41,122 bases of DNA from a bacterium (GTDB lineage Bacteria; Hydrothermota; Tepidihabitantia; SM23-42; JAOAFX01). Below are positions 1 through 41,122 of the stretch, piece after piece (the stretch's first letter is position 1; every line of letters begins with the position of its first letter). The notes below the pieces were generated by a model. The model did not search any database. It was given only the letters and a program-made list of their open reading frames with translations, and was not told where the DNA came from. Where the stretch lies: positions 1 through 41,122 of the forward strand of contig DASVHD010000020.1 of assembly GCA_036382775.1 (NCBI GenBank). The letters are read 5' to 3'. Both the position numbers and the translations under genes were made by a program.

Positions 1-118
1 AAGTCGGTGCACTGGTTTTCATTCAAATTCCTAAAGGTACAAACAGTACACATAAGTCGGTGCACTGGTTTTCATCATAATTCTTATAGGTGCAACCGGT
101 ACTCAAAAGTCAGAGAGT
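1..118. repeat. 53-bp direct repeat, two units plus a partial third
   Basis: The motif AAGTCGGTGCACTGG starts at 1 and again at 54, so the period is 53 bp. A third partial copy (AAGTCAGAGAG) starts at 107. The second unit carries GGTGCAACCGGTACTC. Closely related copies lie near 1011-1104, on the other side of the hicBA genes, and at 10795-10850. A short 9-bp-period array follows at about 120-150. Confidence 0.8.
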
Positions 119-398
119 GCGTTAATAGTGTTAAGATCGTCATTATCGTTAATCATTAGATCCTTCGTATAGTTTACCATGAACCGCTTCCTGAGATTCT
201 TCGCCTGCCAAGAACCATGGCGGACTCAGAATGACAGAACGATAAAAGCATTGCGAATTTCGAATTTATGACTAAAAGTCATCGATTACAGAGATATAAG
301 ATATGATTACAGTGATGGAAGTACGCTAACGACATTTTTGATTGCGCTTTGCAGTTTTGCCGAAAGCCGTGAAAATTGCGAGCAGCTCACCGGATTCT
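119..398. other. Spacer with repeat debris downstream of hicA
   Basis: No gene is supported here. The stretch holds a short degenerate nonamer array (about 120-152) and a repeat of the 'GAGATTCTT...CAGAATGACA' intergenic family (about 190-237). The remainder up to the hicA stop codon is AT-rich and unremarkable. Confidence 0.6.
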
Positions 399-629
399 TT
401 AGCACTTTTTTAGCAATTCAAAGTATTGCTCACGGATCATACCCACGGTCTTCATATTTATCCGTATGATAGAAACTGGTATCTCATCGTATTTCGGTAT
501 AATTACGGGTCGCCTGGCACTGGGGTGGCTATAAACCATATGGTCACCTTTTTGCCGTTCGAATTTACACCCGAAGAGCTCAAAAATCTTACTTAATAGA
601 CGCCAGTTTATAGGGTTTATTTTTGGCAA
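399..629 (-). CDS. hicA: HicA-family toxin (mRNA interferase)
   Basis: This 76-residue protein matches the size and layout of HicA/YcfA toxins, which fold like a double-stranded RNA-binding domain and cleave mRNA. An N-terminal helix (NWRLLSKIFELFGC) is followed by a basic strand, a G-D-H triplet at about residues 28-30 where the family has its catalytic histidine (usually G-S-H), and the strands MVYSHP and RPVIIPKYDEIP. A C-terminal helix ends in REQYFELLKKC. It lies 61 bp downstream of hicB on the same strand, so antitoxin precedes toxin, a common order for this family. The replacement of the usual Ser by Asp beside the His could alter activity. It is probably co-transcribed with hicB and repressed by it; that is known of the family, not visible here. 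Confidence 0.85.
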   Translation of the reverse strand: MPKINPINWRLLSKIFELFGCKFERQKGDHMVYSHPSARRPVIIPKYDEIPVSIIRINMKTVGMIREQYFELLKKC

Positions 630-690
630 AGTTATTCCTCTTTGTCTTTAATTGAGAATTGGGTAATGACTTCGGATTTATGTATTTGTA

Positions 691-984
691 TTACTTGCTC
701 TTTATCGGCAAAGACAGCGTTTCGAATTCGACAATTTCGCATCGGCGAATCAGAATCGCATCCTTTGCTGCCGGGTCATACCCGGCTTCTTCCAACAGGT
801 CATTCAAAGTACCCAACTTTGATGTTTCTTCAAAAAATATTTCCAGTGCTTCACGCAGATTTTTCTGTGCTTGAGCTACGGTTTTACCGCAACTGGCAAC
901 TTCCAGTTCAGGACAATAGGCAGTATACATCTTTCCTTCTTTCCAAATTTGTTCGGACACAATTATTCTTTTCTTCGTCTTCAT
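691..984 (-). CDS. hicB: HicB-family antitoxin
   Basis: The core YTAYCPELEVASCGKT followed by a helix (VAQAQKNLREALEIFFEE) is the partial RNase H-like HicB domain that binds and neutralises HicA. I chose the ATG at 984 although the frame stays open to an ATG at 1011. A TTGACT/TATGAT promoter (1013-1018 and 991-996) sits only 6 nt before the 984 ATG and would exclude the upstream start, and neither start has a Shine-Dalgarno sequence. The product is then 97 residues, normal for short HicB proteins. No separate C-terminal helix-turn-helix or ribbon-helix-helix domain is obvious, so how autoregulation works is unclear. The pair is flanked on both sides by copies of the 53-bp repeat family. Confidence 0.85.
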   Translation of the reverse strand: MKTKKRIIVSEQIWKEGKMYTAYCPELEVASCGKTVAQAQKNLREALEIFFEETSKLGTLNDLLEEAGYDPAAKDAILIRRCEIVEFETLSLPIKSK

Positions 985-990
985 AATTTT

Positions 991-1018
991 ATCATAATCT
1001 TTTTTACTCATAAGTCAA
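991..1018 (-). promoter_or_regulatory. Promoter of hicBA, apparently leaderless
   Basis: Read on the minus strand: -35 TTGACT (1018-1013), 16-nt spacer, -10 TATGAT (996-991), then 6 nt to the hicB ATG at 984. A start point about 7 nt after the -10 would fall on the start codon. Confidence 0.6.
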
Positions 1019-1104
1019 GACTCTTAAACACAGCATTCCGAATTGCACCGCTTTATGGAATAACCATATATTGTAGAAGCGGTACACAAAAGTCAGAGAG
1101 AGTG
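1011..1104. repeat. Diverged copy of the 53-bp repeat family
   Basis: It begins AAGTCAAGAC and ends with GCGGTACACAAAAGTCAGAG, matching the end of the unit at 54-118. It contains the inverted arms GCACCGCTT and AGAAGCGGT. It overlaps the hicB promoter region. Confidence 0.55.
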
Positions 1105-1120
1105 TTAATAGCGTTCATTT

Positions 1121-1963
1121 TCACTCCACCAGCCTTAGCCGACGGCCTTTCTTAATCGCTTTTATCATCTCGCGCTTTTCAATACAATCGCCGTGTTTGG
1201 GGCCTGCAAGTCCGCCAATAATAAGTCCAGCAACCATAAGGCTATTAGAAGTAATCGATTCAGTAACACTTAGTCCCGTGGTCATAAAACCGTCTGAACT
1301 GAAACCTATTATACATCCAGTTGCGTATAATAAGCACCCAGAAACACAACCGATTCCTGCATATCGATTAAAATTTGAGTTTTTTTTGAATTTTAAAACC
1401 TCTCGCGCGGTAATGGGAAGCCCTAAGCAATCATCGTATTCCACGATTTGCCGTTCTGCTTCAAGCGGATCTTTAATTTTTTCAAAAACAGGCTCTCTGT
1501 CTTTAAAATACAACACTTTACGCAGTTTTATTAGGCTGTCCCTTTTTGCACTATATGTTTCGTAATTATCAACCATATCAGTGAGAATCCGTGATCCATA
1601 ATTATCGTGATATACAGCACGGAATTTATTATTGTCAGTCGTTATGATCTCAACTACATAGCCCGCTTCTTTAGCAGTAGTATCGCTAAATATCGTATAG
1701 ATCTTTGCGGATGAAAAATTTACCGCTTTAGGTAAGAGGTGGTACTGATTTCTTTCCAGAGAATCTATGGTATCCCCTACTTTATTGCTTATGGTAATGA
1801 GCTTAAGGTTGGCGTCCGGCACATTATCATAGTCAGGCAGCGTGTATTTGACAGAACACGCGATAAAGAGCAGGATACCTAATAACGATCGATTCACCGT
1901 TTTTAATAAAGATCTTTTACGAACAAACGGTATGCACACTTCAGCACATGATACACGATTCAT
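1121..1963 (-). CDS. Putative lipoprotein, paralogue of the protein at 4832-5572
   Basis: I do not recognise a named family. The 280-residue product has a hydrophobic N-terminal segment ending in FIACS, a plausible lipobox, so it is probably an exported lipoprotein. It is clearly related to the 246-residue protein at 4832-5572: shared blocks are KYTLP, ITIS.[KR]VGDTID, YVVEI/YIVEV..TD, VEYDD/VDYDD.LGLPIT, and the C-terminal end K.GRRL..VE. A glycine-rich, weakly hydrophobic stretch (about 215-262) precedes that tail. The first 22 residues may not be real: an internal GTG (VNRSLLGILLFIACS) aligns better with the paralogue, although both genes share MNRVSC at the upstream ATG. Each paralogue lies just downstream of a giant repeat surface protein, suggesting a duplicated two-gene unit. 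Confidence 0.7.
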   Translation of the reverse strand: MNRVSCAEVCIPFVRKRSLLKTVNRSLLGILLFIACSVKYTLPDYDNVPDANLKLITISNKVGDTIDSLERNQYHLLPKAVNFSSAKIYTIFSDTTAKEAGYVVEIITTDNNKFRAVYHDNYGSRILTDMVDNYETYSAKRDSLIKLRKVLYFKDREPVFEKIKDPLEAERQIVEYDDCLGLPITAREVLKFKKNSNFNRYAGIGCVSGCLLYATGCIIGFSSDGFMTTGLSVTESITSNSLMVAGLIIGGLAGPKHGDCIEKREMIKAIKKGRRLRLVE

Positions 1964-2120
1964 GGTTATTCAACCAATTTTTATTTTCGGTCTTTTTTGA
2001 TCGCTTTGATACATATACGAATAGCACGACCCGGCACTTTCACTGATAACTTTCATTACGGCTGCCTTTATATGTATATGCATACCAATTAAGAAAGTGC
2101 TGAATTCATGGAGAGAATAC

Positions 2121-2198
2121 TGGATTCCCGCTTTCGCGGGAATGACAAGGATCTGTCATAAAACTCAGATTCTTCACTGCGTTCAGGATGACAAATTA
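2121..2198. repeat. Intergenic palindrome cluster (GATTCCCGC...GCGGGAATGAC type)
   Basis: A near-perfect hairpin (GATTCCCGC, loop, GCGGGAATGAC) at about 2123-2146 is followed by a second repeat ending TTCAGGATGACAAA at about 2195. Both families recur at 5620-5760, 8728-8760, 11606-11770 and 20135-20625. It separates two minus-strand genes and could end transcription of the 812-residue gene's mRNA. Confidence 0.75.
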
Positions 2199-2200
2199 TA

Positions 2201-4624
2201 CTACTTGTTGTTTTGCTCCAACATCCGTATCATCTCCTTATAGCGGTTTTCTTCAGACGCGTGGCGGAATTTGAAGCCGCCGGCCTTGCCCATGCGCTCA
2301 AGCTGGGCCTTCGTGACCACCAGGAATTCGTCGTCCAAAGAACGACCGGCCAGTCCGCCGGTCTTGAGCTGTTCCACGGGCATGAGGACCCTGGTGATCT
2401 CGGCGGATTGATCTTTGCGCGCGCCGGTCACTGTCCAATGGACTTCGGCGCCTGGCTTGCCGCCGATGATAAAGCCATTATCTTTCACGTTCTGCGCGAT
2501 GAATACTTCATAAGTCCCGACGCCGGTCAACTGAATCTGGGGGTTTTCATTGAGCGCGTCATAATAATCCGGAAGGTGGACCGCGCAGCGGCCATCATCA
2601 CCGATCACGGCGATACCCCGGTAAATATTTACCATCTCCGGCGATTCCACGAAGTAGTGGTTCAGTATCTTGTTTTCCGGATCCAGAGGATGGTCGATCG
2701 TGAACGTGCCCGAGTTTTTGGCTAAGATGCCGACCCGGGTCTGACCCGCCGCAGTAGTAGTCTGGCCATTGAACGCAGCGGAATTGTCGTCTCCGGATGG
2801 AACAGTAGAGTTTAAGCCGACAGTAAAACTGTAAAGCGCCATGGAACTGTCATTTTGCCCGCCAGCCACGGTTGCACAATAACCGAGCGCTTTGTTGATC
2901 ACTCCACCGCTTACGGTTGCATAATAACCGCTGGCAGTATTGCCATAACCCCCGCCTACGGTCGCATGTTCATAGTTGGCCATGTTGCTATCTCCACCAG
3001 CCACGGTCGTATAGTAGGAATTAGCTACGTTCTTCAAGCCGCCGCCAACATAGGAATATTTGCTGTTTGCATGGTTATTCAAGCCGCCAGCTACGGTGGC
3101 AGCGGTGTCACTGATATCCGTACCAGCACGGTTGCGGTAACCTGAAAGGGCGCCGCTATAATACGCTCTAGCGGTATCGCATAATCCGCCACCCACGGTC
3201 GCGTAGTTGCCGCTGGCCAGGTTGTCATAGCCTCCATCTACGGTCGCATATGTCGCGCTGGCAGTGTTATTTCGCCCCCCGCCCACGGTCGCATAGCCGC
3301 CACTGGCGGTATTTTGTACGCCTCCGCCCACGACCGAGTAAGCCCCGCTGGCAGTGTCCTGATATCCGCCGCAAACGGTCGAATAGGAACTGGTGGCGGT
3401 ATTTTCAAACCCTCCGCTTACGGTCGATGAGTAACCGCCGGCGACGCCGTGATATCCGCCGCCTACGACCGCATAGGATCCAACGGCCGTATCAGCAAAC
3501 CCTCCGCCCACGACCGCATAGTAATTGGTGGCGTGGTTGTTTCTCCCGCCTCCAATAAAAGAATATTTACCTGTCGTAGTGTTCCCGTATCCACCCGTGA
3601 TCACATTCGCTGTATCGGACGGATCGTTGCCCACCTGGTTATCGTACCCGAAACCGATACCTGAATAATAACCATAAGCCAGGTTGCTTTCTCCGCTGAC
3701 GATCGCGGTAAAGGGATCGTTCGCGGTATTCAGATATCCGTTCACAACCGCGGTGGTGAAACCATAGGCCGCGTTCTGCTGCCCGCTCCCTACAAAGGAA
3801 TGCCCGCCGTATATCATGTTCCCGTAGCCTCCGGCGACGACTGAACAAGTATCAAATTCGTCGTTGCCGGCTAAATTACTATACCCGCTGAACACGCCGC
3901 ATTGTACGCCATAGACATAGTTGTTTTGGCCCCCACCGACGACCGATTGTTCAGCGTACACGCTGTTATTATAACCACCCAGGATCGCCGCGTGATTACC
4001 ATCGGACAGATTGCCGTATCCGCCTACTACCGTGCCGTAATTTCCATATACCGTATCCATGGTTCCGCCGCATATGATCCCGTTAACGTCCAGGGAATAA
4101 CGGGGAGTTATGTTCCTTATCCCAACGCTGTCGGTCGCATTAAATGTGTACACCTTGCCGCCAGACCGGGTCCAGTCGTTGTCCGGGGCCGAATTCCGCG
4201 CAAATTGCGCTGTGTCTGAATAAGTCGAAGTATAGGCATATGCCGAAGATACGATCCGAGTGCGCGGCGACAGCACTTGCCCGGCAACGGTCAATTGCAG
4301 ATAACGGCTGGTGCTGTTAACAAAAACGCTGTCCGGGACCGGCGTCACGCCGCCTAAAAGAACGTTGAATATTCCTTTATCGATAGCGACAGAAGCTTGA
4401 TTTTCCGACCATTTCTGGTTACCTGCTGATGCCGCGTCGAAGATCGCGAAGGTCATGGATACCGATGGATTGGTGATCGGATTACCCTGGGTATCGGTGA
4501 GATAGCCCTGGTAGTTGAGTAACCTTGGAGATAAGCGGATGTCGTTCACCTTGATGGTTTGACCGAAGGCCGTGACGGCCAGCAGGCAAACAATACATAC
4601 GCATAAAGTGATTTTTGATTTCAT
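2201..4624 (-). CDS. Exported repeat-rich surface protein (YadA-head-like solenoid)
   Basis: The start is the ATG at 4624, preceded by AAGGAG; a further ATG upstream only spans this ribosome binding site. Layout: signal peptide (about 1-22), a globular domain (about 30-140) starting LSPRLLNYQGYLTD and ending in LSPRTRIVSSAYAY, then about 450 residues of glycine-rich repeats of roughly 15 residues (pattern TVGGG..N.A....YA), then a distinct C-terminal domain beginning FTIDHPLDPENKILNHYF. The repeats resemble the beta-roll of trimeric autotransporter heads but no membrane anchor is visible. Three longer repeats (NLAGNDEFDT, NQVGNDPSDT, NRAGTDISDT) recur at intervals, giving a higher-order period. 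The N-terminal domain and repeats are shared with the protein at 5782-8589, but the C-terminal domain is different. Probable surface or appendage protein; function unproven. Confidence 0.8.
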   Translation of the reverse strand: MKSKITLCVCIVCLLAVTAFGQTIKVNDIRLSPRLLNYQGYLTDTQGNPITNPSVSMTFAIFDAASAGNQKWSENQASVAIDKGIFNVLLGGVTPVPDSVFVNSTSRYLQLTVAGQVLSPRTRIVSSAYAYTSTYSDTAQFARNSAPDNDWTRSGGKVYTFNATDSVGIRNITPRYSLDVNGIICGGTMDTVYGNYGTVVGGYGNLSDGNHAAILGGYNNSVYAEQSVVGGGQNNYVYGVQCGVFSGYSNLAGNDEFDTCSVVAGGYGNMIYGGHSFVGSGQQNAAYGFTTAVVNGYLNTANDPFTAIVSGESNLAYGYYSGIGFGYDNQVGNDPSDTANVITGGYGNTTTGKYSFIGGGRNNHATNYYAVVGGGFADTAVGSYAVVGGGYHGVAGGYSSTVSGGFENTATSSYSTVCGGYQDTASGAYSVVGGGVQNTASGGYATVGGGRNNTASATYATVDGGYDNLASGNYATVGGGLCDTARAYYSGALSGYRNRAGTDISDTAATVAGGLNNHANSKYSYVGGGLKNVANSYYTTVAGGDSNMANYEHATVGGGYGNTASGYYATVSGGVINKALGYCATVAGGQNDSSMALYSFTVGLNSTVPSGDDNSAAFNGQTTTAAGQTRVGILAKNSGTFTIDHPLDPENKILNHYFVESPEMVNIYRGIAVIGDDGRCAVHLPDYYDALNENPQIQLTGVGTYEVFIAQNVKDNGFIIGGKPGAEVHWTVTGARKDQSAEITRVLMPVEQLKTGGLAGRSLDDEFLVVTKAQLERMGKAGGFKFRHASEENRYKEMIRMLEQNNK

Positions 4625-4643
4625 TATGGCTCCTTTCAAGTTG

Positions 4644-4826
4644 GTCTTTCTAGTCTTTTTAGTCTTTTTAGTCTATTTGGTCTGTCTGGTCTTTTTGGTT
4701 TCATACATTAACGAACATTAACGAAGAGAACGAATGATAGCGAATCATACGAATGGAAAGCGTTGAGATCGTTAATATCGCTAGTATCGTTGAGAGCGTT
4801 TGGAGCGTAAGAATGGTTAAGAACGT
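4644..4826. repeat. Degenerate 9-bp-period tandem arrays
   Basis: Two adjoining blocks: AGTCTTTTT/GGTCTGTCT-type nonamers (about 4650-4698), then roughly 120 bp of ATCGTTAAT, CGAATGATA-type nonamers. Nearly every unit is 9 bp although the consensus drifts along the block. It fills the whole spacer between two minus-strand genes. Confidence 0.75.
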
Positions 4827-4831
4827 TCATT

Positions 4832-5572
4832 TTACTCCACCGGCTTTAAGCGACGACCAGCTTTGATGGCCTTGACTATTTCAGCTCTGTCAAATCTCTT
4901 GCCATAACTAAAACCAGCAAAAGTCGATATACCTATTCCGGTGACAATACCCATTGAGGCATACGCTGCTTCATTATCTTTTGTCAAAGCGTCGTTGTTG
5001 AAAATATTTATAATCGCCAATGATCCGGTTATACAAGAAATACCGCAACATGCCAATCCATAAAATGTCGCATTGTAATTGTGACCGTACATATAACCAT
5101 CTATTTCATCATTTGTTATCGGTAAACCAAGAGCATCGTCGTAGTCCACGATATGCCATATTTTTTCATATTGTTTTAGCACTGGTGCAATCTTTTCATA
5201 ATCATCAACATATTTGCGTAGGAATTTAACATGAGTATAATCACTGCCGTATGTACGGTATTTTTTGCCATCGGTTGTTGTGACTTCAACGATATAACCT
5301 ATTGTATCTTTCCAATTACAGAAGCTTGAATAACAGAATCTTTCCACTCCGTAAAAAATGGCAGATTCGCAACCTTTCATTTTAGAAAAGAGTTTAAATT
5401 GCTGCATTTCATTATAATCTATCGTATCCCCCACCCGCTCGCTGATGGTTATGAATCTAAGGGAATCATAGGGGGGCCATATTTTATCATAATACGGTAA
5501 CGTATATTTTGCAGCACTGCAAGCAATACATAGGAATACCATCGGACACATAATACAAGATACACGATTCAT
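4832..5572 (-). CDS. Putative lipoprotein, paralogue of the protein at 1121-1963
   Basis: This 246-residue protein begins MNRVSC, has a short hydrophobic segment ending FLCIACSAAK (lipobox-like) and is probably exported and lipid-anchored. It shares the blocks KYTLP, FITISERVGDTID, YIVEVTTTDGKKYR, VDYDDALGLPIT and KAIKAGRRLKPVE with the protein at 1121-1963. A small-residue, weakly hydrophobic region (about 165-220) with several cysteines may be one or two membrane segments. No enzyme motif is visible. No Shine-Dalgarno sequence lies close to the ATG, so the start rests on conservation of MNRVSC with the paralogue. The gene lies between two giant repeat proteins, and each lipoprotein gene follows one giant gene, so a shared role such as anchoring or assembly is possible but unproven. 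Confidence 0.7.
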   Translation of the reverse strand: MNRVSCIMCPMVFLCIACSAAKYTLPYYDKIWPPYDSLRFITISERVGDTIDYNEMQQFKLFSKMKGCESAIFYGVERFCYSSFCNWKDTIGYIVEVTTTDGKKYRTYGSDYTHVKFLRKYVDDYEKIAPVLKQYEKIWHIVDYDDALGLPITNDEIDGYMYGHNYNATFYGLACCGISCITGSLAIINIFNNDALTKDNEAAYASMGIVTGIGISTFAGFSYGKRFDRAEIVKAIKAGRRLKPVE

Positions 5573-5575
5573 GGA

Positions 5576-5770
5576 ATGACAAATACTCCTGATTTATTGG
5601 TGCGCATGGAACGAATACTGGATTCCCGCTTTCGCGGGAATGACAAAAGGGACGGAAATGACAGTGATTCTATTGTCATTCAGAGGACGGTAAGTAAGTT
5701 TACCCTGAGTTTCTTTTTGAGATTCTTCCCCTTCAGGCTGTTCGGGGTCAGGATGACACACATAAAAACT
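5576..5770. repeat. Cluster of intergenic palindromic repeats
   Basis: It holds GATTCCCGCTTTCGCGGGAA (5621-5640), a second GGAAATGAC unit, TTGTCATTCAGAGGACGG and a longer repeat from GTAAGTTTACCCTGAG to GTCAGGATGACA (about 5690-5760). The last closely matches 10130-10235. No gene is supported in the spacer. Confidence 0.75.
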
Positions 5771-5781
5771 ATATAGCTTAT

Positions 5782-8589
5782 TTATTTTTCGCTCAGTTTT
5801 GCGATCTGGGCTTTCAGCTGTTCGATCTCGGCCTGCTGCGCCTTGTTCTGCTTAATGAGTTCCTGGATCGCGGCCAGGGCAATGCCGTCGGCGTCGATGG
5901 TCGTGATGTGCTTGTCGTCCTCGCCCACGCCGAATTTTGAAAAATCCTGCGCCATGGGACCGATGTGACGGATCGAAGGATCCTGGCTCTTATAGTTCCA
6001 GGTCGTGATCGGCAGCTGCTCGATATTGTTGAGGATCTCATCGCCGTCCACGGGCTGGAAGTTCTCTTTCATGTTCCGGTCACTGACCGCGGACCAGGAG
6101 TTGCCGCCGGCGGCGACGTATACGCCGCTGGTCAAGCCGCTGTTAGTATAGAAATAAACTCCACCGCTGCAGCGCGCGATCCAGCGGTTATCCACGCTGG
6201 CAGATACATCCGCGTCGGTCGCGTCGCCCCAGACAAAACAACCCTGGTTGTAAGATTTAGCGCGGCGTCCCGCCGCGAATGAATATGCGCCGTCGGCATT
6301 ATTCAAACGCCCCCCAGGTACCGTGGCAAATGATCCAGCAGCGGAATTTTGCTCTCCACCGCCCGCCACACTTGAACCGCCGCCGGCCGTATTCGCTAAG
6401 CCACCGCCGATAAATGTGTATGAACCGGAGGCATCGTTGGCTTGGCCGCCACCTATTGTCGCGCACCAGTCGGTGGCATTATTGCTCTGTCCGCCACTGA
6501 TTGTTGCATAATAACTGGTGGCACAGTTGACAGCTCCGCCACTCACGCTCGAAGCTTCTCCGCTAGTCAGATTATCATATCCGCCGCCCACGGTCGTATA
6601 ATTGCCATTTGCAGCATTTGAATATCCTCCGCCCACGGTCGCGTGCGTGCTGCAAGCGGCGTTGTTATCTCCCCCGCCCACAAATGCATATTTGGCGCTC
6701 GCTGAGTTATCATATCCCCCGGCCACCACGGCGCCGGTATCCTCGGCTGCATCGCCGACGAGGTTGCCATATCCGGATAGCACGCCGCCGTATACCGCCT
6801 TTACAGTATCCTCGCTTCCCCCGCCCACGACCGCGAAATTACCGGTAACATTGTTAAACCATCCGCCGGTGACGACCGAGTAATCACCGTAAGCATAATT
6901 GCTTCGTCCACCGCCTATGAATGACGCCATACTATCAGCGTTATTTGAATAACCTCCACCCACGAATGAACCAGCATTATTTGCCCAGTTATTTAAGCCT
7001 CCGCAAACAGTCGCGTACGTTTTAGCGGCGAAACAGGATCTCCCTCCGCCGACGAATGAATATTTCCCGGTCGCGTTATTATCATACCCGCCGCAGACTA
7101 CGGCCGCGGTATCTGAGGGACCTACTCCAGCCCTGTTACTGTAACCGCCCAGTATCGAGCCGTAAACCGCTTTTGCTGAATCATACACGCCACCCGCTAC
7201 AATGGCACAATCACCGCCAGCTTCATTCAAAGCCCCGCCGCACACGGCAGCGTCCATTCCGCCGGCTTTGTTGTTTTCACCGCCGCCCACGGTCGATCCA
7301 TATCCATTCGCCATATTATCGTCACCGCCGCCTGCGAATGCGTAAGTTCCGCCAGCCGTGTTACAATTCCCGCCGCTGACGGCTGCATGATCACCGCCGG
7401 CACTATTCATTTCACCACCACCCACGGATGACCTGTTTCCGTCAGCCTGATTGGACAATCCGCCGCCGATAGCTGCGTATGCGCCATAGATATTGTTCCC
7501 ATATCCACCGGCGATCACGCAGGTATTGCCGCGGGCCACATTCATCGTCCCGCCCCCGACTGCGGCATTTATTGAGTCAGCGGCATTGCTTACCCCGCCG
7601 GCCACGACCGCGTACCTGCCTCCGGCTATATTGCTGTATCCACCGCCGGCAAACGCATACCGGCCGGTAACGGAATTATTATAACCTCCGGCCACGACGG
7701 CGCCGGTATCTTCGGCCGCGTCGCCGGAGATATTATTCCGTCCGCCGCCTACAGCCGCATAATGGCCGTTGGCCTGGTTTGTACGGCCCCCGCCGATGGC
7801 CGAGCCGTCGTTCGCGGCGCTATTGTCGCAGCCGCCGGCGATGGTCGTGCACCAGCCGTCGGCAAAGTTGTCTTCACCGCCGCCCACTGCCGCGAAACCA
7901 CCGATGGCTTTGTTGATCCAGCCGCCAGCCACGGTGGCGTACCAGCCGCTCGACGCGTTGCCGTCGCCGCCGCTGACTACGCAGTATTTGTTGTCCAGAC
8001 CGGCTGCTCCGGTTGTGCACGCGACGCCGAAATTAACGTGTGTGCTGTCGGCATTGCCCCATAGCATGTTCCCGGCGCGCGCCAAACCCCATGTGCCTGT
8101 CATCTGGAGCGTGGTATCCGCGGTATCGGTGACACGAAATGCCCAGTCGTTATCAGCCGCAGAATTGCGCGCGAACAATGCGGTATCCGAATAGGTCGCG
8201 GTATAAGCGTAAGGCGCGGACACAATCTGCGTGCGGGGCGCGAGAGTCTGGCTGTTAAACCTCAGTTCCAGCCACCGGTTCGCTCCTTTGGTGAACACGG
8301 AATCCGGTATCGTGCTCACGCTGCCCAACAGAACGTTAAAGATCCCTTTCAGGATCGGCACTTCCATCTGCGTTTCGGACCAAAGCAGGTTGCCGGACGT
8401 CGACGCATCGTAGACCCGGAATAATATGTCAAATGAATCGTTTATCGGGTTGCTTAGATCATCGGTCAGATAGCCCTGGTAGTTTAAAAGGCGCGGCGAG
8501 AGACGGATATCGCCGGACTTATAAACCGTCTGGCTAAATGCTAGAGTGATGAACAGGGCCAAAATAAGGGTGGCATGTATAGATCTCAT
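5782..8589 (-). CDS. Giant exported repeat protein with C-terminal S74 chaperone domain
   Basis: The ATG at 8589 follows AAGGAG. The 935-residue product has a signal peptide (about 1-19), the same LSPRLLNYQGYLTD N-terminal domain as its neighbour (to about 145), and about 600 residues of 15-residue glycine-rich repeats (VGGG..N.A.G.YA). The end of the protein (from about 835, SDRNMKENFQPV) is a peptidase S74/intramolecular chaperone domain, finishing with a coiled coil (AAIQELIKQNKAQQAEIEQL). S74 domains in phage tail spikes and some adhesins trimerise the solenoid and then cut themselves off at the Ser of this SDR motif; that is family knowledge. Three long repeats (ISGDAAEDTGAVVAGGY, AGVGPSDTAAVVCGGY, VGDAAEDTGAVVAGGY) give a higher-order period. 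A trimeric beta-solenoid surface fibre is the likely form. Confidence 0.85.
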   Translation of the reverse strand: MRSIHATLILALFITLAFSQTVYKSGDIRLSPRLLNYQGYLTDDLSNPINDSFDILFRVYDASTSGNLLWSETQMEVPILKGIFNVLLGSVSTIPDSVFTKGANRWLELRFNSQTLAPRTQIVSAPYAYTATYSDTALFARNSAADNDWAFRVTDTADTTLQMTGTWGLARAGNMLWGNADSTHVNFGVACTTGAAGLDNKYCVVSGGDGNASSGWYATVAGGWINKAIGGFAAVGGGEDNFADGWCTTIAGGCDNSAANDGSAIGGGRTNQANGHYAAVGGGRNNISGDAAEDTGAVVAGGYNNSVTGRYAFAGGGYSNIAGGRYAVVAGGVSNAADSINAAVGGGTMNVARGNTCVIAGGYGNNIYGAYAAIGGGLSNQADGNRSSVGGGEMNSAGGDHAAVSGGNCNTAGGTYAFAGGGDDNMANGYGSTVGGGENNKAGGMDAAVCGGALNEAGGDCAIVAGGVYDSAKAVYGSILGGYSNRAGVGPSDTAAVVCGGYDNNATGKYSFVGGGRSCFAAKTYATVCGGLNNWANNAGSFVGGGYSNNADSMASFIGGGRSNYAYGDYSVVTGGWFNNVTGNFAVVGGGSEDTVKAVYGGVLSGYGNLVGDAAEDTGAVVAGGYDNSASAKYAFVGGGDNNAACSTHATVGGGYSNAANGNYTTVGGGYDNLTSGEASSVSGGAVNCATSYYATISGGQSNNATDWCATIGGGQANDASGSYTFIGGGLANTAGGGSSVAGGGEQNSAAGSFATVPGGRLNNADGAYSFAAGRRAKSYNQGCFVWGDATDADVSASVDNRWIARCSGGVYFYTNSGLTSGVYVAAGGNSWSAVSDRNMKENFQPVDGDEILNNIEQLPITTWNYKSQDPSIRHIGPMAQDFSKFGVGEDDKHITTIDADGIALAAIQELIKQNKAQQAEIEQLKAQIAKLSEK

Positions 8590-8610
8590 TTTTCTCCTTT
8601 CGTTTCGGTT

Positions 8611-9018
8611 ATTAAATCCTAAATTCTAAACTCTAAATCCCGCTTCGTGTCGAAACTCAGCATGAGACATAAACAATATCAAAATTCTAAATTCTAAACA
8701 AGAACTGGATTCCTGTTGGAGTTCACCCCTTTGGATTCCCGCCTTCGCGGGAATGACAAAAGGCGCGGGAATGACCCCATTAGAAATTGCATTTCTAACG
8801 GGGCAGGCAGAAAAAGATGAGATTGCTTCGCACGCGGCATACTCGCAATGACATCTCCCCTCACCCTTACCCTCTCTCCCACAGGGACACCTTTCATTGT
8901 AACTCCTTTATTTTTTCCACGTTGCCACAAGGGGAGAGGAAAAAACGTGTAATGCTGCACACACAAAGCGCTCGCAATGACGGGCAAAGAGGCAGGTCTT
9001 TGAGACCCTGCATTATGT
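8611..9018. repeat. Repeat-filled spacer
   Basis: This 400-bp stretch has no supported gene. At 8611-8700 is a short copy of the AT-rich element (CTAAATTCTAAA, CGCTTCGTGTCG, CAGCATGAGACATAAACAAT). Then come a GATTCCCGCCTTCGCGGGAAT hairpin split over 8731-8751, GAGATTGCTTCG...GCAATGAC (8818-8850), and a CTCACCCTTACCCTCTC...GGGGAGAGG unit (8862-8942). A last CTCGCAATGAC-type end lies near 8969-8980. Confidence 0.75.
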
Positions 9019-9384
9019 TCAAGATGATAACACCGCATAGCTGTTTTTGTCGAGCGAGACCAGAATCCTGGTTAATTTTACCAGTTCCATGCAGACGCTG
9101 CCCGCGATCATCGTTGTTATTTGCGTCATATCAACGTAAACTTGCGCGAGCGCCTCACGGAAGCGCAGGAGTTCAAAACGAAGGGTTCCGGAAACACCTT
9201 CCACAGTCAGGTCGACAAGCTCGAACGCGCGCTGTATCGCGTTGACAGCTTCGACCGGATCGTTTGAGTCCTGCAAGAGATTTTTTGCCCGGTTTAGTTC
9301 GTTGGCGATCATAAGCAGCCGTTGATCCTGCGTAAATCTATGCCAGCGCTGGGCAAGACCGGGATGATATTTTAAGGGATACAT
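9019..9384 (-). CDS. Small hypothetical helical protein
   Basis: The 121-residue protein looks entirely helical and soluble. Visible blocks are RWHRFTQDQRLLMIANELNR, NDPVEAVNAIQRAFELVDLT and RFELLRFREALAQVYVD. The pattern of an aromatic 'W..F' start, an 'ANEL.RA' helix and an 'A..RAFEL.DLT' helix recalls a widespread uncharacterised family in candidate-phylum genomes, but I cannot name a Pfam entry and make this comparison from memory. There is no signal peptide, membrane segment or catalytic motif. It lies isolated between two repeat-rich spacers; the ATG at 9384 is directly preceded by a nonamer array and has no Shine-Dalgarno sequence. Confidence 0.6.
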   Translation of the reverse strand: MYPLKYHPGLAQRWHRFTQDQRLLMIANELNRAKNLLQDSNDPVEAVNAIQRAFELVDLTVEGVSGTLRFELLRFREALAQVYVDMTQITTMIAGSVCMELVKLTRILVSLDKNSYAVLSS

Positions 9385-9739
9385 TTACTGCGAATGGATC
9401 GAATGATAGCGCATGTAACGAATAACAGCTGAGATTGCCCCACGGGGACACCGGTTATCCCTCACCGCTGCCCCCGTATCATGTACGGGGCAGGCTCTCT
9501 CTCCCACAGGGACACCAGTTATTTTTGATGTTCAATATTTTGATGTTGCCTTTAAAGGAGAGGAATAAGGTGAGGGTTGAGTCTTTAAGGTTGCGCACAA
9601 AGAACACTCGCAATGACAGAAACCCAGCACTTTCATAGATAATCATAGTTATGTATACCCGATATAGAGCCATTGTTTATCTCTTTTCAAACTTTTTAAT
9701 ATGTAAACGTAGTACATCTTCGTTTAAGAAAGTGCTGGG
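9385..9739. repeat. Repeat-filled spacer
   Basis: A GCGAATGGA/TCGAATGAT nonamer array (about 9390-9426) is followed by a long palindromic unit (about 9460-9575) with CTCACCGCTGCCCCC, GGGACACCAGTTATTTTTGA and GGAGAGGAATAAGGTGAGGG. A nearly identical unit lies at 20325-20435. Then comes ACTCGCAATGACAG (about 9606-9619). The 100 bp before 9740 show nothing recognisable. Confidence 0.7.
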
Positions 9740-10084
9740 TCATTCCTGGATCAGCTTTTCGACGATGGCGCGGACCTTAGCCCTCATACCCGGATCTTCG
9801 ACTTCCATGGAACGGTTGTTCATTGACGGACGGATGTTGATCAGGGCGGTGAACTCGATCCACTCCTCTTTGGGCTTGTCCAGGAAGAGGTTTACGCCCC
9901 AGAGATCTTTCTGATCGCTGTTCCTTTCAGATAAAAGCATGTTCTCCAGATCAGCATGCAGTTCGGCATCGATCGCCAATAATTCACGTTCCACGTCAAC
10001 CACCGCCTTGATCATGCTTTTGAAAAACTGGCCGTGCAAGGCTTGTATTACTTCCTTTTTTTCCGGATAGGTGATGATTTTCAT
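9740..10084 (-). CDS. DUF5674 family protein
   Basis: The sequence matches my recollection of the DUF5674 family along its whole 114 residues: a MKII start, a helix ending in MIKAVVDVERELLAIDAELHAD, then KDLWGVNLFLDKP, WIEFTALINIRPS, NNRSMEVEDP and a final helix RAKVRAIVEKLI. The family is small and without assigned function; acidic and histidine residues in the ELHAD block are conserved and could bind metal, but that is speculation. There is no export signal. The ATG at 10084 is the first in frame and gives a family-typical length. It stands alone between repeat clusters. Confidence 0.8.
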   Translation of the reverse strand: MKIITYPEKKEVIQALHGQFFKSMIKAVVDVERELLAIDAELHADLENMLLSERNSDQKDLWGVNLFLDKPKEEWIEFTALINIRPSMNNRSMEVEDPGMRAKVRAIVEKLIQE

Positions 10085-10121
10085 CGGTTATTGTTTTTTG
10101 AGATCCCTTTTTGCCATTCTT

Positions 10122-10310
10122 AGGGTTTGGCAGTAAGTTTACCCTGAGCGTGAGTCGAAGGGAAGAATCTGAGATCCTTCACCTTCGCGTTGTTCAGGGT
10201 CAGGATAACAGAAAAATGCGTTCAGGATGACAAACATTTGGTTTTTGTGGGCTTTTGGTTTTAACTAAATAGACGAAAAAGACCAGAGAAACTAAAAAGA
10301 TGATTATTTT
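10122..10310. repeat. Palindromic repeat plus short nonamer array
   Basis: GCAGTAAGTTTACCCTGAGC...GATCCTTCACC...GTTCAGGGTCAGGATAACAG (about 10129-10211) closely resembles 5690-5760. A shortened end TTCAGGATGACAAAC follows. About 10258-10305 is an AACTAAATA/GACCAGAGA-type 9-bp-period array running up to the next gene. Confidence 0.7.
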
Positions 10311-10316
10311 CTATGG

Positions 10317-10718
10317 TTATTCTATTGCGTCCGGTTCGGCTTCGACCCGGCTGACCGTGATCTCTTCGTTGCGTCTTACCTTTTGAAAGACGTCGGGATT
10401 GCCGGAGATCTTGCCGATAACGTTGACCACGCTATAAGCCCTGATCTCCTTGCCCTTGCTCATCGGTGTCTTGCCGAAGAAAATACAGAATGAAGGATTT
10501 TCGATCCAGATGGCGATCTCGCCTTTTTTCACGACTTCCCTGGCATTTTCCGCTTTTATTTCTTTAACGGGCAAGGGGAAGTAGATCTCTTCGCCCCAGA
10601 CATAGGTCCTGCCCGATAGCGGCAGGGCGTCGTAAAATTCCTTTGCCGTTTTGGGATTTTCATCGGATAATACGGCGCGGATCTTGCCGATAGATTTGCA
10701 TTTTATAATTATTTTCAT
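10317..10718 (-). CDS. Cyclophilin-like fold protein (TM1367/DUF3830-like)
   Basis: The 133 residues follow the cyclophilin-like fold family typified by Thermotoga TM1367: T[AA]KEFYDALPLSGRTYVWGEEIYFPLPV at about 23-52, a VVKKGEIAIW strand, the signature CIFFGKTPMSKGKEI at about 77-91, and VNVIGKISGN near 98-107. Members are small cytosolic beta-barrels; some related proteins isomerise proline peptide bonds but no activity is established for this group. The ATG at 10718 lies 11 nt from a strong TATAAT box and has no Shine-Dalgarno sequence, so its mRNA has at most a very short leader. Confidence 0.8.
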   Translation of the reverse strand: MKIIIKCKSIGKIRAVLSDENPKTAKEFYDALPLSGRTYVWGEEIYFPLPVKEIKAENAREVVKKGEIAIWIENPSFCIFFGKTPMSKGKEIRAYSVVNVIGKISGNPDVFQKVRRNEEITVSRVEAEPDAIE

Positions 10719-10729
10719 GTTATTGTGTT

Positions 10730-10757
10730 ATTATACATATATTTAAGGCGGAATCAA
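10730..10757 (-). promoter_or_regulatory. Promoter of the cyclophilin-like gene
   Basis: On the minus strand: TTGATT (10757-10752), 16-nt spacer, TATAAT (10735-10730), then 11 nt to the ATG at 10718. The predicted transcript would have a leader of about 0-5 nt. Confidence 0.65.
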
Positions 10758-10767
10758 GCATTGTTTT

Positions 10768-10855
10768 CGTTTGGATCGTTAGGTTCGTTTCGCCGGTTTT
10801 CATTATAATTCTTATAGGTGCAACCGGCACTCAAAAGTCAGAGAGAGCGTTTGTA
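10768..10855. repeat. Nonamer remnant and copy of the 53-bp repeat family
   Basis: GTTTGGATCGTTAGGTTCG is followed by GGTTTTCATTATAATTC, GGTGCAACCGGCACTC and AAAAGTCAGAGAGAGCG, matching the unit at 54-118 base for base over most of its length. Confidence 0.75.
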
Positions 10856-10878
10856 TCGTCCCATTCAGGATAATTATT

Positions 10879-11508
10879 TTATTGCCGGCGTCTTTCCTTG
10901 ATACGGGCTCTGATCCGCGTGAGCATTTCAAGGTCCGCCTTATCCTGCAATCGGTTAGACGCTTTTTTATTTTTGATCAATGAATTCAACCCGATAAAAT
11001 ATGCCCGCTGCCGGCCGTAAGTGCCTGTTTTCTTACTGCGCCACACTTCATTGAATTCGCAGCCATCAATGGACGTTAGGATATCGACCCGTACTGGTTC
11101 ATAGCCCAGCTGTACGATCCTGCCTTTATGCATAAAGTCCCTGGCTTGTAGTTTCAGACAGCTAAATCCGAAATCGTTCAATGCCTTGACAACCTTAGCG
11201 GCATTCACTGGATCTGACCCGACCATGATATCCAGGTCTTTCGTGAAACGCGGCCGCGCATAAAAGGCCAACGCGTAGGCGCCAACGATACAGTACTTAA
11301 CGCCATGGCGGTTTAAAAGTTTTAATAGATCTTCATAATCTTTTTGAAATTTTGCCTTTCCTCGTTTTATTTTTTTGTAGTCCGAAAAAACATCTCTTAA
11401 AAACCGCATGGTCGCCAACCTTTCGCGGCTGCCCATATTGGAATAGTAGGTATCGTTCGTGCTTTCCGAATCAGAGACCGAACATATCTTAATCCATATT
11501 TTTTTCAT
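10879..11508 (-). CDS. Nucleotidyltransferase-fold protein (MNT/AbiEii-like)
   Basis: The 209-residue protein carries the minimal nucleotidyltransferase core: a helix YEDLLKLLNRHGVKYCIVGAYALAFY (about 58-83), the motif RPRFTKDLDIMV (about 85-96) with the D-x-D metal ligands, and a third acidic strand PVRVDILTSIDG (about 138-149). The usual G-G before the helix is G-A here. Such proteins transfer a nucleotide to a partner protein or RNA and often serve as toxins or antitoxins in defence pairs, yet no partner gene is adjacent, so it is either solitary or orphaned. The N-terminal 50 residues are low in similarity and the start is uncertain (an inner ATG lies at 11436). Confidence 0.7.
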   Translation of the reverse strand: MKKIWIKICSVSDSESTNDTYYSNMGSRERLATMRFLRDVFSDYKKIKRGKAKFQKDYEDLLKLLNRHGVKYCIVGAYALAFYARPRFTKDLDIMVGSDPVNAAKVVKALNDFGFSCLKLQARDFMHKGRIVQLGYEPVRVDILTSIDGCEFNEVWRSKKTGTYGRQRAYFIGLNSLIKNKKASNRLQDKADLEMLTRIRARIKERRRQ

Positions 11509-11519
11509 AAAATGCGGTA

Positions 11520-11822
11520 ATTAATGGAACGAATAAAACGAATCACAGCAAATGATTTTCGTCACTCCCGTGTAAACAGGAGTCCAGGAATACAAGCTGG
11601 ATTCCCGCCGCAGTTTACCCCTTTGGATTCCCGCTGTCGCGGGAATGACAAAAGGGACGGGAATGACCCCGATTTCCTTGTCATTCGGAGGACGCTGAGA
11701 ATGGCGGAGCGGACGAAGAATCTCCGATCCTTCGCAACCCTGCGGGTTACTCAGGATGACAGAGGAGGGCGGGTTACCCAGGATGACAAAAACAAAGATT
11801 GCTCGCAATGACATTCTACGCA
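11520..11822. repeat. Repeat-filled spacer
   Basis: It starts with GAACGAATAAAACGAATCAC-type nonamers (11525-11545), then GTCACTCCCGTGTAAACAGGAG, GGATTCCCGCCGC, GATTCCCGCTGTCGCGGGAA (about 11627-11646), a GTCATTCGGAGGACG unit, ATCCTTCGCAACCCTGCGGG...CTCAGGATGACA and GATTGCTCGCAATGACA. At least four palindromic families are nested within 300 bp. No gene is supported. Confidence 0.8.
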
Positions 11823-11826
11823 ACAA

Positions 11827-13251
11827 TCATAGGATGATGAGCTTAAATACCGCCTGCCGGGGCGAACTGGATCCATGGTTTTCAATAGTCTGGTATTTAA
11901 ACAATAGGAAATAAATTCCGGGCGCGAGCCATGCCGGCATTGACAGATTCTGAACGCATTTGTTTGATCCGAACGGTTCCAGATCAGTCACGCAACGACC
12001 GTCAGCGGAATATAATACGGCGCTTAACGAATGAACGGACGAATGCAATTCGAATGATAAATGCGAATTAGGGCGAATGATAGAAGACGAATAAAAGCGA
12101 ATAACGGAATTCAGATCACGGACCGCGGTTTGCGCTTCGTTCTCAGCGATTTGGGTGGAACGCACGACGATATCGAATTTATACTGGGCGCAAAGACGAG
12201 GGTTATTATATGCCCGGAAAACCACGCGGTAATGACCCGTGTCAGCGTAGCTATGCGTAATATTTGCCTGCCCTGACGCGCTGCTGTCGCCGAAATCCCA
12301 GGCGTACGATAAAGAGCGCCAGTCCGGAAAATTGAAAGAATCGACAAGGCAGTCGAAATACGCCGTCTCCCCTGCCTGCAGGGTTTCGGGATCGACGGAC
12401 GCGCCGACGATATTGACCATGGGCACCGTGTCCAGGGGGCTTTGCAGCCAGACCGTAAAGGTTTCGATGCCGTTTGAAAAAACCTTGACCACCCGGTACC
12501 CGCACAAACCGATGTTCGTTTCGCAGGTCGCGAGGCCGGTCTGGAGCAGCGACGGACCGTATAAAAACTGGAGATCGCCGTGTAAATGGCCGGCAAAGAC
12601 CGCGGAAAAATCGTAATCAACAAGATCGAACAACAAGGTGTCGCGCCGCGGCCGGTCCACTGACGAATGGCTGTTCCCCTCGCCGGGCGATGACACGTAC
12701 AGGGGAAAGTGATGGAAGAAAAAGAGGTGTTTGTATTTTTGGGGCGACCCGGCGACCGCCGCAAGGTCGGCACGCAGAAAGGAATCCTGCTCGAGCGAAT
12801 ATGGGTCATAGCACGCGTGACCCGAATAGGTATCGAGCAGCGTGGAGTTTAAGGCGATGAAATGGCACGAATCGGCGCTATTATTGTCGAAAGAATAATA
12901 ATCGGGCCCCCAAAACCCGCGATATAATAAAAGCTGGCCCGGCGTCCAGCATCCCTCATCCTCGTAACCGACATCATTGTTACCCGGCGCGTAATATTTT
13001 CCCACCGGTACCGGCAGGAGATCGAACAGCGAATCGCAGGTATGCCACTGCTGCTGGACCAGGGTTTGGTTCTCGGGGTTGTTCGCCATATCACCGCAGA
13101 CGATCACGAACCCGGGTAAAGGCGACATCGCACTGATCTGGGCTATTGCCAGGGAACAATGCGGCACAGCATAGGCATTGCGCCCGATCTGCGGGTCAGA
13201 GTAGTGGATGAAATAGAAGGAATCAAAAGTCAGTAAGAATAAAATAAACAT
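11827..13251 (-). CDS. Exported metallophosphoesterase with PKD domain
   Basis: A calcineurin-like phosphoesterase with all expected metal-site motifs in order: HYSDPQIG, VICGDMANN, APGNNDVG, FFHHFPLY and FAGHLHGD. A PKD-type Ig-like domain follows (SYAWDFGDSSASG, HSYADTGHY), then a C-terminal beta domain ending GIYFLLF...AVFKLIIL, the type that acts as a secretion or sorting signal in FCB-like bacteria. I start at the ATG at 13251, giving a signal peptide (MFILFLLTFDSFYF); the frame is open 30 codons further upstream only because an intergenic AGTCTTTTT array is readable. Between PKD and tail (12020-12110) the coding DNA is a run of CGAAT-type repeats identical in style to nearby spacers, which suggests in-frame repeat growth. 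Substrate unknown. Confidence 0.8.
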   Translation of the reverse strand: MFILFLLTFDSFYFIHYSDPQIGRNAYAVPHCSLAIAQISAMSPLPGFVIVCGDMANNPENQTLVQQQWHTCDSLFDLLPVPVGKYYAPGNNDVGYEDEGCWTPGQLLLYRGFWGPDYYSFDNNSADSCHFIALNSTLLDTYSGHACYDPYSLEQDSFLRADLAAVAGSPQKYKHLFFFHHFPLYVSSPGEGNSHSSVDRPRRDTLLFDLVDYDFSAVFAGHLHGDLQFLYGPSLLQTGLATCETNIGLCGYRVVKVFSNGIETFTVWLQSPLDTVPMVNIVGASVDPETLQAGETAYFDCLVDSFNFPDWRSLSYAWDFGDSSASGQANITHSYADTGHYRVVFRAYNNPRLCAQYKFDIVVRSTQIAENEAQTAVRDLNSVIRFYSSSIIRPNSHLSFELHSSVHSLSAVLYSADGRCVTDLEPFGSNKCVQNLSMPAWLAPGIYFLLFKYQTIENHGSSSPRQAVFKLIIL

Positions 13252-13383
13252 AGTCTTTTGGTCTTTTAGTCTTTTTAGTCTTTTTAGCTTAAACCAGAGA
13301 AAGGAAAAACACTGGAGAAACCAGAGAAGCATCACCCCCACCTTTCTCCTCCCCCCTCGAGGGGGAGGGTAAGGGAGAGGGGG
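13252..13383. repeat. Octamer/nonamer array and GC-rich palindrome
   Basis: About 13250-13300 consists of AGTCTTTTT units, as at 4650-4698. At 13336-13383 is a strong hairpin (CTCCCCCCTCGAGGGGGAGG) within ACCCCCACC...GAGAGGGGG. It is the same family found in the wzc gene, in the PorV-like gene and in the array at the window end. Confidence 0.75.
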
Positions 13384-14346
13384 TTATTTCAAAATTATGA
13401 AATCGACGCGGCGGTTTTTCGCGCGGTCCGCTTCGGTATCGTTGCCAGCAACGGGCTTTGATTCGCCGCGGCCCCGCGCGATCATCCGCACCGGCTCGAT
13501 CATGTGAATATCGATGAGGTAATCCCGCACCGCCTCGGCTCTTTTCTGCGACAATTCAAGGTTGTATGTTTCCGACCCCACGTTATCGGTATGCCCCTGG
13601 ATCTCCACCTCGAGTTCGGGGTGGTTGGTCAGCAGCGCGGCCGCCTCGTCCAGCGCCGGCACGGTCTTTGACTCGGGATCGAGCTTGAGCCGGGCGCTGC
13701 CGAATTCGAATTCCACGCCGTACAGGGTGATCGTCGTGTTGATCTTGAGCATGCGCATCATGACCTCTGAATCTTTGTTCGGTTCGACTACAACCTCGGA
13801 CACGCTGGGCGTGTAATCAATAGTTTCGAACTTAAGCAGATAAATGCCCGGTTCCAGGTCGTTGAATTCGAAATAACCCAAAGAATCGTCGGATGCCGCG
13901 CGGACGGGCTCAGTGCCCTTGAGGAAAGAAATGTCGACGACCAGCGGTGCATTCGTCATATAGTCGGCAACGATCCCAGATATTTTTCCCCGCGCCGATT
14001 CCTCGTTTTTCAACATCACACGCTGCTCGAACTTCTTACCGCCTTCGATATTTACTTTGACGTTAAAAGGCGCGTATCCGGCTTTGGTTATAAGCAGAGT
14101 GTATGATCCCGGTTCAATATCAGCGACCTGAAAGTATCCGGCGCGGTTAGTATAACATGAGTATTGCTGAGCGATATCCCCAGCGATCCGAACCTCGGCG
14201 TTTTCAACCGGATCATAACTTTCATTGGTCACGAACCCGTAAACCGATCCGACTTCGACCAAACCGGAAGTGGAGCGGGAAAAGACAGCGCAGGACGAAA
14301 ACAACAGCAGTGCCGATATTATTACAGTGAAAAGATCTTTTGTCAT
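13384..14346 (-). CDS. OmpA-family lipoprotein with carboxypeptidase-regulatory-like domains
   Basis: The start is the ATG at 14346, 7-8 nt after AGGAGGAGGG. A lipoprotein signal (ALLLFSSC) is followed by two carboxypeptidase-regulatory/TonB-plug-like beta domains (VYGFVTNESYDPVENAEVRI at about 34-53; GKISGIVADYMTNAPL at about 119-134) and a C-terminal OmpA domain with FEFGSARLKLDPES, IQGHTDNVGSE and LSQKRAEAVRDYL, ending NRRVDFIIL. OmpA domains bind the peptide stem of peptidoglycan, so this is a likely outer-membrane lipoprotein holding the envelope to the cell wall; in Bacteroidetes-like systems similar proteins (PorE-like) belong to type IX secretion, but no direct evidence of that is visible. 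The following metallophosphoesterase could share its mRNA. Confidence 0.88.
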   Translation of the reverse strand: MTKDLFTVIISALLLFSSCAVFSRSTSGLVEVGSVYGFVTNESYDPVENAEVRIAGDIAQQYSCYTNRAGYFQVADIEPGSYTLLITKAGYAPFNVKVNIEGGKKFEQRVMLKNEESARGKISGIVADYMTNAPLVVDISFLKGTEPVRAASDDSLGYFEFNDLEPGIYLLKFETIDYTPSVSEVVVEPNKDSEVMMRMLKINTTITLYGVEFEFGSARLKLDPESKTVPALDEAAALLTNHPELEVEIQGHTDNVGSETYNLELSQKRAEAVRDYLIDIHMIEPVRMIARGRGESKPVAGNDTEADRAKNRRVDFIILK

Positions 14347-14371
14347 GGTGTTACCCTCCTCCTTTAACAGC

Positions 14372-14530
14372 ATTTATGTGATTAAGCTATTAGGTAATTG
14401 AGTAATTGATGTTATTAACGGATAGCGAAATTTATTAAGTATTTTTTTTCTTTTCTGCCAACCACATCTTTATCTTAACCCTCACCCCGACCCTCTCCCT
14501 GCCTAGGGAGAGGAAAAAGCGAGGGATATT
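14372..14530. repeat. Nonamer array and CTCTCCC...GGGAGAG palindrome
   Basis: TGTGATTAAGCTATTAGG and TAATTGAGTAATTGATG-type units with period about 9 occupy 14378-14430. At 14479-14525 is CCCTCACCCCGACCCTCTCC followed by TAGGGAGAGGAAAAAGCGAGGG, the family that also lies inside the Wza-like gene. Confidence 0.7.
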
Positions 14531-14599
14531 TTTTTGCAGAGCAAGTTCTGGCCGCTACGGTCTTCACTTCATCCCTTCAGCTCTGCATCTCTGCTTGTT

Positions 14600-14977
14600 T
14601 CACTGTACTAACTCCGACGGTTTGCTCAGCATGCCCGAGATTTTCTCGATCAGTTCATCGTAGGATTTCGATATGGTGAGGGCTGTTTCCGGTTTTATAT
14701 ATTTGGCATCGACCGCCGCTTGTATCCGTTTCTGAGTTTCCGCCGCATCGAGGGACGCGGAATTGAGCTTATCCATGAACACCGGATGGTTCGTGCGGTT
14801 CTGCCAGGCATCGAGCATGTTATGGCAGACCAAGCTTGAATAATAAATCATTTCCTCGGTGATGCGGCGGGGATCGTTATGGGGCAAATGCGGCGTGAGC
14901 TCAAAGACCTTCATCGCGACATTCATCGCCGTGGTGTAAACGTTGTGAGCCTCGAGAAGCTTGACGGCGGAAAGCAT
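14600..14977 (-). CDS. Four-helix-bundle (S23-like) protein, KLNDAE-type subgroup
   Basis: The 125 residues match the second main subgroup of the four-helix-bundle family known from 23S rRNA intervening sequences: VYTTAMNVAMKVFELTPHLP, a helix ending in VCHNMLDAWQNR, then FMDKLNSASLDAAETQKRI and a closing helix YDELIEKISGMLSKP. Family members form pentameric bundles and may bind nucleic acid; their cell role is not settled. The region 5' of this gene is the micro-hairpin array at 14981-15081, so the gene lies directly against the array. No Shine-Dalgarno sequence is evident. With the genes at 15098 and 18746 this makes three members of the family within 5 kb. Confidence 0.75.
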   Translation of the reverse strand: MLSAVKLLEAHNVYTTAMNVAMKVFELTPHLPHNDPRRITEEMIYYSSLVCHNMLDAWQNRTNHPVFMDKLNSASLDAAETQKRIQAAVDAKYIKPETALTISKSYDELIEKISGMLSKPSELVQ

Positions 14978-14980
14978 GAT

Positions 14981-15081
14981 TATTCCTTCGGAAATAAAGA
15001 TATTCCTACGGAATGGAAGTTAACCACGGAAGGTTGGAAGCTAATGCTTCGCATTGGAAGTGATCGCTGCACGATGGAATC
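14981..15081. repeat. Micro-hairpin array, left side, linker TGGAAGT
   Basis: Consecutive tiny hairpins are separated by GGAAGT: ATTCC-tac-GGAAT (15002-15014), AACC...GGTT (15022-15035), AATGC-ttc-GCATT (15043-15055) and ATCG...CGAT (15063-15075). An ATTCC-ttc-GGAAa hairpin lies at 14982-14993. Stems differ from unit to unit while the linker (GGAAGT at 15015-15020 and 15056-15061) stays constant. It lies just past the stop codon of the four-helix-bundle gene at 15098. Confidence 0.8.
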
Positions 15082-15097
15082 GAACCAAAGGATTAAT

Positions 15098-15487
15098 CTA
15101 TACCGCTTGAGTATCATTTTTATCCCGTGCTTTACGAACATTTGTCATCATTCTATTTAACAAATATCCGATTTCTTGCATCTTTATTTTGAAATGCCGG
15201 TGTTGTTTTATATCTATGTACTTATGAGCTAATGCATCACCAAAGTGATTGCGCAATTCACCAAGAGAAGCACGTGCACGTTCATAGAATGTAAGTTTAT
15301 CATTAAAATGAAATCTGTAGAAACCTTCGCTAATCTCAGACGGCACACTGCGAGCTGAACGGTGCATTTGACTCGCGAGATCATACTTCTCATTACCTGG
15401 AAAAGTCTTAACGAGCTGCGATACCTCCAGCGACAGTTTGTTTGCTAATTGCCAGACTTTAAGATCTTCGAACTTTTTTACATTCAT
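15098..15487 (-). CDS. Four-helix-bundle (S23-like) protein
   Basis: This is a standard four-helix-bundle family member: VKKFEDLKVWQLANKLSLEV, LVKTFPGNEKYDLASQMHRS, ARSVPSEISEGFYR and FYERARASLGELRNHFGDAL, then a final helix to RKARDKN. I start at the ATG at 15487 (MNVKKFEDLKVWQ), the normal family start; the frame stays open another 16 codons. The gene is enclosed by two micro-hairpin arrays whose linker is TGGAAGT on the downstream side (14981-15081) and ACTTCCA on the upstream side (15548-15615), that is, inverted. A consensus promoter lies at 15790-15817 with a leader of about 300 nt. The pattern suggests gene and arrays form one element. Confidence 0.88.
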   Translation of the reverse strand: MNVKKFEDLKVWQLANKLSLEVSQLVKTFPGNEKYDLASQMHRSARSVPSEISEGFYRFHFNDKLTFYERARASLGELRNHFGDALAHKYIDIKQHRHFKIKMQEIGYLLNRMMTNVRKARDKNDTQAV

Positions 15488-15547
15488 ATAATTTTCTGTT
15501 TTCAAAAGAACATTATCATTGTGCATAGATTCCATGTTTTGTACATA

Positions 15548-15615
15548 ACTTCCATCACGTTAGAATAACATGATCACTTCCATGATGGAATCATAAATTC
15601 CATCTCGACAGAGAT
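15548..15615. repeat. Micro-hairpin array, right side, linker ACTTCCA (inverted)
   Basis: Units read ACTTCC (15548-15553), ATCA...TGAT (15554-15574), CACTTCCA (15575-15582), ATGAT-gga-ATCAT (15582-15594), AAATTCCA (15595-15602) and ATCTC-gaca-GAGAT (15602-15615). The linker is the reverse complement of the one on the other side of the gene. Confidence 0.8.
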
Positions 15616-15830
15616 CGTATTTTCTTTTTGCTTTTTCCGCAAAAAGGAAAAAGGCTACCGCCCTTGTCAGGACGGCGTACGCATGCAAGTTGATATTGCG
15701 CCGCCCGCCACTGACCATTACTTTAGTGCCTCTCTTTTCGATCCACAACAGTACATATTAGTTAGTCAGCGCAAAATACTCCAGTATAGATTATATATAT
15801 TGAAGCGGAATTGTCAAGGAATAAAAGCAC
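15616..15830 (-). other. Structured leader region of the four-helix-bundle transcript
   Basis: Between promoter and the right-hand array lie two further hairpins: an 8-bp stem CTTTTTCC/GGAAAAAG (15631-15638 and 15646-15653) and a 6-bp stem with one G-U pair in GTCCTGACAAGGGC (about 15659-15676). A 62-codon frame (15560-15748, minus) crosses the region but runs into the array and has no family features, so I treat the segment as leader RNA. Confidence 0.45.
15790..15817 (-). promoter_or_regulatory. Promoter reading toward the four-helix-bundle gene
   Basis: On the minus strand: TTGACA (15817-15812), 16-nt spacer, TATAAT (15795-15790), both perfect consensus. The predicted start near 15783 gives a leader of nearly 300 nt before the ATG at 15487. 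Confidence 0.7.
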
Positions 15831-16077
15831 ATTCCGTTGGAATGGAAGTAAGCCATTTAGGCTGGAAGTGAATGCTACGCATTGGAATTGAGCGTTTCCC
15901 CTAACTGGAACAACCCATTATCAAATATATTCTTAATGATGCACGCTGGAACTCTGTAAAATTCCACGCGAAGCGTATATTATATTCCAGTGCGAAGCAC
16001 TAACTTCTATGGCGAAGCCATAACTTCCAGACGGAGTCTCGCTTCCATTCCGAAGGAATTACTTGCAGCGCTACGCT
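15831..16077. repeat. Gene-less double micro-hairpin array
   Basis: Left half with GGAAGT linkers: ATTCC-gtt-GGAAT (15831-15843), AGCC...GGCT (15851-15863), AATGC-tac-GCATT (15871-15883). Right half with inverted linkers: ACGC-gaa-GCGT (15966-15976), AGTGC-gaa-GCACT (15989-16001), ATGGC-gaa-GCCAT (16009-16021), AGAC-gga-GTCT (16029-16039), ATTCC-gaa-GGAAT (16047-16059) and AGCG-cta-CGCT (16067-16077). The centre (about 15895-15960) holds no gene. The last hairpin contains the wzc stop codon. Confidence 0.8.
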
Positions 16078-18749
16078 TCTTTTCTATAGTACTTACTATA
16101 GTATTTGTAATAACTTTGGTAGTAATACGAGCCCGGGGACAAGGGTACGCCGTTCAGCACCATGCCGATGACGTTCGCCCGGGCATTGGTCAGAATGTCT
16201 TTCGTGTCCTGCAGTTCCTTTAGAACCGTCCTGCCGTACCGCGCGGTCAACAGCACCGCGTCCGCGCTGCGCGCCGAGTATGTCGCGTCAGCAAAAAGAA
16301 GCATGGGCAGGCCGTCAATGATGACGTAATCGTAATGTTTTCTGAGTTCATCCAGCACCTGGTTCATTTTGACCGATTCTAAAAAGACAAAGGGATTGGG
16401 CGGCACACTACCCACGGGGAGCAAGGATAGACTGCTCGTTACGGCAGATTTATCGTTGGGATCGTGATTAACGTTTTTATCGTATTCCGGCTTGTAGGCG
16501 ACGACCGCATCCTTTATCGTTGATTTCCCCTGCAGGACATCGAACAGGCCGATTTCTTTTTTCATTTTTACGACGTCGGTGAGGTGCCCTCTTTTTTTTC
16601 TGAAATCCGTGTCCACGACCACGACCTTCTTCCCCACCGCGCTCATGGTCACGCCCAGGTTAAGCGATACGTAGGTTTTGCCTTCTTCAGGGCCGGCAGA
16701 AGTTACGTACACGACTTGATAGTGTTTGTCAGGATGGGCGAATTCGATATTCAATGACAGCTTGCGGAAACTCTCGAATTCAGCCGATGAATCGTAGCTG
16801 ACGGTCCGTACGTGATAATAACCGGATTTGCGCTGAGGCCGCGGAAGGACCACGGAGAACGCGGAACGGAAAAACCTTACGCCTTTCTTGGCAAGGTTAT
16901 AATCCCGCGGCGCCGGATCATGACCTTGCTTTACGTGATCATTTTTTGTATCTCCACCCCGCCTTTTTCCTCCCCCTCGATGGAGGTTAGAGGTGGGGCC
17001 GTCATCGCCGTTTGATTCGACCAGCGGTATAGAAGCGAAGATCGAAAGACCAAGCTTGGTCTTTATGACCTCGAGGTCTTTGACAGTATTGTCGAAATAT
17101 TCGGCGATAAAGATCCCGGCGCCGCCCACGAGTATGCTTATAACCAGAGCCAGGATAAAACTGGTCAGGCGGCCGCGGGAATTGACCGGCGTGCCAGACA
17201 CTAAAGGCGGGTTTATTATTTTAAGATCCGAGGTAACGCCGGCTTCCTGGACCCTCGTTTCCTCAAGCTTTTCCGCAAAAAACGTATACAGTTTTTCCGC
17301 GGTTTCACGGTCACGCTCAAGTCTTGCCAGACTTAATTCGTCAACCGGCACATTCTCCAGTTTGTCCTGGAGCAGTGATATTTGCCTTTCTACGCTCGCG
17401 ATCTCAGTGCTGATAGTCGACATACGCCGGCTTATTTCTTCCTTCATTTGACCTTTAATGCCATCTAATTTAGCTCTTATTTCAAGCACTTTAGGGTGTT
17501 CGTTAGAGTATTCCTTAAGCTTCCCTTTGAGCTCGGCTTCAGCCTGGAAAAACTGATTATAGAGGTTTTGCAATGCCGGCGATGACAGCAAGGTCGCGGC
17601 GAAATTGGGCAGGGTATCAGCCACCGCGTATTCGACACTGGAAACCAGATACCGGTTAAGACTTCGGATTATCTGTTCTTCGACCTGGATCTGGTTTTTG
17701 CGCGATTCCAGAGCCGAAACCTGAGAGATCAATGCCTGGGTTGACGCTTGAAGATCCACGATCTTTTTTGTTTCCTTAAATATCTTTATATTGTCTTCAA
17801 GCTCGGTAAGCTTGTTCTGATACAGGGCAAGCTGAGATTCAATAAAGGTACGGGACTGGATATAGGCCAGGGATTTTTCGCCTATGTCTTCCTTGATGAT
17901 CTGCGCCGAGAGCGCACGCGCGATCTTGAGCGCCTCCTGGGGATTTCCCCAGTACAGGTTGATCCTCAGGATGCCGATAAGGTTCATACCGGGGAAAAGG
18001 GTCTTTGCCGTCACCAGTTTCTTGGATACGCCTTCGCCCGAACCAGGGATCTCGCCGGAACCAATACCCTTGTCAATGCGGTCGGCTTCCAGCACGTTTA
18101 TCGAGGTCGAATTCCGCAGGGCTAATGCCATGCGGTCGCGGGGATAGAACACTACCGTGTAGGTATGGTCACGCGTGATCTTCTTGAGCGCCGTCACTGA
18201 AAAAGTAAGGGCGCCACTGCCCAGGTCAACCTCGTGTTCCGTACCGTACCGCGTGAGCGGGACAATCGTATAGCTATTCTGATGGAGTGAATAGCCGTTC
18301 GCGGTCACCCGCAGTTTATAGGGCCCCAGCTGGTTTTGGAAATCGCTCTTCATCCGGGTCCTGATGTCTATGTCAGAGATCGTTTTACCGCCGTTCTTGA
18401 TATTAGCGCACAAGGACAGCGTGTCCACGACCTTGCTCGTGAAATTGACGCTCAGGAGCGTGGAGATAACGCGCTGGGTAATGGAACCGATCTGGGTCGT
18501 GGGTGTTTCCGAAAATTGGTTGAAGAACCCTTCCACCGGCTGTTCCTTGGAAACGCCAAGGTCAAAGGTCGCCATGTAGGCGGGATTGTACGGCCGGGTA
18601 ACGCGGTACACGATAATGCCCAGGAAAACGGGGATCGCGAGATAGAAGAACAGCCGGCGCCGGCGCAGGAAAATACCGTACAGGTCGCGGAGATGGAGAG
18701 AAGACTCCTCATCGCCGTTTCCGTTGTTGATGCGCGGTTGATCGTTCAT
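16071..18749 (-). CDS. Polysaccharide co-polymerase/tyrosine autokinase (Wzc-like)
   Basis: The 892-residue inner-membrane protein has a Wzz domain (SLHLRDLYGIFLRRRRLFFY, TM at about 34-50), a long periplasmic coiled coil (about 270-510), a second TM (about 529-552) and a BY-kinase domain. Kinase motifs are SAGPEEGKTYV (Walker A, about 684-694), VVVVDTDFRKK (Walker A') and YVIIDGLP (Walker B). The tail is a tyrosine cluster (YYYQSYYKYYSKYYRK), the usual autophosphorylation site. It should drive and size export of a capsule or exopolysaccharide together with the Wza-like protein at 19301. The ATG at 18749 follows AAGGTG. Unusual: residues about 582-602 (HRGGGKRRGGD), in the linker between TM2 and kinase, are encoded by a GC-rich intergenic-type palindrome (16951-17000). 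Confidence 0.9.
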   Translation of the reverse strand: MNDQPRINNGNGDEESSLHLRDLYGIFLRRRRLFFYLAIPVFLGIIVYRVTRPYNPAYMATFDLGVSKEQPVEGFFNQFSETPTTQIGSITQRVISTLLSVNFTSKVVDTLSLCANIKNGGKTISDIDIRTRMKSDFQNQLGPYKLRVTANGYSLHQNSYTIVPLTRYGTEHEVDLGSGALTFSVTALKKITRDHTYTVVFYPRDRMALALRNSTSINVLEADRIDKGIGSGEIPGSGEGVSKKLVTAKTLFPGMNLIGILRINLYWGNPQEALKIARALSAQIIKEDIGEKSLAYIQSRTFIESQLALYQNKLTELEDNIKIFKETKKIVDLQASTQALISQVSALESRKNQIQVEEQIIRSLNRYLVSSVEYAVADTLPNFAATLLSSPALQNLYNQFFQAEAELKGKLKEYSNEHPKVLEIRAKLDGIKGQMKEEISRRMSTISTEIASVERQISLLQDKLENVPVDELSLARLERDRETAEKLYTFFAEKLEETRVQEAGVTSDLKIINPPLVSGTPVNSRGRLTSFILALVISILVGGAGIFIAEYFDNTVKDLEVIKTKLGLSIFASIPLVESNGDDGPTSNLHRGGGKRRGGDTKNDHVKQGHDPAPRDYNLAKKGVRFFRSAFSVVLPRPQRKSGYYHVRTVSYDSSAEFESFRKLSLNIEFAHPDKHYQVVYVTSAGPEEGKTYVSLNLGVTMSAVGKKVVVVDTDFRKKRGHLTDVVKMKKEIGLFDVLQGKSTIKDAVVAYKPEYDKNVNHDPNDKSAVTSSLSLLPVGSVPPNPFVFLESVKMNQVLDELRKHYDYVIIDGLPMLLFADATYSARSADAVLLTARYGRTVLKELQDTKDILTNARANVIGMVLNGVPLSPGSYYYQSYYKYYSKYYRKEA
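16951..17000. repeat. Intergenic-type palindrome inside the wzc-like gene
   Basis: CTCCACCCCGCC, CCTCCCCCTCGATGGAGG and TTAGAGGTGGGG form one palindromic unit of the same family as 13336-13383, 28205-28265 and 40757-40811. It is read in frame and adds a short Gly/Arg-rich segment. Confidence 0.7.
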
Positions 18750-19216
18750 GGAAACACCTTAGCACGCTGCGCTGTAGACACATTCGGCACTGAAGCCGAA
18801 TTGCAGTCACACTTCGTTGAAGTCACGCTGCGCTGCCTTAGAATTACAATATCTTTTCGGATACGGGTAATGAGATTTGTCAGTTTTACTGAGATTATAT
18901 GTACGTTCTTTTGAAACCTGGCATGATCAACTGCATTTAGGTATCCAACATTGAAGGCTTCTATTAAATGATTGGCACATTCTTCAGCTGATCCGCTAGC
19001 TATATTATAAAATGAAATCTTTTCTTTCGGAAAACGTCTTCCCCATCCTTCGGAAATATTCGCAGGTATAGATCGTGCAGCTCTCAACAGATCATCAGTA
19101 AGGCTATATTTTTCTTTTGTTGGAAATTTTTTTGTTAATTCATAAACATCTTTGGAAAACTGTGAGGCTAATTGCCAAACGATCAGATCCTTAAAGCTTT
19201 TCAATTTCGTTTTCAT
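18746..19216 (-). CDS. Four-helix-bundle (S23-like) protein between the wza- and wzc-like genes
   Basis: Canonical family sequence: KLKSFKDLIVWQLASQFSKD, VYELTKKFPTKEKYSLTDDL, RAARSIPANISEGWGRR, ISFYNIASGSAEECANHL. I start at the ATG at 19216 because the family begins there; the frame upstream runs into hairpin repeats. The expected family end is near NLITRIRKDIVILRQ. The remaining 28 or so residues (SVTSTKCDCNSASVPNV...) are read from the hairpin array at 18761-18836, and the stop codon overlaps the wzc ATG (ATGA at 18746-18749). So the gene appears inserted between two genes of one export operon and its tail has been extended through its own flanking repeat. No Shine-Dalgarno sequence is visible. 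Confidence 0.88.
   Translation of the reverse strand: MKTKLKSFKDLIVWQLASQFSKDVYELTKKFPTKEKYSLTDDLLRAARSIPANISEGWGRRFPKEKISFYNIASGSAEECANHLIEAFNVGYLNAVDHARFQKNVHIISVKLTNLITRIRKDIVILRQRSVTSTKCDCNSASVPNVSTAQRAKVFP
18761..18836. repeat. Micro-hairpin array, left side, linker TGTAGACAC/TGCAGTCAC
   Basis: Stems ATTCGGC/GCCGAAT (18782-18801) and ACTTC-gtt-GAAGT (18811-18823) are separated by TGTAGACAC (18774-18782 region) and TGCAGTCAC (18802-18810). Shorter CGC/GCG-type stems lie at both ends. The architecture equals the TGGAAGT arrays but the linker is different. Confidence 0.7.
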
Positions 19217-19230
19217 ATTATTCAGCCAAA

Positions 19231-19296
19231 GGCATGAATGCAGGCGCGCAGCGCCGTGTCTGCAGGCATGTAATGCCATATCTACAGCGTAGCATG
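19231..19296. repeat. Micro-hairpin array, right side, linker GTGTCTGCA/ATATCTACA
   Basis: GCAT-ga-ATGC (19232-19241), GGCGC-gca-GCGCC (19243-19255), linker GTGTCTGCA (19256-19264), GGCAT-gta-ATGCC (19265-19277), linker ATATCTACA (19278-19286), then GC-gta-GC. These linkers are near-reverse complements of those on the other side of the gene at 18746-19216. Confidence 0.75.
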
Positions 19297-19300
19297 TTTT

Positions 19301-20092
19301 TCATAGCCTTTGTATCGTAATGTACAGCGTCACGACTGACACGGCAAGGGACAGGGTGTTGATGACGATACCCCATTCGATCGTGAAGCGCTTGTTAATG
19401 TACACCCAGTCGCCGGATTTAAGCTCGAAATTCTGATCCTGCCTGCCTTTTTTTAGTATTTCGTCGACGTTAACCGTGAGCACAACCGCTTTCTGATCCA
19501 CGAACCGCACGGCCTTGACCTTTTTAAGATTGGCGCGGTTTGTAGGTCCGCCGGCCAGCGCGATGTAGTCGGTCACGCGCAATCCCCGCTGGTATTCAAC
19601 CGAACCGGGACGCAAGACCTCGCCGAAAACCGAAACATGCGGTAAAGTCGGGCTTTTCAAGATGACGGAAATGACAGCGTGTGTGAAATAGGTTTTGAGC
19701 TTCTCGCTTAACAGGCGGGCGATCTCCTCGGTCGTCAATCCGACAACCCCGACCTCGCCGATCAGCGGGAAGGATATGGTGCCGTTATGCATAACCATGA
19801 GGGTGCGGGTCAGTTCTTCCTCGCCCAGGATTACGATCTCCAGAACGTCGCCGGCTTCGATCTTGTAGGGCGCGGATGGATTTAATTCACCCTCACCCTT
19901 ACCCTCTCCCCCTAACGGGACACCAGTTATTATTGCCGGTTCATCCTTCAATGCTGCCATCAAGGGAGAGGAATTTTTTTCTATGGTATCCGGTGCCGCG
20001 GAGGACGCGTGAAATAATAATATAGCGGATAAAAGCACAGTTATCAACATTAAATTCATTATATGGAACGACATGGAAAAGTCAAGATGCAT
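19301..20092 (-). CDS. Polysaccharide export protein (Wza-like, SLBB domain)
   Basis: After an N-terminal hydrophobic signal (MLITVLLSAILLFHASSA) comes a polysaccharide-export domain (APYKIEAGDVLEIVILGEEE... FPLIGEVGVVGLTTEEIARLL, about 74-140) and one SLBB domain (VSVFGEVLRPGSVEYQ... DYIALAGGPTNRANLKK). A C-terminal membrane helix (WGIVINTLSLAVSVVTLYITIQ) replaces the usual extra SLBB repeats, so the protein is short (263 residues). It should form the periplasmic/outer part of the exporter working with Wzc. The start is unsure: inner ATGs at 20074 and 20059 also precede the signal and none has a Shine-Dalgarno sequence. Residues about 42-70 (PLMAALKDEPAIITGVPLGG and GEGKGEGEL) are the translation of an intergenic palindrome (19888-19972) inserted in frame. 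Confidence 0.85.
   Translation of the reverse strand: MHLDFSMSFHIMNLMLITVLLSAILLFHASSAAPDTIEKNSSPLMAALKDEPAIITGVPLGGEGKGEGELNPSAPYKIEAGDVLEIVILGEEELTRTLMVMHNGTISFPLIGEVGVVGLTTEEIARLLSEKLKTYFTHAVISVILKSPTLPHVSVFGEVLRPGSVEYQRGLRVTDYIALAGGPTNRANLKKVKAVRFVDQKAVVLTVNVDEILKKGRQDQNFELKSGDWVYINKRFTIEWGIVINTLSLAVSVVTLYITIQRL
19888..19972. repeat. Intergenic-type palindrome inside the wza-like gene
   Basis: CACCCTCACCCTTACCCTCT, ACGGGACACCAGTTATTATT and AAGGGAGAGG match the order and wording of free intergenic copies at 8862-8942, 9460-9575 and 20325-20435. It lies between signal peptide and export domain and does not break the frame. Confidence 0.8.
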
Positions 20093-20097
20093 ACATT

Positions 20098-20630
20098 GCG
20101 AATGTGACGAATCAAGAATACGAATGAAACGAATTCTGGATTCCCATTTTCATGGGAATGACAGATTAAAAGATGAGATTGCTTCCCTTCGTTCCTCGGG
20201 ACACCGGTTATCCCTCACCCCTGCCCTCTCCCTTTCAAAGGGAGAGGAATAAGGTGAGGGTTGAGTCTTTAAGGTTGCGCACCCAGAACGCTCGCAATGA
20301 CGAAAAAAAAGCGTCCCCCACCCTACCCCCGTATCATGTACGGGGCAGGCTCTCTCTCCCACAGGGACACCAGTTATTTTTGATGTTCAATATTTTGATG
20401 TTGCCTTTAAGGGAGAGGAATAAGGTGAGGGTTGAGTCTTTAAGGTTGCGCACCCAGAACGCTCGCAATGACGAAAAAAAAGCGTCCCCCACCCTGCCCT
20501 CCCCCTTGGCGGGGGAGGATTAAGGTGGGGGTGATATACGCCCGGCTGTCCGCGTCTGTCATTCCTGCGAAAGCAGGAATCCCGCAATATATGGATCCCC
20601 GTTTTCACGGGGATGACAGCAGCGGCTGCC
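20098..20630. repeat. Large repeat cluster between the wza-like and S8 protease genes
   Basis: Roughly in order: GCGAATGTGACGAATC nonamers; GATTCCCATTTTCATGGGAA hairpin; GAGATTGCTTCC; two tandem near-identical units from CTCTCCC to GTTGAGTCTTTAAGGTTGCG, each ending ACGCTCGCAATGACG (about 20215-20300 and 20335-20475); a CCTGCCCTCCCCCTTGGCG/GGGGGAGG hairpin; CATTCCTGCGAAAGCAGGAAT; GGATCCCCGTTTTCACGGGG. The outer hairpin at about 20591-20612 could end the protease transcript. No gene is supported. Confidence 0.8.
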
Positions 20631-20635
20631 TTGCG

Positions 20636-23600
20636 CTATTTCATCAGTATCAGCTTGCCCGTTTTCTTTACGAGCGGCGTTTCGATCGAGAAGAAGTAAA
20701 TGCCGTTCGGCAAAGCCGTGCCGTCGTTATCCCGACCGTCCCAATACATCACCTGCTCGCCGGTCTTTCTCGGCTCGTCGAGCACCGTCCTCACGAGCTT
20801 GCCCGCGATATCGTACACATTGACCTTGACGTTCCCGGAGACGCGCAGGTTGAATACCAGACGCGTTTTTTCGCAAAACGGGTTCGGATAGGACTGGATA
20901 AAATCACGGTCGAACGGACTGATGATCGCGTTATCCTCGCTGATGCCGTAGAACAAGCTGTCGTAGATCGCCTGCGCCGAATCCGCATCCTCGATGAGCG
21001 TTGGCAGCGTGGTACCGCCGACGAAAGCGAATGCAACATGCTTCACTTCGCCCCCGCCGAGGTTGTACGGACCTGCCGACACGACGACGGAAAGATCGGT
21101 ATCGACCGGCGATGCCAGGAATTCCAGCGTGCCGTTGAGGAATTTCCACAGGGTTGTGTCGTTCCAGATATTGGTCGCGCCGTTGTAAACGTAGTTCGTA
21201 TTATCGAGCGACGTGACGTTCGCCGCGGTGTAGGGATCCAGCAGCTTGACGCCGACATAGCGGTTCGGCGCACCGGGTTCCCACTCGTATGAAAGACGCC
21301 GGAGCGTATCGGTGGCCCCGCGGTTGACGTAGGCATTACCCATATCGAAATCAGCGATCACGCCGGTATAGATATTATTGATCGCGGCGCCGCTGTTGTT
21401 CTTTACGTCGCACAATACGATGACAAAATCATCGTAACCAGCCGCGCGCCAGGCGTAACCATGCTGGGTAACGACGATACCCTTGGGCGCCGAATTGCCG
21501 GAATCAGCATACATCGACCATGATTCCTGGTCGGAGACCGCGGGCGCGATGCTGTCGATCCAGCATTGACCGTTAGGCACTGTCGTACAGCGCCAGTCAG
21601 TGTTGTTCGGGTTGGCACCGGTATTAGGATAGAACCGGTCCAGTACCCAGTTATTGGCGTTAGCGAGAGCGAGTGACGAGTGGTACAGCTCATTCGTTCC
21701 GGATTTGGGATAAATGAACCCGCTGCCGCCGGAGTTGACATCGAGGAAGCCGATGCTTCCCTGTTTAGTGACGGTCAGCACGCAGTTCCCGACATTATGG
21801 TCGACATAATCGTAACGCGGCGCACCAACAACGATCTGGAAGTTGCAGTTGGTCGTGTATCCGCCATCCGCGGTCACGTACACCGTGAATGCCACGGTCG
21901 TGCCCTGCGGAGTTGAAGCCGAAGCCGTGAACTGGAAAATACCGTTGGCGGTTCCGCCGCCGCCGGTTATCGTCCCGTAGGTCGCGGTCGAATCCAGCAG
22001 GGTAATGTAAGCGGAAGCGGTCCTCAGCGTTCCATTGGTATTCGTCGCGTTCGTTGAGCCGTCGTTCCTCAAGGTGACGGTCATGTTCACGGTCTCACCC
22101 GGATCGACCTTGCCATTGTTGTTGCCGCCGGCATCATCGATGGTATTCGTTTCATAGACAATGCTGGGCTGCGACGCGGTACCGAGATCCCCGGTCACCA
22201 CGATCGCGAAAGGCTGCGGGCCGTTGGGTACATGCGAAGCGTCAACCCTGATGGTCCAGTTGCCAGCCGTCGGACTATTGCGCCGCACGCACTCTTCAAC
22301 ATTGACCGTATCAGCGCTGCCGCCGGTCGCGGACTGCCCGCCAGAGTAAACATTGCCCAGATAGACGACATTGTTCGGATCCGTGACCGTCAGGTGCAGG
22401 TCGTTGATGATGTTATGAGCACCACCAGCAGCACCCGGATAGTCGGTCCAGACAAGCGCCACACGGAGCGGCACCGAGCCGGACAGCACGTTGTAATCAT
22501 ACTCGACAAACTGGCCGGTAGAAAGACCGGTAGCTTCATCGACGATCGCCAACTTTTTAGCATCGCCGGTGAAATACAGCACGCTGTCGAGATCGACGCG
22601 GCCCCAGCCGATGTTATTATCCGGGACCGTGTAACCGCTCATGGAATTGTCGGCGCCATTAACGAGCACCGCTTTCATGAGCGCGGCCGAAGGCGCGATC
22701 GAATCAGAGGAATTTGCCGCGCCCGTCGGATAGAATCCATCGGTGAAGTATTGCCTTACCAGAACTCCTGCTCCCATGGCTCCGGGCGAAGACATACTTG
22801 TTCCCTGCATACCGGTGTAGCCGGCGTCGCCGCCGCCGTTTACCGAATACACGGTATTGCCCGGCGTGAGAATAGTCGGTTTGCGCCGACCGTCATCGCA
22901 GGGCCCGCGGCTGGAGAAACTGCTCAGCGTCGCGTAACCGGTAGAGTTGTTGCATGAACCGACCGAGACCACGTTCTTCGCGGTGGCGGGCGAGCCGACG
23001 GTACCGCTGCCCGGTCCGTTATTGCCGTTAGAGAAAAACAGCAGGAAGTCCTTGTGATCCCACATGAACTGGTCGCACTGCGCCGAATTTGACGTGTACG
23101 AGCCATTGGCATTCGAACCCCATGAGTTCGAGCACAGCTTCACGCTGCCCGCGGCATTGCCATTGTAAGGGATCGCCCATAGCGTGTTCAGGTTCGGGTA
23201 CAGGTACACCGCGCCGTTGGAACCGCCGCCATCCAGGAAATAAAGCCTTCCCTTGATCGCCAAGCCGTCGCGCGTATCAGCGGCGTTGAGCGTATCGTCG
23301 CCGCTGCAGGTACCGGCCGTATGGCTGCCGTGGTAATAGTTCACGGCTTCATCGCCGAAATCGGCATAGCCGGCGCCCATGGTGTTGGCGGGCTGGTAGC
23401 CGATGATCTTGCGGTCGTTCGGGTAATTACCCCAGGTCGTGATCCACGATGAAGAAGTGCTCCGGAACGCGTAATGCGATGTCCTGACCCCGGTATCGCA
23501 GGTCGACATCAATTCGCCGTTGCCCCGGATGCCCATGTCCCATACGTGGCGGTTGCCGTTTATGCAAGTCTGAAGGACCCACTGGACGCTGTTGTTGTCC

Positions 23601-24244
23601 AGTTCCATTTTGTGCCAGGGTTCGATCCAGCTGACTTCATCGAATTTCGCCAGTTCGGGAACGAGCGCGAGGTTGATCTCGGCATTGATCAGTTTGTCCC
23701 ATTTTGATTCCGCCACGTCCTTGATAACGGCCTTGTTCGAACGCAGGTAATTCATCACATTCTCAGCCCCCGCGTCGGCATACAGCAGGATCGTGACAAC
23801 GTGCGTGCCGCTCAAGCTCTTGAATTCATCCTGGCTGGACAGCTTGTACGACGGCTGGTAGATACCGACCCAGTCGATGAAATCGCACGCCGCGACCTTG
23901 GCCTGTGCAATATCGTCCATCCTGACGATGAAAGCGTAGTTCGGCAGATATGAATATATCTGAGCGCCGGCCGCTTCCAGCTGGTCCTTGGACTGCTGGT
24001 ATATCGGACTATTGAAATGGACAATATAATATTCCGACTTTTCAATCGTGTACTCAAGTGCCGGTTCGCCGGTCTTCACATCGATCGTTATCCCGTTGGA
24101 AAAACAGATAAGATCGGCGTTACCGAAACGCGCGGGCGCGAACTGATGGATCGTACCGCTGCCCGGCATTTGATACACATCCGCGTTCGAAGCAGCGAAT
24201 CCCATTGCCAGCATTGCCGCCGCGAACATTATCATTTTTTTCAT
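20636..24244 (-). CDS. Secreted S8 (subtilisin-like) protease with C-terminal sorting domain
   Basis: I start at the ATG at 24244, 8 nt after AAAGGAG, followed by a signal peptide (MKKMIMFAAAMLAMGFAASN). An N-terminal prodomain-like region (to about 220) precedes the peptidase S8 domain with the full triad: Asp in STCDTGVRTSH (about 250), His in YYHGSHTAGT (about 305) and Ser in GTSMSSPGAMG (about 483). A proprotein-convertase-type beta domain follows (LRVALVWTDYPGAAG, NWTIRVDASHV), then a CARDB-like domain (DDAGGNNNGKVDPGETVNM), a long beta region, and a FlgD/type-IX-like C-terminal domain (SYPNPFCEKTRLVFNL, VYDIAGKLVRT, LPNGIYFFSI) ending KLILMK. It should be exported and degrade extracellular protein. 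A consensus promoter lies 200 bp upstream at 24453-24481. Confidence 0.92.
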   Translation of the reverse strand: MKKMIMFAAAMLAMGFAASNADVYQMPGSGTIHQFAPARFGNADLICFSNGITIDVKTGEPALEYTIEKSEYYIVHFNSPIYQQSKDQLEAAGAQIYSYLPNYAFIVRMDDIAQAKVAACDFIDWVGIYQPSYKLSSQDEFKSLSGTHVVTILLYADAGAENVMNYLRSNKAVIKDVAESKWDKLINAEINLALVPELAKFDEVSWIEPWHKMELDNNSVQWVLQTCINGNRHVWDMGIRGNGELMSTCDTGVRTSHYAFRSTSSSWITTWGNYPNDRKIIGYQPANTMGAGYADFGDEAVNYYHGSHTAGTCSGDDTLNAADTRDGLAIKGRLYFLDGGGSNGAVYLYPNLNTLWAIPYNGNAAGSVKLCSNSWGSNANGSYTSNSAQCDQFMWDHKDFLLFFSNGNNGPGSGTVGSPATAKNVVSVGSCNNSTGYATLSSFSSRGPCDDGRRKPTILTPGNTVYSVNGGGDAGYTGMQGTSMSSPGAMGAGVLVRQYFTDGFYPTGAANSSDSIAPSAALMKAVLVNGADNSMSGYTVPDNNIGWGRVDLDSVLYFTGDAKKLAIVDEATGLSTGQFVEYDYNVLSGSVPLRVALVWTDYPGAAGGAHNIINDLHLTVTDPNNVVYLGNVYSGGQSATGGSADTVNVEECVRRNSPTAGNWTIRVDASHVPNGPQPFAIVVTGDLGTASQPSIVYETNTIDDAGGNNNGKVDPGETVNMTVTLRNDGSTNATNTNGTLRTASAYITLLDSTATYGTITGGGGTANGIFQFTASASTPQGTTVAFTVYVTADGGYTTNCNFQIVVGAPRYDYVDHNVGNCVLTVTKQGSIGFLDVNSGGSGFIYPKSGTNELYHSSLALANANNWVLDRFYPNTGANPNNTDWRCTTVPNGQCWIDSIAPAVSDQESWSMYADSGNSAPKGIVVTQHGYAWRAAGYDDFVIVLCDVKNNSGAAINNIYTGVIADFDMGNAYVNRGATDTLRRLSYEWEPGAPNRYVGVKLLDPYTAANVTSLDNTNYVYNGATNIWNDTTLWKFLNGTLEFLASPVDTDLSVVVSAGPYNLGGGEVKHVAFAFVGGTTLPTLIEDADSAQAIYDSLFYGISEDNAIISPFDRDFIQSYPNPFCEKTRLVFNLRVSGNVKVNVYDIAGKLVRTVLDEPRKTGEQVMYWDGRDNDGTALPNGIYFFSIETPLVKKTGKLILMK

Positions 24245-24452
24245 TGATCTAGCTCCTTTCATTTTTGCGAATTTCACGAATTAACGGACGCGAATAGTAC
24301 GAATAACAAAACACGAATGGTACGAACAAAAAAAGACGCCCACCTCCTTTCTTCGTTTTAAAAATTCTCATAGAGACTATGTCCACTGTGTACGGTTTCG
24401 TATGTATTTATGATAATATTACCTACCTTATTGCTTAGCATAATCCTGATAG
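24245..24452. other. Leader of the S8 protease mRNA
   Basis: Positions 24270-24330 form a GCGAATTTC/ACGAATTAA/GTACGAATA nonamer-like array. The remainder up to the promoter is AT-rich with no gene or clear structure. The predicted leader is about 200 nt, long compared with other genes in this window. Confidence 0.5.
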
Positions 24453-24481
24453 ATTATAATACAGGACAGCGGGAAAGTCAA
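24453..24481 (-). promoter_or_regulatory. Promoter of the S8 protease gene
   Basis: On the minus strand: TTGACT (24481-24476), 17-nt spacer, TATAAT (24458-24453). The predicted start is near 24446. Confidence 0.65.
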
Positions 24482-24487
24482 GAAGGA

Positions 24488-24575
24488 GATGCGTTAAGAA
24501 CGTTAAAAGCGTTAGTATCGTTAGTATCGTCAGTATCGTTTAGATCATTAATATCACTTAGTGCGTTAGTTAAAA
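24488..24575. repeat. 9-bp-period array (CGTTAGTAT type)
   Basis: Ten or so consecutive nonamers, for example CGTTAAGAA, CGTTAAAAG, CGTTAGTAT (twice), CGTCAGTAT, CGTTTAGAT, CATTAATAT. This is the clearest example of the nonamer family in the window. Confidence 0.85.
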
Positions 24576-24577
24576 CC

Positions 24578-24770
24578 CTAAATCCGAAGCACTAAATTCC
24601 GCTTCGTGTCGAATACTCAGCATGAGACATAAACAATATCAAAGCCCCAATTTTCTAAATCTCAAACGGTTTGGAACATTAAAATTTTGAATTTAGGATT
24701 TGCCTGCCCCGTTAGACAATAAACGCCTAATGGAGGTTGGGATTTCGATATTAGGATTTCGTGCTTCAAA
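24578..24770. repeat. AT-rich element with inverted ends, copy 1
   Basis: CTAAATCCGAAGCACTAAAT, CGCTTCGTGTCGAATACTCA, GCATGAGACATAAACAAT and CCAATTTTCTAAATC match 35238-35400 almost base for base. Left CTAAATTC/CTAAATCC motifs face right GAATTTAGGATTT motifs, giving inverted ends. A TTGACT promoter starts a few bases later. Confidence 0.8.
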
Positions 24771-24776
24771 AATGTA

Positions 24777-24805
24777 TTGACTTTAGGCCGGTGATTGAAT
24801 AGAAT
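24777..24805 (+). promoter_or_regulatory. Promoter of the SIMPL-domain gene
   Basis: TTGACT (24777-24782), 17-nt spacer, TAGAAT (24800-24805). The predicted start near 24812 gives a leader of about 85 nt that contains a GTTATT/AATTAC-type short-period array and the ribosome binding site GGAGG. Confidence 0.5.
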
Positions 24806-24896
24806 GAAACGATAATGGTCTAAGTAATTATGTTATTAAGTTATTGTGTAATTACGTGATTACTAATCACTATCCTAAGGAATGGAGGTAAAGAAC

Positions 24897-25589
24897 ATGA
24901 ATATTTCGCTTTTCACCATTCTTATCGTGCTTACTGCCCAGACCGGCACCAATTCCGCGCCTGCGGTCTCGTTGTCGTACGACAAACCCGTCATCAGCGT
25001 CAGCGGTCAGGGAACGTCCACGACCACGTTCACCACATCGGAGTACCAGATAACTTTGTACGCTGATACAGCGGCAGGCACCGAGGCTGAAGCAAAGGCC
25101 CTTGCCGAAACGATGCGGCAGGACATTATCAAAGCGGTAAAAGAAATGGGTGGTAAGGAAAGCGACGTGGTGTTATCAAATATCAATAACGTGCCGCCTT
25201 ATGAAACCGATCCTCTATATCGCATAAATCAAGACCTGTACGTAACCCTAAGGAATGTCAAAGACATAAACAAAGTACGCGAAAAATTTTTACTGACCAC
25301 AACGGCGCAGATCGGAAGCGTCATGCCGGTCGCCGAGGGAAAGATCGATTATGGCCCGGCGGTCGCGGAAGCACGGACTGCAGCCATGAAGAATGCGCGC
25401 GATGAAGCCTCAAGCCTTGCCCAGGCGGCAAACGTGATCCTGGGCGAACCGCTGTACATCAGCGAGCAGATCACCTATCCTTATTACTACAATAGCAGCG
25501 AATACGGCGATTATGGCGGCTCTTACGGGACCGACAGCACGGTGACAGTGCAGGTGACGGTATATTACCTGATGATATATAAAAAATAA
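24897..25589 (+). CDS. SIMPL-domain (DUF541) periplasmic protein
   Basis: I start at the ATG at 24897, 7 nt after GGAGGT. The 230-residue product has a signal peptide (MNISLFTILIVLTAQTG) and one SIMPL/DUF541 domain: ISVSGQGTSTTTFTTSEYQI, the helix GTEAEAKALAETMRQDIIKA, YETDPLYRINQDLYVTLRN, GPAVAEARTAAMKNARDEAS and the closing strand DSTVTVQVTVYYLM. A tyrosine-rich loop (YPYYYNSSEYGDYGGSYG) is inserted before the last strand. SIMPL proteins (BP26, YggE) are exported oligomers; YggE has been linked to oxidative-stress tolerance, but the reaction is unknown. It has its own promoter and a 152-bp repeat-bearing gap to the permease. Confidence 0.88.
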   Translation: MNISLFTILIVLTAQTGTNSAPAVSLSYDKPVISVSGQGTSTTTFTTSEYQITLYADTAAGTEAEAKALAETMRQDIIKAVKEMGGKESDVVLSNINNVPPYETDPLYRINQDLYVTLRNVKDINKVREKFLLTTTAQIGSVMPVAEGKIDYGPAVAEARTAAMKNARDEASSLAQAANVILGEPLYISEQITYPYYYNSSEYGDYGGSYGTDSTVTVQVTVYYLMIYKK

Positions 25590-25599
25590 AGCATCTTTG

Positions 25600-25680
25600 A
25601 GAATGATGCGAATGGTAGGATGCGAATCCGACGAGCAAAGATGAGATTGCCGCGCCCCTTCGGGGCTCGCAATGACAAAG
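25600..25680. repeat. Palindrome GAGATTGCCGCG...CTCGCAATGAC
   Basis: ATGCGAATGG/ATGCGAATCC units (25605-25632) are followed by GATGAGATTGCCGCGCCCCT and TCGGGGCTCGCAATGACAAA (25640-25679), a clear inverted repeat that could act as a transcription end for the SIMPL gene. Confidence 0.7.
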
Positions 25681-25741
25681 CACCATATAGTATTCATATC
25701 TTTTCTAATTACCAATTACTGTCGTATTGATTGGAGGATCT

Positions 25742-27067
25742 ATGAACTCGTTTTTTGACAGATTGTTCAAGCTTAAAGAATACCATACCAGCATAAAAGT
25801 CGAGGTGCTGGCGGGCGTGACGACATTCATGACCATGGCTTATATCATCGCCGCCAATCCATTGATCCTGGCCGCGGCCGGCATGGACAAGGGTGCCGTG
25901 GTGCTGGCAACATGCCTCGTCAGCGGGATCATAACGATCGTTATGGGGTTGCTCGCGAATTACCCGATCGCGCTCGCGCCGGGCATGGGCATCAACGCAT
26001 TTTTTGCCTTCGCGATCTGCTCGGGCATGGGCATTGACTGGCGGATCGGTCTTGGGTTCTTTTTCATCGAGGGCGTGATCATCGTCATCATCACGTTGAC
26101 CAAGCTGCGGGAAACCGTGATCAACTCGATACCGATGCCGCTCAAGTGCGCAGTGTCGGTGGGCATCGGCCTGTTCCTGGCATTCATCGGTTTCGAGAAT
26201 GCCGGGCTCATCGCCAGCCACCCGGTCACGTTCATCACGATCTCGCAGATCGCCAACCCGGCGATCTTTCCAAAGATCATCCTGGCGTCGGTCATTCTGA
26301 TCGTCACGACGATCCTGCTGGTGAAAAAAGTGCGGGGCGCGATACTGATCGGCATCGTCGTGGGTACGCTCCTGAGCTTGATTCCGGTTTTCCGCGCTCG
26401 CGGCGAAGCCCTGCAATTGCTGCAGCCCTCCCTGGCGCCAACTTTTTTCAAGCTCAATATCATCGGCGCGCTCAAGTGGTCGTTCATACCCCTCATCTTC
26501 ACGCTCCTGTTCGTGGATTTTTTCGACACCGCAGGCACGGTCATTGGACTATCAGTCAAAGCCAAATACATCGATAAGAACGGAAAAATCCCGCGGATCG
26601 GCCGAATATTATTCGCTGACTCGCTCGGTCCCGTTATCGCGGCGCTTTTCGGCACTTCGACCGTGACCTCCTATATCGAAAGCGCGGCCGGCATTGAAGA
26701 AGGCGGCCGTACGGGCCTGACCGCGGTCGTGACCGGCATCCTATTCATGATCGCGCTGCTGGCCGCGCCACTGGTTGGGTATATCCCTTCGGTCGCCGTG
26801 GCACCGGCGCTGATAATCGTCGGGATCATGATGATGGAAGCCGTTACGCGGATCGATTTCAACGATTATTCAGAAGCGGTCCCGGCGTTCATCACGATCA
26901 CCAGCATGCCGTTCACCTACAGCATTTCCAACGGCATCTCGCTGGGGTTTTTATCTTACGTGTTGATCAAGCTGTTAAGCGGCAAGCCCAAGGAAGTATC
27001 GGTGATAATGTACATTCTCGCGGCGTTCTTCCTGGTATTCTTTATTACGAGTCCGGTGTTCAAATAG
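25742..27067 (+). CDS. NCS2/AzgA-type purine (hypoxanthine/guanine) permease
   Basis: The ATG at 25742 follows GGAGGATCT. The 441-residue protein begins FKLKEYHTSIKVEVLAGVTT, the AzgA/PbuG start, and has about 12-14 hydrophobic segments. Diagnostic blocks are FMTMAYIIAANPLIL, NYPIALAPGMGINAFFAF, FVDFFDTAGTVIGLS (about 259-273, the substrate-site DxxDT-like region) and FGTSTVTSYIESAAGIEEGG. These proteins use the proton gradient to take up adenine, guanine or hypoxanthine; which base is used here cannot be told. No purine-salvage gene or riboswitch lies nearby. A micro-hairpin array begins on its stop codon. Confidence 0.9.
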   Translation: MNSFFDRLFKLKEYHTSIKVEVLAGVTTFMTMAYIIAANPLILAAAGMDKGAVVLATCLVSGIITIVMGLLANYPIALAPGMGINAFFAFAICSGMGIDWRIGLGFFFIEGVIIVIITLTKLRETVINSIPMPLKCAVSVGIGLFLAFIGFENAGLIASHPVTFITISQIANPAIFPKIILASVILIVTTILLVKKVRGAILIGIVVGTLLSLIPVFRARGEALQLLQPSLAPTFFKLNIIGALKWSFIPLIFTLLFVDFFDTAGTVIGLSVKAKYIDKNGKIPRIGRILFADSLGPVIAALFGTSTVTSYIESAAGIEEGGRTGLTAVVTGILFMIALLAAPLVGYIPSVAVAPALIIVGIMMMEAVTRIDFNDYSEAVPAFITITSMPFTYSISNGISLGFLSYVLIKLLSGKPKEVSVIMYILAAFFLVFFITSPVFK

Positions 27068-27237
27068 AATTGATTCACTGCGCGAATAGAAGTTAGCTTT
27101 TCAAGCTGGAAGTTATCCTTTCAGGATGGAAGTTACGCTTCGCGTGGAATTTTACAAATTTCCAGCGTAAAACGCTCAATTCCAATGCGTAGCATTCACT
27201 TCCAGCGGCTTTTTGCTTACTTCCATTCCGAAGGAAT
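27067..27237. repeat. Gene-less double micro-hairpin array
   Basis: Left half, linker GGAAGT: AGCTT-ttc-AAGCT (27095-27107), ATCCT-ttc-AGGAT (27115-27127), ACGC-ttc-GCGT (27135-27145). Centre GGAATTTTACAAATTTCC. Right half, linker ACTTCCA/AATTCCA: AGCGT-aaa-ACGCT (27164-27176), AATGC-gta-GCATT (27184-27196), AGC...GCT, ATTCC-gaa-GGAAT (27225-27237). The right half is nearly the reverse complement of 15831-15895. Confidence 0.85.
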
Positions 27238-27276
27238 AATTAATACTTCGATCAACGGTCTACGGTTCGCGGTCCT

Positions 27277-28329
27277 TTATTGTATTTTAAATGATATCGT
27301 GAATCTATTCGACATTCCCAGTTTCCCATACGGCGCGTAAGCATAATCGATCCCGAAACCCTTGATCAATAACCCCACACCGGCCCGCAATCCCGACAGC
27401 CCTTCATAATTCGCGCCGGTGCGGTACCCAAGCCTGAGCGCGAGGACTTCAGCGATCCAGTATTCAGCTCCTGCCCCGATGCCAAGATCATCCGCGTTGG
27501 AGAAAATGAAATCCTGGGTGATGGCGAGTCCCGGTCCGGGCAGTGAATATCTCCAGCCAAGCCTTACCAGCATGGGCAGGGAATAGGCAAGGCTGTCCAC
27601 TTTCAGCTGCGTGCCGAGATTGGCGAGCGAGAATCCCATCTGCAGTCCCTTAAGCGGGGTGTCGTACATCGCTCCCAGGTCAAAACCGAAACAGCTACCG
27701 CCTAAGCTGTCGTTCATCTCGCTAATGTATTTAAAACCGCCCCCGATATAGAACTTGCCGATGTCTTTGCCATATCCGAGATTAGCGGTCCAGTCCGAGG
27801 CAGAAAAATCACCAATGGTGTCGCCACGGATCGTGATCCTCGGGATCGTACCTGAACCCCAGTAATTGAACGACAGTCCGAAACTGCCGACCTGCTTGAT
27901 CTTGAATCCAACGGCGCCATATTCATGGTACATGCCGAGCAGCCACATGTTATGCATGAAGGTGAAATCAGCCTTCTGGATCCTTGCCAGACCGGCGGGA
28001 TTATAGTAAAGCGCAGACGCATTATCCACATAAGCAGCGCTGGCATCGCCAAGGGCGACAACGCGTGAATCAACCGGGATCTTTAAAAATGTGGCGCTGG
28101 CATCGCCGGCACCGGCGTTTAGAGTACCAAAGAATGTCAGTAGCAGGATCAGTAATGCAGATATCCTGCTAAATCCTAATACCGAAGTTCGAAATCCTAA
28201 ACAATCTAGAAACACAGCCCCCCCTCCCTTACCCTCCCCCTCGAGGGGGGAGGAAATAGGTGGGGGTGATTGTTTGAAATTTGATATTTGTTTGGTATTT
28301 GAAATTTGATATTTGGAATTTATCTTCAT
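27277..28329 (-). CDS. PorV/PorQ-like outer-membrane beta-barrel protein
   Basis: From GDASATFLKIPVDSRVVALG onward the protein matches the PorV/PorQ (UPF0164) family: DASAAYVDNASALYYNPAGLAR, FTFMHNMWLLGMYHEYGAVG and repeated short beta strands to the end (NRFTISFKIQ). PorV proteins are outer-membrane barrels that help type IX secretion hand cargo to the surface. AGGAGG 6 nt before the ATG at 28329 fixes the start, yet the signal peptide (ISALLILLLTFFGTLNA) begins only near residue 56. The 50 residues between are the translation of two repeats (CAAATATCAAATTTC-type units and a CCCCCTCGAGGGGG palindrome), apparently inserted just after the first codons. The gene lies 9 bp after the BNR-type gene, so the two form an operon. 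Confidence 0.85.
   Translation of the reverse strand: MKINSKYQISNTKQISNFKQSPPPISSPLEGEGKGGGAVFLDCLGFRTSVLGFSRISALLILLLTFFGTLNAGAGDASATFLKIPVDSRVVALGDASAAYVDNASALYYNPAGLARIQKADFTFMHNMWLLGMYHEYGAVGFKIKQVGSFGLSFNYWGSGTIPRITIRGDTIGDFSASDWTANLGYGKDIGKFYIGGGFKYISEMNDSLGGSCFGFDLGAMYDTPLKGLQMGFSLANLGTQLKVDSLAYSLPMLVRLGWRYSLPGPGLAITQDFIFSNADDLGIGAGAEYWIAEVLALRLGYRTGANYEGLSGLRAGVGLLIKGFGIDYAYAPYGKLGMSNRFTISFKIQ
28195..28325. repeat. Repeat block inside the 5' end of the PorV-like gene
   Basis: TCCTAATACCGAAGTTCG and AAATCCTAAACAATC (28172-28205) belong to the AT-rich element family; CCTTACCCTCCCCCTCGAGG and GGGAGGAAATAGGTGGGGGT (28226-28269) is the GC-rich palindrome; TTTGAAATTTGATATTTG units (28273-28320) finish the block. 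Confidence 0.75.
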
Positions 28330-28338
28330 GTTCTCCTC

Positions 28339-30429
28339 CTACCGTATCACCGAAAGCTTGCCTTTTCTATGATCGCCGTCAGGTGCCGTTACGAGGTAGA
28401 TATAGATGCCGCTTGCGACGTTAGCCTCCCATGAGATGTGGCCGTCAGCCGCATCATCCGTGCCTGAATTCGAATCCCAGACCAGGGCGCCGGCGAGATC
28501 GTAAACGCGAACCCGGGCGCCGCTGACCAATCCCTGGAAGTGGATGGCGTCATGCGTCGGATCGCGGCCGGGCTTATAAGGGATCGGCACGACCTCTAAA
28601 GAATCCAGGCTGCCCCGCGGTTGTGGACCCTGGTAGCGCAGGACGAATGTCTCCTCGGCCGGCGCGCCAACCGAATCAACGCCCGAGATTAGCACCGTTC
28701 CAAGGAATGAACCAGGGGTCGTGCCGACCGGTATCGCGACCGCCAAAGTGCAGACATTCACCTGACCCACGGTCATGGACGCGGGCAGGCCAAGGACGAA
28801 CACGCTATCCAGCGAACAGGAGGCGGTGATCGAATCGACACGCGAAATACTGGGTCCATCAAAGGAATCCGGGTTGTAAGCGTCGCTGGTGTTCGCCAGG
28901 ATAAAAGCGCCTTTGGCAAAAGGTGAATACGCCGGTCCGGCAGGCTGGGCGCGAAGATCGAGGGTGTCATTGTGCACGTCCAACGAATCGTTATCCACAT
29001 CCAAATCGGCCAGCACTTCTACAACCCGTCCCCGGACCGAGTAAATATTGCCGCCTGTAGTGTCCTCGTAAAAATCCTGCCAGACAAGAAAAAAGTCTGT
29101 GGTTGTGTCTGTCGCCGTTATGAATTCAGTCACAAAAAGCGAAGGAGCGTAGAAATTATTACCCTGTGGTCCAGCCGTTGTACCGGTAAAAGTATGAAGG
29201 AGCGTCTGGCTATTCGAAAACCGAGTTATTGTATCGTTGTAAGCGGCCATATGGATCCCATAAGAAGCCGCATCCGTGGGATTACTGTGCCAAGCAGCAA
29301 CCATAATGCCATTGGGGTCCATTCTGATAATGGATCGGTAATTATCACACATTAAAGTCGTATCAAGTCCCCACCAGTTAACCCGCTGATCGGGCATGAA
29401 ACTCAAACTGTCGCGATGCATGCGAGTAAACCAGATATCGGGATTAGCATTACCGCTGGCGCGCCGCGAGTCTTCCCAGGAAACAAGAACATTGCCGTTT
29501 GCGGCGTTATATGCCAAGGTCGGGTTGCCGCGATAAAAACTGACAGCGGTATCGTTTGCGATTATGTCGCTGGCGAGAAAAGTGCTGCCGCGGTCCGAAG
29601 AGCGGTTGTATCCGATCCACGGATGAGGATCATTACTGCTTCCACTCGTACCTCTTCCCCATGCGCAATGAACCGGGCCGCTATCATCCACGATAATGAA
29701 CGGATGACGGTTGACCCTGCCGTTATTCTTGTCAACAATTCCGAGATCGGTAAATGATTGGCCAAAGTCAATTGAACGCGCCAGTCTGATCCTCAGATCT
29801 CCGGTTCCCTCATCTGACCATACCAGATAAATGAAGGTCGTATCGGGACTGCTTTTGCTGTCTGACACGATTTTTGGCTGGGGGCCGTAATTAATTGTAG
29901 AATTGTCCGAGTTATCAATGAAGATCCCGGGTACTGTATCGGATGCAGTCCAGGTCGTCCCGCCGTCGTTGCTTTTTGTCAGGAAAACTTTCCAGGCACC
30001 GGCACGCCAAGACTGCCAGACGACATAAAGGTTGAGCGAATCAACGCAGAGCCATGGATAATCATCGTTGATAGTCGGCGTCTGGCTAAGGTCAATGTTC
30101 GGGCGTGTCCAGGTACTCGCTGTATCAACGGACTTCGCAAAATAGATATCATATATAAGGTCGTTGTCGCGGTCATCTTGCCAGACGGAATAGATCACCA
30201 TGCCCTTATCATCGAATATTGCCTGAGGGTGGTTGGCGTTATGAATAGAAGGTCCTGGCGCATCATCGACTCTTACCAACGTATCGAATACGATAACACC
30301 TTTCCAGGGCAGTGAGTCCTGGGCATACGCCATGTTCGGGAGGGTCGTGGCCAGCGCGACGATGCCGAGCATCGCGGTCAACATTATCTTGATACTTTTT
30401 CTATTCACTTTTATGCCAATGTCATTCAT
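28339..30429 (-). CDS. Secreted BNR/sialidase-fold protein with C-terminal sorting domain
   Basis: The ATG at 30429 follows AAGGAGG by 6 nt. After a signal peptide (KIMLTAMLGIVALATTLPNMAYA) the first 450 residues form a beta-propeller of the BNR/Asp-box type: repeated S.DGG.TW or S.D.G..F turns (SNDGGTTWTAS, SIDFGQSFTDL, SSDRGSTFLAS) alternating with VVWQSWR, VWSDEGTGD, VSWEDSR and LVWQDFYED strands. Then come an Ig-like region (about 480-610) and a FlgD/type-IX-like end (ARVRVYDLAGALVWDS, VASGIYIYLVT, RKGKLSVIR). Asp-box propellers occur in glycosidases but also in many non-enzymatic surface proteins, and I see no sialidase arginine triad, so the function is open. It is the first gene of an operon with the PorV-like gene. 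Confidence 0.85.
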   Translation of the reverse strand: MNDIGIKVNRKSIKIMLTAMLGIVALATTLPNMAYAQDSLPWKGVIVFDTLVRVDDAPGPSIHNANHPQAIFDDKGMVIYSVWQDDRDNDLIYDIYFAKSVDTASTWTRPNIDLSQTPTINDDYPWLCVDSLNLYVVWQSWRAGAWKVFLTKSNDGGTTWTASDTVPGIFIDNSDNSTINYGPQPKIVSDSKSSPDTTFIYLVWSDEGTGDLRIRLARSIDFGQSFTDLGIVDKNNGRVNRHPFIIVDDSGPVHCAWGRGTSGSSNDPHPWIGYNRSSDRGSTFLASDIIANDTAVSFYRGNPTLAYNAANGNVLVSWEDSRRASGNANPDIWFTRMHRDSLSFMPDQRVNWWGLDTTLMCDNYRSIIRMDPNGIMVAAWHSNPTDAASYGIHMAAYNDTITRFSNSQTLLHTFTGTTAGPQGNNFYAPSLFVTEFITATDTTTDFFLVWQDFYEDTTGGNIYSVRGRVVEVLADLDVDNDSLDVHNDTLDLRAQPAGPAYSPFAKGAFILANTSDAYNPDSFDGPSISRVDSITASCSLDSVFVLGLPASMTVGQVNVCTLAVAIPVGTTPGSFLGTVLISGVDSVGAPAEETFVLRYQGPQPRGSLDSLEVVPIPYKPGRDPTHDAIHFQGLVSGARVRVYDLAGALVWDSNSGTDDAADGHISWEANVASGIYIYLVTAPDGDHRKGKLSVIR

Positions 30430-30455
30430 AAAACCTCCTTAGCACATATCTTTAG

Positions 30456-30483
30456 ATTATAAGACTAAAAAGAAAATTGTCAA
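30456..30483 (-). promoter_or_regulatory. Promoter of the BNR protein-PorV-like operon
   Basis: On the minus strand: TTGACA (30483-30478), 16-nt spacer, TATAAT (30461-30456), both perfect. The predicted start near 30449 leaves a 20-nt leader with AAGGAGG. Confidence 0.75.
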
Positions 30484-30504
30484 GACTTAAGTATTTATTG
30501 GTTC

Positions 30505-30600
30505 AGTTCCTTTGGATCGTTTTGATAGTTATTATCGTTATTTCAAACTTTGTTAACGCTTTAAACGCTACTAACGATAATAACGATCTTAACGTCTTTA
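30505..30600. repeat. Inverted 9-bp-period array
   Basis: Left half TTGGATCGT, TTTGATAGT, TATTATCGT; right half AACGCTACT, AACGATAAT, AACGATCTT. The halves are in opposite orientation, so the transcript can fold. It reaches to the mnmE stop codon and might act as its terminator. Confidence 0.7.
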
Positions 30601-31974
30601 TTTCCCTATACAGAATTCCTCGAATATCTTGTCGAGGATCTCTTTTCGCATGATCCGCTGGCCGGTTAGTTCTCCGATTATCTCAAGCGCGGAATGCAGC
30701 TCAAAGGCAACCGTATCCGGGGTGTTGTTCTCGATCACTCCGAGCAGGCACTTTTTGACTTCTTTCAGCGCCCGGATATGCCGGTGCCTGGTCAGCATCA
30801 GATCCTTGCGCAATCCCGGTCCAGCGTTTCTGTCTGCGCTCAAGTGTTTCCTGATCGCATCCCGTAATTGGTCCAGATTATCCCCGGTTTTAGCGGATAA
30901 TTTAACCGAATCCGTAAGTATGTCGCCTTCGCGAAGCTTGATATTGAGATCGATTTTGTTGATCACCATGATCTTCGACCGGTCTTTGACTAGATTGTAT
31001 AGCTGGATATCATGTTCGTTCAGAGGCTCTGAGCCGTCAAACACCATCAGTACGAGATCGGCCTGATCCAGGACCTGCAGGGTCCGGTCAATGCCCAGTT
31101 TATCAACGTCCGGCATATCCACCACGTTCATGACGCCCGCGGTATCGGTTAAACGCAGGAACAACCCTCTGATCTCGACGCCTTCTTCAATGTAGTCGCG
31201 CGTCGTGCCAGGAGTCTGGTGAACTATCGCCCGCTCATAACCGAGCAGTTTATTAAATAACGTGGATTTGCCGACATTCACCCTTCCCGCGATCGCGACC
31301 CGGTAACCCTCTTTGATCTTAACACCCGTCTTTGCAGAGGTGAGTAGAACGTCGATCTCGGTCAGCAGTTTTTGAACCTGAAAATTGACCTGTTTTTGTT
31401 CGTATACTACGTCCTCTTCATCCGGAAAATCGATGTGTGCTTCGACCATGATCAGCAGATCGGTTACTACGGACCGCCATTCACGCACTCTCTGGGACAA
31501 AACCCCTTCATACTGGACGATCGCCAGCCGGCGGGCATCATCGCACGGCGCGTGGACCATGTCCAATACGGCCTCGGCCTGGATAAGATCGAGTTTGCCG
31601 TTGAGCAGCGCGCGCCGCGTAAATTCACCCGGCTCGGCGGGCCGGGCGCCCTGGCTTACCGCGATTGAAATGATACGGTCGACTATCAGGGGATTTCCGT
31701 GGCAGGATACTTCCACCGCGTCTTCTCCGGTATAGGAGTGCGGGGTGATAAAAAACGTCGCGAGCGACCAGTCAATGACTCTCTTTTCCGGATCCCGGGG
31801 ATCGATGATCCGGCCGTAGTAGGCATGATTTGATTCTACCGACTTTGAAGCATCTGCAAAGAGGAAAAAATGCGTGGCAATGAATACCGCATCCGGTCCG
31901 CTCAGCCGGATCACGGCAAGGCCTGAATACCCTGTCGGTGTCGCGCATGCAACGATCGTATCGCGGGCTATCAT
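30598..31974 (-). CDS. mnmE: tRNA modification GTPase MnmE (TrmE)
   Basis: Full-length MnmE (458 residues). The N-terminal domain starts DTIVACATPTGYSGLAVIRLSG, with the folate-binding region and SCHGNPLIV; the helical part is split by the G domain with GRVNVGKSTLFNKLLG (P-loop, about 220-235), PGTTRDYI, LTDTAGV and NKIDL. It ends FCIGK, the conserved C-terminal CIGK motif. With MnmG it puts the carboxymethylaminomethyl group on U34 of certain tRNAs. The ATG at 31974 is used here; a TTG two codons upstream is also open, and neither has a Shine-Dalgarno sequence. It is the last gene of the rpmH-rnpA-yidD-yidC-jag-mnmE run, an order found in very many bacteria. Confidence 0.95.
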   Translation of the reverse strand: MIARDTIVACATPTGYSGLAVIRLSGPDAVFIATHFFLFADASKSVESNHAYYGRIIDPRDPEKRVIDWSLATFFITPHSYTGEDAVEVSCHGNPLIVDRIISIAVSQGARPAEPGEFTRRALLNGKLDLIQAEAVLDMVHAPCDDARRLAIVQYEGVLSQRVREWRSVVTDLLIMVEAHIDFPDEEDVVYEQKQVNFQVQKLLTEIDVLLTSAKTGVKIKEGYRVAIAGRVNVGKSTLFNKLLGYERAIVHQTPGTTRDYIEEGVEIRGLFLRLTDTAGVMNVVDMPDVDKLGIDRTLQVLDQADLVLMVFDGSEPLNEHDIQLYNLVKDRSKIMVINKIDLNIKLREGDILTDSVKLSAKTGDNLDQLRDAIRKHLSADRNAGPGLRKDLMLTRHRHIRALKEVKKCLLGVIENNTPDTVAFELHSALEIIGELTGQRIMRKEILDKIFEEFCIGK

Positions 31975-31977
31975 GAG

Positions 31978-32095
31978 CAATTGGTTAAATGGTTAATTGG
32001 TTAAATGGTTAAATGACCGCATAACGAATCGGTTATATGGTTAAATATTTAAATTGTTAAATGGTCAAACACAAAGACCATCAAATAAGATCCCG
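31978..32095. repeat. 8-9-bp-period array (GGTTAAAT type)
   Basis: GGTTAAATGGTTAATT and further GGTTAAAT units recur every 8 bp at 31982-32012; the pattern resumes as GGTTATATGGTTAAAT at about 32031-32068. It fills the spacer between jag and mnmE. Confidence 0.75.
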
Positions 32096-32098
32096 GCG

Positions 32099-32770
32099 TT
32101 AATGGTCCAGATCCTCTTCGTCATGCTCTTTCTCGATCTGCTTAATGTCCGCCTCCGTCACCCCTGATTCACCTGGTTCGCCGCCTGAAGGCGCGATGAC
32201 GATATTGCGGTTGACGCCTTTGCCAATCGAATAGATCTTGATGCCCTTGAGCTCGACAAGCCTCATCATCACGATCTTTTCCTCACGCTTGGTCATCGCA
32301 TCAAGTGCCATTTCGCGACCTGTTTCCAGAACGATGTGCGCCACCGCCTCGGCTTTTTTCTTAAGGAAGTTATTGCGCCGGATACGGTAGCCATTGACAT
32401 CGATCAGGATCCTGATGTTGGAATAGAACCGTTTCGCCAAACGCGATATCAGGTACTGCAGCGACCATAGCGTCTCCCCTTTTTTGCCGATGAGCAACGA
32501 ATCGGCATGCCGGGTTTTGATATTGACGTAAAATCCCTGGTCATCCTTGGTTACTGTGATCAAGGTCTTGAATCCACATGCGGTGAGGACATAATTTGTT
32601 AAGGCAGTCAGATACTGACGAGGCTCTTTGATGGTCAGCTTGACCTTGGTCTCTTCCCCGGTCTGGGATATGACCTCCTGGTCAACCTCATCCCGGATAG
32701 AACCAAGCATTTTTAATCCGTTAGCGATCGCCTCTTCCTGTGTTTTCCCGGTTGCCTCAACCACTTTCAT
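32099..32770 (-). CDS. jag: RNA-binding protein Jag/KhpB
   Basis: A 223-residue protein with the three Jag parts: Jag-N (MKVVEATGKTQEEAIANGLK, about 1-50), a KH domain with the GxxG loop (LLIGKKGETLWSLQYLIS, about 113-130) and an R3H domain (REMALDAMTKREEKIVMMRL). The tail after SGGEPGESG is acidic (KEHDEEDLDH). KhpB binds many RNAs, in Firmicutes as a dimer with KhpA, and affects cell shape and division. Its ATG overlaps the yidC stop codon (TCAT at 32767-32770), so the two are translationally coupled. Confidence 0.93.
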   Translation of the reverse strand: MKVVEATGKTQEEAIANGLKMLGSIRDEVDQEVISQTGEETKVKLTIKEPRQYLTALTNYVLTACGFKTLITVTKDDQGFYVNIKTRHADSLLIGKKGETLWSLQYLISRLAKRFYSNIRILIDVNGYRIRRNNFLKKKAEAVAHIVLETGREMALDAMTKREEKIVMMRLVELKGIKIYSIGKGVNRNIVIAPSGGEPGESGVTEADIKQIEKEHDEEDLDH

Positions 32771-34311
32771 TTTATGCCTCCTTTCTTCGTAATATAATTT
32801 TCCAGAAGCGTTAAAATATTATATGCGAACCAATATAATTGTAATCCCGAGGGGAGATTTAAAAAGATAAAGATCATGAATACCGGCATGAGAAACACGA
32901 GTAAACGCTGCCGTGGATCGACCGTAGTCATCAGCGACTGGATAAGCATCATGACCCCCATGCCAATGGGCAATACATAATAAGGATCTTTTACAGAAAG
33001 ATCGGTGAGCCATAGCATGAACGGCGCCTGGCGGAATTCGATCGATGTCCCCAGAGTCTGATAAAGAGCGAAAAAGACCGGCATCTGAATAATGAGCGGC
33101 AGGCAGCCGGAAAACGGGTTCACCTTATAAACCTTGTAAAGATGCATCATCTCCTGGTTCAGCGCCTGCGGGTCGTTCTTGTACTTTGCCTGGACCTTTT
33201 TCATTTCCGGCTGGAGCATCTGCATCTTGTGCTGCGATATGATCATCTGCCGCGACAGCGGGAAGAAGATAGCCTTGAGCAGAATGGCAAAGACAATGAT
33301 CGCGACGCCATAATTCCTGAAGAGCCTGTACATGAGATTAAAGAACAATAGGATCACGCGCGCGATCGGACCCCATATGCCTCCACCGAGAACGTGTTCG
33401 AAACCCTGACCGTATCTCGCCAGGTCTGCCTGTCGAAGCGGCAGGAGGATAACGCAAAGGTCAAAACCGCGGCGGCTTACCAGCTGAGCACCGTAAACGC
33501 TGGCCGCGGCTGACATGAAAGCGCAGCCAAAACCAGCGGTGGTCTTTTTTACCACTGCCGGCGCAGGCAATTTGAAAAACGTGGTCTGCTCCATCGTTCC
33601 CAGGTTCCTGATCGCGAGCAAAAAGTATTTGTTTCGAAAAGCCAGCCATTCCCAAGCACCGGCGTAGTCGAGTTCGTCCTTGATCTCTTTGGTGATATTC
33701 ACAACCTTGCTGGTTTTGGCATAGACACCGAAATATCGAAGATCATCACCGCGATTTTGCAGCTCGGTGATCCTGAGCCCAGCCCTGAGGTCCATGACGG
33801 CAGCCACCGAGTCCATGTCGATCGACGCGCCGGTCTTTTTGTCGAACGCGGTCATGGCCAAGCTGAAGCCGTCGGGTTTATCAAAATGGTAGACCTTCCT
33901 GACGGCAACCTTACCCGCGTCATGCGTGAATACGACTGAATCATCCGTCACCAAAGGCGTAAAGACGACCGCTTTGCCGTCTTTTAAATTTTCGCTAACG
34001 AACAGACAGCTGTTATCGGGAACGATGTTGACCTTGTATTTTTTAAGGTAAAATCCCTGAACTGAAGCGCCGGCCGAGGTCAGGATCAGCCGGTAGGCGT
34101 CGCGTTCAACAGTGATCGTATCCTGGGGGATGACTGATGCGGCGGAACCAGGAAGGACTGGCCTGGCGGTGTCACCAGGTACGGTCGAGGTTTGATCCGT
34201 CGGCGCCGGCATTGATTTCCTGGCGGGAGGCTTTGACAGCATCGTCCAGAGGAACATAACGACAACAATGGCGGCGAATGCAAAAATAAGGCGGCGCTGC
34301 TCCGGGTTCAT
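32767..34311 (-). CDS. yidC: Membrane protein insertase YidC
   Basis: A Gram-negative-type YidC of 514 residues: first TM RLIFAFAAIVVVMFLWTML, a large periplasmic beta domain (about 60-335) and the conserved core from NLMYRLFRNYGVAIIVFAIL through LFRNYG, ALYQTLGTSIEFRQAPFML, WLTDLSVKDPYYVLPI and LPSGLQLYWFAYNI to a short basic tail. The arginine needed in the hydrophilic groove lies in the RNYGVAIIVFAILLKAIFFPLSR block region, as in other members. YidC inserts and folds inner-membrane proteins alone or with Sec. The large periplasmic domain supports a Gram-negative cell plan. Confidence 0.95.
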   Translation of the reverse strand: MNPEQRRLIFAFAAIVVVMFLWTMLSKPPARKSMPAPTDQTSTVPGDTARPVLPGSAASVIPQDTITVERDAYRLILTSAGASVQGFYLKKYKVNIVPDNSCLFVSENLKDGKAVVFTPLVTDDSVVFTHDAGKVAVRKVYHFDKPDGFSLAMTAFDKKTGASIDMDSVAAVMDLRAGLRITELQNRGDDLRYFGVYAKTSKVVNITKEIKDELDYAGAWEWLAFRNKYFLLAIRNLGTMEQTTFFKLPAPAVVKKTTAGFGCAFMSAAASVYGAQLVSRRGFDLCVILLPLRQADLARYGQGFEHVLGGGIWGPIARVILLFFNLMYRLFRNYGVAIIVFAILLKAIFFPLSRQMIISQHKMQMLQPEMKKVQAKYKNDPQALNQEMMHLYKVYKVNPFSGCLPLIIQMPVFFALYQTLGTSIEFRQAPFMLWLTDLSVKDPYYVLPIGMGVMMLIQSLMTTVDPRQRLLVFLMPVFMIFIFLNLPSGLQLYWFAYNILTLLENYITKKGGIK

Positions 34312-34320
34312 GACTTCGAC

Positions 34321-34405
34321 CTCGCAAGAACGTTTAGATCGTTGTGTTCGTTAATATCGTTTGGATGGTTTGGATCGTTTGGATCGTTAATATCGTTATT
34401 CATAA
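34321..34405. repeat. 9-bp-period array (GATCGTTTG type)
   Basis: GAACGTTTA, GATCGTTGT, GTTCGTTAA, TATCGTTTG, GATGGTTTG, GATCGTTTG, GATCGTTAA: regular nonamers filling the yidD-yidC spacer within a conserved operon. Confidence 0.8.
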
Positions 34406-34410
34406 TCATC

Positions 34411-34683
34411 CTATCCTCTTAACTTCATAACTTCATGCCTTTCCGGCACCGGGTCGTGACCGCCCTCGCACCACGGATTGCAGCGCATGATCCGCCAGGC
34501 AGCAAGGCCTGAACCCCGGAAAATACCATGTTCACGGATCGCTTCGATCGAATACTGGGAACAGGTTGGCTCATACCGGCAGACCCGCGGTATCAGCATG
34601 CCGATAGTATGCTGGTATATCCGAATGAGCAAAATAAGGGTATGTTCTATCATCTTCGTCGCTGTCATCACTGCCGCCATCAT
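34411..34683 (-). CDS. yidD: Membrane protein insertion efficiency factor YidD
   Basis: A small YidD protein: LLIRIYQHTIGMLIPRVCRY, EPTCSQYSIEAIREHG, RGSGLAAWRIMRCNPWCEGG and HDPVP, including the family's three cysteines. It helps YidC insert proteins at the inner face of the membrane. I start at the ATG at 34683, which overlaps the rnpA stop codon (TCAT at 34680-34683); the longer frame starting at 34728 would overlap rnpA by almost 50 bp. The product is 90 residues with an amphipathic N-terminal helix. Confidence 0.92.
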   Translation of the reverse strand: MMAAVMTATKMIEHTLILLIRIYQHTIGMLIPRVCRYEPTCSQYSIEAIREHGIFRGSGLAAWRIMRCNPWCEGGHDPVPERHEVMKLRG

Positions 34684-35009
34684 GATGATGCCTGGGTTTT
34701 GAACCTTTCGAACGCCTGCAGGATGCATGTCTTATCAACGGCACCGAGAGCATAGAACAGCACCTTCCAACCTTCGAATATTTCTTTGCGCATGCGATAT
34801 GCCTCCCTTAATAGTCTTTTCACCCTGTTCCGCATTACCGCGCCGCCAATCTTCTTGGAGGCAATAAAACCAACTCGAGTATCGGATGAAGGTAAATATA
34901 TCAAAAGCAATGAGCCTGATTTTATTCTTTTACCCATGGAAAACAGCTCTGAAAACTGCCGTTTTCCCCTGACAACACTAGCTTTTGCCAGACTAAACCG
35001 TTTGCTCAC
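34680..35009 (-). CDS. rnpA: Ribonuclease P protein component
   Basis: The 109 residues carry the RnpA signature [20 protein letters not shown] followed by RLLREAYR, after the N-terminal block [20 protein letters not shown]. It supports the RNase P RNA in removing 5' leaders of tRNA precursors. It starts with GTG at 35009, overlapping the rpmH stop codon (GTGA), so translation of the two is coupled. The catalytic RNA (rnpB) is not in the window. Confidence 0.94.
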
Positions 35010-35140
35010 ACAACAAGTCTTTTTCTGCCTTTTCGTCGCCGCCGGTTCAGCACTTTTCTGCCGCCTTTGGCTTTCATGCGGCTGCGAAAACCATGGGTTT
35101 TCTTGCGCTTCCTGCGGCTTGGCTGATAAGTTCTTTTCAT
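35006..35140 (-). CDS. rpmH: 50S ribosomal protein L34
   Basis: Reading the minus strand from the ATG at 35140 gives 44 residues: [20 protein letters not shown], then [20 protein letters not shown] and RLVV, a complete L34 (KRTYQPS..R...HGFR.RM....GR.VL..RR.KGR..L). L34 is a component of the large ribosomal subunit. The stop codon overlaps the rnpA GTG, as in many genomes. There is no Shine-Dalgarno sequence: a perfect TATAAT lies only 7 nt before the ATG, so the mRNA is probably leaderless. Confidence 0.97.
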
Positions 35141-35147
35141 AGCTACT

Positions 35148-35175
35148 ATTATAAGTAAAAATATCGAGAAGTCAA
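35148..35175 (-). promoter_or_regulatory. Promoter of the rpmH operon, apparently leaderless
   Basis: On the minus strand: TTGACT (35175-35170), 16-nt spacer, TATAAT (35153-35148), then 7 nt to the rpmH ATG. A start 6-8 nt downstream of the -10 would fall on or beside the start codon. Confidence 0.75.
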
Positions 35176-35177
35176 TG

Positions 35178-35234
35178 ATGGTTTATGATCGTTAAGTTCG
35201 TCAATATCGTTGAGATCGTTATTATGGTTAAGCT
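35178..35234. repeat. 9-bp-period array (ATCGTTAAG type)
   Basis: ATCGTTAAG, TTCGTCAAT, ATCGTTGAG, ATCGTTATT, ATGGTTAAG: five or more nonamers in register directly behind the rpmH promoter. Confidence 0.8.
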
Positions 35235-35237
35235 TGT

Positions 35238-35408
35238 TCCTTTAAATTCGAAATTCTAAGCACTAAATTCCGCTTCGTGTCGAATACTCAGCATGAGACA
35301 TAAACAATTTCAAAGCACCAATTTTCTAAATCTAAAACTATTTTGAACATTTGAATTTTAAATTTAGGATTTGTTTAGGATTTAGGACTTCGTATTTAGG
35401 ATTTGACA
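35238..35408. repeat. AT-rich element with inverted ends, copy 2
   Basis: CTAAGCACTAAATTCCGCTT, CGTGTCGAATACTCAGCATG, AGACATAAACAAT, CCAATTTTCTAAATC and several TTTAGGATTT units. It is nearly identical to 24578-24770 and related to 8611-8700. Again a TTGACA promoter follows within 15 bp. I see no DnaA-box cluster, so I do not call an origin. Confidence 0.8.
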
Positions 35409-35419
35409 AGTCTATCTTG

Positions 35420-35447
35420 TTGACACATTTGTTATTTTTTATATACT
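35420..35447 (+). promoter_or_regulatory. Promoter of the HEAT/HD-GYP operon, apparently leaderless
   Basis: TTGACA (35420-35425), 16-nt spacer, TATACT (35442-35447), then 10 nt to the ATG at 35458. No Shine-Dalgarno sequence precedes the start codon. Confidence 0.7.
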
Positions 35448-35457
35448 TTCATTGCGT

Positions 35458-36990
35458 ATGGAAGAAAGGGCGAACGAGCTTGTTATGCAGATGATCAAGA
35501 CCATAAAAGCGCTCCAGATGTACGGCAAGTCACATCCCTCATACCGCTCTTTTTTCGCGCCCTTTTTCCAAAAGATTTCCGAGTTTTTGAAAGAATACAG
35601 CGAGTTCAGCCTTAAAGTAGACCGGTTCACGATGGCTTACGCCGATAAGGTTATATACGACGAAGCCGAAAAGGATACCAGCATTTCTTTCCGGCTATTC
35701 CGTGACGGGATCAGGAACATCACGTTCTACGAAGGGCTGACCGAAGAGGAATTGATGTTGTTCACCGAAACGATAAGCCAGCCGGCAAAAGAACAGGACA
35801 TCGCCCTGATCCTCTGGGAATGCGATTTCGCCCATATCACTTTTTTTGTTGTGGAAGAAGAAGAAGAACCGATGAGTTATGTGCTGCCTGACACTCCGCC
35901 CGTCGACATTGACTATGACGCTTTTATCCGGGATATCTTGAACCGTGAAAAAATCGACATCAACGTGAACCTTAACCCCATTCTTGTTTACAATGAGCTG
36001 GAGGAACTGAAACAGGAGATCGAGACCGAAGAAAGCCGGCCGCAGCTGCCAAAAGCGATAAATATCCTCATTGATTTTTTAAACACCGAAAAGGCCCAGG
36101 AGATCATTGACAGCCTTATCGGCCTGCTCGAACTCTGTATTAACAATAACGATTTCTATAACGCCCGGAGGATCGTGCACAAACTGCAGACTTATCCCGA
36201 GATCAAGCCGCTCGAGCGGTTCGAGAACGAAACGACCGTAACCGGTTTCAGCCGCCTGTGCGATCCGCTGGATGACAAGTCATTCAACGAATTTGTCGCG
36301 TTTATCGGATTTTTTTCGCAAAAGACGATCCCCTATTTTATCCGGATACTGACGCTGGTAAAACGAAAAGAACGACTCGAATCGTTGATGCAACGCATTG
36401 CTTATATGTGCCAGAATGACCTGGCTCCGGTCATCGATTTTTTAGCCGGCGGGAACGTCTACGAGGTAATCAACGCCATCGGCATCGCCGGCATCATGAA
36501 AAACAGAGCTGTTATCAAACACCTGAACGCACTGGCCGTACATCCGGACGCGCGCGTGCGCTCCGCGCTTGCCCAAACATACGCCGAACTCGGAGAACTA
36601 AAAAAGGTTGCGGCACTGACCGACGATCACGACCCGGACGTGCGGATCAAAGCGCTGCAGATGCTTACCCTCAACCAGTATACGCGGATCTACCCGGAAC
36701 TGCTGCGCCGGACCAGGCAAAAGGATTTTAAGCTCCTTGACTATACGGAGCAAAAAGAGATCTTCAGCTGCATGGTGGCGAACGGCGATAAAAAACTCAC
36801 CCGCCTCCTGGAAAAAATGCTGTTCAAACGCAAGCTGTTCGGCGCCAAGGCATACCGGAACATGAGACGGCTTGCCGCCATGGGATTGTCACAGATCGGT
36901 ACCGAGGAAGCGATGAAGACATTACAGGCGGGTTTGAATAAAAAGAACAAGGATATCAAAATGGCATGTGAAATGGTGGTAAGAGGATAG
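35458..36990 (+). CDS. HEAT-repeat protein with N-terminal domain shared with the HD-GYP neighbour
   Basis: The 510-residue soluble protein has an N-terminal domain (about 1-125: ANELVMQMIKTIKALQMYGK, SHPSYRSFF, FRDGIRNITFYEGLTEEELM) and a C-terminal array of HEAT/PBS-type helical repeats (VIKHLNALAVHPDARVRSAL, AALTDDHDPDVRIKALQML, MGLSQIGTEEAMKTLQAGL). HEAT repeats bind other proteins. The N-terminal domain resembles that of the next gene product, including the G/K-I-[RK]-N-[IL]-TF..G....EL pattern, so both may answer to the same signal or pair with each other. I use the ATG at 35458; a TTG lies two codons earlier. The stop codon is 10 bp before the HD-GYP gene. Confidence 0.85.
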   Translation: MEERANELVMQMIKTIKALQMYGKSHPSYRSFFAPFFQKISEFLKEYSEFSLKVDRFTMAYADKVIYDEAEKDTSISFRLFRDGIRNITFYEGLTEEELMLFTETISQPAKEQDIALILWECDFAHITFFVVEEEEEPMSYVLPDTPPVDIDYDAFIRDILNREKIDINVNLNPILVYNELEELKQEIETEESRPQLPKAINILIDFLNTEKAQEIIDSLIGLLELCINNNDFYNARRIVHKLQTYPEIKPLERFENETTVTGFSRLCDPLDDKSFNEFVAFIGFFSQKTIPYFIRILTLVKRKERLESLMQRIAYMCQNDLAPVIDFLAGGNVYEVINAIGIAGIMKNRAVIKHLNALAVHPDARVRSALAQTYAELGELKKVAALTDDHDPDVRIKALQMLTLNQYTRIYPELLRRTRQKDFKLLDYTEQKEIFSCMVANGDKKLTRLLEKMLFKRKLFGAKAYRNMRRLAAMGLSQIGTEEAMKTLQAGLNKKNKDIKMACEMVVRG

Positions 36991-37000
36991 CAAGATACCC

Positions 37001-38377
37001 ATGACTACGGCAGTGAATATCCAAAATTCGGCCCGGGAGCTTATTACGCTGTTCTACAGCCTGGCCAAGTCGATGCAGGTCTATGACGTCAACAATGACG
37101 TCGTGCAGAATGCCGCCAAAAAACTCAGCCTGCACGTAACCGAGCTGTTCCGTACCCTGCCCATGGCCGAGATCGTCCTGTACCGCGATTATATATTTTT
37201 CAACAAACAGCGCCTGCGGTATGATGTGGAGGGATATGTCAGCCTGCAATTCCTAGAAGAAAGCATGAAGCGGCTCCGGATCAAAAATTTGACCTTTATG
37301 CCGGGGATCGCGGTTTTGGAACTCATCCGGTTCGCCGGGATATTCAAGGGTTCAAAAAACACGTTTCTTAAAGCCTATGCCCTGGAGAAATTAAAGTCCA
37401 TCGCTATCGACTTCATGACCACCGAGGACGATCTGCCCGAATTTTTCAAAGACAGCGAACGCGTGAAAAAAACCTATTTTAAAGCGCTGAAAGTAACAAA
37501 AAATCTGATCCAGAACCTGTGGTCGCGCCAACCGATCGACTCCAAGGGATTCCGGCGCGTCGTCTATGCGCTCGTCGATAACCTTTCACGAGACGAGTTC
37601 GGACTGGTATCGCTCACCGCGATCAAGAACTTTGACGAATATACCTTCAACCACTCGCTCAACGTCGGCATCTTGTCGCTGGCTGTAGGCCAGCGAACGA
37701 ATTTGAGCAAGAAAGGATTGGTCAAACTTGGCACTGCCGGCCTTCTCCATGATATCGGCAAGGTCGACATACCAAAAGAACTGCTTTACAAGCCCAGCAA
37801 ACCGACACCCGAAGAATGGGAGACGATCAAGCTGCATTCCGCATATGGCGTAAAACAGATCATAAAAACGCGGGGACTGGACGAGATCGGCGTCAGCGCG
37901 CTGATCGGTGCGTACCAGCACCATTGGAATTACGACGGCACCGGTTATCCGGGCGAACCCAAGACCGGCCGGGAAACGAGCCTGATCGCGCGCATTATCC
38001 GGATCTGCGACGCTTATGACGCAATGACCACGCCGCGGCCGTATCAGCCTATCCCCTATCTGCCGTCCATCGCCATCAGGGTATTATGGGCGCGTCATGG
38101 TTTTTATTTCGATCCGCTCCTGCTCAAGGTATTTATCCAGGTGCTGGGCATGTATCCGACCGGATCCTGCCTGGAACTGAACACCGGCGAGACCGCGATC
38201 GTGATAAGACAAAATTTTGGCTACCTTGATCTACCTATCATACAGGTCATACTGGACAAAAACAAAGAAAGGATAAAGGGATCCATTGTTGACTTGACGA
38301 CACGAACCGATATCAAGATCGTCACACCGGTCTACGCCCAGAAATACGGGATCAACCCATCGACGTACTTCGTGTGA
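37001..38377 (+). CDS. HD-GYP domain phosphodiesterase
   Basis: Residues 1-140 form the domain shared with the HEAT protein (ARELITLFYSLAKSMQVYDV, MKRLRIKNLTFMPGIAVLEL). Residues about 185-380 are a complete HD-GYP domain: EYTFNHSLNVGILSLAVGQR, the metal-binding LLHDIGKVDIPKELL (His250, Asp251), QHHWNYDGTGYPG with the GYP triplet at 315-317, and ARIIRICDAYDAMTT. HD-GYP enzymes hydrolyse cyclic di-GMP or related dinucleotides. No receiver or GGDEF domain is present, so control probably goes through the N-terminal domain or the HEAT partner. A cyclic di-AMP synthase (cdaA) lies 1.5 kb further on. Confidence 0.9.
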   Translation: MTTAVNIQNSARELITLFYSLAKSMQVYDVNNDVVQNAAKKLSLHVTELFRTLPMAEIVLYRDYIFFNKQRLRYDVEGYVSLQFLEESMKRLRIKNLTFMPGIAVLELIRFAGIFKGSKNTFLKAYALEKLKSIAIDFMTTEDDLPEFFKDSERVKKTYFKALKVTKNLIQNLWSRQPIDSKGFRRVVYALVDNLSRDEFGLVSLTAIKNFDEYTFNHSLNVGILSLAVGQRTNLSKKGLVKLGTAGLLHDIGKVDIPKELLYKPSKPTPEEWETIKLHSAYGVKQIIKTRGLDEIGVSALIGAYQHHWNYDGTGYPGEPKTGRETSLIARIIRICDAYDAMTTPRPYQPIPYLPSIAIRVLWARHGFYFDPLLLKVFIQVLGMYPTGSCLELNTGETAIVIRQNFGYLDLPIIQVILDKNKERIKGSIVDLTTRTDIKIVTPVYAQKYGINPSTYFV

Positions 38378-38384
38378 TGAACAA

Positions 38385-38464
38385 AGTTCATCATCGATTA
38401 CAGCGATAATAACGGTATTAACGATTTTAACGATACTAACGCTATTAACGAACCTAACGAATCA
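38385..38464. repeat. 9-bp-period array (GATACTAAC type)
   Basis: GATAATAAC, GGTATTAAC, GATTTTAAC, GATACTAAC, GCTATTAAC, GAACCTAAC: six in-phase nonamers, opposite in orientation to the array at 24488. It ends at the folP promoter. Confidence 0.85.
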
Positions 38465-38493
38465 TTGACTTCCCTTTGAAATCTAATTATAAT
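38465..38493 (+). promoter_or_regulatory. Promoter of folP, apparently leaderless
   Basis: TTGACT (38465-38470), 17-nt spacer, TATAAT (38488-38493), then 5 nt to the GTG start at 38499. Confidence 0.75.
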
Positions 38494-38498
38494 CAGCC

Positions 38499-39794
38499 GT
38501 GATACGAAGATTGATCGCGGCCCGGACTGAACACATTATCCGGGAATTGACCGAGATAAAGATCGACGAAAACGCGCTGGTTTTTTTCATTGGAAAAAGC
38601 CGGTGCGAGATCCTGCGCTTTGACCGGCTCTCGGCTGCGCAAGCGAATGTCCTGAAACAAACCGCGTTGGTCTGCGGTGCCGACCTCGCGATCCCTAAAA
38701 ACGCCTACCGCGGGTCTGCCCACAAGAATTTTTCCGCGATCCTCTTCGCCAATCGGCGCGAGATCGGGAAAATCGTTTTGCGTCTCGATGAACAAAAGTG
38801 GATGACGCGGATCGCCGACGAGCTCCGGATAGTACTGCAGCCGGAGCCATCGCTAAATTTGGATGTCGGCACGAACCGATATTCGATCGACCGCACCTTT
38901 ATCATGGGTATCATAAACCTGACCACAGATTCTTTCTACAGCGGCAGCCGGTACGTTTCCGCTGAAATAGTCAAAAAAGCGGCGCGGGAAATGGAACGGG
39001 AAGGCGCTGATTTCATCGATATCGGCGCGGAGTCGACCAGACCCGGAGCCATGCCGACCGACGAGAAGGAAGAGATCATGCGCTTGAAGACATTCCTGCC
39101 GGCGGTCGTTAAATCGGTCAAAATACCCGTATCCGTGGATACCTACAAGTCCCGCATTGCTGAATTCGCCATCGATCACGGTGCATCGATGATCAATGAT
39201 ATCTCGGGGCTCGGCTTTGACCGCGCCAACCGTTCCCGAACAATGGCGAGGATAGTGGCGCACGGAAAAGCCGGACTGGTCATCATGCACATAAAAGGCA
39301 AACCAAGGACGATGCAGGTGCAGCCTGAATATAACAACCTGATGGCCGAGATCCATGCGTATTTTACCGAACGGCTGCAATGCGCGACTGATGCCGGTAT
39401 CAACCCCAGCCGGATCATTATTGATCCGGGACTCGGTTTCGGCAAACAGCTCCATCACAACTATGAGATCATTCTGCGGCTCAAGGAATTCGGCGTTTTC
39501 AGGCGACCGATCATGGTCGGCCACTCCCGTAAATCGTTCATCGGCGCTCCATTTAACCTCGCGCCCGAGCAGCGCCTGGAGGGAACCCTGGGCAGCACGG
39601 CACTCCTCATCCAGAACGGCGCTTCGATCCTGAGGGTCCACGACGTGCAGGAAATAAAAAGGGTAGCGATGCTAGTGGATAGAATGCTTGCCCCCGGGGA
39701 TGCGGGGCAGCGGGATTGGGAGTTAACTCGCAAGAGTTTTATAAAAGCCTCACGGCTGAAATCCAAAAAACGAAGAAAGGGAGTGGTAAAATGA
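38499..39794 (+). CDS. folP: Dihydropteroate synthase with N-terminal extension
   Basis: The C-terminal 290 residues are DHPS: FIMGIINLTTDSFYSG (about 134-149), DFIDIGAESTRPGA, VSVDTYKS, MINDISGLG, IMHIKGKPRTMQ, IIDPGLGFGK, GHSRKSFIG and GSTALLIQNGASILRVHDV. The enzyme joins p-aminobenzoate to dihydropterin pyrophosphate in folate synthesis. About 130 residues precede the barrel (ENALVFFIGKSRCEILRFDR, ALVCGADLAIPKNAYRG, AILFANRREIGKIVLRL), absent from E. coli FolP but in my recollection present in DHPS of several deep-branching bacteria. The GTG at 38499 is directly behind a TATAAT box. The tail after about 400 is basic (KASRLKSKKRRKG). Confidence 0.92.
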   Translation: MIRRLIAARTEHIIRELTEIKIDENALVFFIGKSRCEILRFDRLSAAQANVLKQTALVCGADLAIPKNAYRGSAHKNFSAILFANRREIGKIVLRLDEQKWMTRIADELRIVLQPEPSLNLDVGTNRYSIDRTFIMGIINLTTDSFYSGSRYVSAEIVKKAAREMEREGADFIDIGAESTRPGAMPTDEKEEIMRLKTFLPAVVKSVKIPVSVDTYKSRIAEFAIDHGASMINDISGLGFDRANRSRTMARIVAHGKAGLVIMHIKGKPRTMQVQPEYNNLMAEIHAYFTERLQCATDAGINPSRIIIDPGLGFGKQLHHNYEIILRLKEFGVFRRPIMVGHSRKSFIGAPFNLAPEQRLEGTLGSTALLIQNGASILRVHDVQEIKRVAMLVDRMLAPGDAGQRDWELTRKSFIKASRLKSKKRRKGVVK

Positions 39795-39884
39795 CACGGG
39801 GATATGGGGTTATGGGGATATTAAAAAGATGAAGGTGAGAGGGTAAGAAGTTGGGATGGTAAGAACAGGGATAAAAATATAAAG
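39795..39884. repeat. Purine-rich 9-bp-period spacer
   Basis: ACGGGGATA, TGGGGTTAT, GGGGATATT, then AAGGTGAGA, GGGTAAGAA, GTTGGGATG, GTAAGAACA. It fills the folP-cdaA gap and leaves no clear separate ribosome binding site for cdaA. Confidence 0.6.
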
Positions 39885-40643
39885 ATGAAGTTATTCGGGT
39901 TCATCCCTCTGCAGGCGGTCGACGTCATCGACATCATTATCGTCGCATTCCTGCTATACCAGTTCTTCCGGTTTGTCAAAGGCACCAAGGCGACGCCCAT
40001 CCTGGTTGGACTCTTTCTCTTTTTCCTTGTCTCCTTTGTCGCGCGCTGGTTCGGTCTTAAAGCGCTCTCATGGATCATTGGTTCCATTCTCGCGGTTTGG
40101 GTCGTTGCTTTCGTCATTCTGTTCCAACCCGAGATCCGGAATGCCCTGGCACGGATCGGTCGCCAGCGGCCGTTAAAATTTTTCCTGAGAGTCCAGGCGA
40201 GTTCCATGGTCGATGAGATCATCGACGCGGTGAAGAAACTATCCGAGAAAAAATTTGGAGCACTGATCGTGATCCAGAAAAACATCGGATTGAAGGACAT
40301 CATCGAGACCGGGATCCCGATCGACGCCGTGGTGACCTCAACGTTGCTGCAAACCATATTCTTTCCCGACGCCCCCCTGCACGACGGCGCCTGCATCGTT
40401 CATGGCGACAAGATCTGCGCGGCTGGCTGCATTCTGCCGCTCAGCGATGATCCGATGCTAAGCGGCCAGTTCGGTCTTCGCCACCGCGCGGCGCTGGGCA
40501 TTGCCGAACATAGCGACGCGATATGCATCGTGGTATCCGAAGAAACGGGCAAGGTCTCGTTCGCGTACCAGGGAAAACTGGTCACGAAGGTCGAGATCAG
40601 GACGCTTACCCGGTCGTTAAAAAGCCTGTTAAAGGAAATATAA
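39885..40643 (+). CDS. cdaA: Diadenylate cyclase CdaA
   Basis: A CdaA/YbbP-type enzyme of 252 residues: three N-terminal membrane helices (VDVIDIIIVAFLLYQFF, PILVGLFLFFLVSFVA, WIIGSILAVWVVAFVILFQP), then the DAC domain with GALIVIQKNIGL, the DGA motif (PDAPLHDGACIV, 167-169) and RHRAALGIAEHSDA (RHR at 199-201). It condenses two ATP to cyclic di-AMP at the membrane, a signal for potassium and cell-wall control. A CdaR (YbbR) gene usually follows, but here the frame after cdaA enters the repeat array at 40733 and none is seen. Confidence 0.93.
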   Translation: MKLFGFIPLQAVDVIDIIIVAFLLYQFFRFVKGTKATPILVGLFLFFLVSFVARWFGLKALSWIIGSILAVWVVAFVILFQPEIRNALARIGRQRPLKFFLRVQASSMVDEIIDAVKKLSEKKFGALIVIQKNIGLKDIIETGIPIDAVVTSTLLQTIFFPDAPLHDGACIVHGDKICAAGCILPLSDDPMLSGQFGLRHRAALGIAEHSDAICIVVSEETGKVSFAYQGKLVTKVEIRTLTRSLKSLLKEI

Positions 40644-40732
40644 GGAAATCCCTCGATGCACTTACAGTGCAAAAACCTCGGGACGCTGAATTTTTCAGCT
40701 GAATCATACATGAGATTCAGGAAAAATTCGCG

Positions 40733-41122
40733 GAAGCCCCTGACGGGACATCCAGCTATCCCCCCCACCCTAACCCTCCCCCTCGAGGGGGGAGGAATAA
40801 GGAGAGGGTGAAATCAGGAAATTAATGAAGCCCCTGACGGGACATCCAGCTTTTGTTATCGCTTCGCGATCATGAGATCAATGAAGCCCCTGACGGGACA
40901 TCCAGCTATCCCCCCCACCCTAACCCTCCCCCTCGAGGGGGGAGGAATAAGGAGAGGGTGAAATCAGGAAATCAATGAAGCCCCTGACGGGACAACCAGC
41001 TTTTGTTATCGCTTCGCGATCATGAGATCAATGAAGCCCCTGACGGGACATCCAGCTATCCCCCCCACCCTAACCCTCCCCCTCGAGGGGGGAGGAATAA
41101 GGAGAGGGTGAAATCAGGAAAT
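40733..41122. repeat. Composite tandem array with alternating 94- and 56-bp units, reaching the window end
   Basis: The segment GAAGCCCCTGACGGGACATC plus CAGCT starts at 40733, 40827, 40883, 40977 and 41033. After it come alternately a long body with the CCCTCCCCCTCGAGGGGGGA hairpin and a short body with TTGTTATCGCTTCGCGATCA. Each ends ATCAAT or similar. The two bodies repeat nearly unchanged, so the period is 150 bp. The palindromic body is the same GC-rich family found inside wzc- and porV-like genes. Confidence 0.9.

What the first reader, a model, noticed from the sequence alone, without database searches (positions are those of the whole stretch)
14981..15615. Four-helix-bundle gene enclosed by inverted arrays of micro-hairpins with a constant linker
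Seen: on both sides of the S23-like gene (15098-15487) are strings of tiny hairpins (4-5-bp stems, mostly 3-nt loops) whose stems differ from unit to unit but stay self-complementary. They are separated by a constant linker that reads GGAAGT on one side and ACTTCC on the other. Known: four-helix-bundle proteins were first found in 23S rRNA intervening sequences that also fold as hairpins. Inferred: gene plus arrays form one element whose ends are these hairpin strings, perhaps acting as terminal inverted repeats or as RNA handled by the protein. I know of no described element with this structure.
Basis: partly seen in the sequence, partly recalled or inferred. Interest (0 to 1): 0.86.

Follow-up and report, generated by a model that had tools for sequence, protein, structure and literature searches.

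The report
S23 gene inside inverted repeat arrays
A small bacterial gene of unknown function (S23, a ring-forming four-helix-bundle protein) sits between two facing strings of short repeated motifs, the same layout recurs around about half of the S23 genes tested in many phyla, each S23 lineage keeps its own motif, and so the protein is probably the missing partner of bacterial short intergenic repeat arrays.

Summary
The S23 gene (PF05635, 15098-15487, minus strand) lies between inverted arrays of 4-5-bp hairpins joined by GGAAGT/ACTTCC (7 of 9 spacers form stems, shuffled mean 1.3, p=0.0002). Opposite linkers pair across the gene, giving a ladder of branched junctions (z=-5.4). Three gene-free relatives exist in the genome, two of them in the window.

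The layout is general. Of 98 S23 genes in this phylum, 48 have flanks that are inverted repeats of each other (controls 4/352); in other phyla 36/71 (controls 1/149). Most arrays use 7-9-nt units with a constant core and variable spacer; the hairpin linker is one variant. The motif tracks the S23 lineage even at unrelated sites (22/114 versus 56/3894 pairs, p=5e-17), and arms are strand-polarised (57:4). The Xanthomonas ring-forming S23 is flanked by the published orphan GGGAATC repeats. The genome has no reverse transcriptase.

Best explanation: an IVS-like selfish element outside rRNA, whose pentameric S23 reads its own regularly spaced repeats, probably in RNA; solo arrays are derivatives. 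Binding and mobility are inferred. I found no paper linking S23 to these repeats.

The parts
15098..15487 (-). S23 / 23S_rRNA_IVP four-helix-bundle gene, 129 aa (ORF open from 15535)
   Evidence: PF05635 E=5.5e-27; AlphaFold2 model pLDDT 97, matches the pentamer 2GSC with TM 0.93 and DGR Avd 4DWL
15515..15614 (-). 5' arm of element E1 (upstream of S23): hairpins ATGAT-TCC-ATCAT, ATCATGTTA..TAACGTGAT, ATGT..ACAT joined by GGAAGT
15002..15085 (-). 3' arm of E1: inverted copy of the linker (ACTTCC on the minus strand) with hairpins AATGC-TTC-GCATT, AACC..GGTT, ATCG..CGAT, ATTCC-TAC-GGAAT
14982..14994 (.). extra ATTCC-TTC-GGAAAT hairpin outside the 3' arm
15829..16061 (.). E2: gene-free element with the same linkers and terminal hairpins ATTCCNNNGGAAT at both ends; RNA fold z=-6.5
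27074..27240 (.). E3: gene-free element, full-length relative of E2 in inverted orientation, 11 kb away; RNA fold z=-5.1
18746..19222 (-). second S23 gene, of another S23 lineage, with a different linker; reading frame runs through its own 3' array to the stop
   Evidence: PF05635 E=7.8e-33; sequence
19223..19294 (-). 5' hairpin array of the second S23 gene (linkers CTGTAGATATG, CTGCAGACACG)
   Evidence: RNA fold of this arm alone z=-1.2; motif resembles that of the G089/G085 S23 loci
18758..18842 (-). 3' hairpin array of the second S23 gene (GTGACTTCA, GTGACTGCA, GTGTCTACAG)
   Evidence: the 150-nt flank score for this gene was not significant (18), since the arm overlaps the ORF
14600..14977 (-). 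third, divergent S23 gene directly next to E1; no cognate inverted array detected
   Evidence: PF05635 E=1.1e-10; inverted score 16, background

Best explanation
This is an IVS-like selfish genetic element outside rRNA: one S23 gene between two inverted arrays of an S23-specific repeat, embedded in the direction of host transcription between genes of an operon. Shown here: gene, arrays, inverted arrangement, arm-to-arm pairing potential, generality, lineage-specific motif, strand polarity, gene-free relatives, changing occupants at one shared operon junction. Inferred: the S23 protein forms a pentameric ring, as its solved relative does, and binds the constant part of the repeat, one unit per subunit, in the transcribed RNA, much as the TRAP ring reads spaced triplets. 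The arms fold into a rod with side hairpins that keeps the host mRNA functional or gives RNase III a cut site, and the complex promotes the element's own spread. Gene-free arrays with the same motif are derivatives served in trans by the cognate S23. How new copies are made is unknown; a reverse transcriptase of the host is unlikely, as none is found in a genome 96% complete.
For: Inverted flank similarity: 48/98 S23 genes above the 99th percentile of mismatched S23 flanks, controls 4/352, direct orientation 9/98; other phyla 36/71, controls 1/149, direct 8/71. Motif follows protein lineage: share of pairs with at least 2 common repeated 7-mers is 1.4% below 50% identity, 20% at 50-70%, 75% above 70%; between genera with no homologous neighbours 22/114 against 56/3894, p=5e-17. 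Polarity, 5' arm G-rich and 3' arm C-rich: 57:4, controls 66:61. Never antisense between co-directional neighbours: 64:0 against 248:28, p=0.004. Only 4 of 147 genomes have an S23 at least 57% identical to this one, and 3 of the 4 genomes in which GGAAGT-class arrays were found by pattern are among them. Heptamer arrays GNNGTAN: 25/31 array genomes have S23, 46/116 others (p=8e-5). Xanthomonas S23 flanked by GGGATT-type repeats. Fold: 2GSC pentamer, and Avd chains of DGR ribonucleoproteins.
Against: About half of S23 genes show no inverted array above threshold. No binding, transcription or transposition data exist for these. No exact empty site or target duplication was found. Repeat arrays also occur in genomes where the protein search found no S23 (G139, G007, G012, G040, G044, G046). 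Pairs and genomes are not phylogenetically independent. Gene starts were called crudely. RNA and single-stranded DNA are not told apart by the data. The S23 in the 23S IVS of Coxiella seems not to be made in vivo (PMC4990558).
Confidence: 0.6

Rival explanations
1. S23 is a host regulator, not a selfish element: a ring-shaped RNA-binding protein that autoregulates through the arrays around its own gene, while solo arrays elsewhere are its regulon (TRAP-like or CsrA-like). Arrays spread by selection for regulation.
For: Strand polarity, position inside operons, motif-protein matching. MacGregor proposed a translational regulator for TAACTGA arrays (PMC4679880); Rehm et al. found GGGAATC arrays mostly transcribed (PMC4692102, abstract).
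Against: Sporadic presence (71/147 genomes by this search), several S23 lineages per genome (8 genes here), and different S23 types at one junction in sister species look like mobile elements rather than a conserved regulator; MacGregor saw no pattern in downstream functions.
Confidence: 0.22
2. Arrays come first: simple-repeat loci arise by slippage or another repeat system, and S23 genes insert preferentially between existing inverted arrays.
For: Solo inverted arrays exist (E2, E3); Rehm et al. counted 70 inverted pairs of GGGAATC in Xcc, and the one Xanthomonas S23 found here lies between such arms.
Against: Does not explain why unlinked sites in distant genomes share the motif only when their S23 proteins are related; insertion into one array would leave arms in direct orientation, which is rare (9/98, 8/71).
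Confidence: 0.1
3. The element is a non-autonomous transposon or MITE mobilised by a transposase elsewhere; S23 is a passenger.
For: E2 and E3 are dispersed full-length relatives with matching terminal hairpins.
Against: Motif and S23 lineage travel together; terminal motifs differ between S23 lineages, so one transposase could hardly serve them all. Transposases were not surveyed.
Confidence: 0.05
4. The element is an Avd-type part of a diversity-generating or other retroelement, moved by reverse transcription.
For: Fold match to Avd 4DWL and to DGR ribonucleoprotein chains; bAvd Pfam hit below its cut-off.
Against: No reverse transcriptase domain in this genome; 12 of 147 genomes have one against 71 with S23.
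Confidence: 0.03

Closest known systems
23S rRNA intervening sequences (IVS) with S23 ORF (Coxiella, Leptospira; PMC4990558)
   Same: S23 ORF bordered by complementary sequences that fold it into a stem-loop, carried inside a host transcript, sporadic and thought selfish
   Different: Here in protein-coding operons, not rRNA; ends are arrays of a repeated, lineage-specific motif; gene-free relatives exist in the same genome
Short intergenic heptamer arrays: GGGAATC of Xanthomonas and GGGGA(C/T)T of Nostoc (PMC4692102), TAACTGA of Beggiatoaceae (PMC4679880)
   Same: Constant core with small variable spacer, 7-nt period, between aligned ORFs, mostly transcribed (Xanthomonas), often inverted pairs (Xanthomonas)
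   Different: Described as orphan repeats with no protein partner; neither paper text contains S23 or 'intervening'. The window's class has 18-20-nt units with hairpins
XCC0516 / S23 pentamer (PDB 2GSC; Lin et al. 2006)
   Same: Same family and fold (TM 0.93, 28% identity in the structural alignment); gene of its Xanthomonas relative flanked by GGGATT-type arrays
   Different: Repeat context not noted in the papers found
TRAP (trp RNA-binding attenuation protein) with spaced GAG/UAG triplets (own knowledge)
   Same: Analogy only: cyclic oligomer and RNA with regularly spaced short motifs and variable spacers
   Different: Unrelated fold; binding by S23 not tested
DGR accessory protein Avd
   Same: Homologous fold, part of an RNA-protein complex with reverse transcriptase
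   Different: No reverse transcriptase in this genome; template/variable repeat pair not looked for
Small dispersed repeats and heptamer STRRs of Nostoc (from memory, not held)
   Same: Very small, partly hairpin-forming repeats proposed to move through RNA, found inside heptamer arrays
   Different: Not linked to S23 as far as I recall; not checked against the paper

Membership tests
S23 / 23S_rRNA_IVP protein family (PF05635) | Profile match above curated cut-off and four-helix-bundle fold | tested here: met
   94.5 bits against 33.8; model TM 0.93 to 2GSC
S23 / 23S_rRNA_IVP protein family (PF05635) | Pentameric ring | not testable with these tools
   Known for XCC0516 (PMC4990558 citing Lin 2006); only the monomer was modelled here
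23S rRNA intervening sequence (IVS) | Ends complementary, S23 ORF in the loop | tested here: met
   Arms joined -65.9 kcal/mol, z=-5.4
23S rRNA intervening sequence (IVS) | Inserted in a 23S or 16S rRNA gene | tested here: not met
   No Rfam match in the window; neighbours are surface-polysaccharide export genes
23S rRNA intervening sequence (IVS) | Excised by RNase III | not testable with these tools
   needs RNA data
Diversity-generating retroelement (Avd) | Reverse transcriptase in the genome | tested here: not met
   PF00078 absent from G000, 95.6% complete
Diversity-generating retroelement (Avd) | bAvd profile over cut-off | tested here: not met
   30.7 bits against 40
MITE or DNA transposon | Dispersed homologous copies with terminal inverted repeats | tested here: met
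   E2, E3 and C33 half copy, ends ATTCCNNNGGAAT
MITE or DNA transposon | Target-site duplication and cognate transposase | not tested
   no empty allele of these copies found; no transposase survey
Orphan intergenic heptamer arrays (Xanthomonas GGGAATC) | 7-nt repeat with that motif next to S23 | tested here: met
   Xanthomonas cannabis S23 between accB and accC flanked by GGGATTAGGGAATC.. and ..GAATCCCGAATCCC
Orphan intergenic heptamer arrays (general) | 7-nt period in S23 arms | tested here: met
   Period 7 the commonest among S23 arms, 23 of 55 with a clear period; the window's own E1 has 18-20-nt units instead

The most novel reading that the evidence does not exclude
S23/IVP genes across bacteria are the autonomous members of a large, unrecognised class of RNA-level selfish elements, each lineage defined by a protein and the short repeat its ring reads; the scattered short intergenic repeat arrays known for decades in Xanthomonas, cyanobacteria and others are their non-autonomous relatives.
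Probability: 0.45. Interest if true: 0.93.

Novelty: new variant of a known kind. Interest (0 to 1): 0.83.

Why it matters
Short intergenic repeat arrays have been catalogued in several bacterial groups without a protein partner or a way of spreading, and S23 proteins have had a structure since 2006 but no function. A lineage-specific match between the two makes both questions directly testable: each S23 gene comes with its predicted binding motif printed on both sides. If right, it would add a widespread class of selfish or regulatory RNA-protein elements, and suggest where the Avd protein of diversity-generating retroelements came from.

Tried and rejected
Protein-pattern scan of genome contigs with this S23: no confirmed hit. 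Reverse transcriptase as mover: rejected. Rfam: no match. Gene-free arrays elsewhere were first taken as a refuter, but they are homologous to each other and mostly sit in genomes with the cognate S23. Empty-site search at the wza-wzc junction of one genus: gave four occupied sites with two kinds of S23 element and one site without S23, but no clean insertion boundary. A global rank correlation of S23 identity with motif sharing is weak (0.06) because the effect appears only above 50% identity. Direct rather than inverted arrays occur at a few S23 genes (L161, L301, L285) and are not explained.

Full report
WHAT IS THERE. The window (contig C20 of a 3.06-Mb, 51-contig genome, 95.6% complete) holds an S23 gene on the minus strand, 15098-15487 (PF05635, E=5.5e-27). 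On its sense strand the 5' flank reads hairpin-GGAAGT-hairpin-GGAAGT and the 3' flank reads hairpin-ACTTCC-hairpin-ACTTCC. Of nine inter-linker spacers, seven hold a stem of at least 4 bp against 1.3 expected from shuffles (p=0.0002). Stems differ between units (AATGC/GCATT, ATGAT/ATCAT, AACC/GGTT, ATCG/CGAT) while the linker stays. Because the linker is inverted on the other side, GGAAGT can pair with ACTTCC across the gene: with the ORF replaced by a short loop, the arms fold at -65.9 kcal/mol against -27.5 and -27.3 apart, z=-5.4 against shuffled arms. The whole transcript folds the same way (z=-2.9, 20 shuffles). The result is a rod of short linker helices with hairpins branching off at each joint.

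RELATIVES IN THE SAME GENOME. The end motif ATTCCNNNGGAATGGAAG occurs five times in the genome and not in the reversed control. Four sites are in the window: E1, both ends of a gene-free element E2 (15829-16061), and one end of E3 (27074-27240). The fifth is a half element on C33. E2 and E3 are full-length relatives in opposite orientation, 11 kb apart (alignment score 174, best of 200 shuffles 76), with RNA fold z of -6.5 and -5.1. So the same structure exists without the gene.

RELATIVES ELSEWHERE. Among 146 other genomes of the phylum the end motif hits once, and that hit lies directly behind an S23 gene 63-64% identical to this one, followed by about ten ACTTCCA-hairpin units. The four S23 proteins nearest to each other (G000, G142, G017, G074) all have GGAAGT- or TTCCA-class arrays. 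Gene-free arrays of the class also occur in G071 and G017. Of four genomes with pattern-found arrays, three have the cognate S23, which only four of 147 genomes have (p=3e-5).

THE PATTERN IS GENERAL. Other S23 genes of this genome are also flanked by inverted arrays, each with its own unit: ATAGTC, GGTTAAAT, CTGTAGACAC with hairpins. I tested this on 98 S23 genes of the phylum by local alignment of the 5' flank to the reverse complement of the 3' flank, 150 nt each: 48 exceed the 99th percentile of mismatched S23 flanks, against 4 of 352 control genes on the same contigs and 9 of 98 in direct orientation (Fisher p=3e-32). Seventy-one S23 genes sampled from the 27 of 40 genomes of other groups in which S23 was found (Chloroflexi, Cyanobacteria, Bacteroidetes, Planctomycetes, Kiritimatiellae, Peribacteria, a gammaproteobacterium and others) gave 36 of 71 against 1 of 149 controls. 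Most arrays have a 7-nt period, then 8-9 or about 20: a constant core plus a spacer that varies. The micro-hairpin type is the same plan with a longer, self-complementary spacer.

THE MOTIF BELONGS TO THE PROTEIN. Repeated 7-mers are shared by 1.4% of S23 locus pairs below 50% protein identity, 20% at 50-70% and 75% above 70%. Restricting to pairs from different genera with no homologous neighbouring genes, 22 of 114 pairs at 50% identity or more share a motif, against 56 of 3894 pairs below 40% (p=5e-17). So protein and motif move together to unrelated places. The arms are polarised: G-rich in front and C-rich behind the gene in 57 of 61 informative loci, 66:61 in controls. S23 is never antisense between co-directional neighbours (64:0 against 248:28, p=0.004). 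Both point to the sense transcript as the working form, though polarity alone cannot exclude single-stranded DNA.

A LINK TO KNOWN ORPHAN REPEATS. The one S23 gene of a Xanthomonas genome, a relative of the crystallised pentamer XCC0516, lies between accB and accC and is flanked by GGGATTAGGGAATCGTGATTCGGGATTCG and CGAATCCCCAATCCCGAATCCCGAATCCC. That is the heptamer GGGAATC described as an orphan repeat at 186 places in X. campestris, with 70 cases of inverted pairs (PMC4692102). [quoted passage not shown] Neither text mentions S23. In the present phylum, genomes with GNNGTAN heptamer arrays have S23 in 25 of 31 cases, others in 46 of 116 (p=8e-5). A 2023 study lists '23S rRNA IVP' in the legend of a figure of CRISPR-array-linked genes (PMC10910872); the held text has no further mention of it.

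HOW IT MAY WORK. The model of this S23 (pLDDT 97) matches the XCC0516 pentamer (TM 0.93), BT_0352, the DGR protein Avd, and Avd chains of DGR ribonucleoproteins. A ring of five subunits facing an array of regularly spaced short motifs suggests one motif per subunit, as in TRAP (analogy from own knowledge). The step from arrays to spread is open. Reverse transcription by a host enzyme is unlikely: no PF00078 in this genome, 12 of 147 genomes against 71 with S23. The wza-wzc junction in one genus carries GAAGACA-type S23 elements in two species, GCATAG-type in two others and no S23 in a fifth, which shows turnover but no clean boundary.

LIMITS. About half of the S23 genes have no detectable inverted array; some have direct arrays. 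Genomes and pairs are related to one another, so p-values overstate independence. Gene calls were mechanical. The literature held is partial and I cannot exclude an earlier report. Binding, RNA processing and movement are all untested.

Noticed in passing
window 14477-14520: CCCTCACCCCGACCCTCTCCC..GGGAGAGG, an imperfect inverted C-rich/G-rich array behind the divergent S23 gene 14600-14977; resembles a repeat seen in many bacteria (from memory)
   Followed up: no
L245-L249 (G089, G085, G087, G088, G084), wza-wzc junction: The same operon junction holds different S23 elements in sister species, and in G085 one arm of a lost GCATAG-type array remains next to a GAAGACA-type element
   Followed up: partly
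window 18746-18842: The second S23 frame runs through its own 3' hairpin array, so the array is translated as a C-terminal tail and the stop overlaps the next gene's start
   Followed up: no
L240 (G000:C31) and L166 (G132:C199): S23 genes of different motif sit at what looks like the same metabolic gene pair (succinyl-CoA ligase-like) in distant genomes, another apparent hot spot
   Followed up: no
G139: At least 24 heptamer-array matches in a 1.2-Mb genome in which the S23 protein search listed no match
   Followed up: no
L161, L301, L285: S23 genes whose two flanks carry the repeat in direct rather than inverted orientation
   Followed up: no
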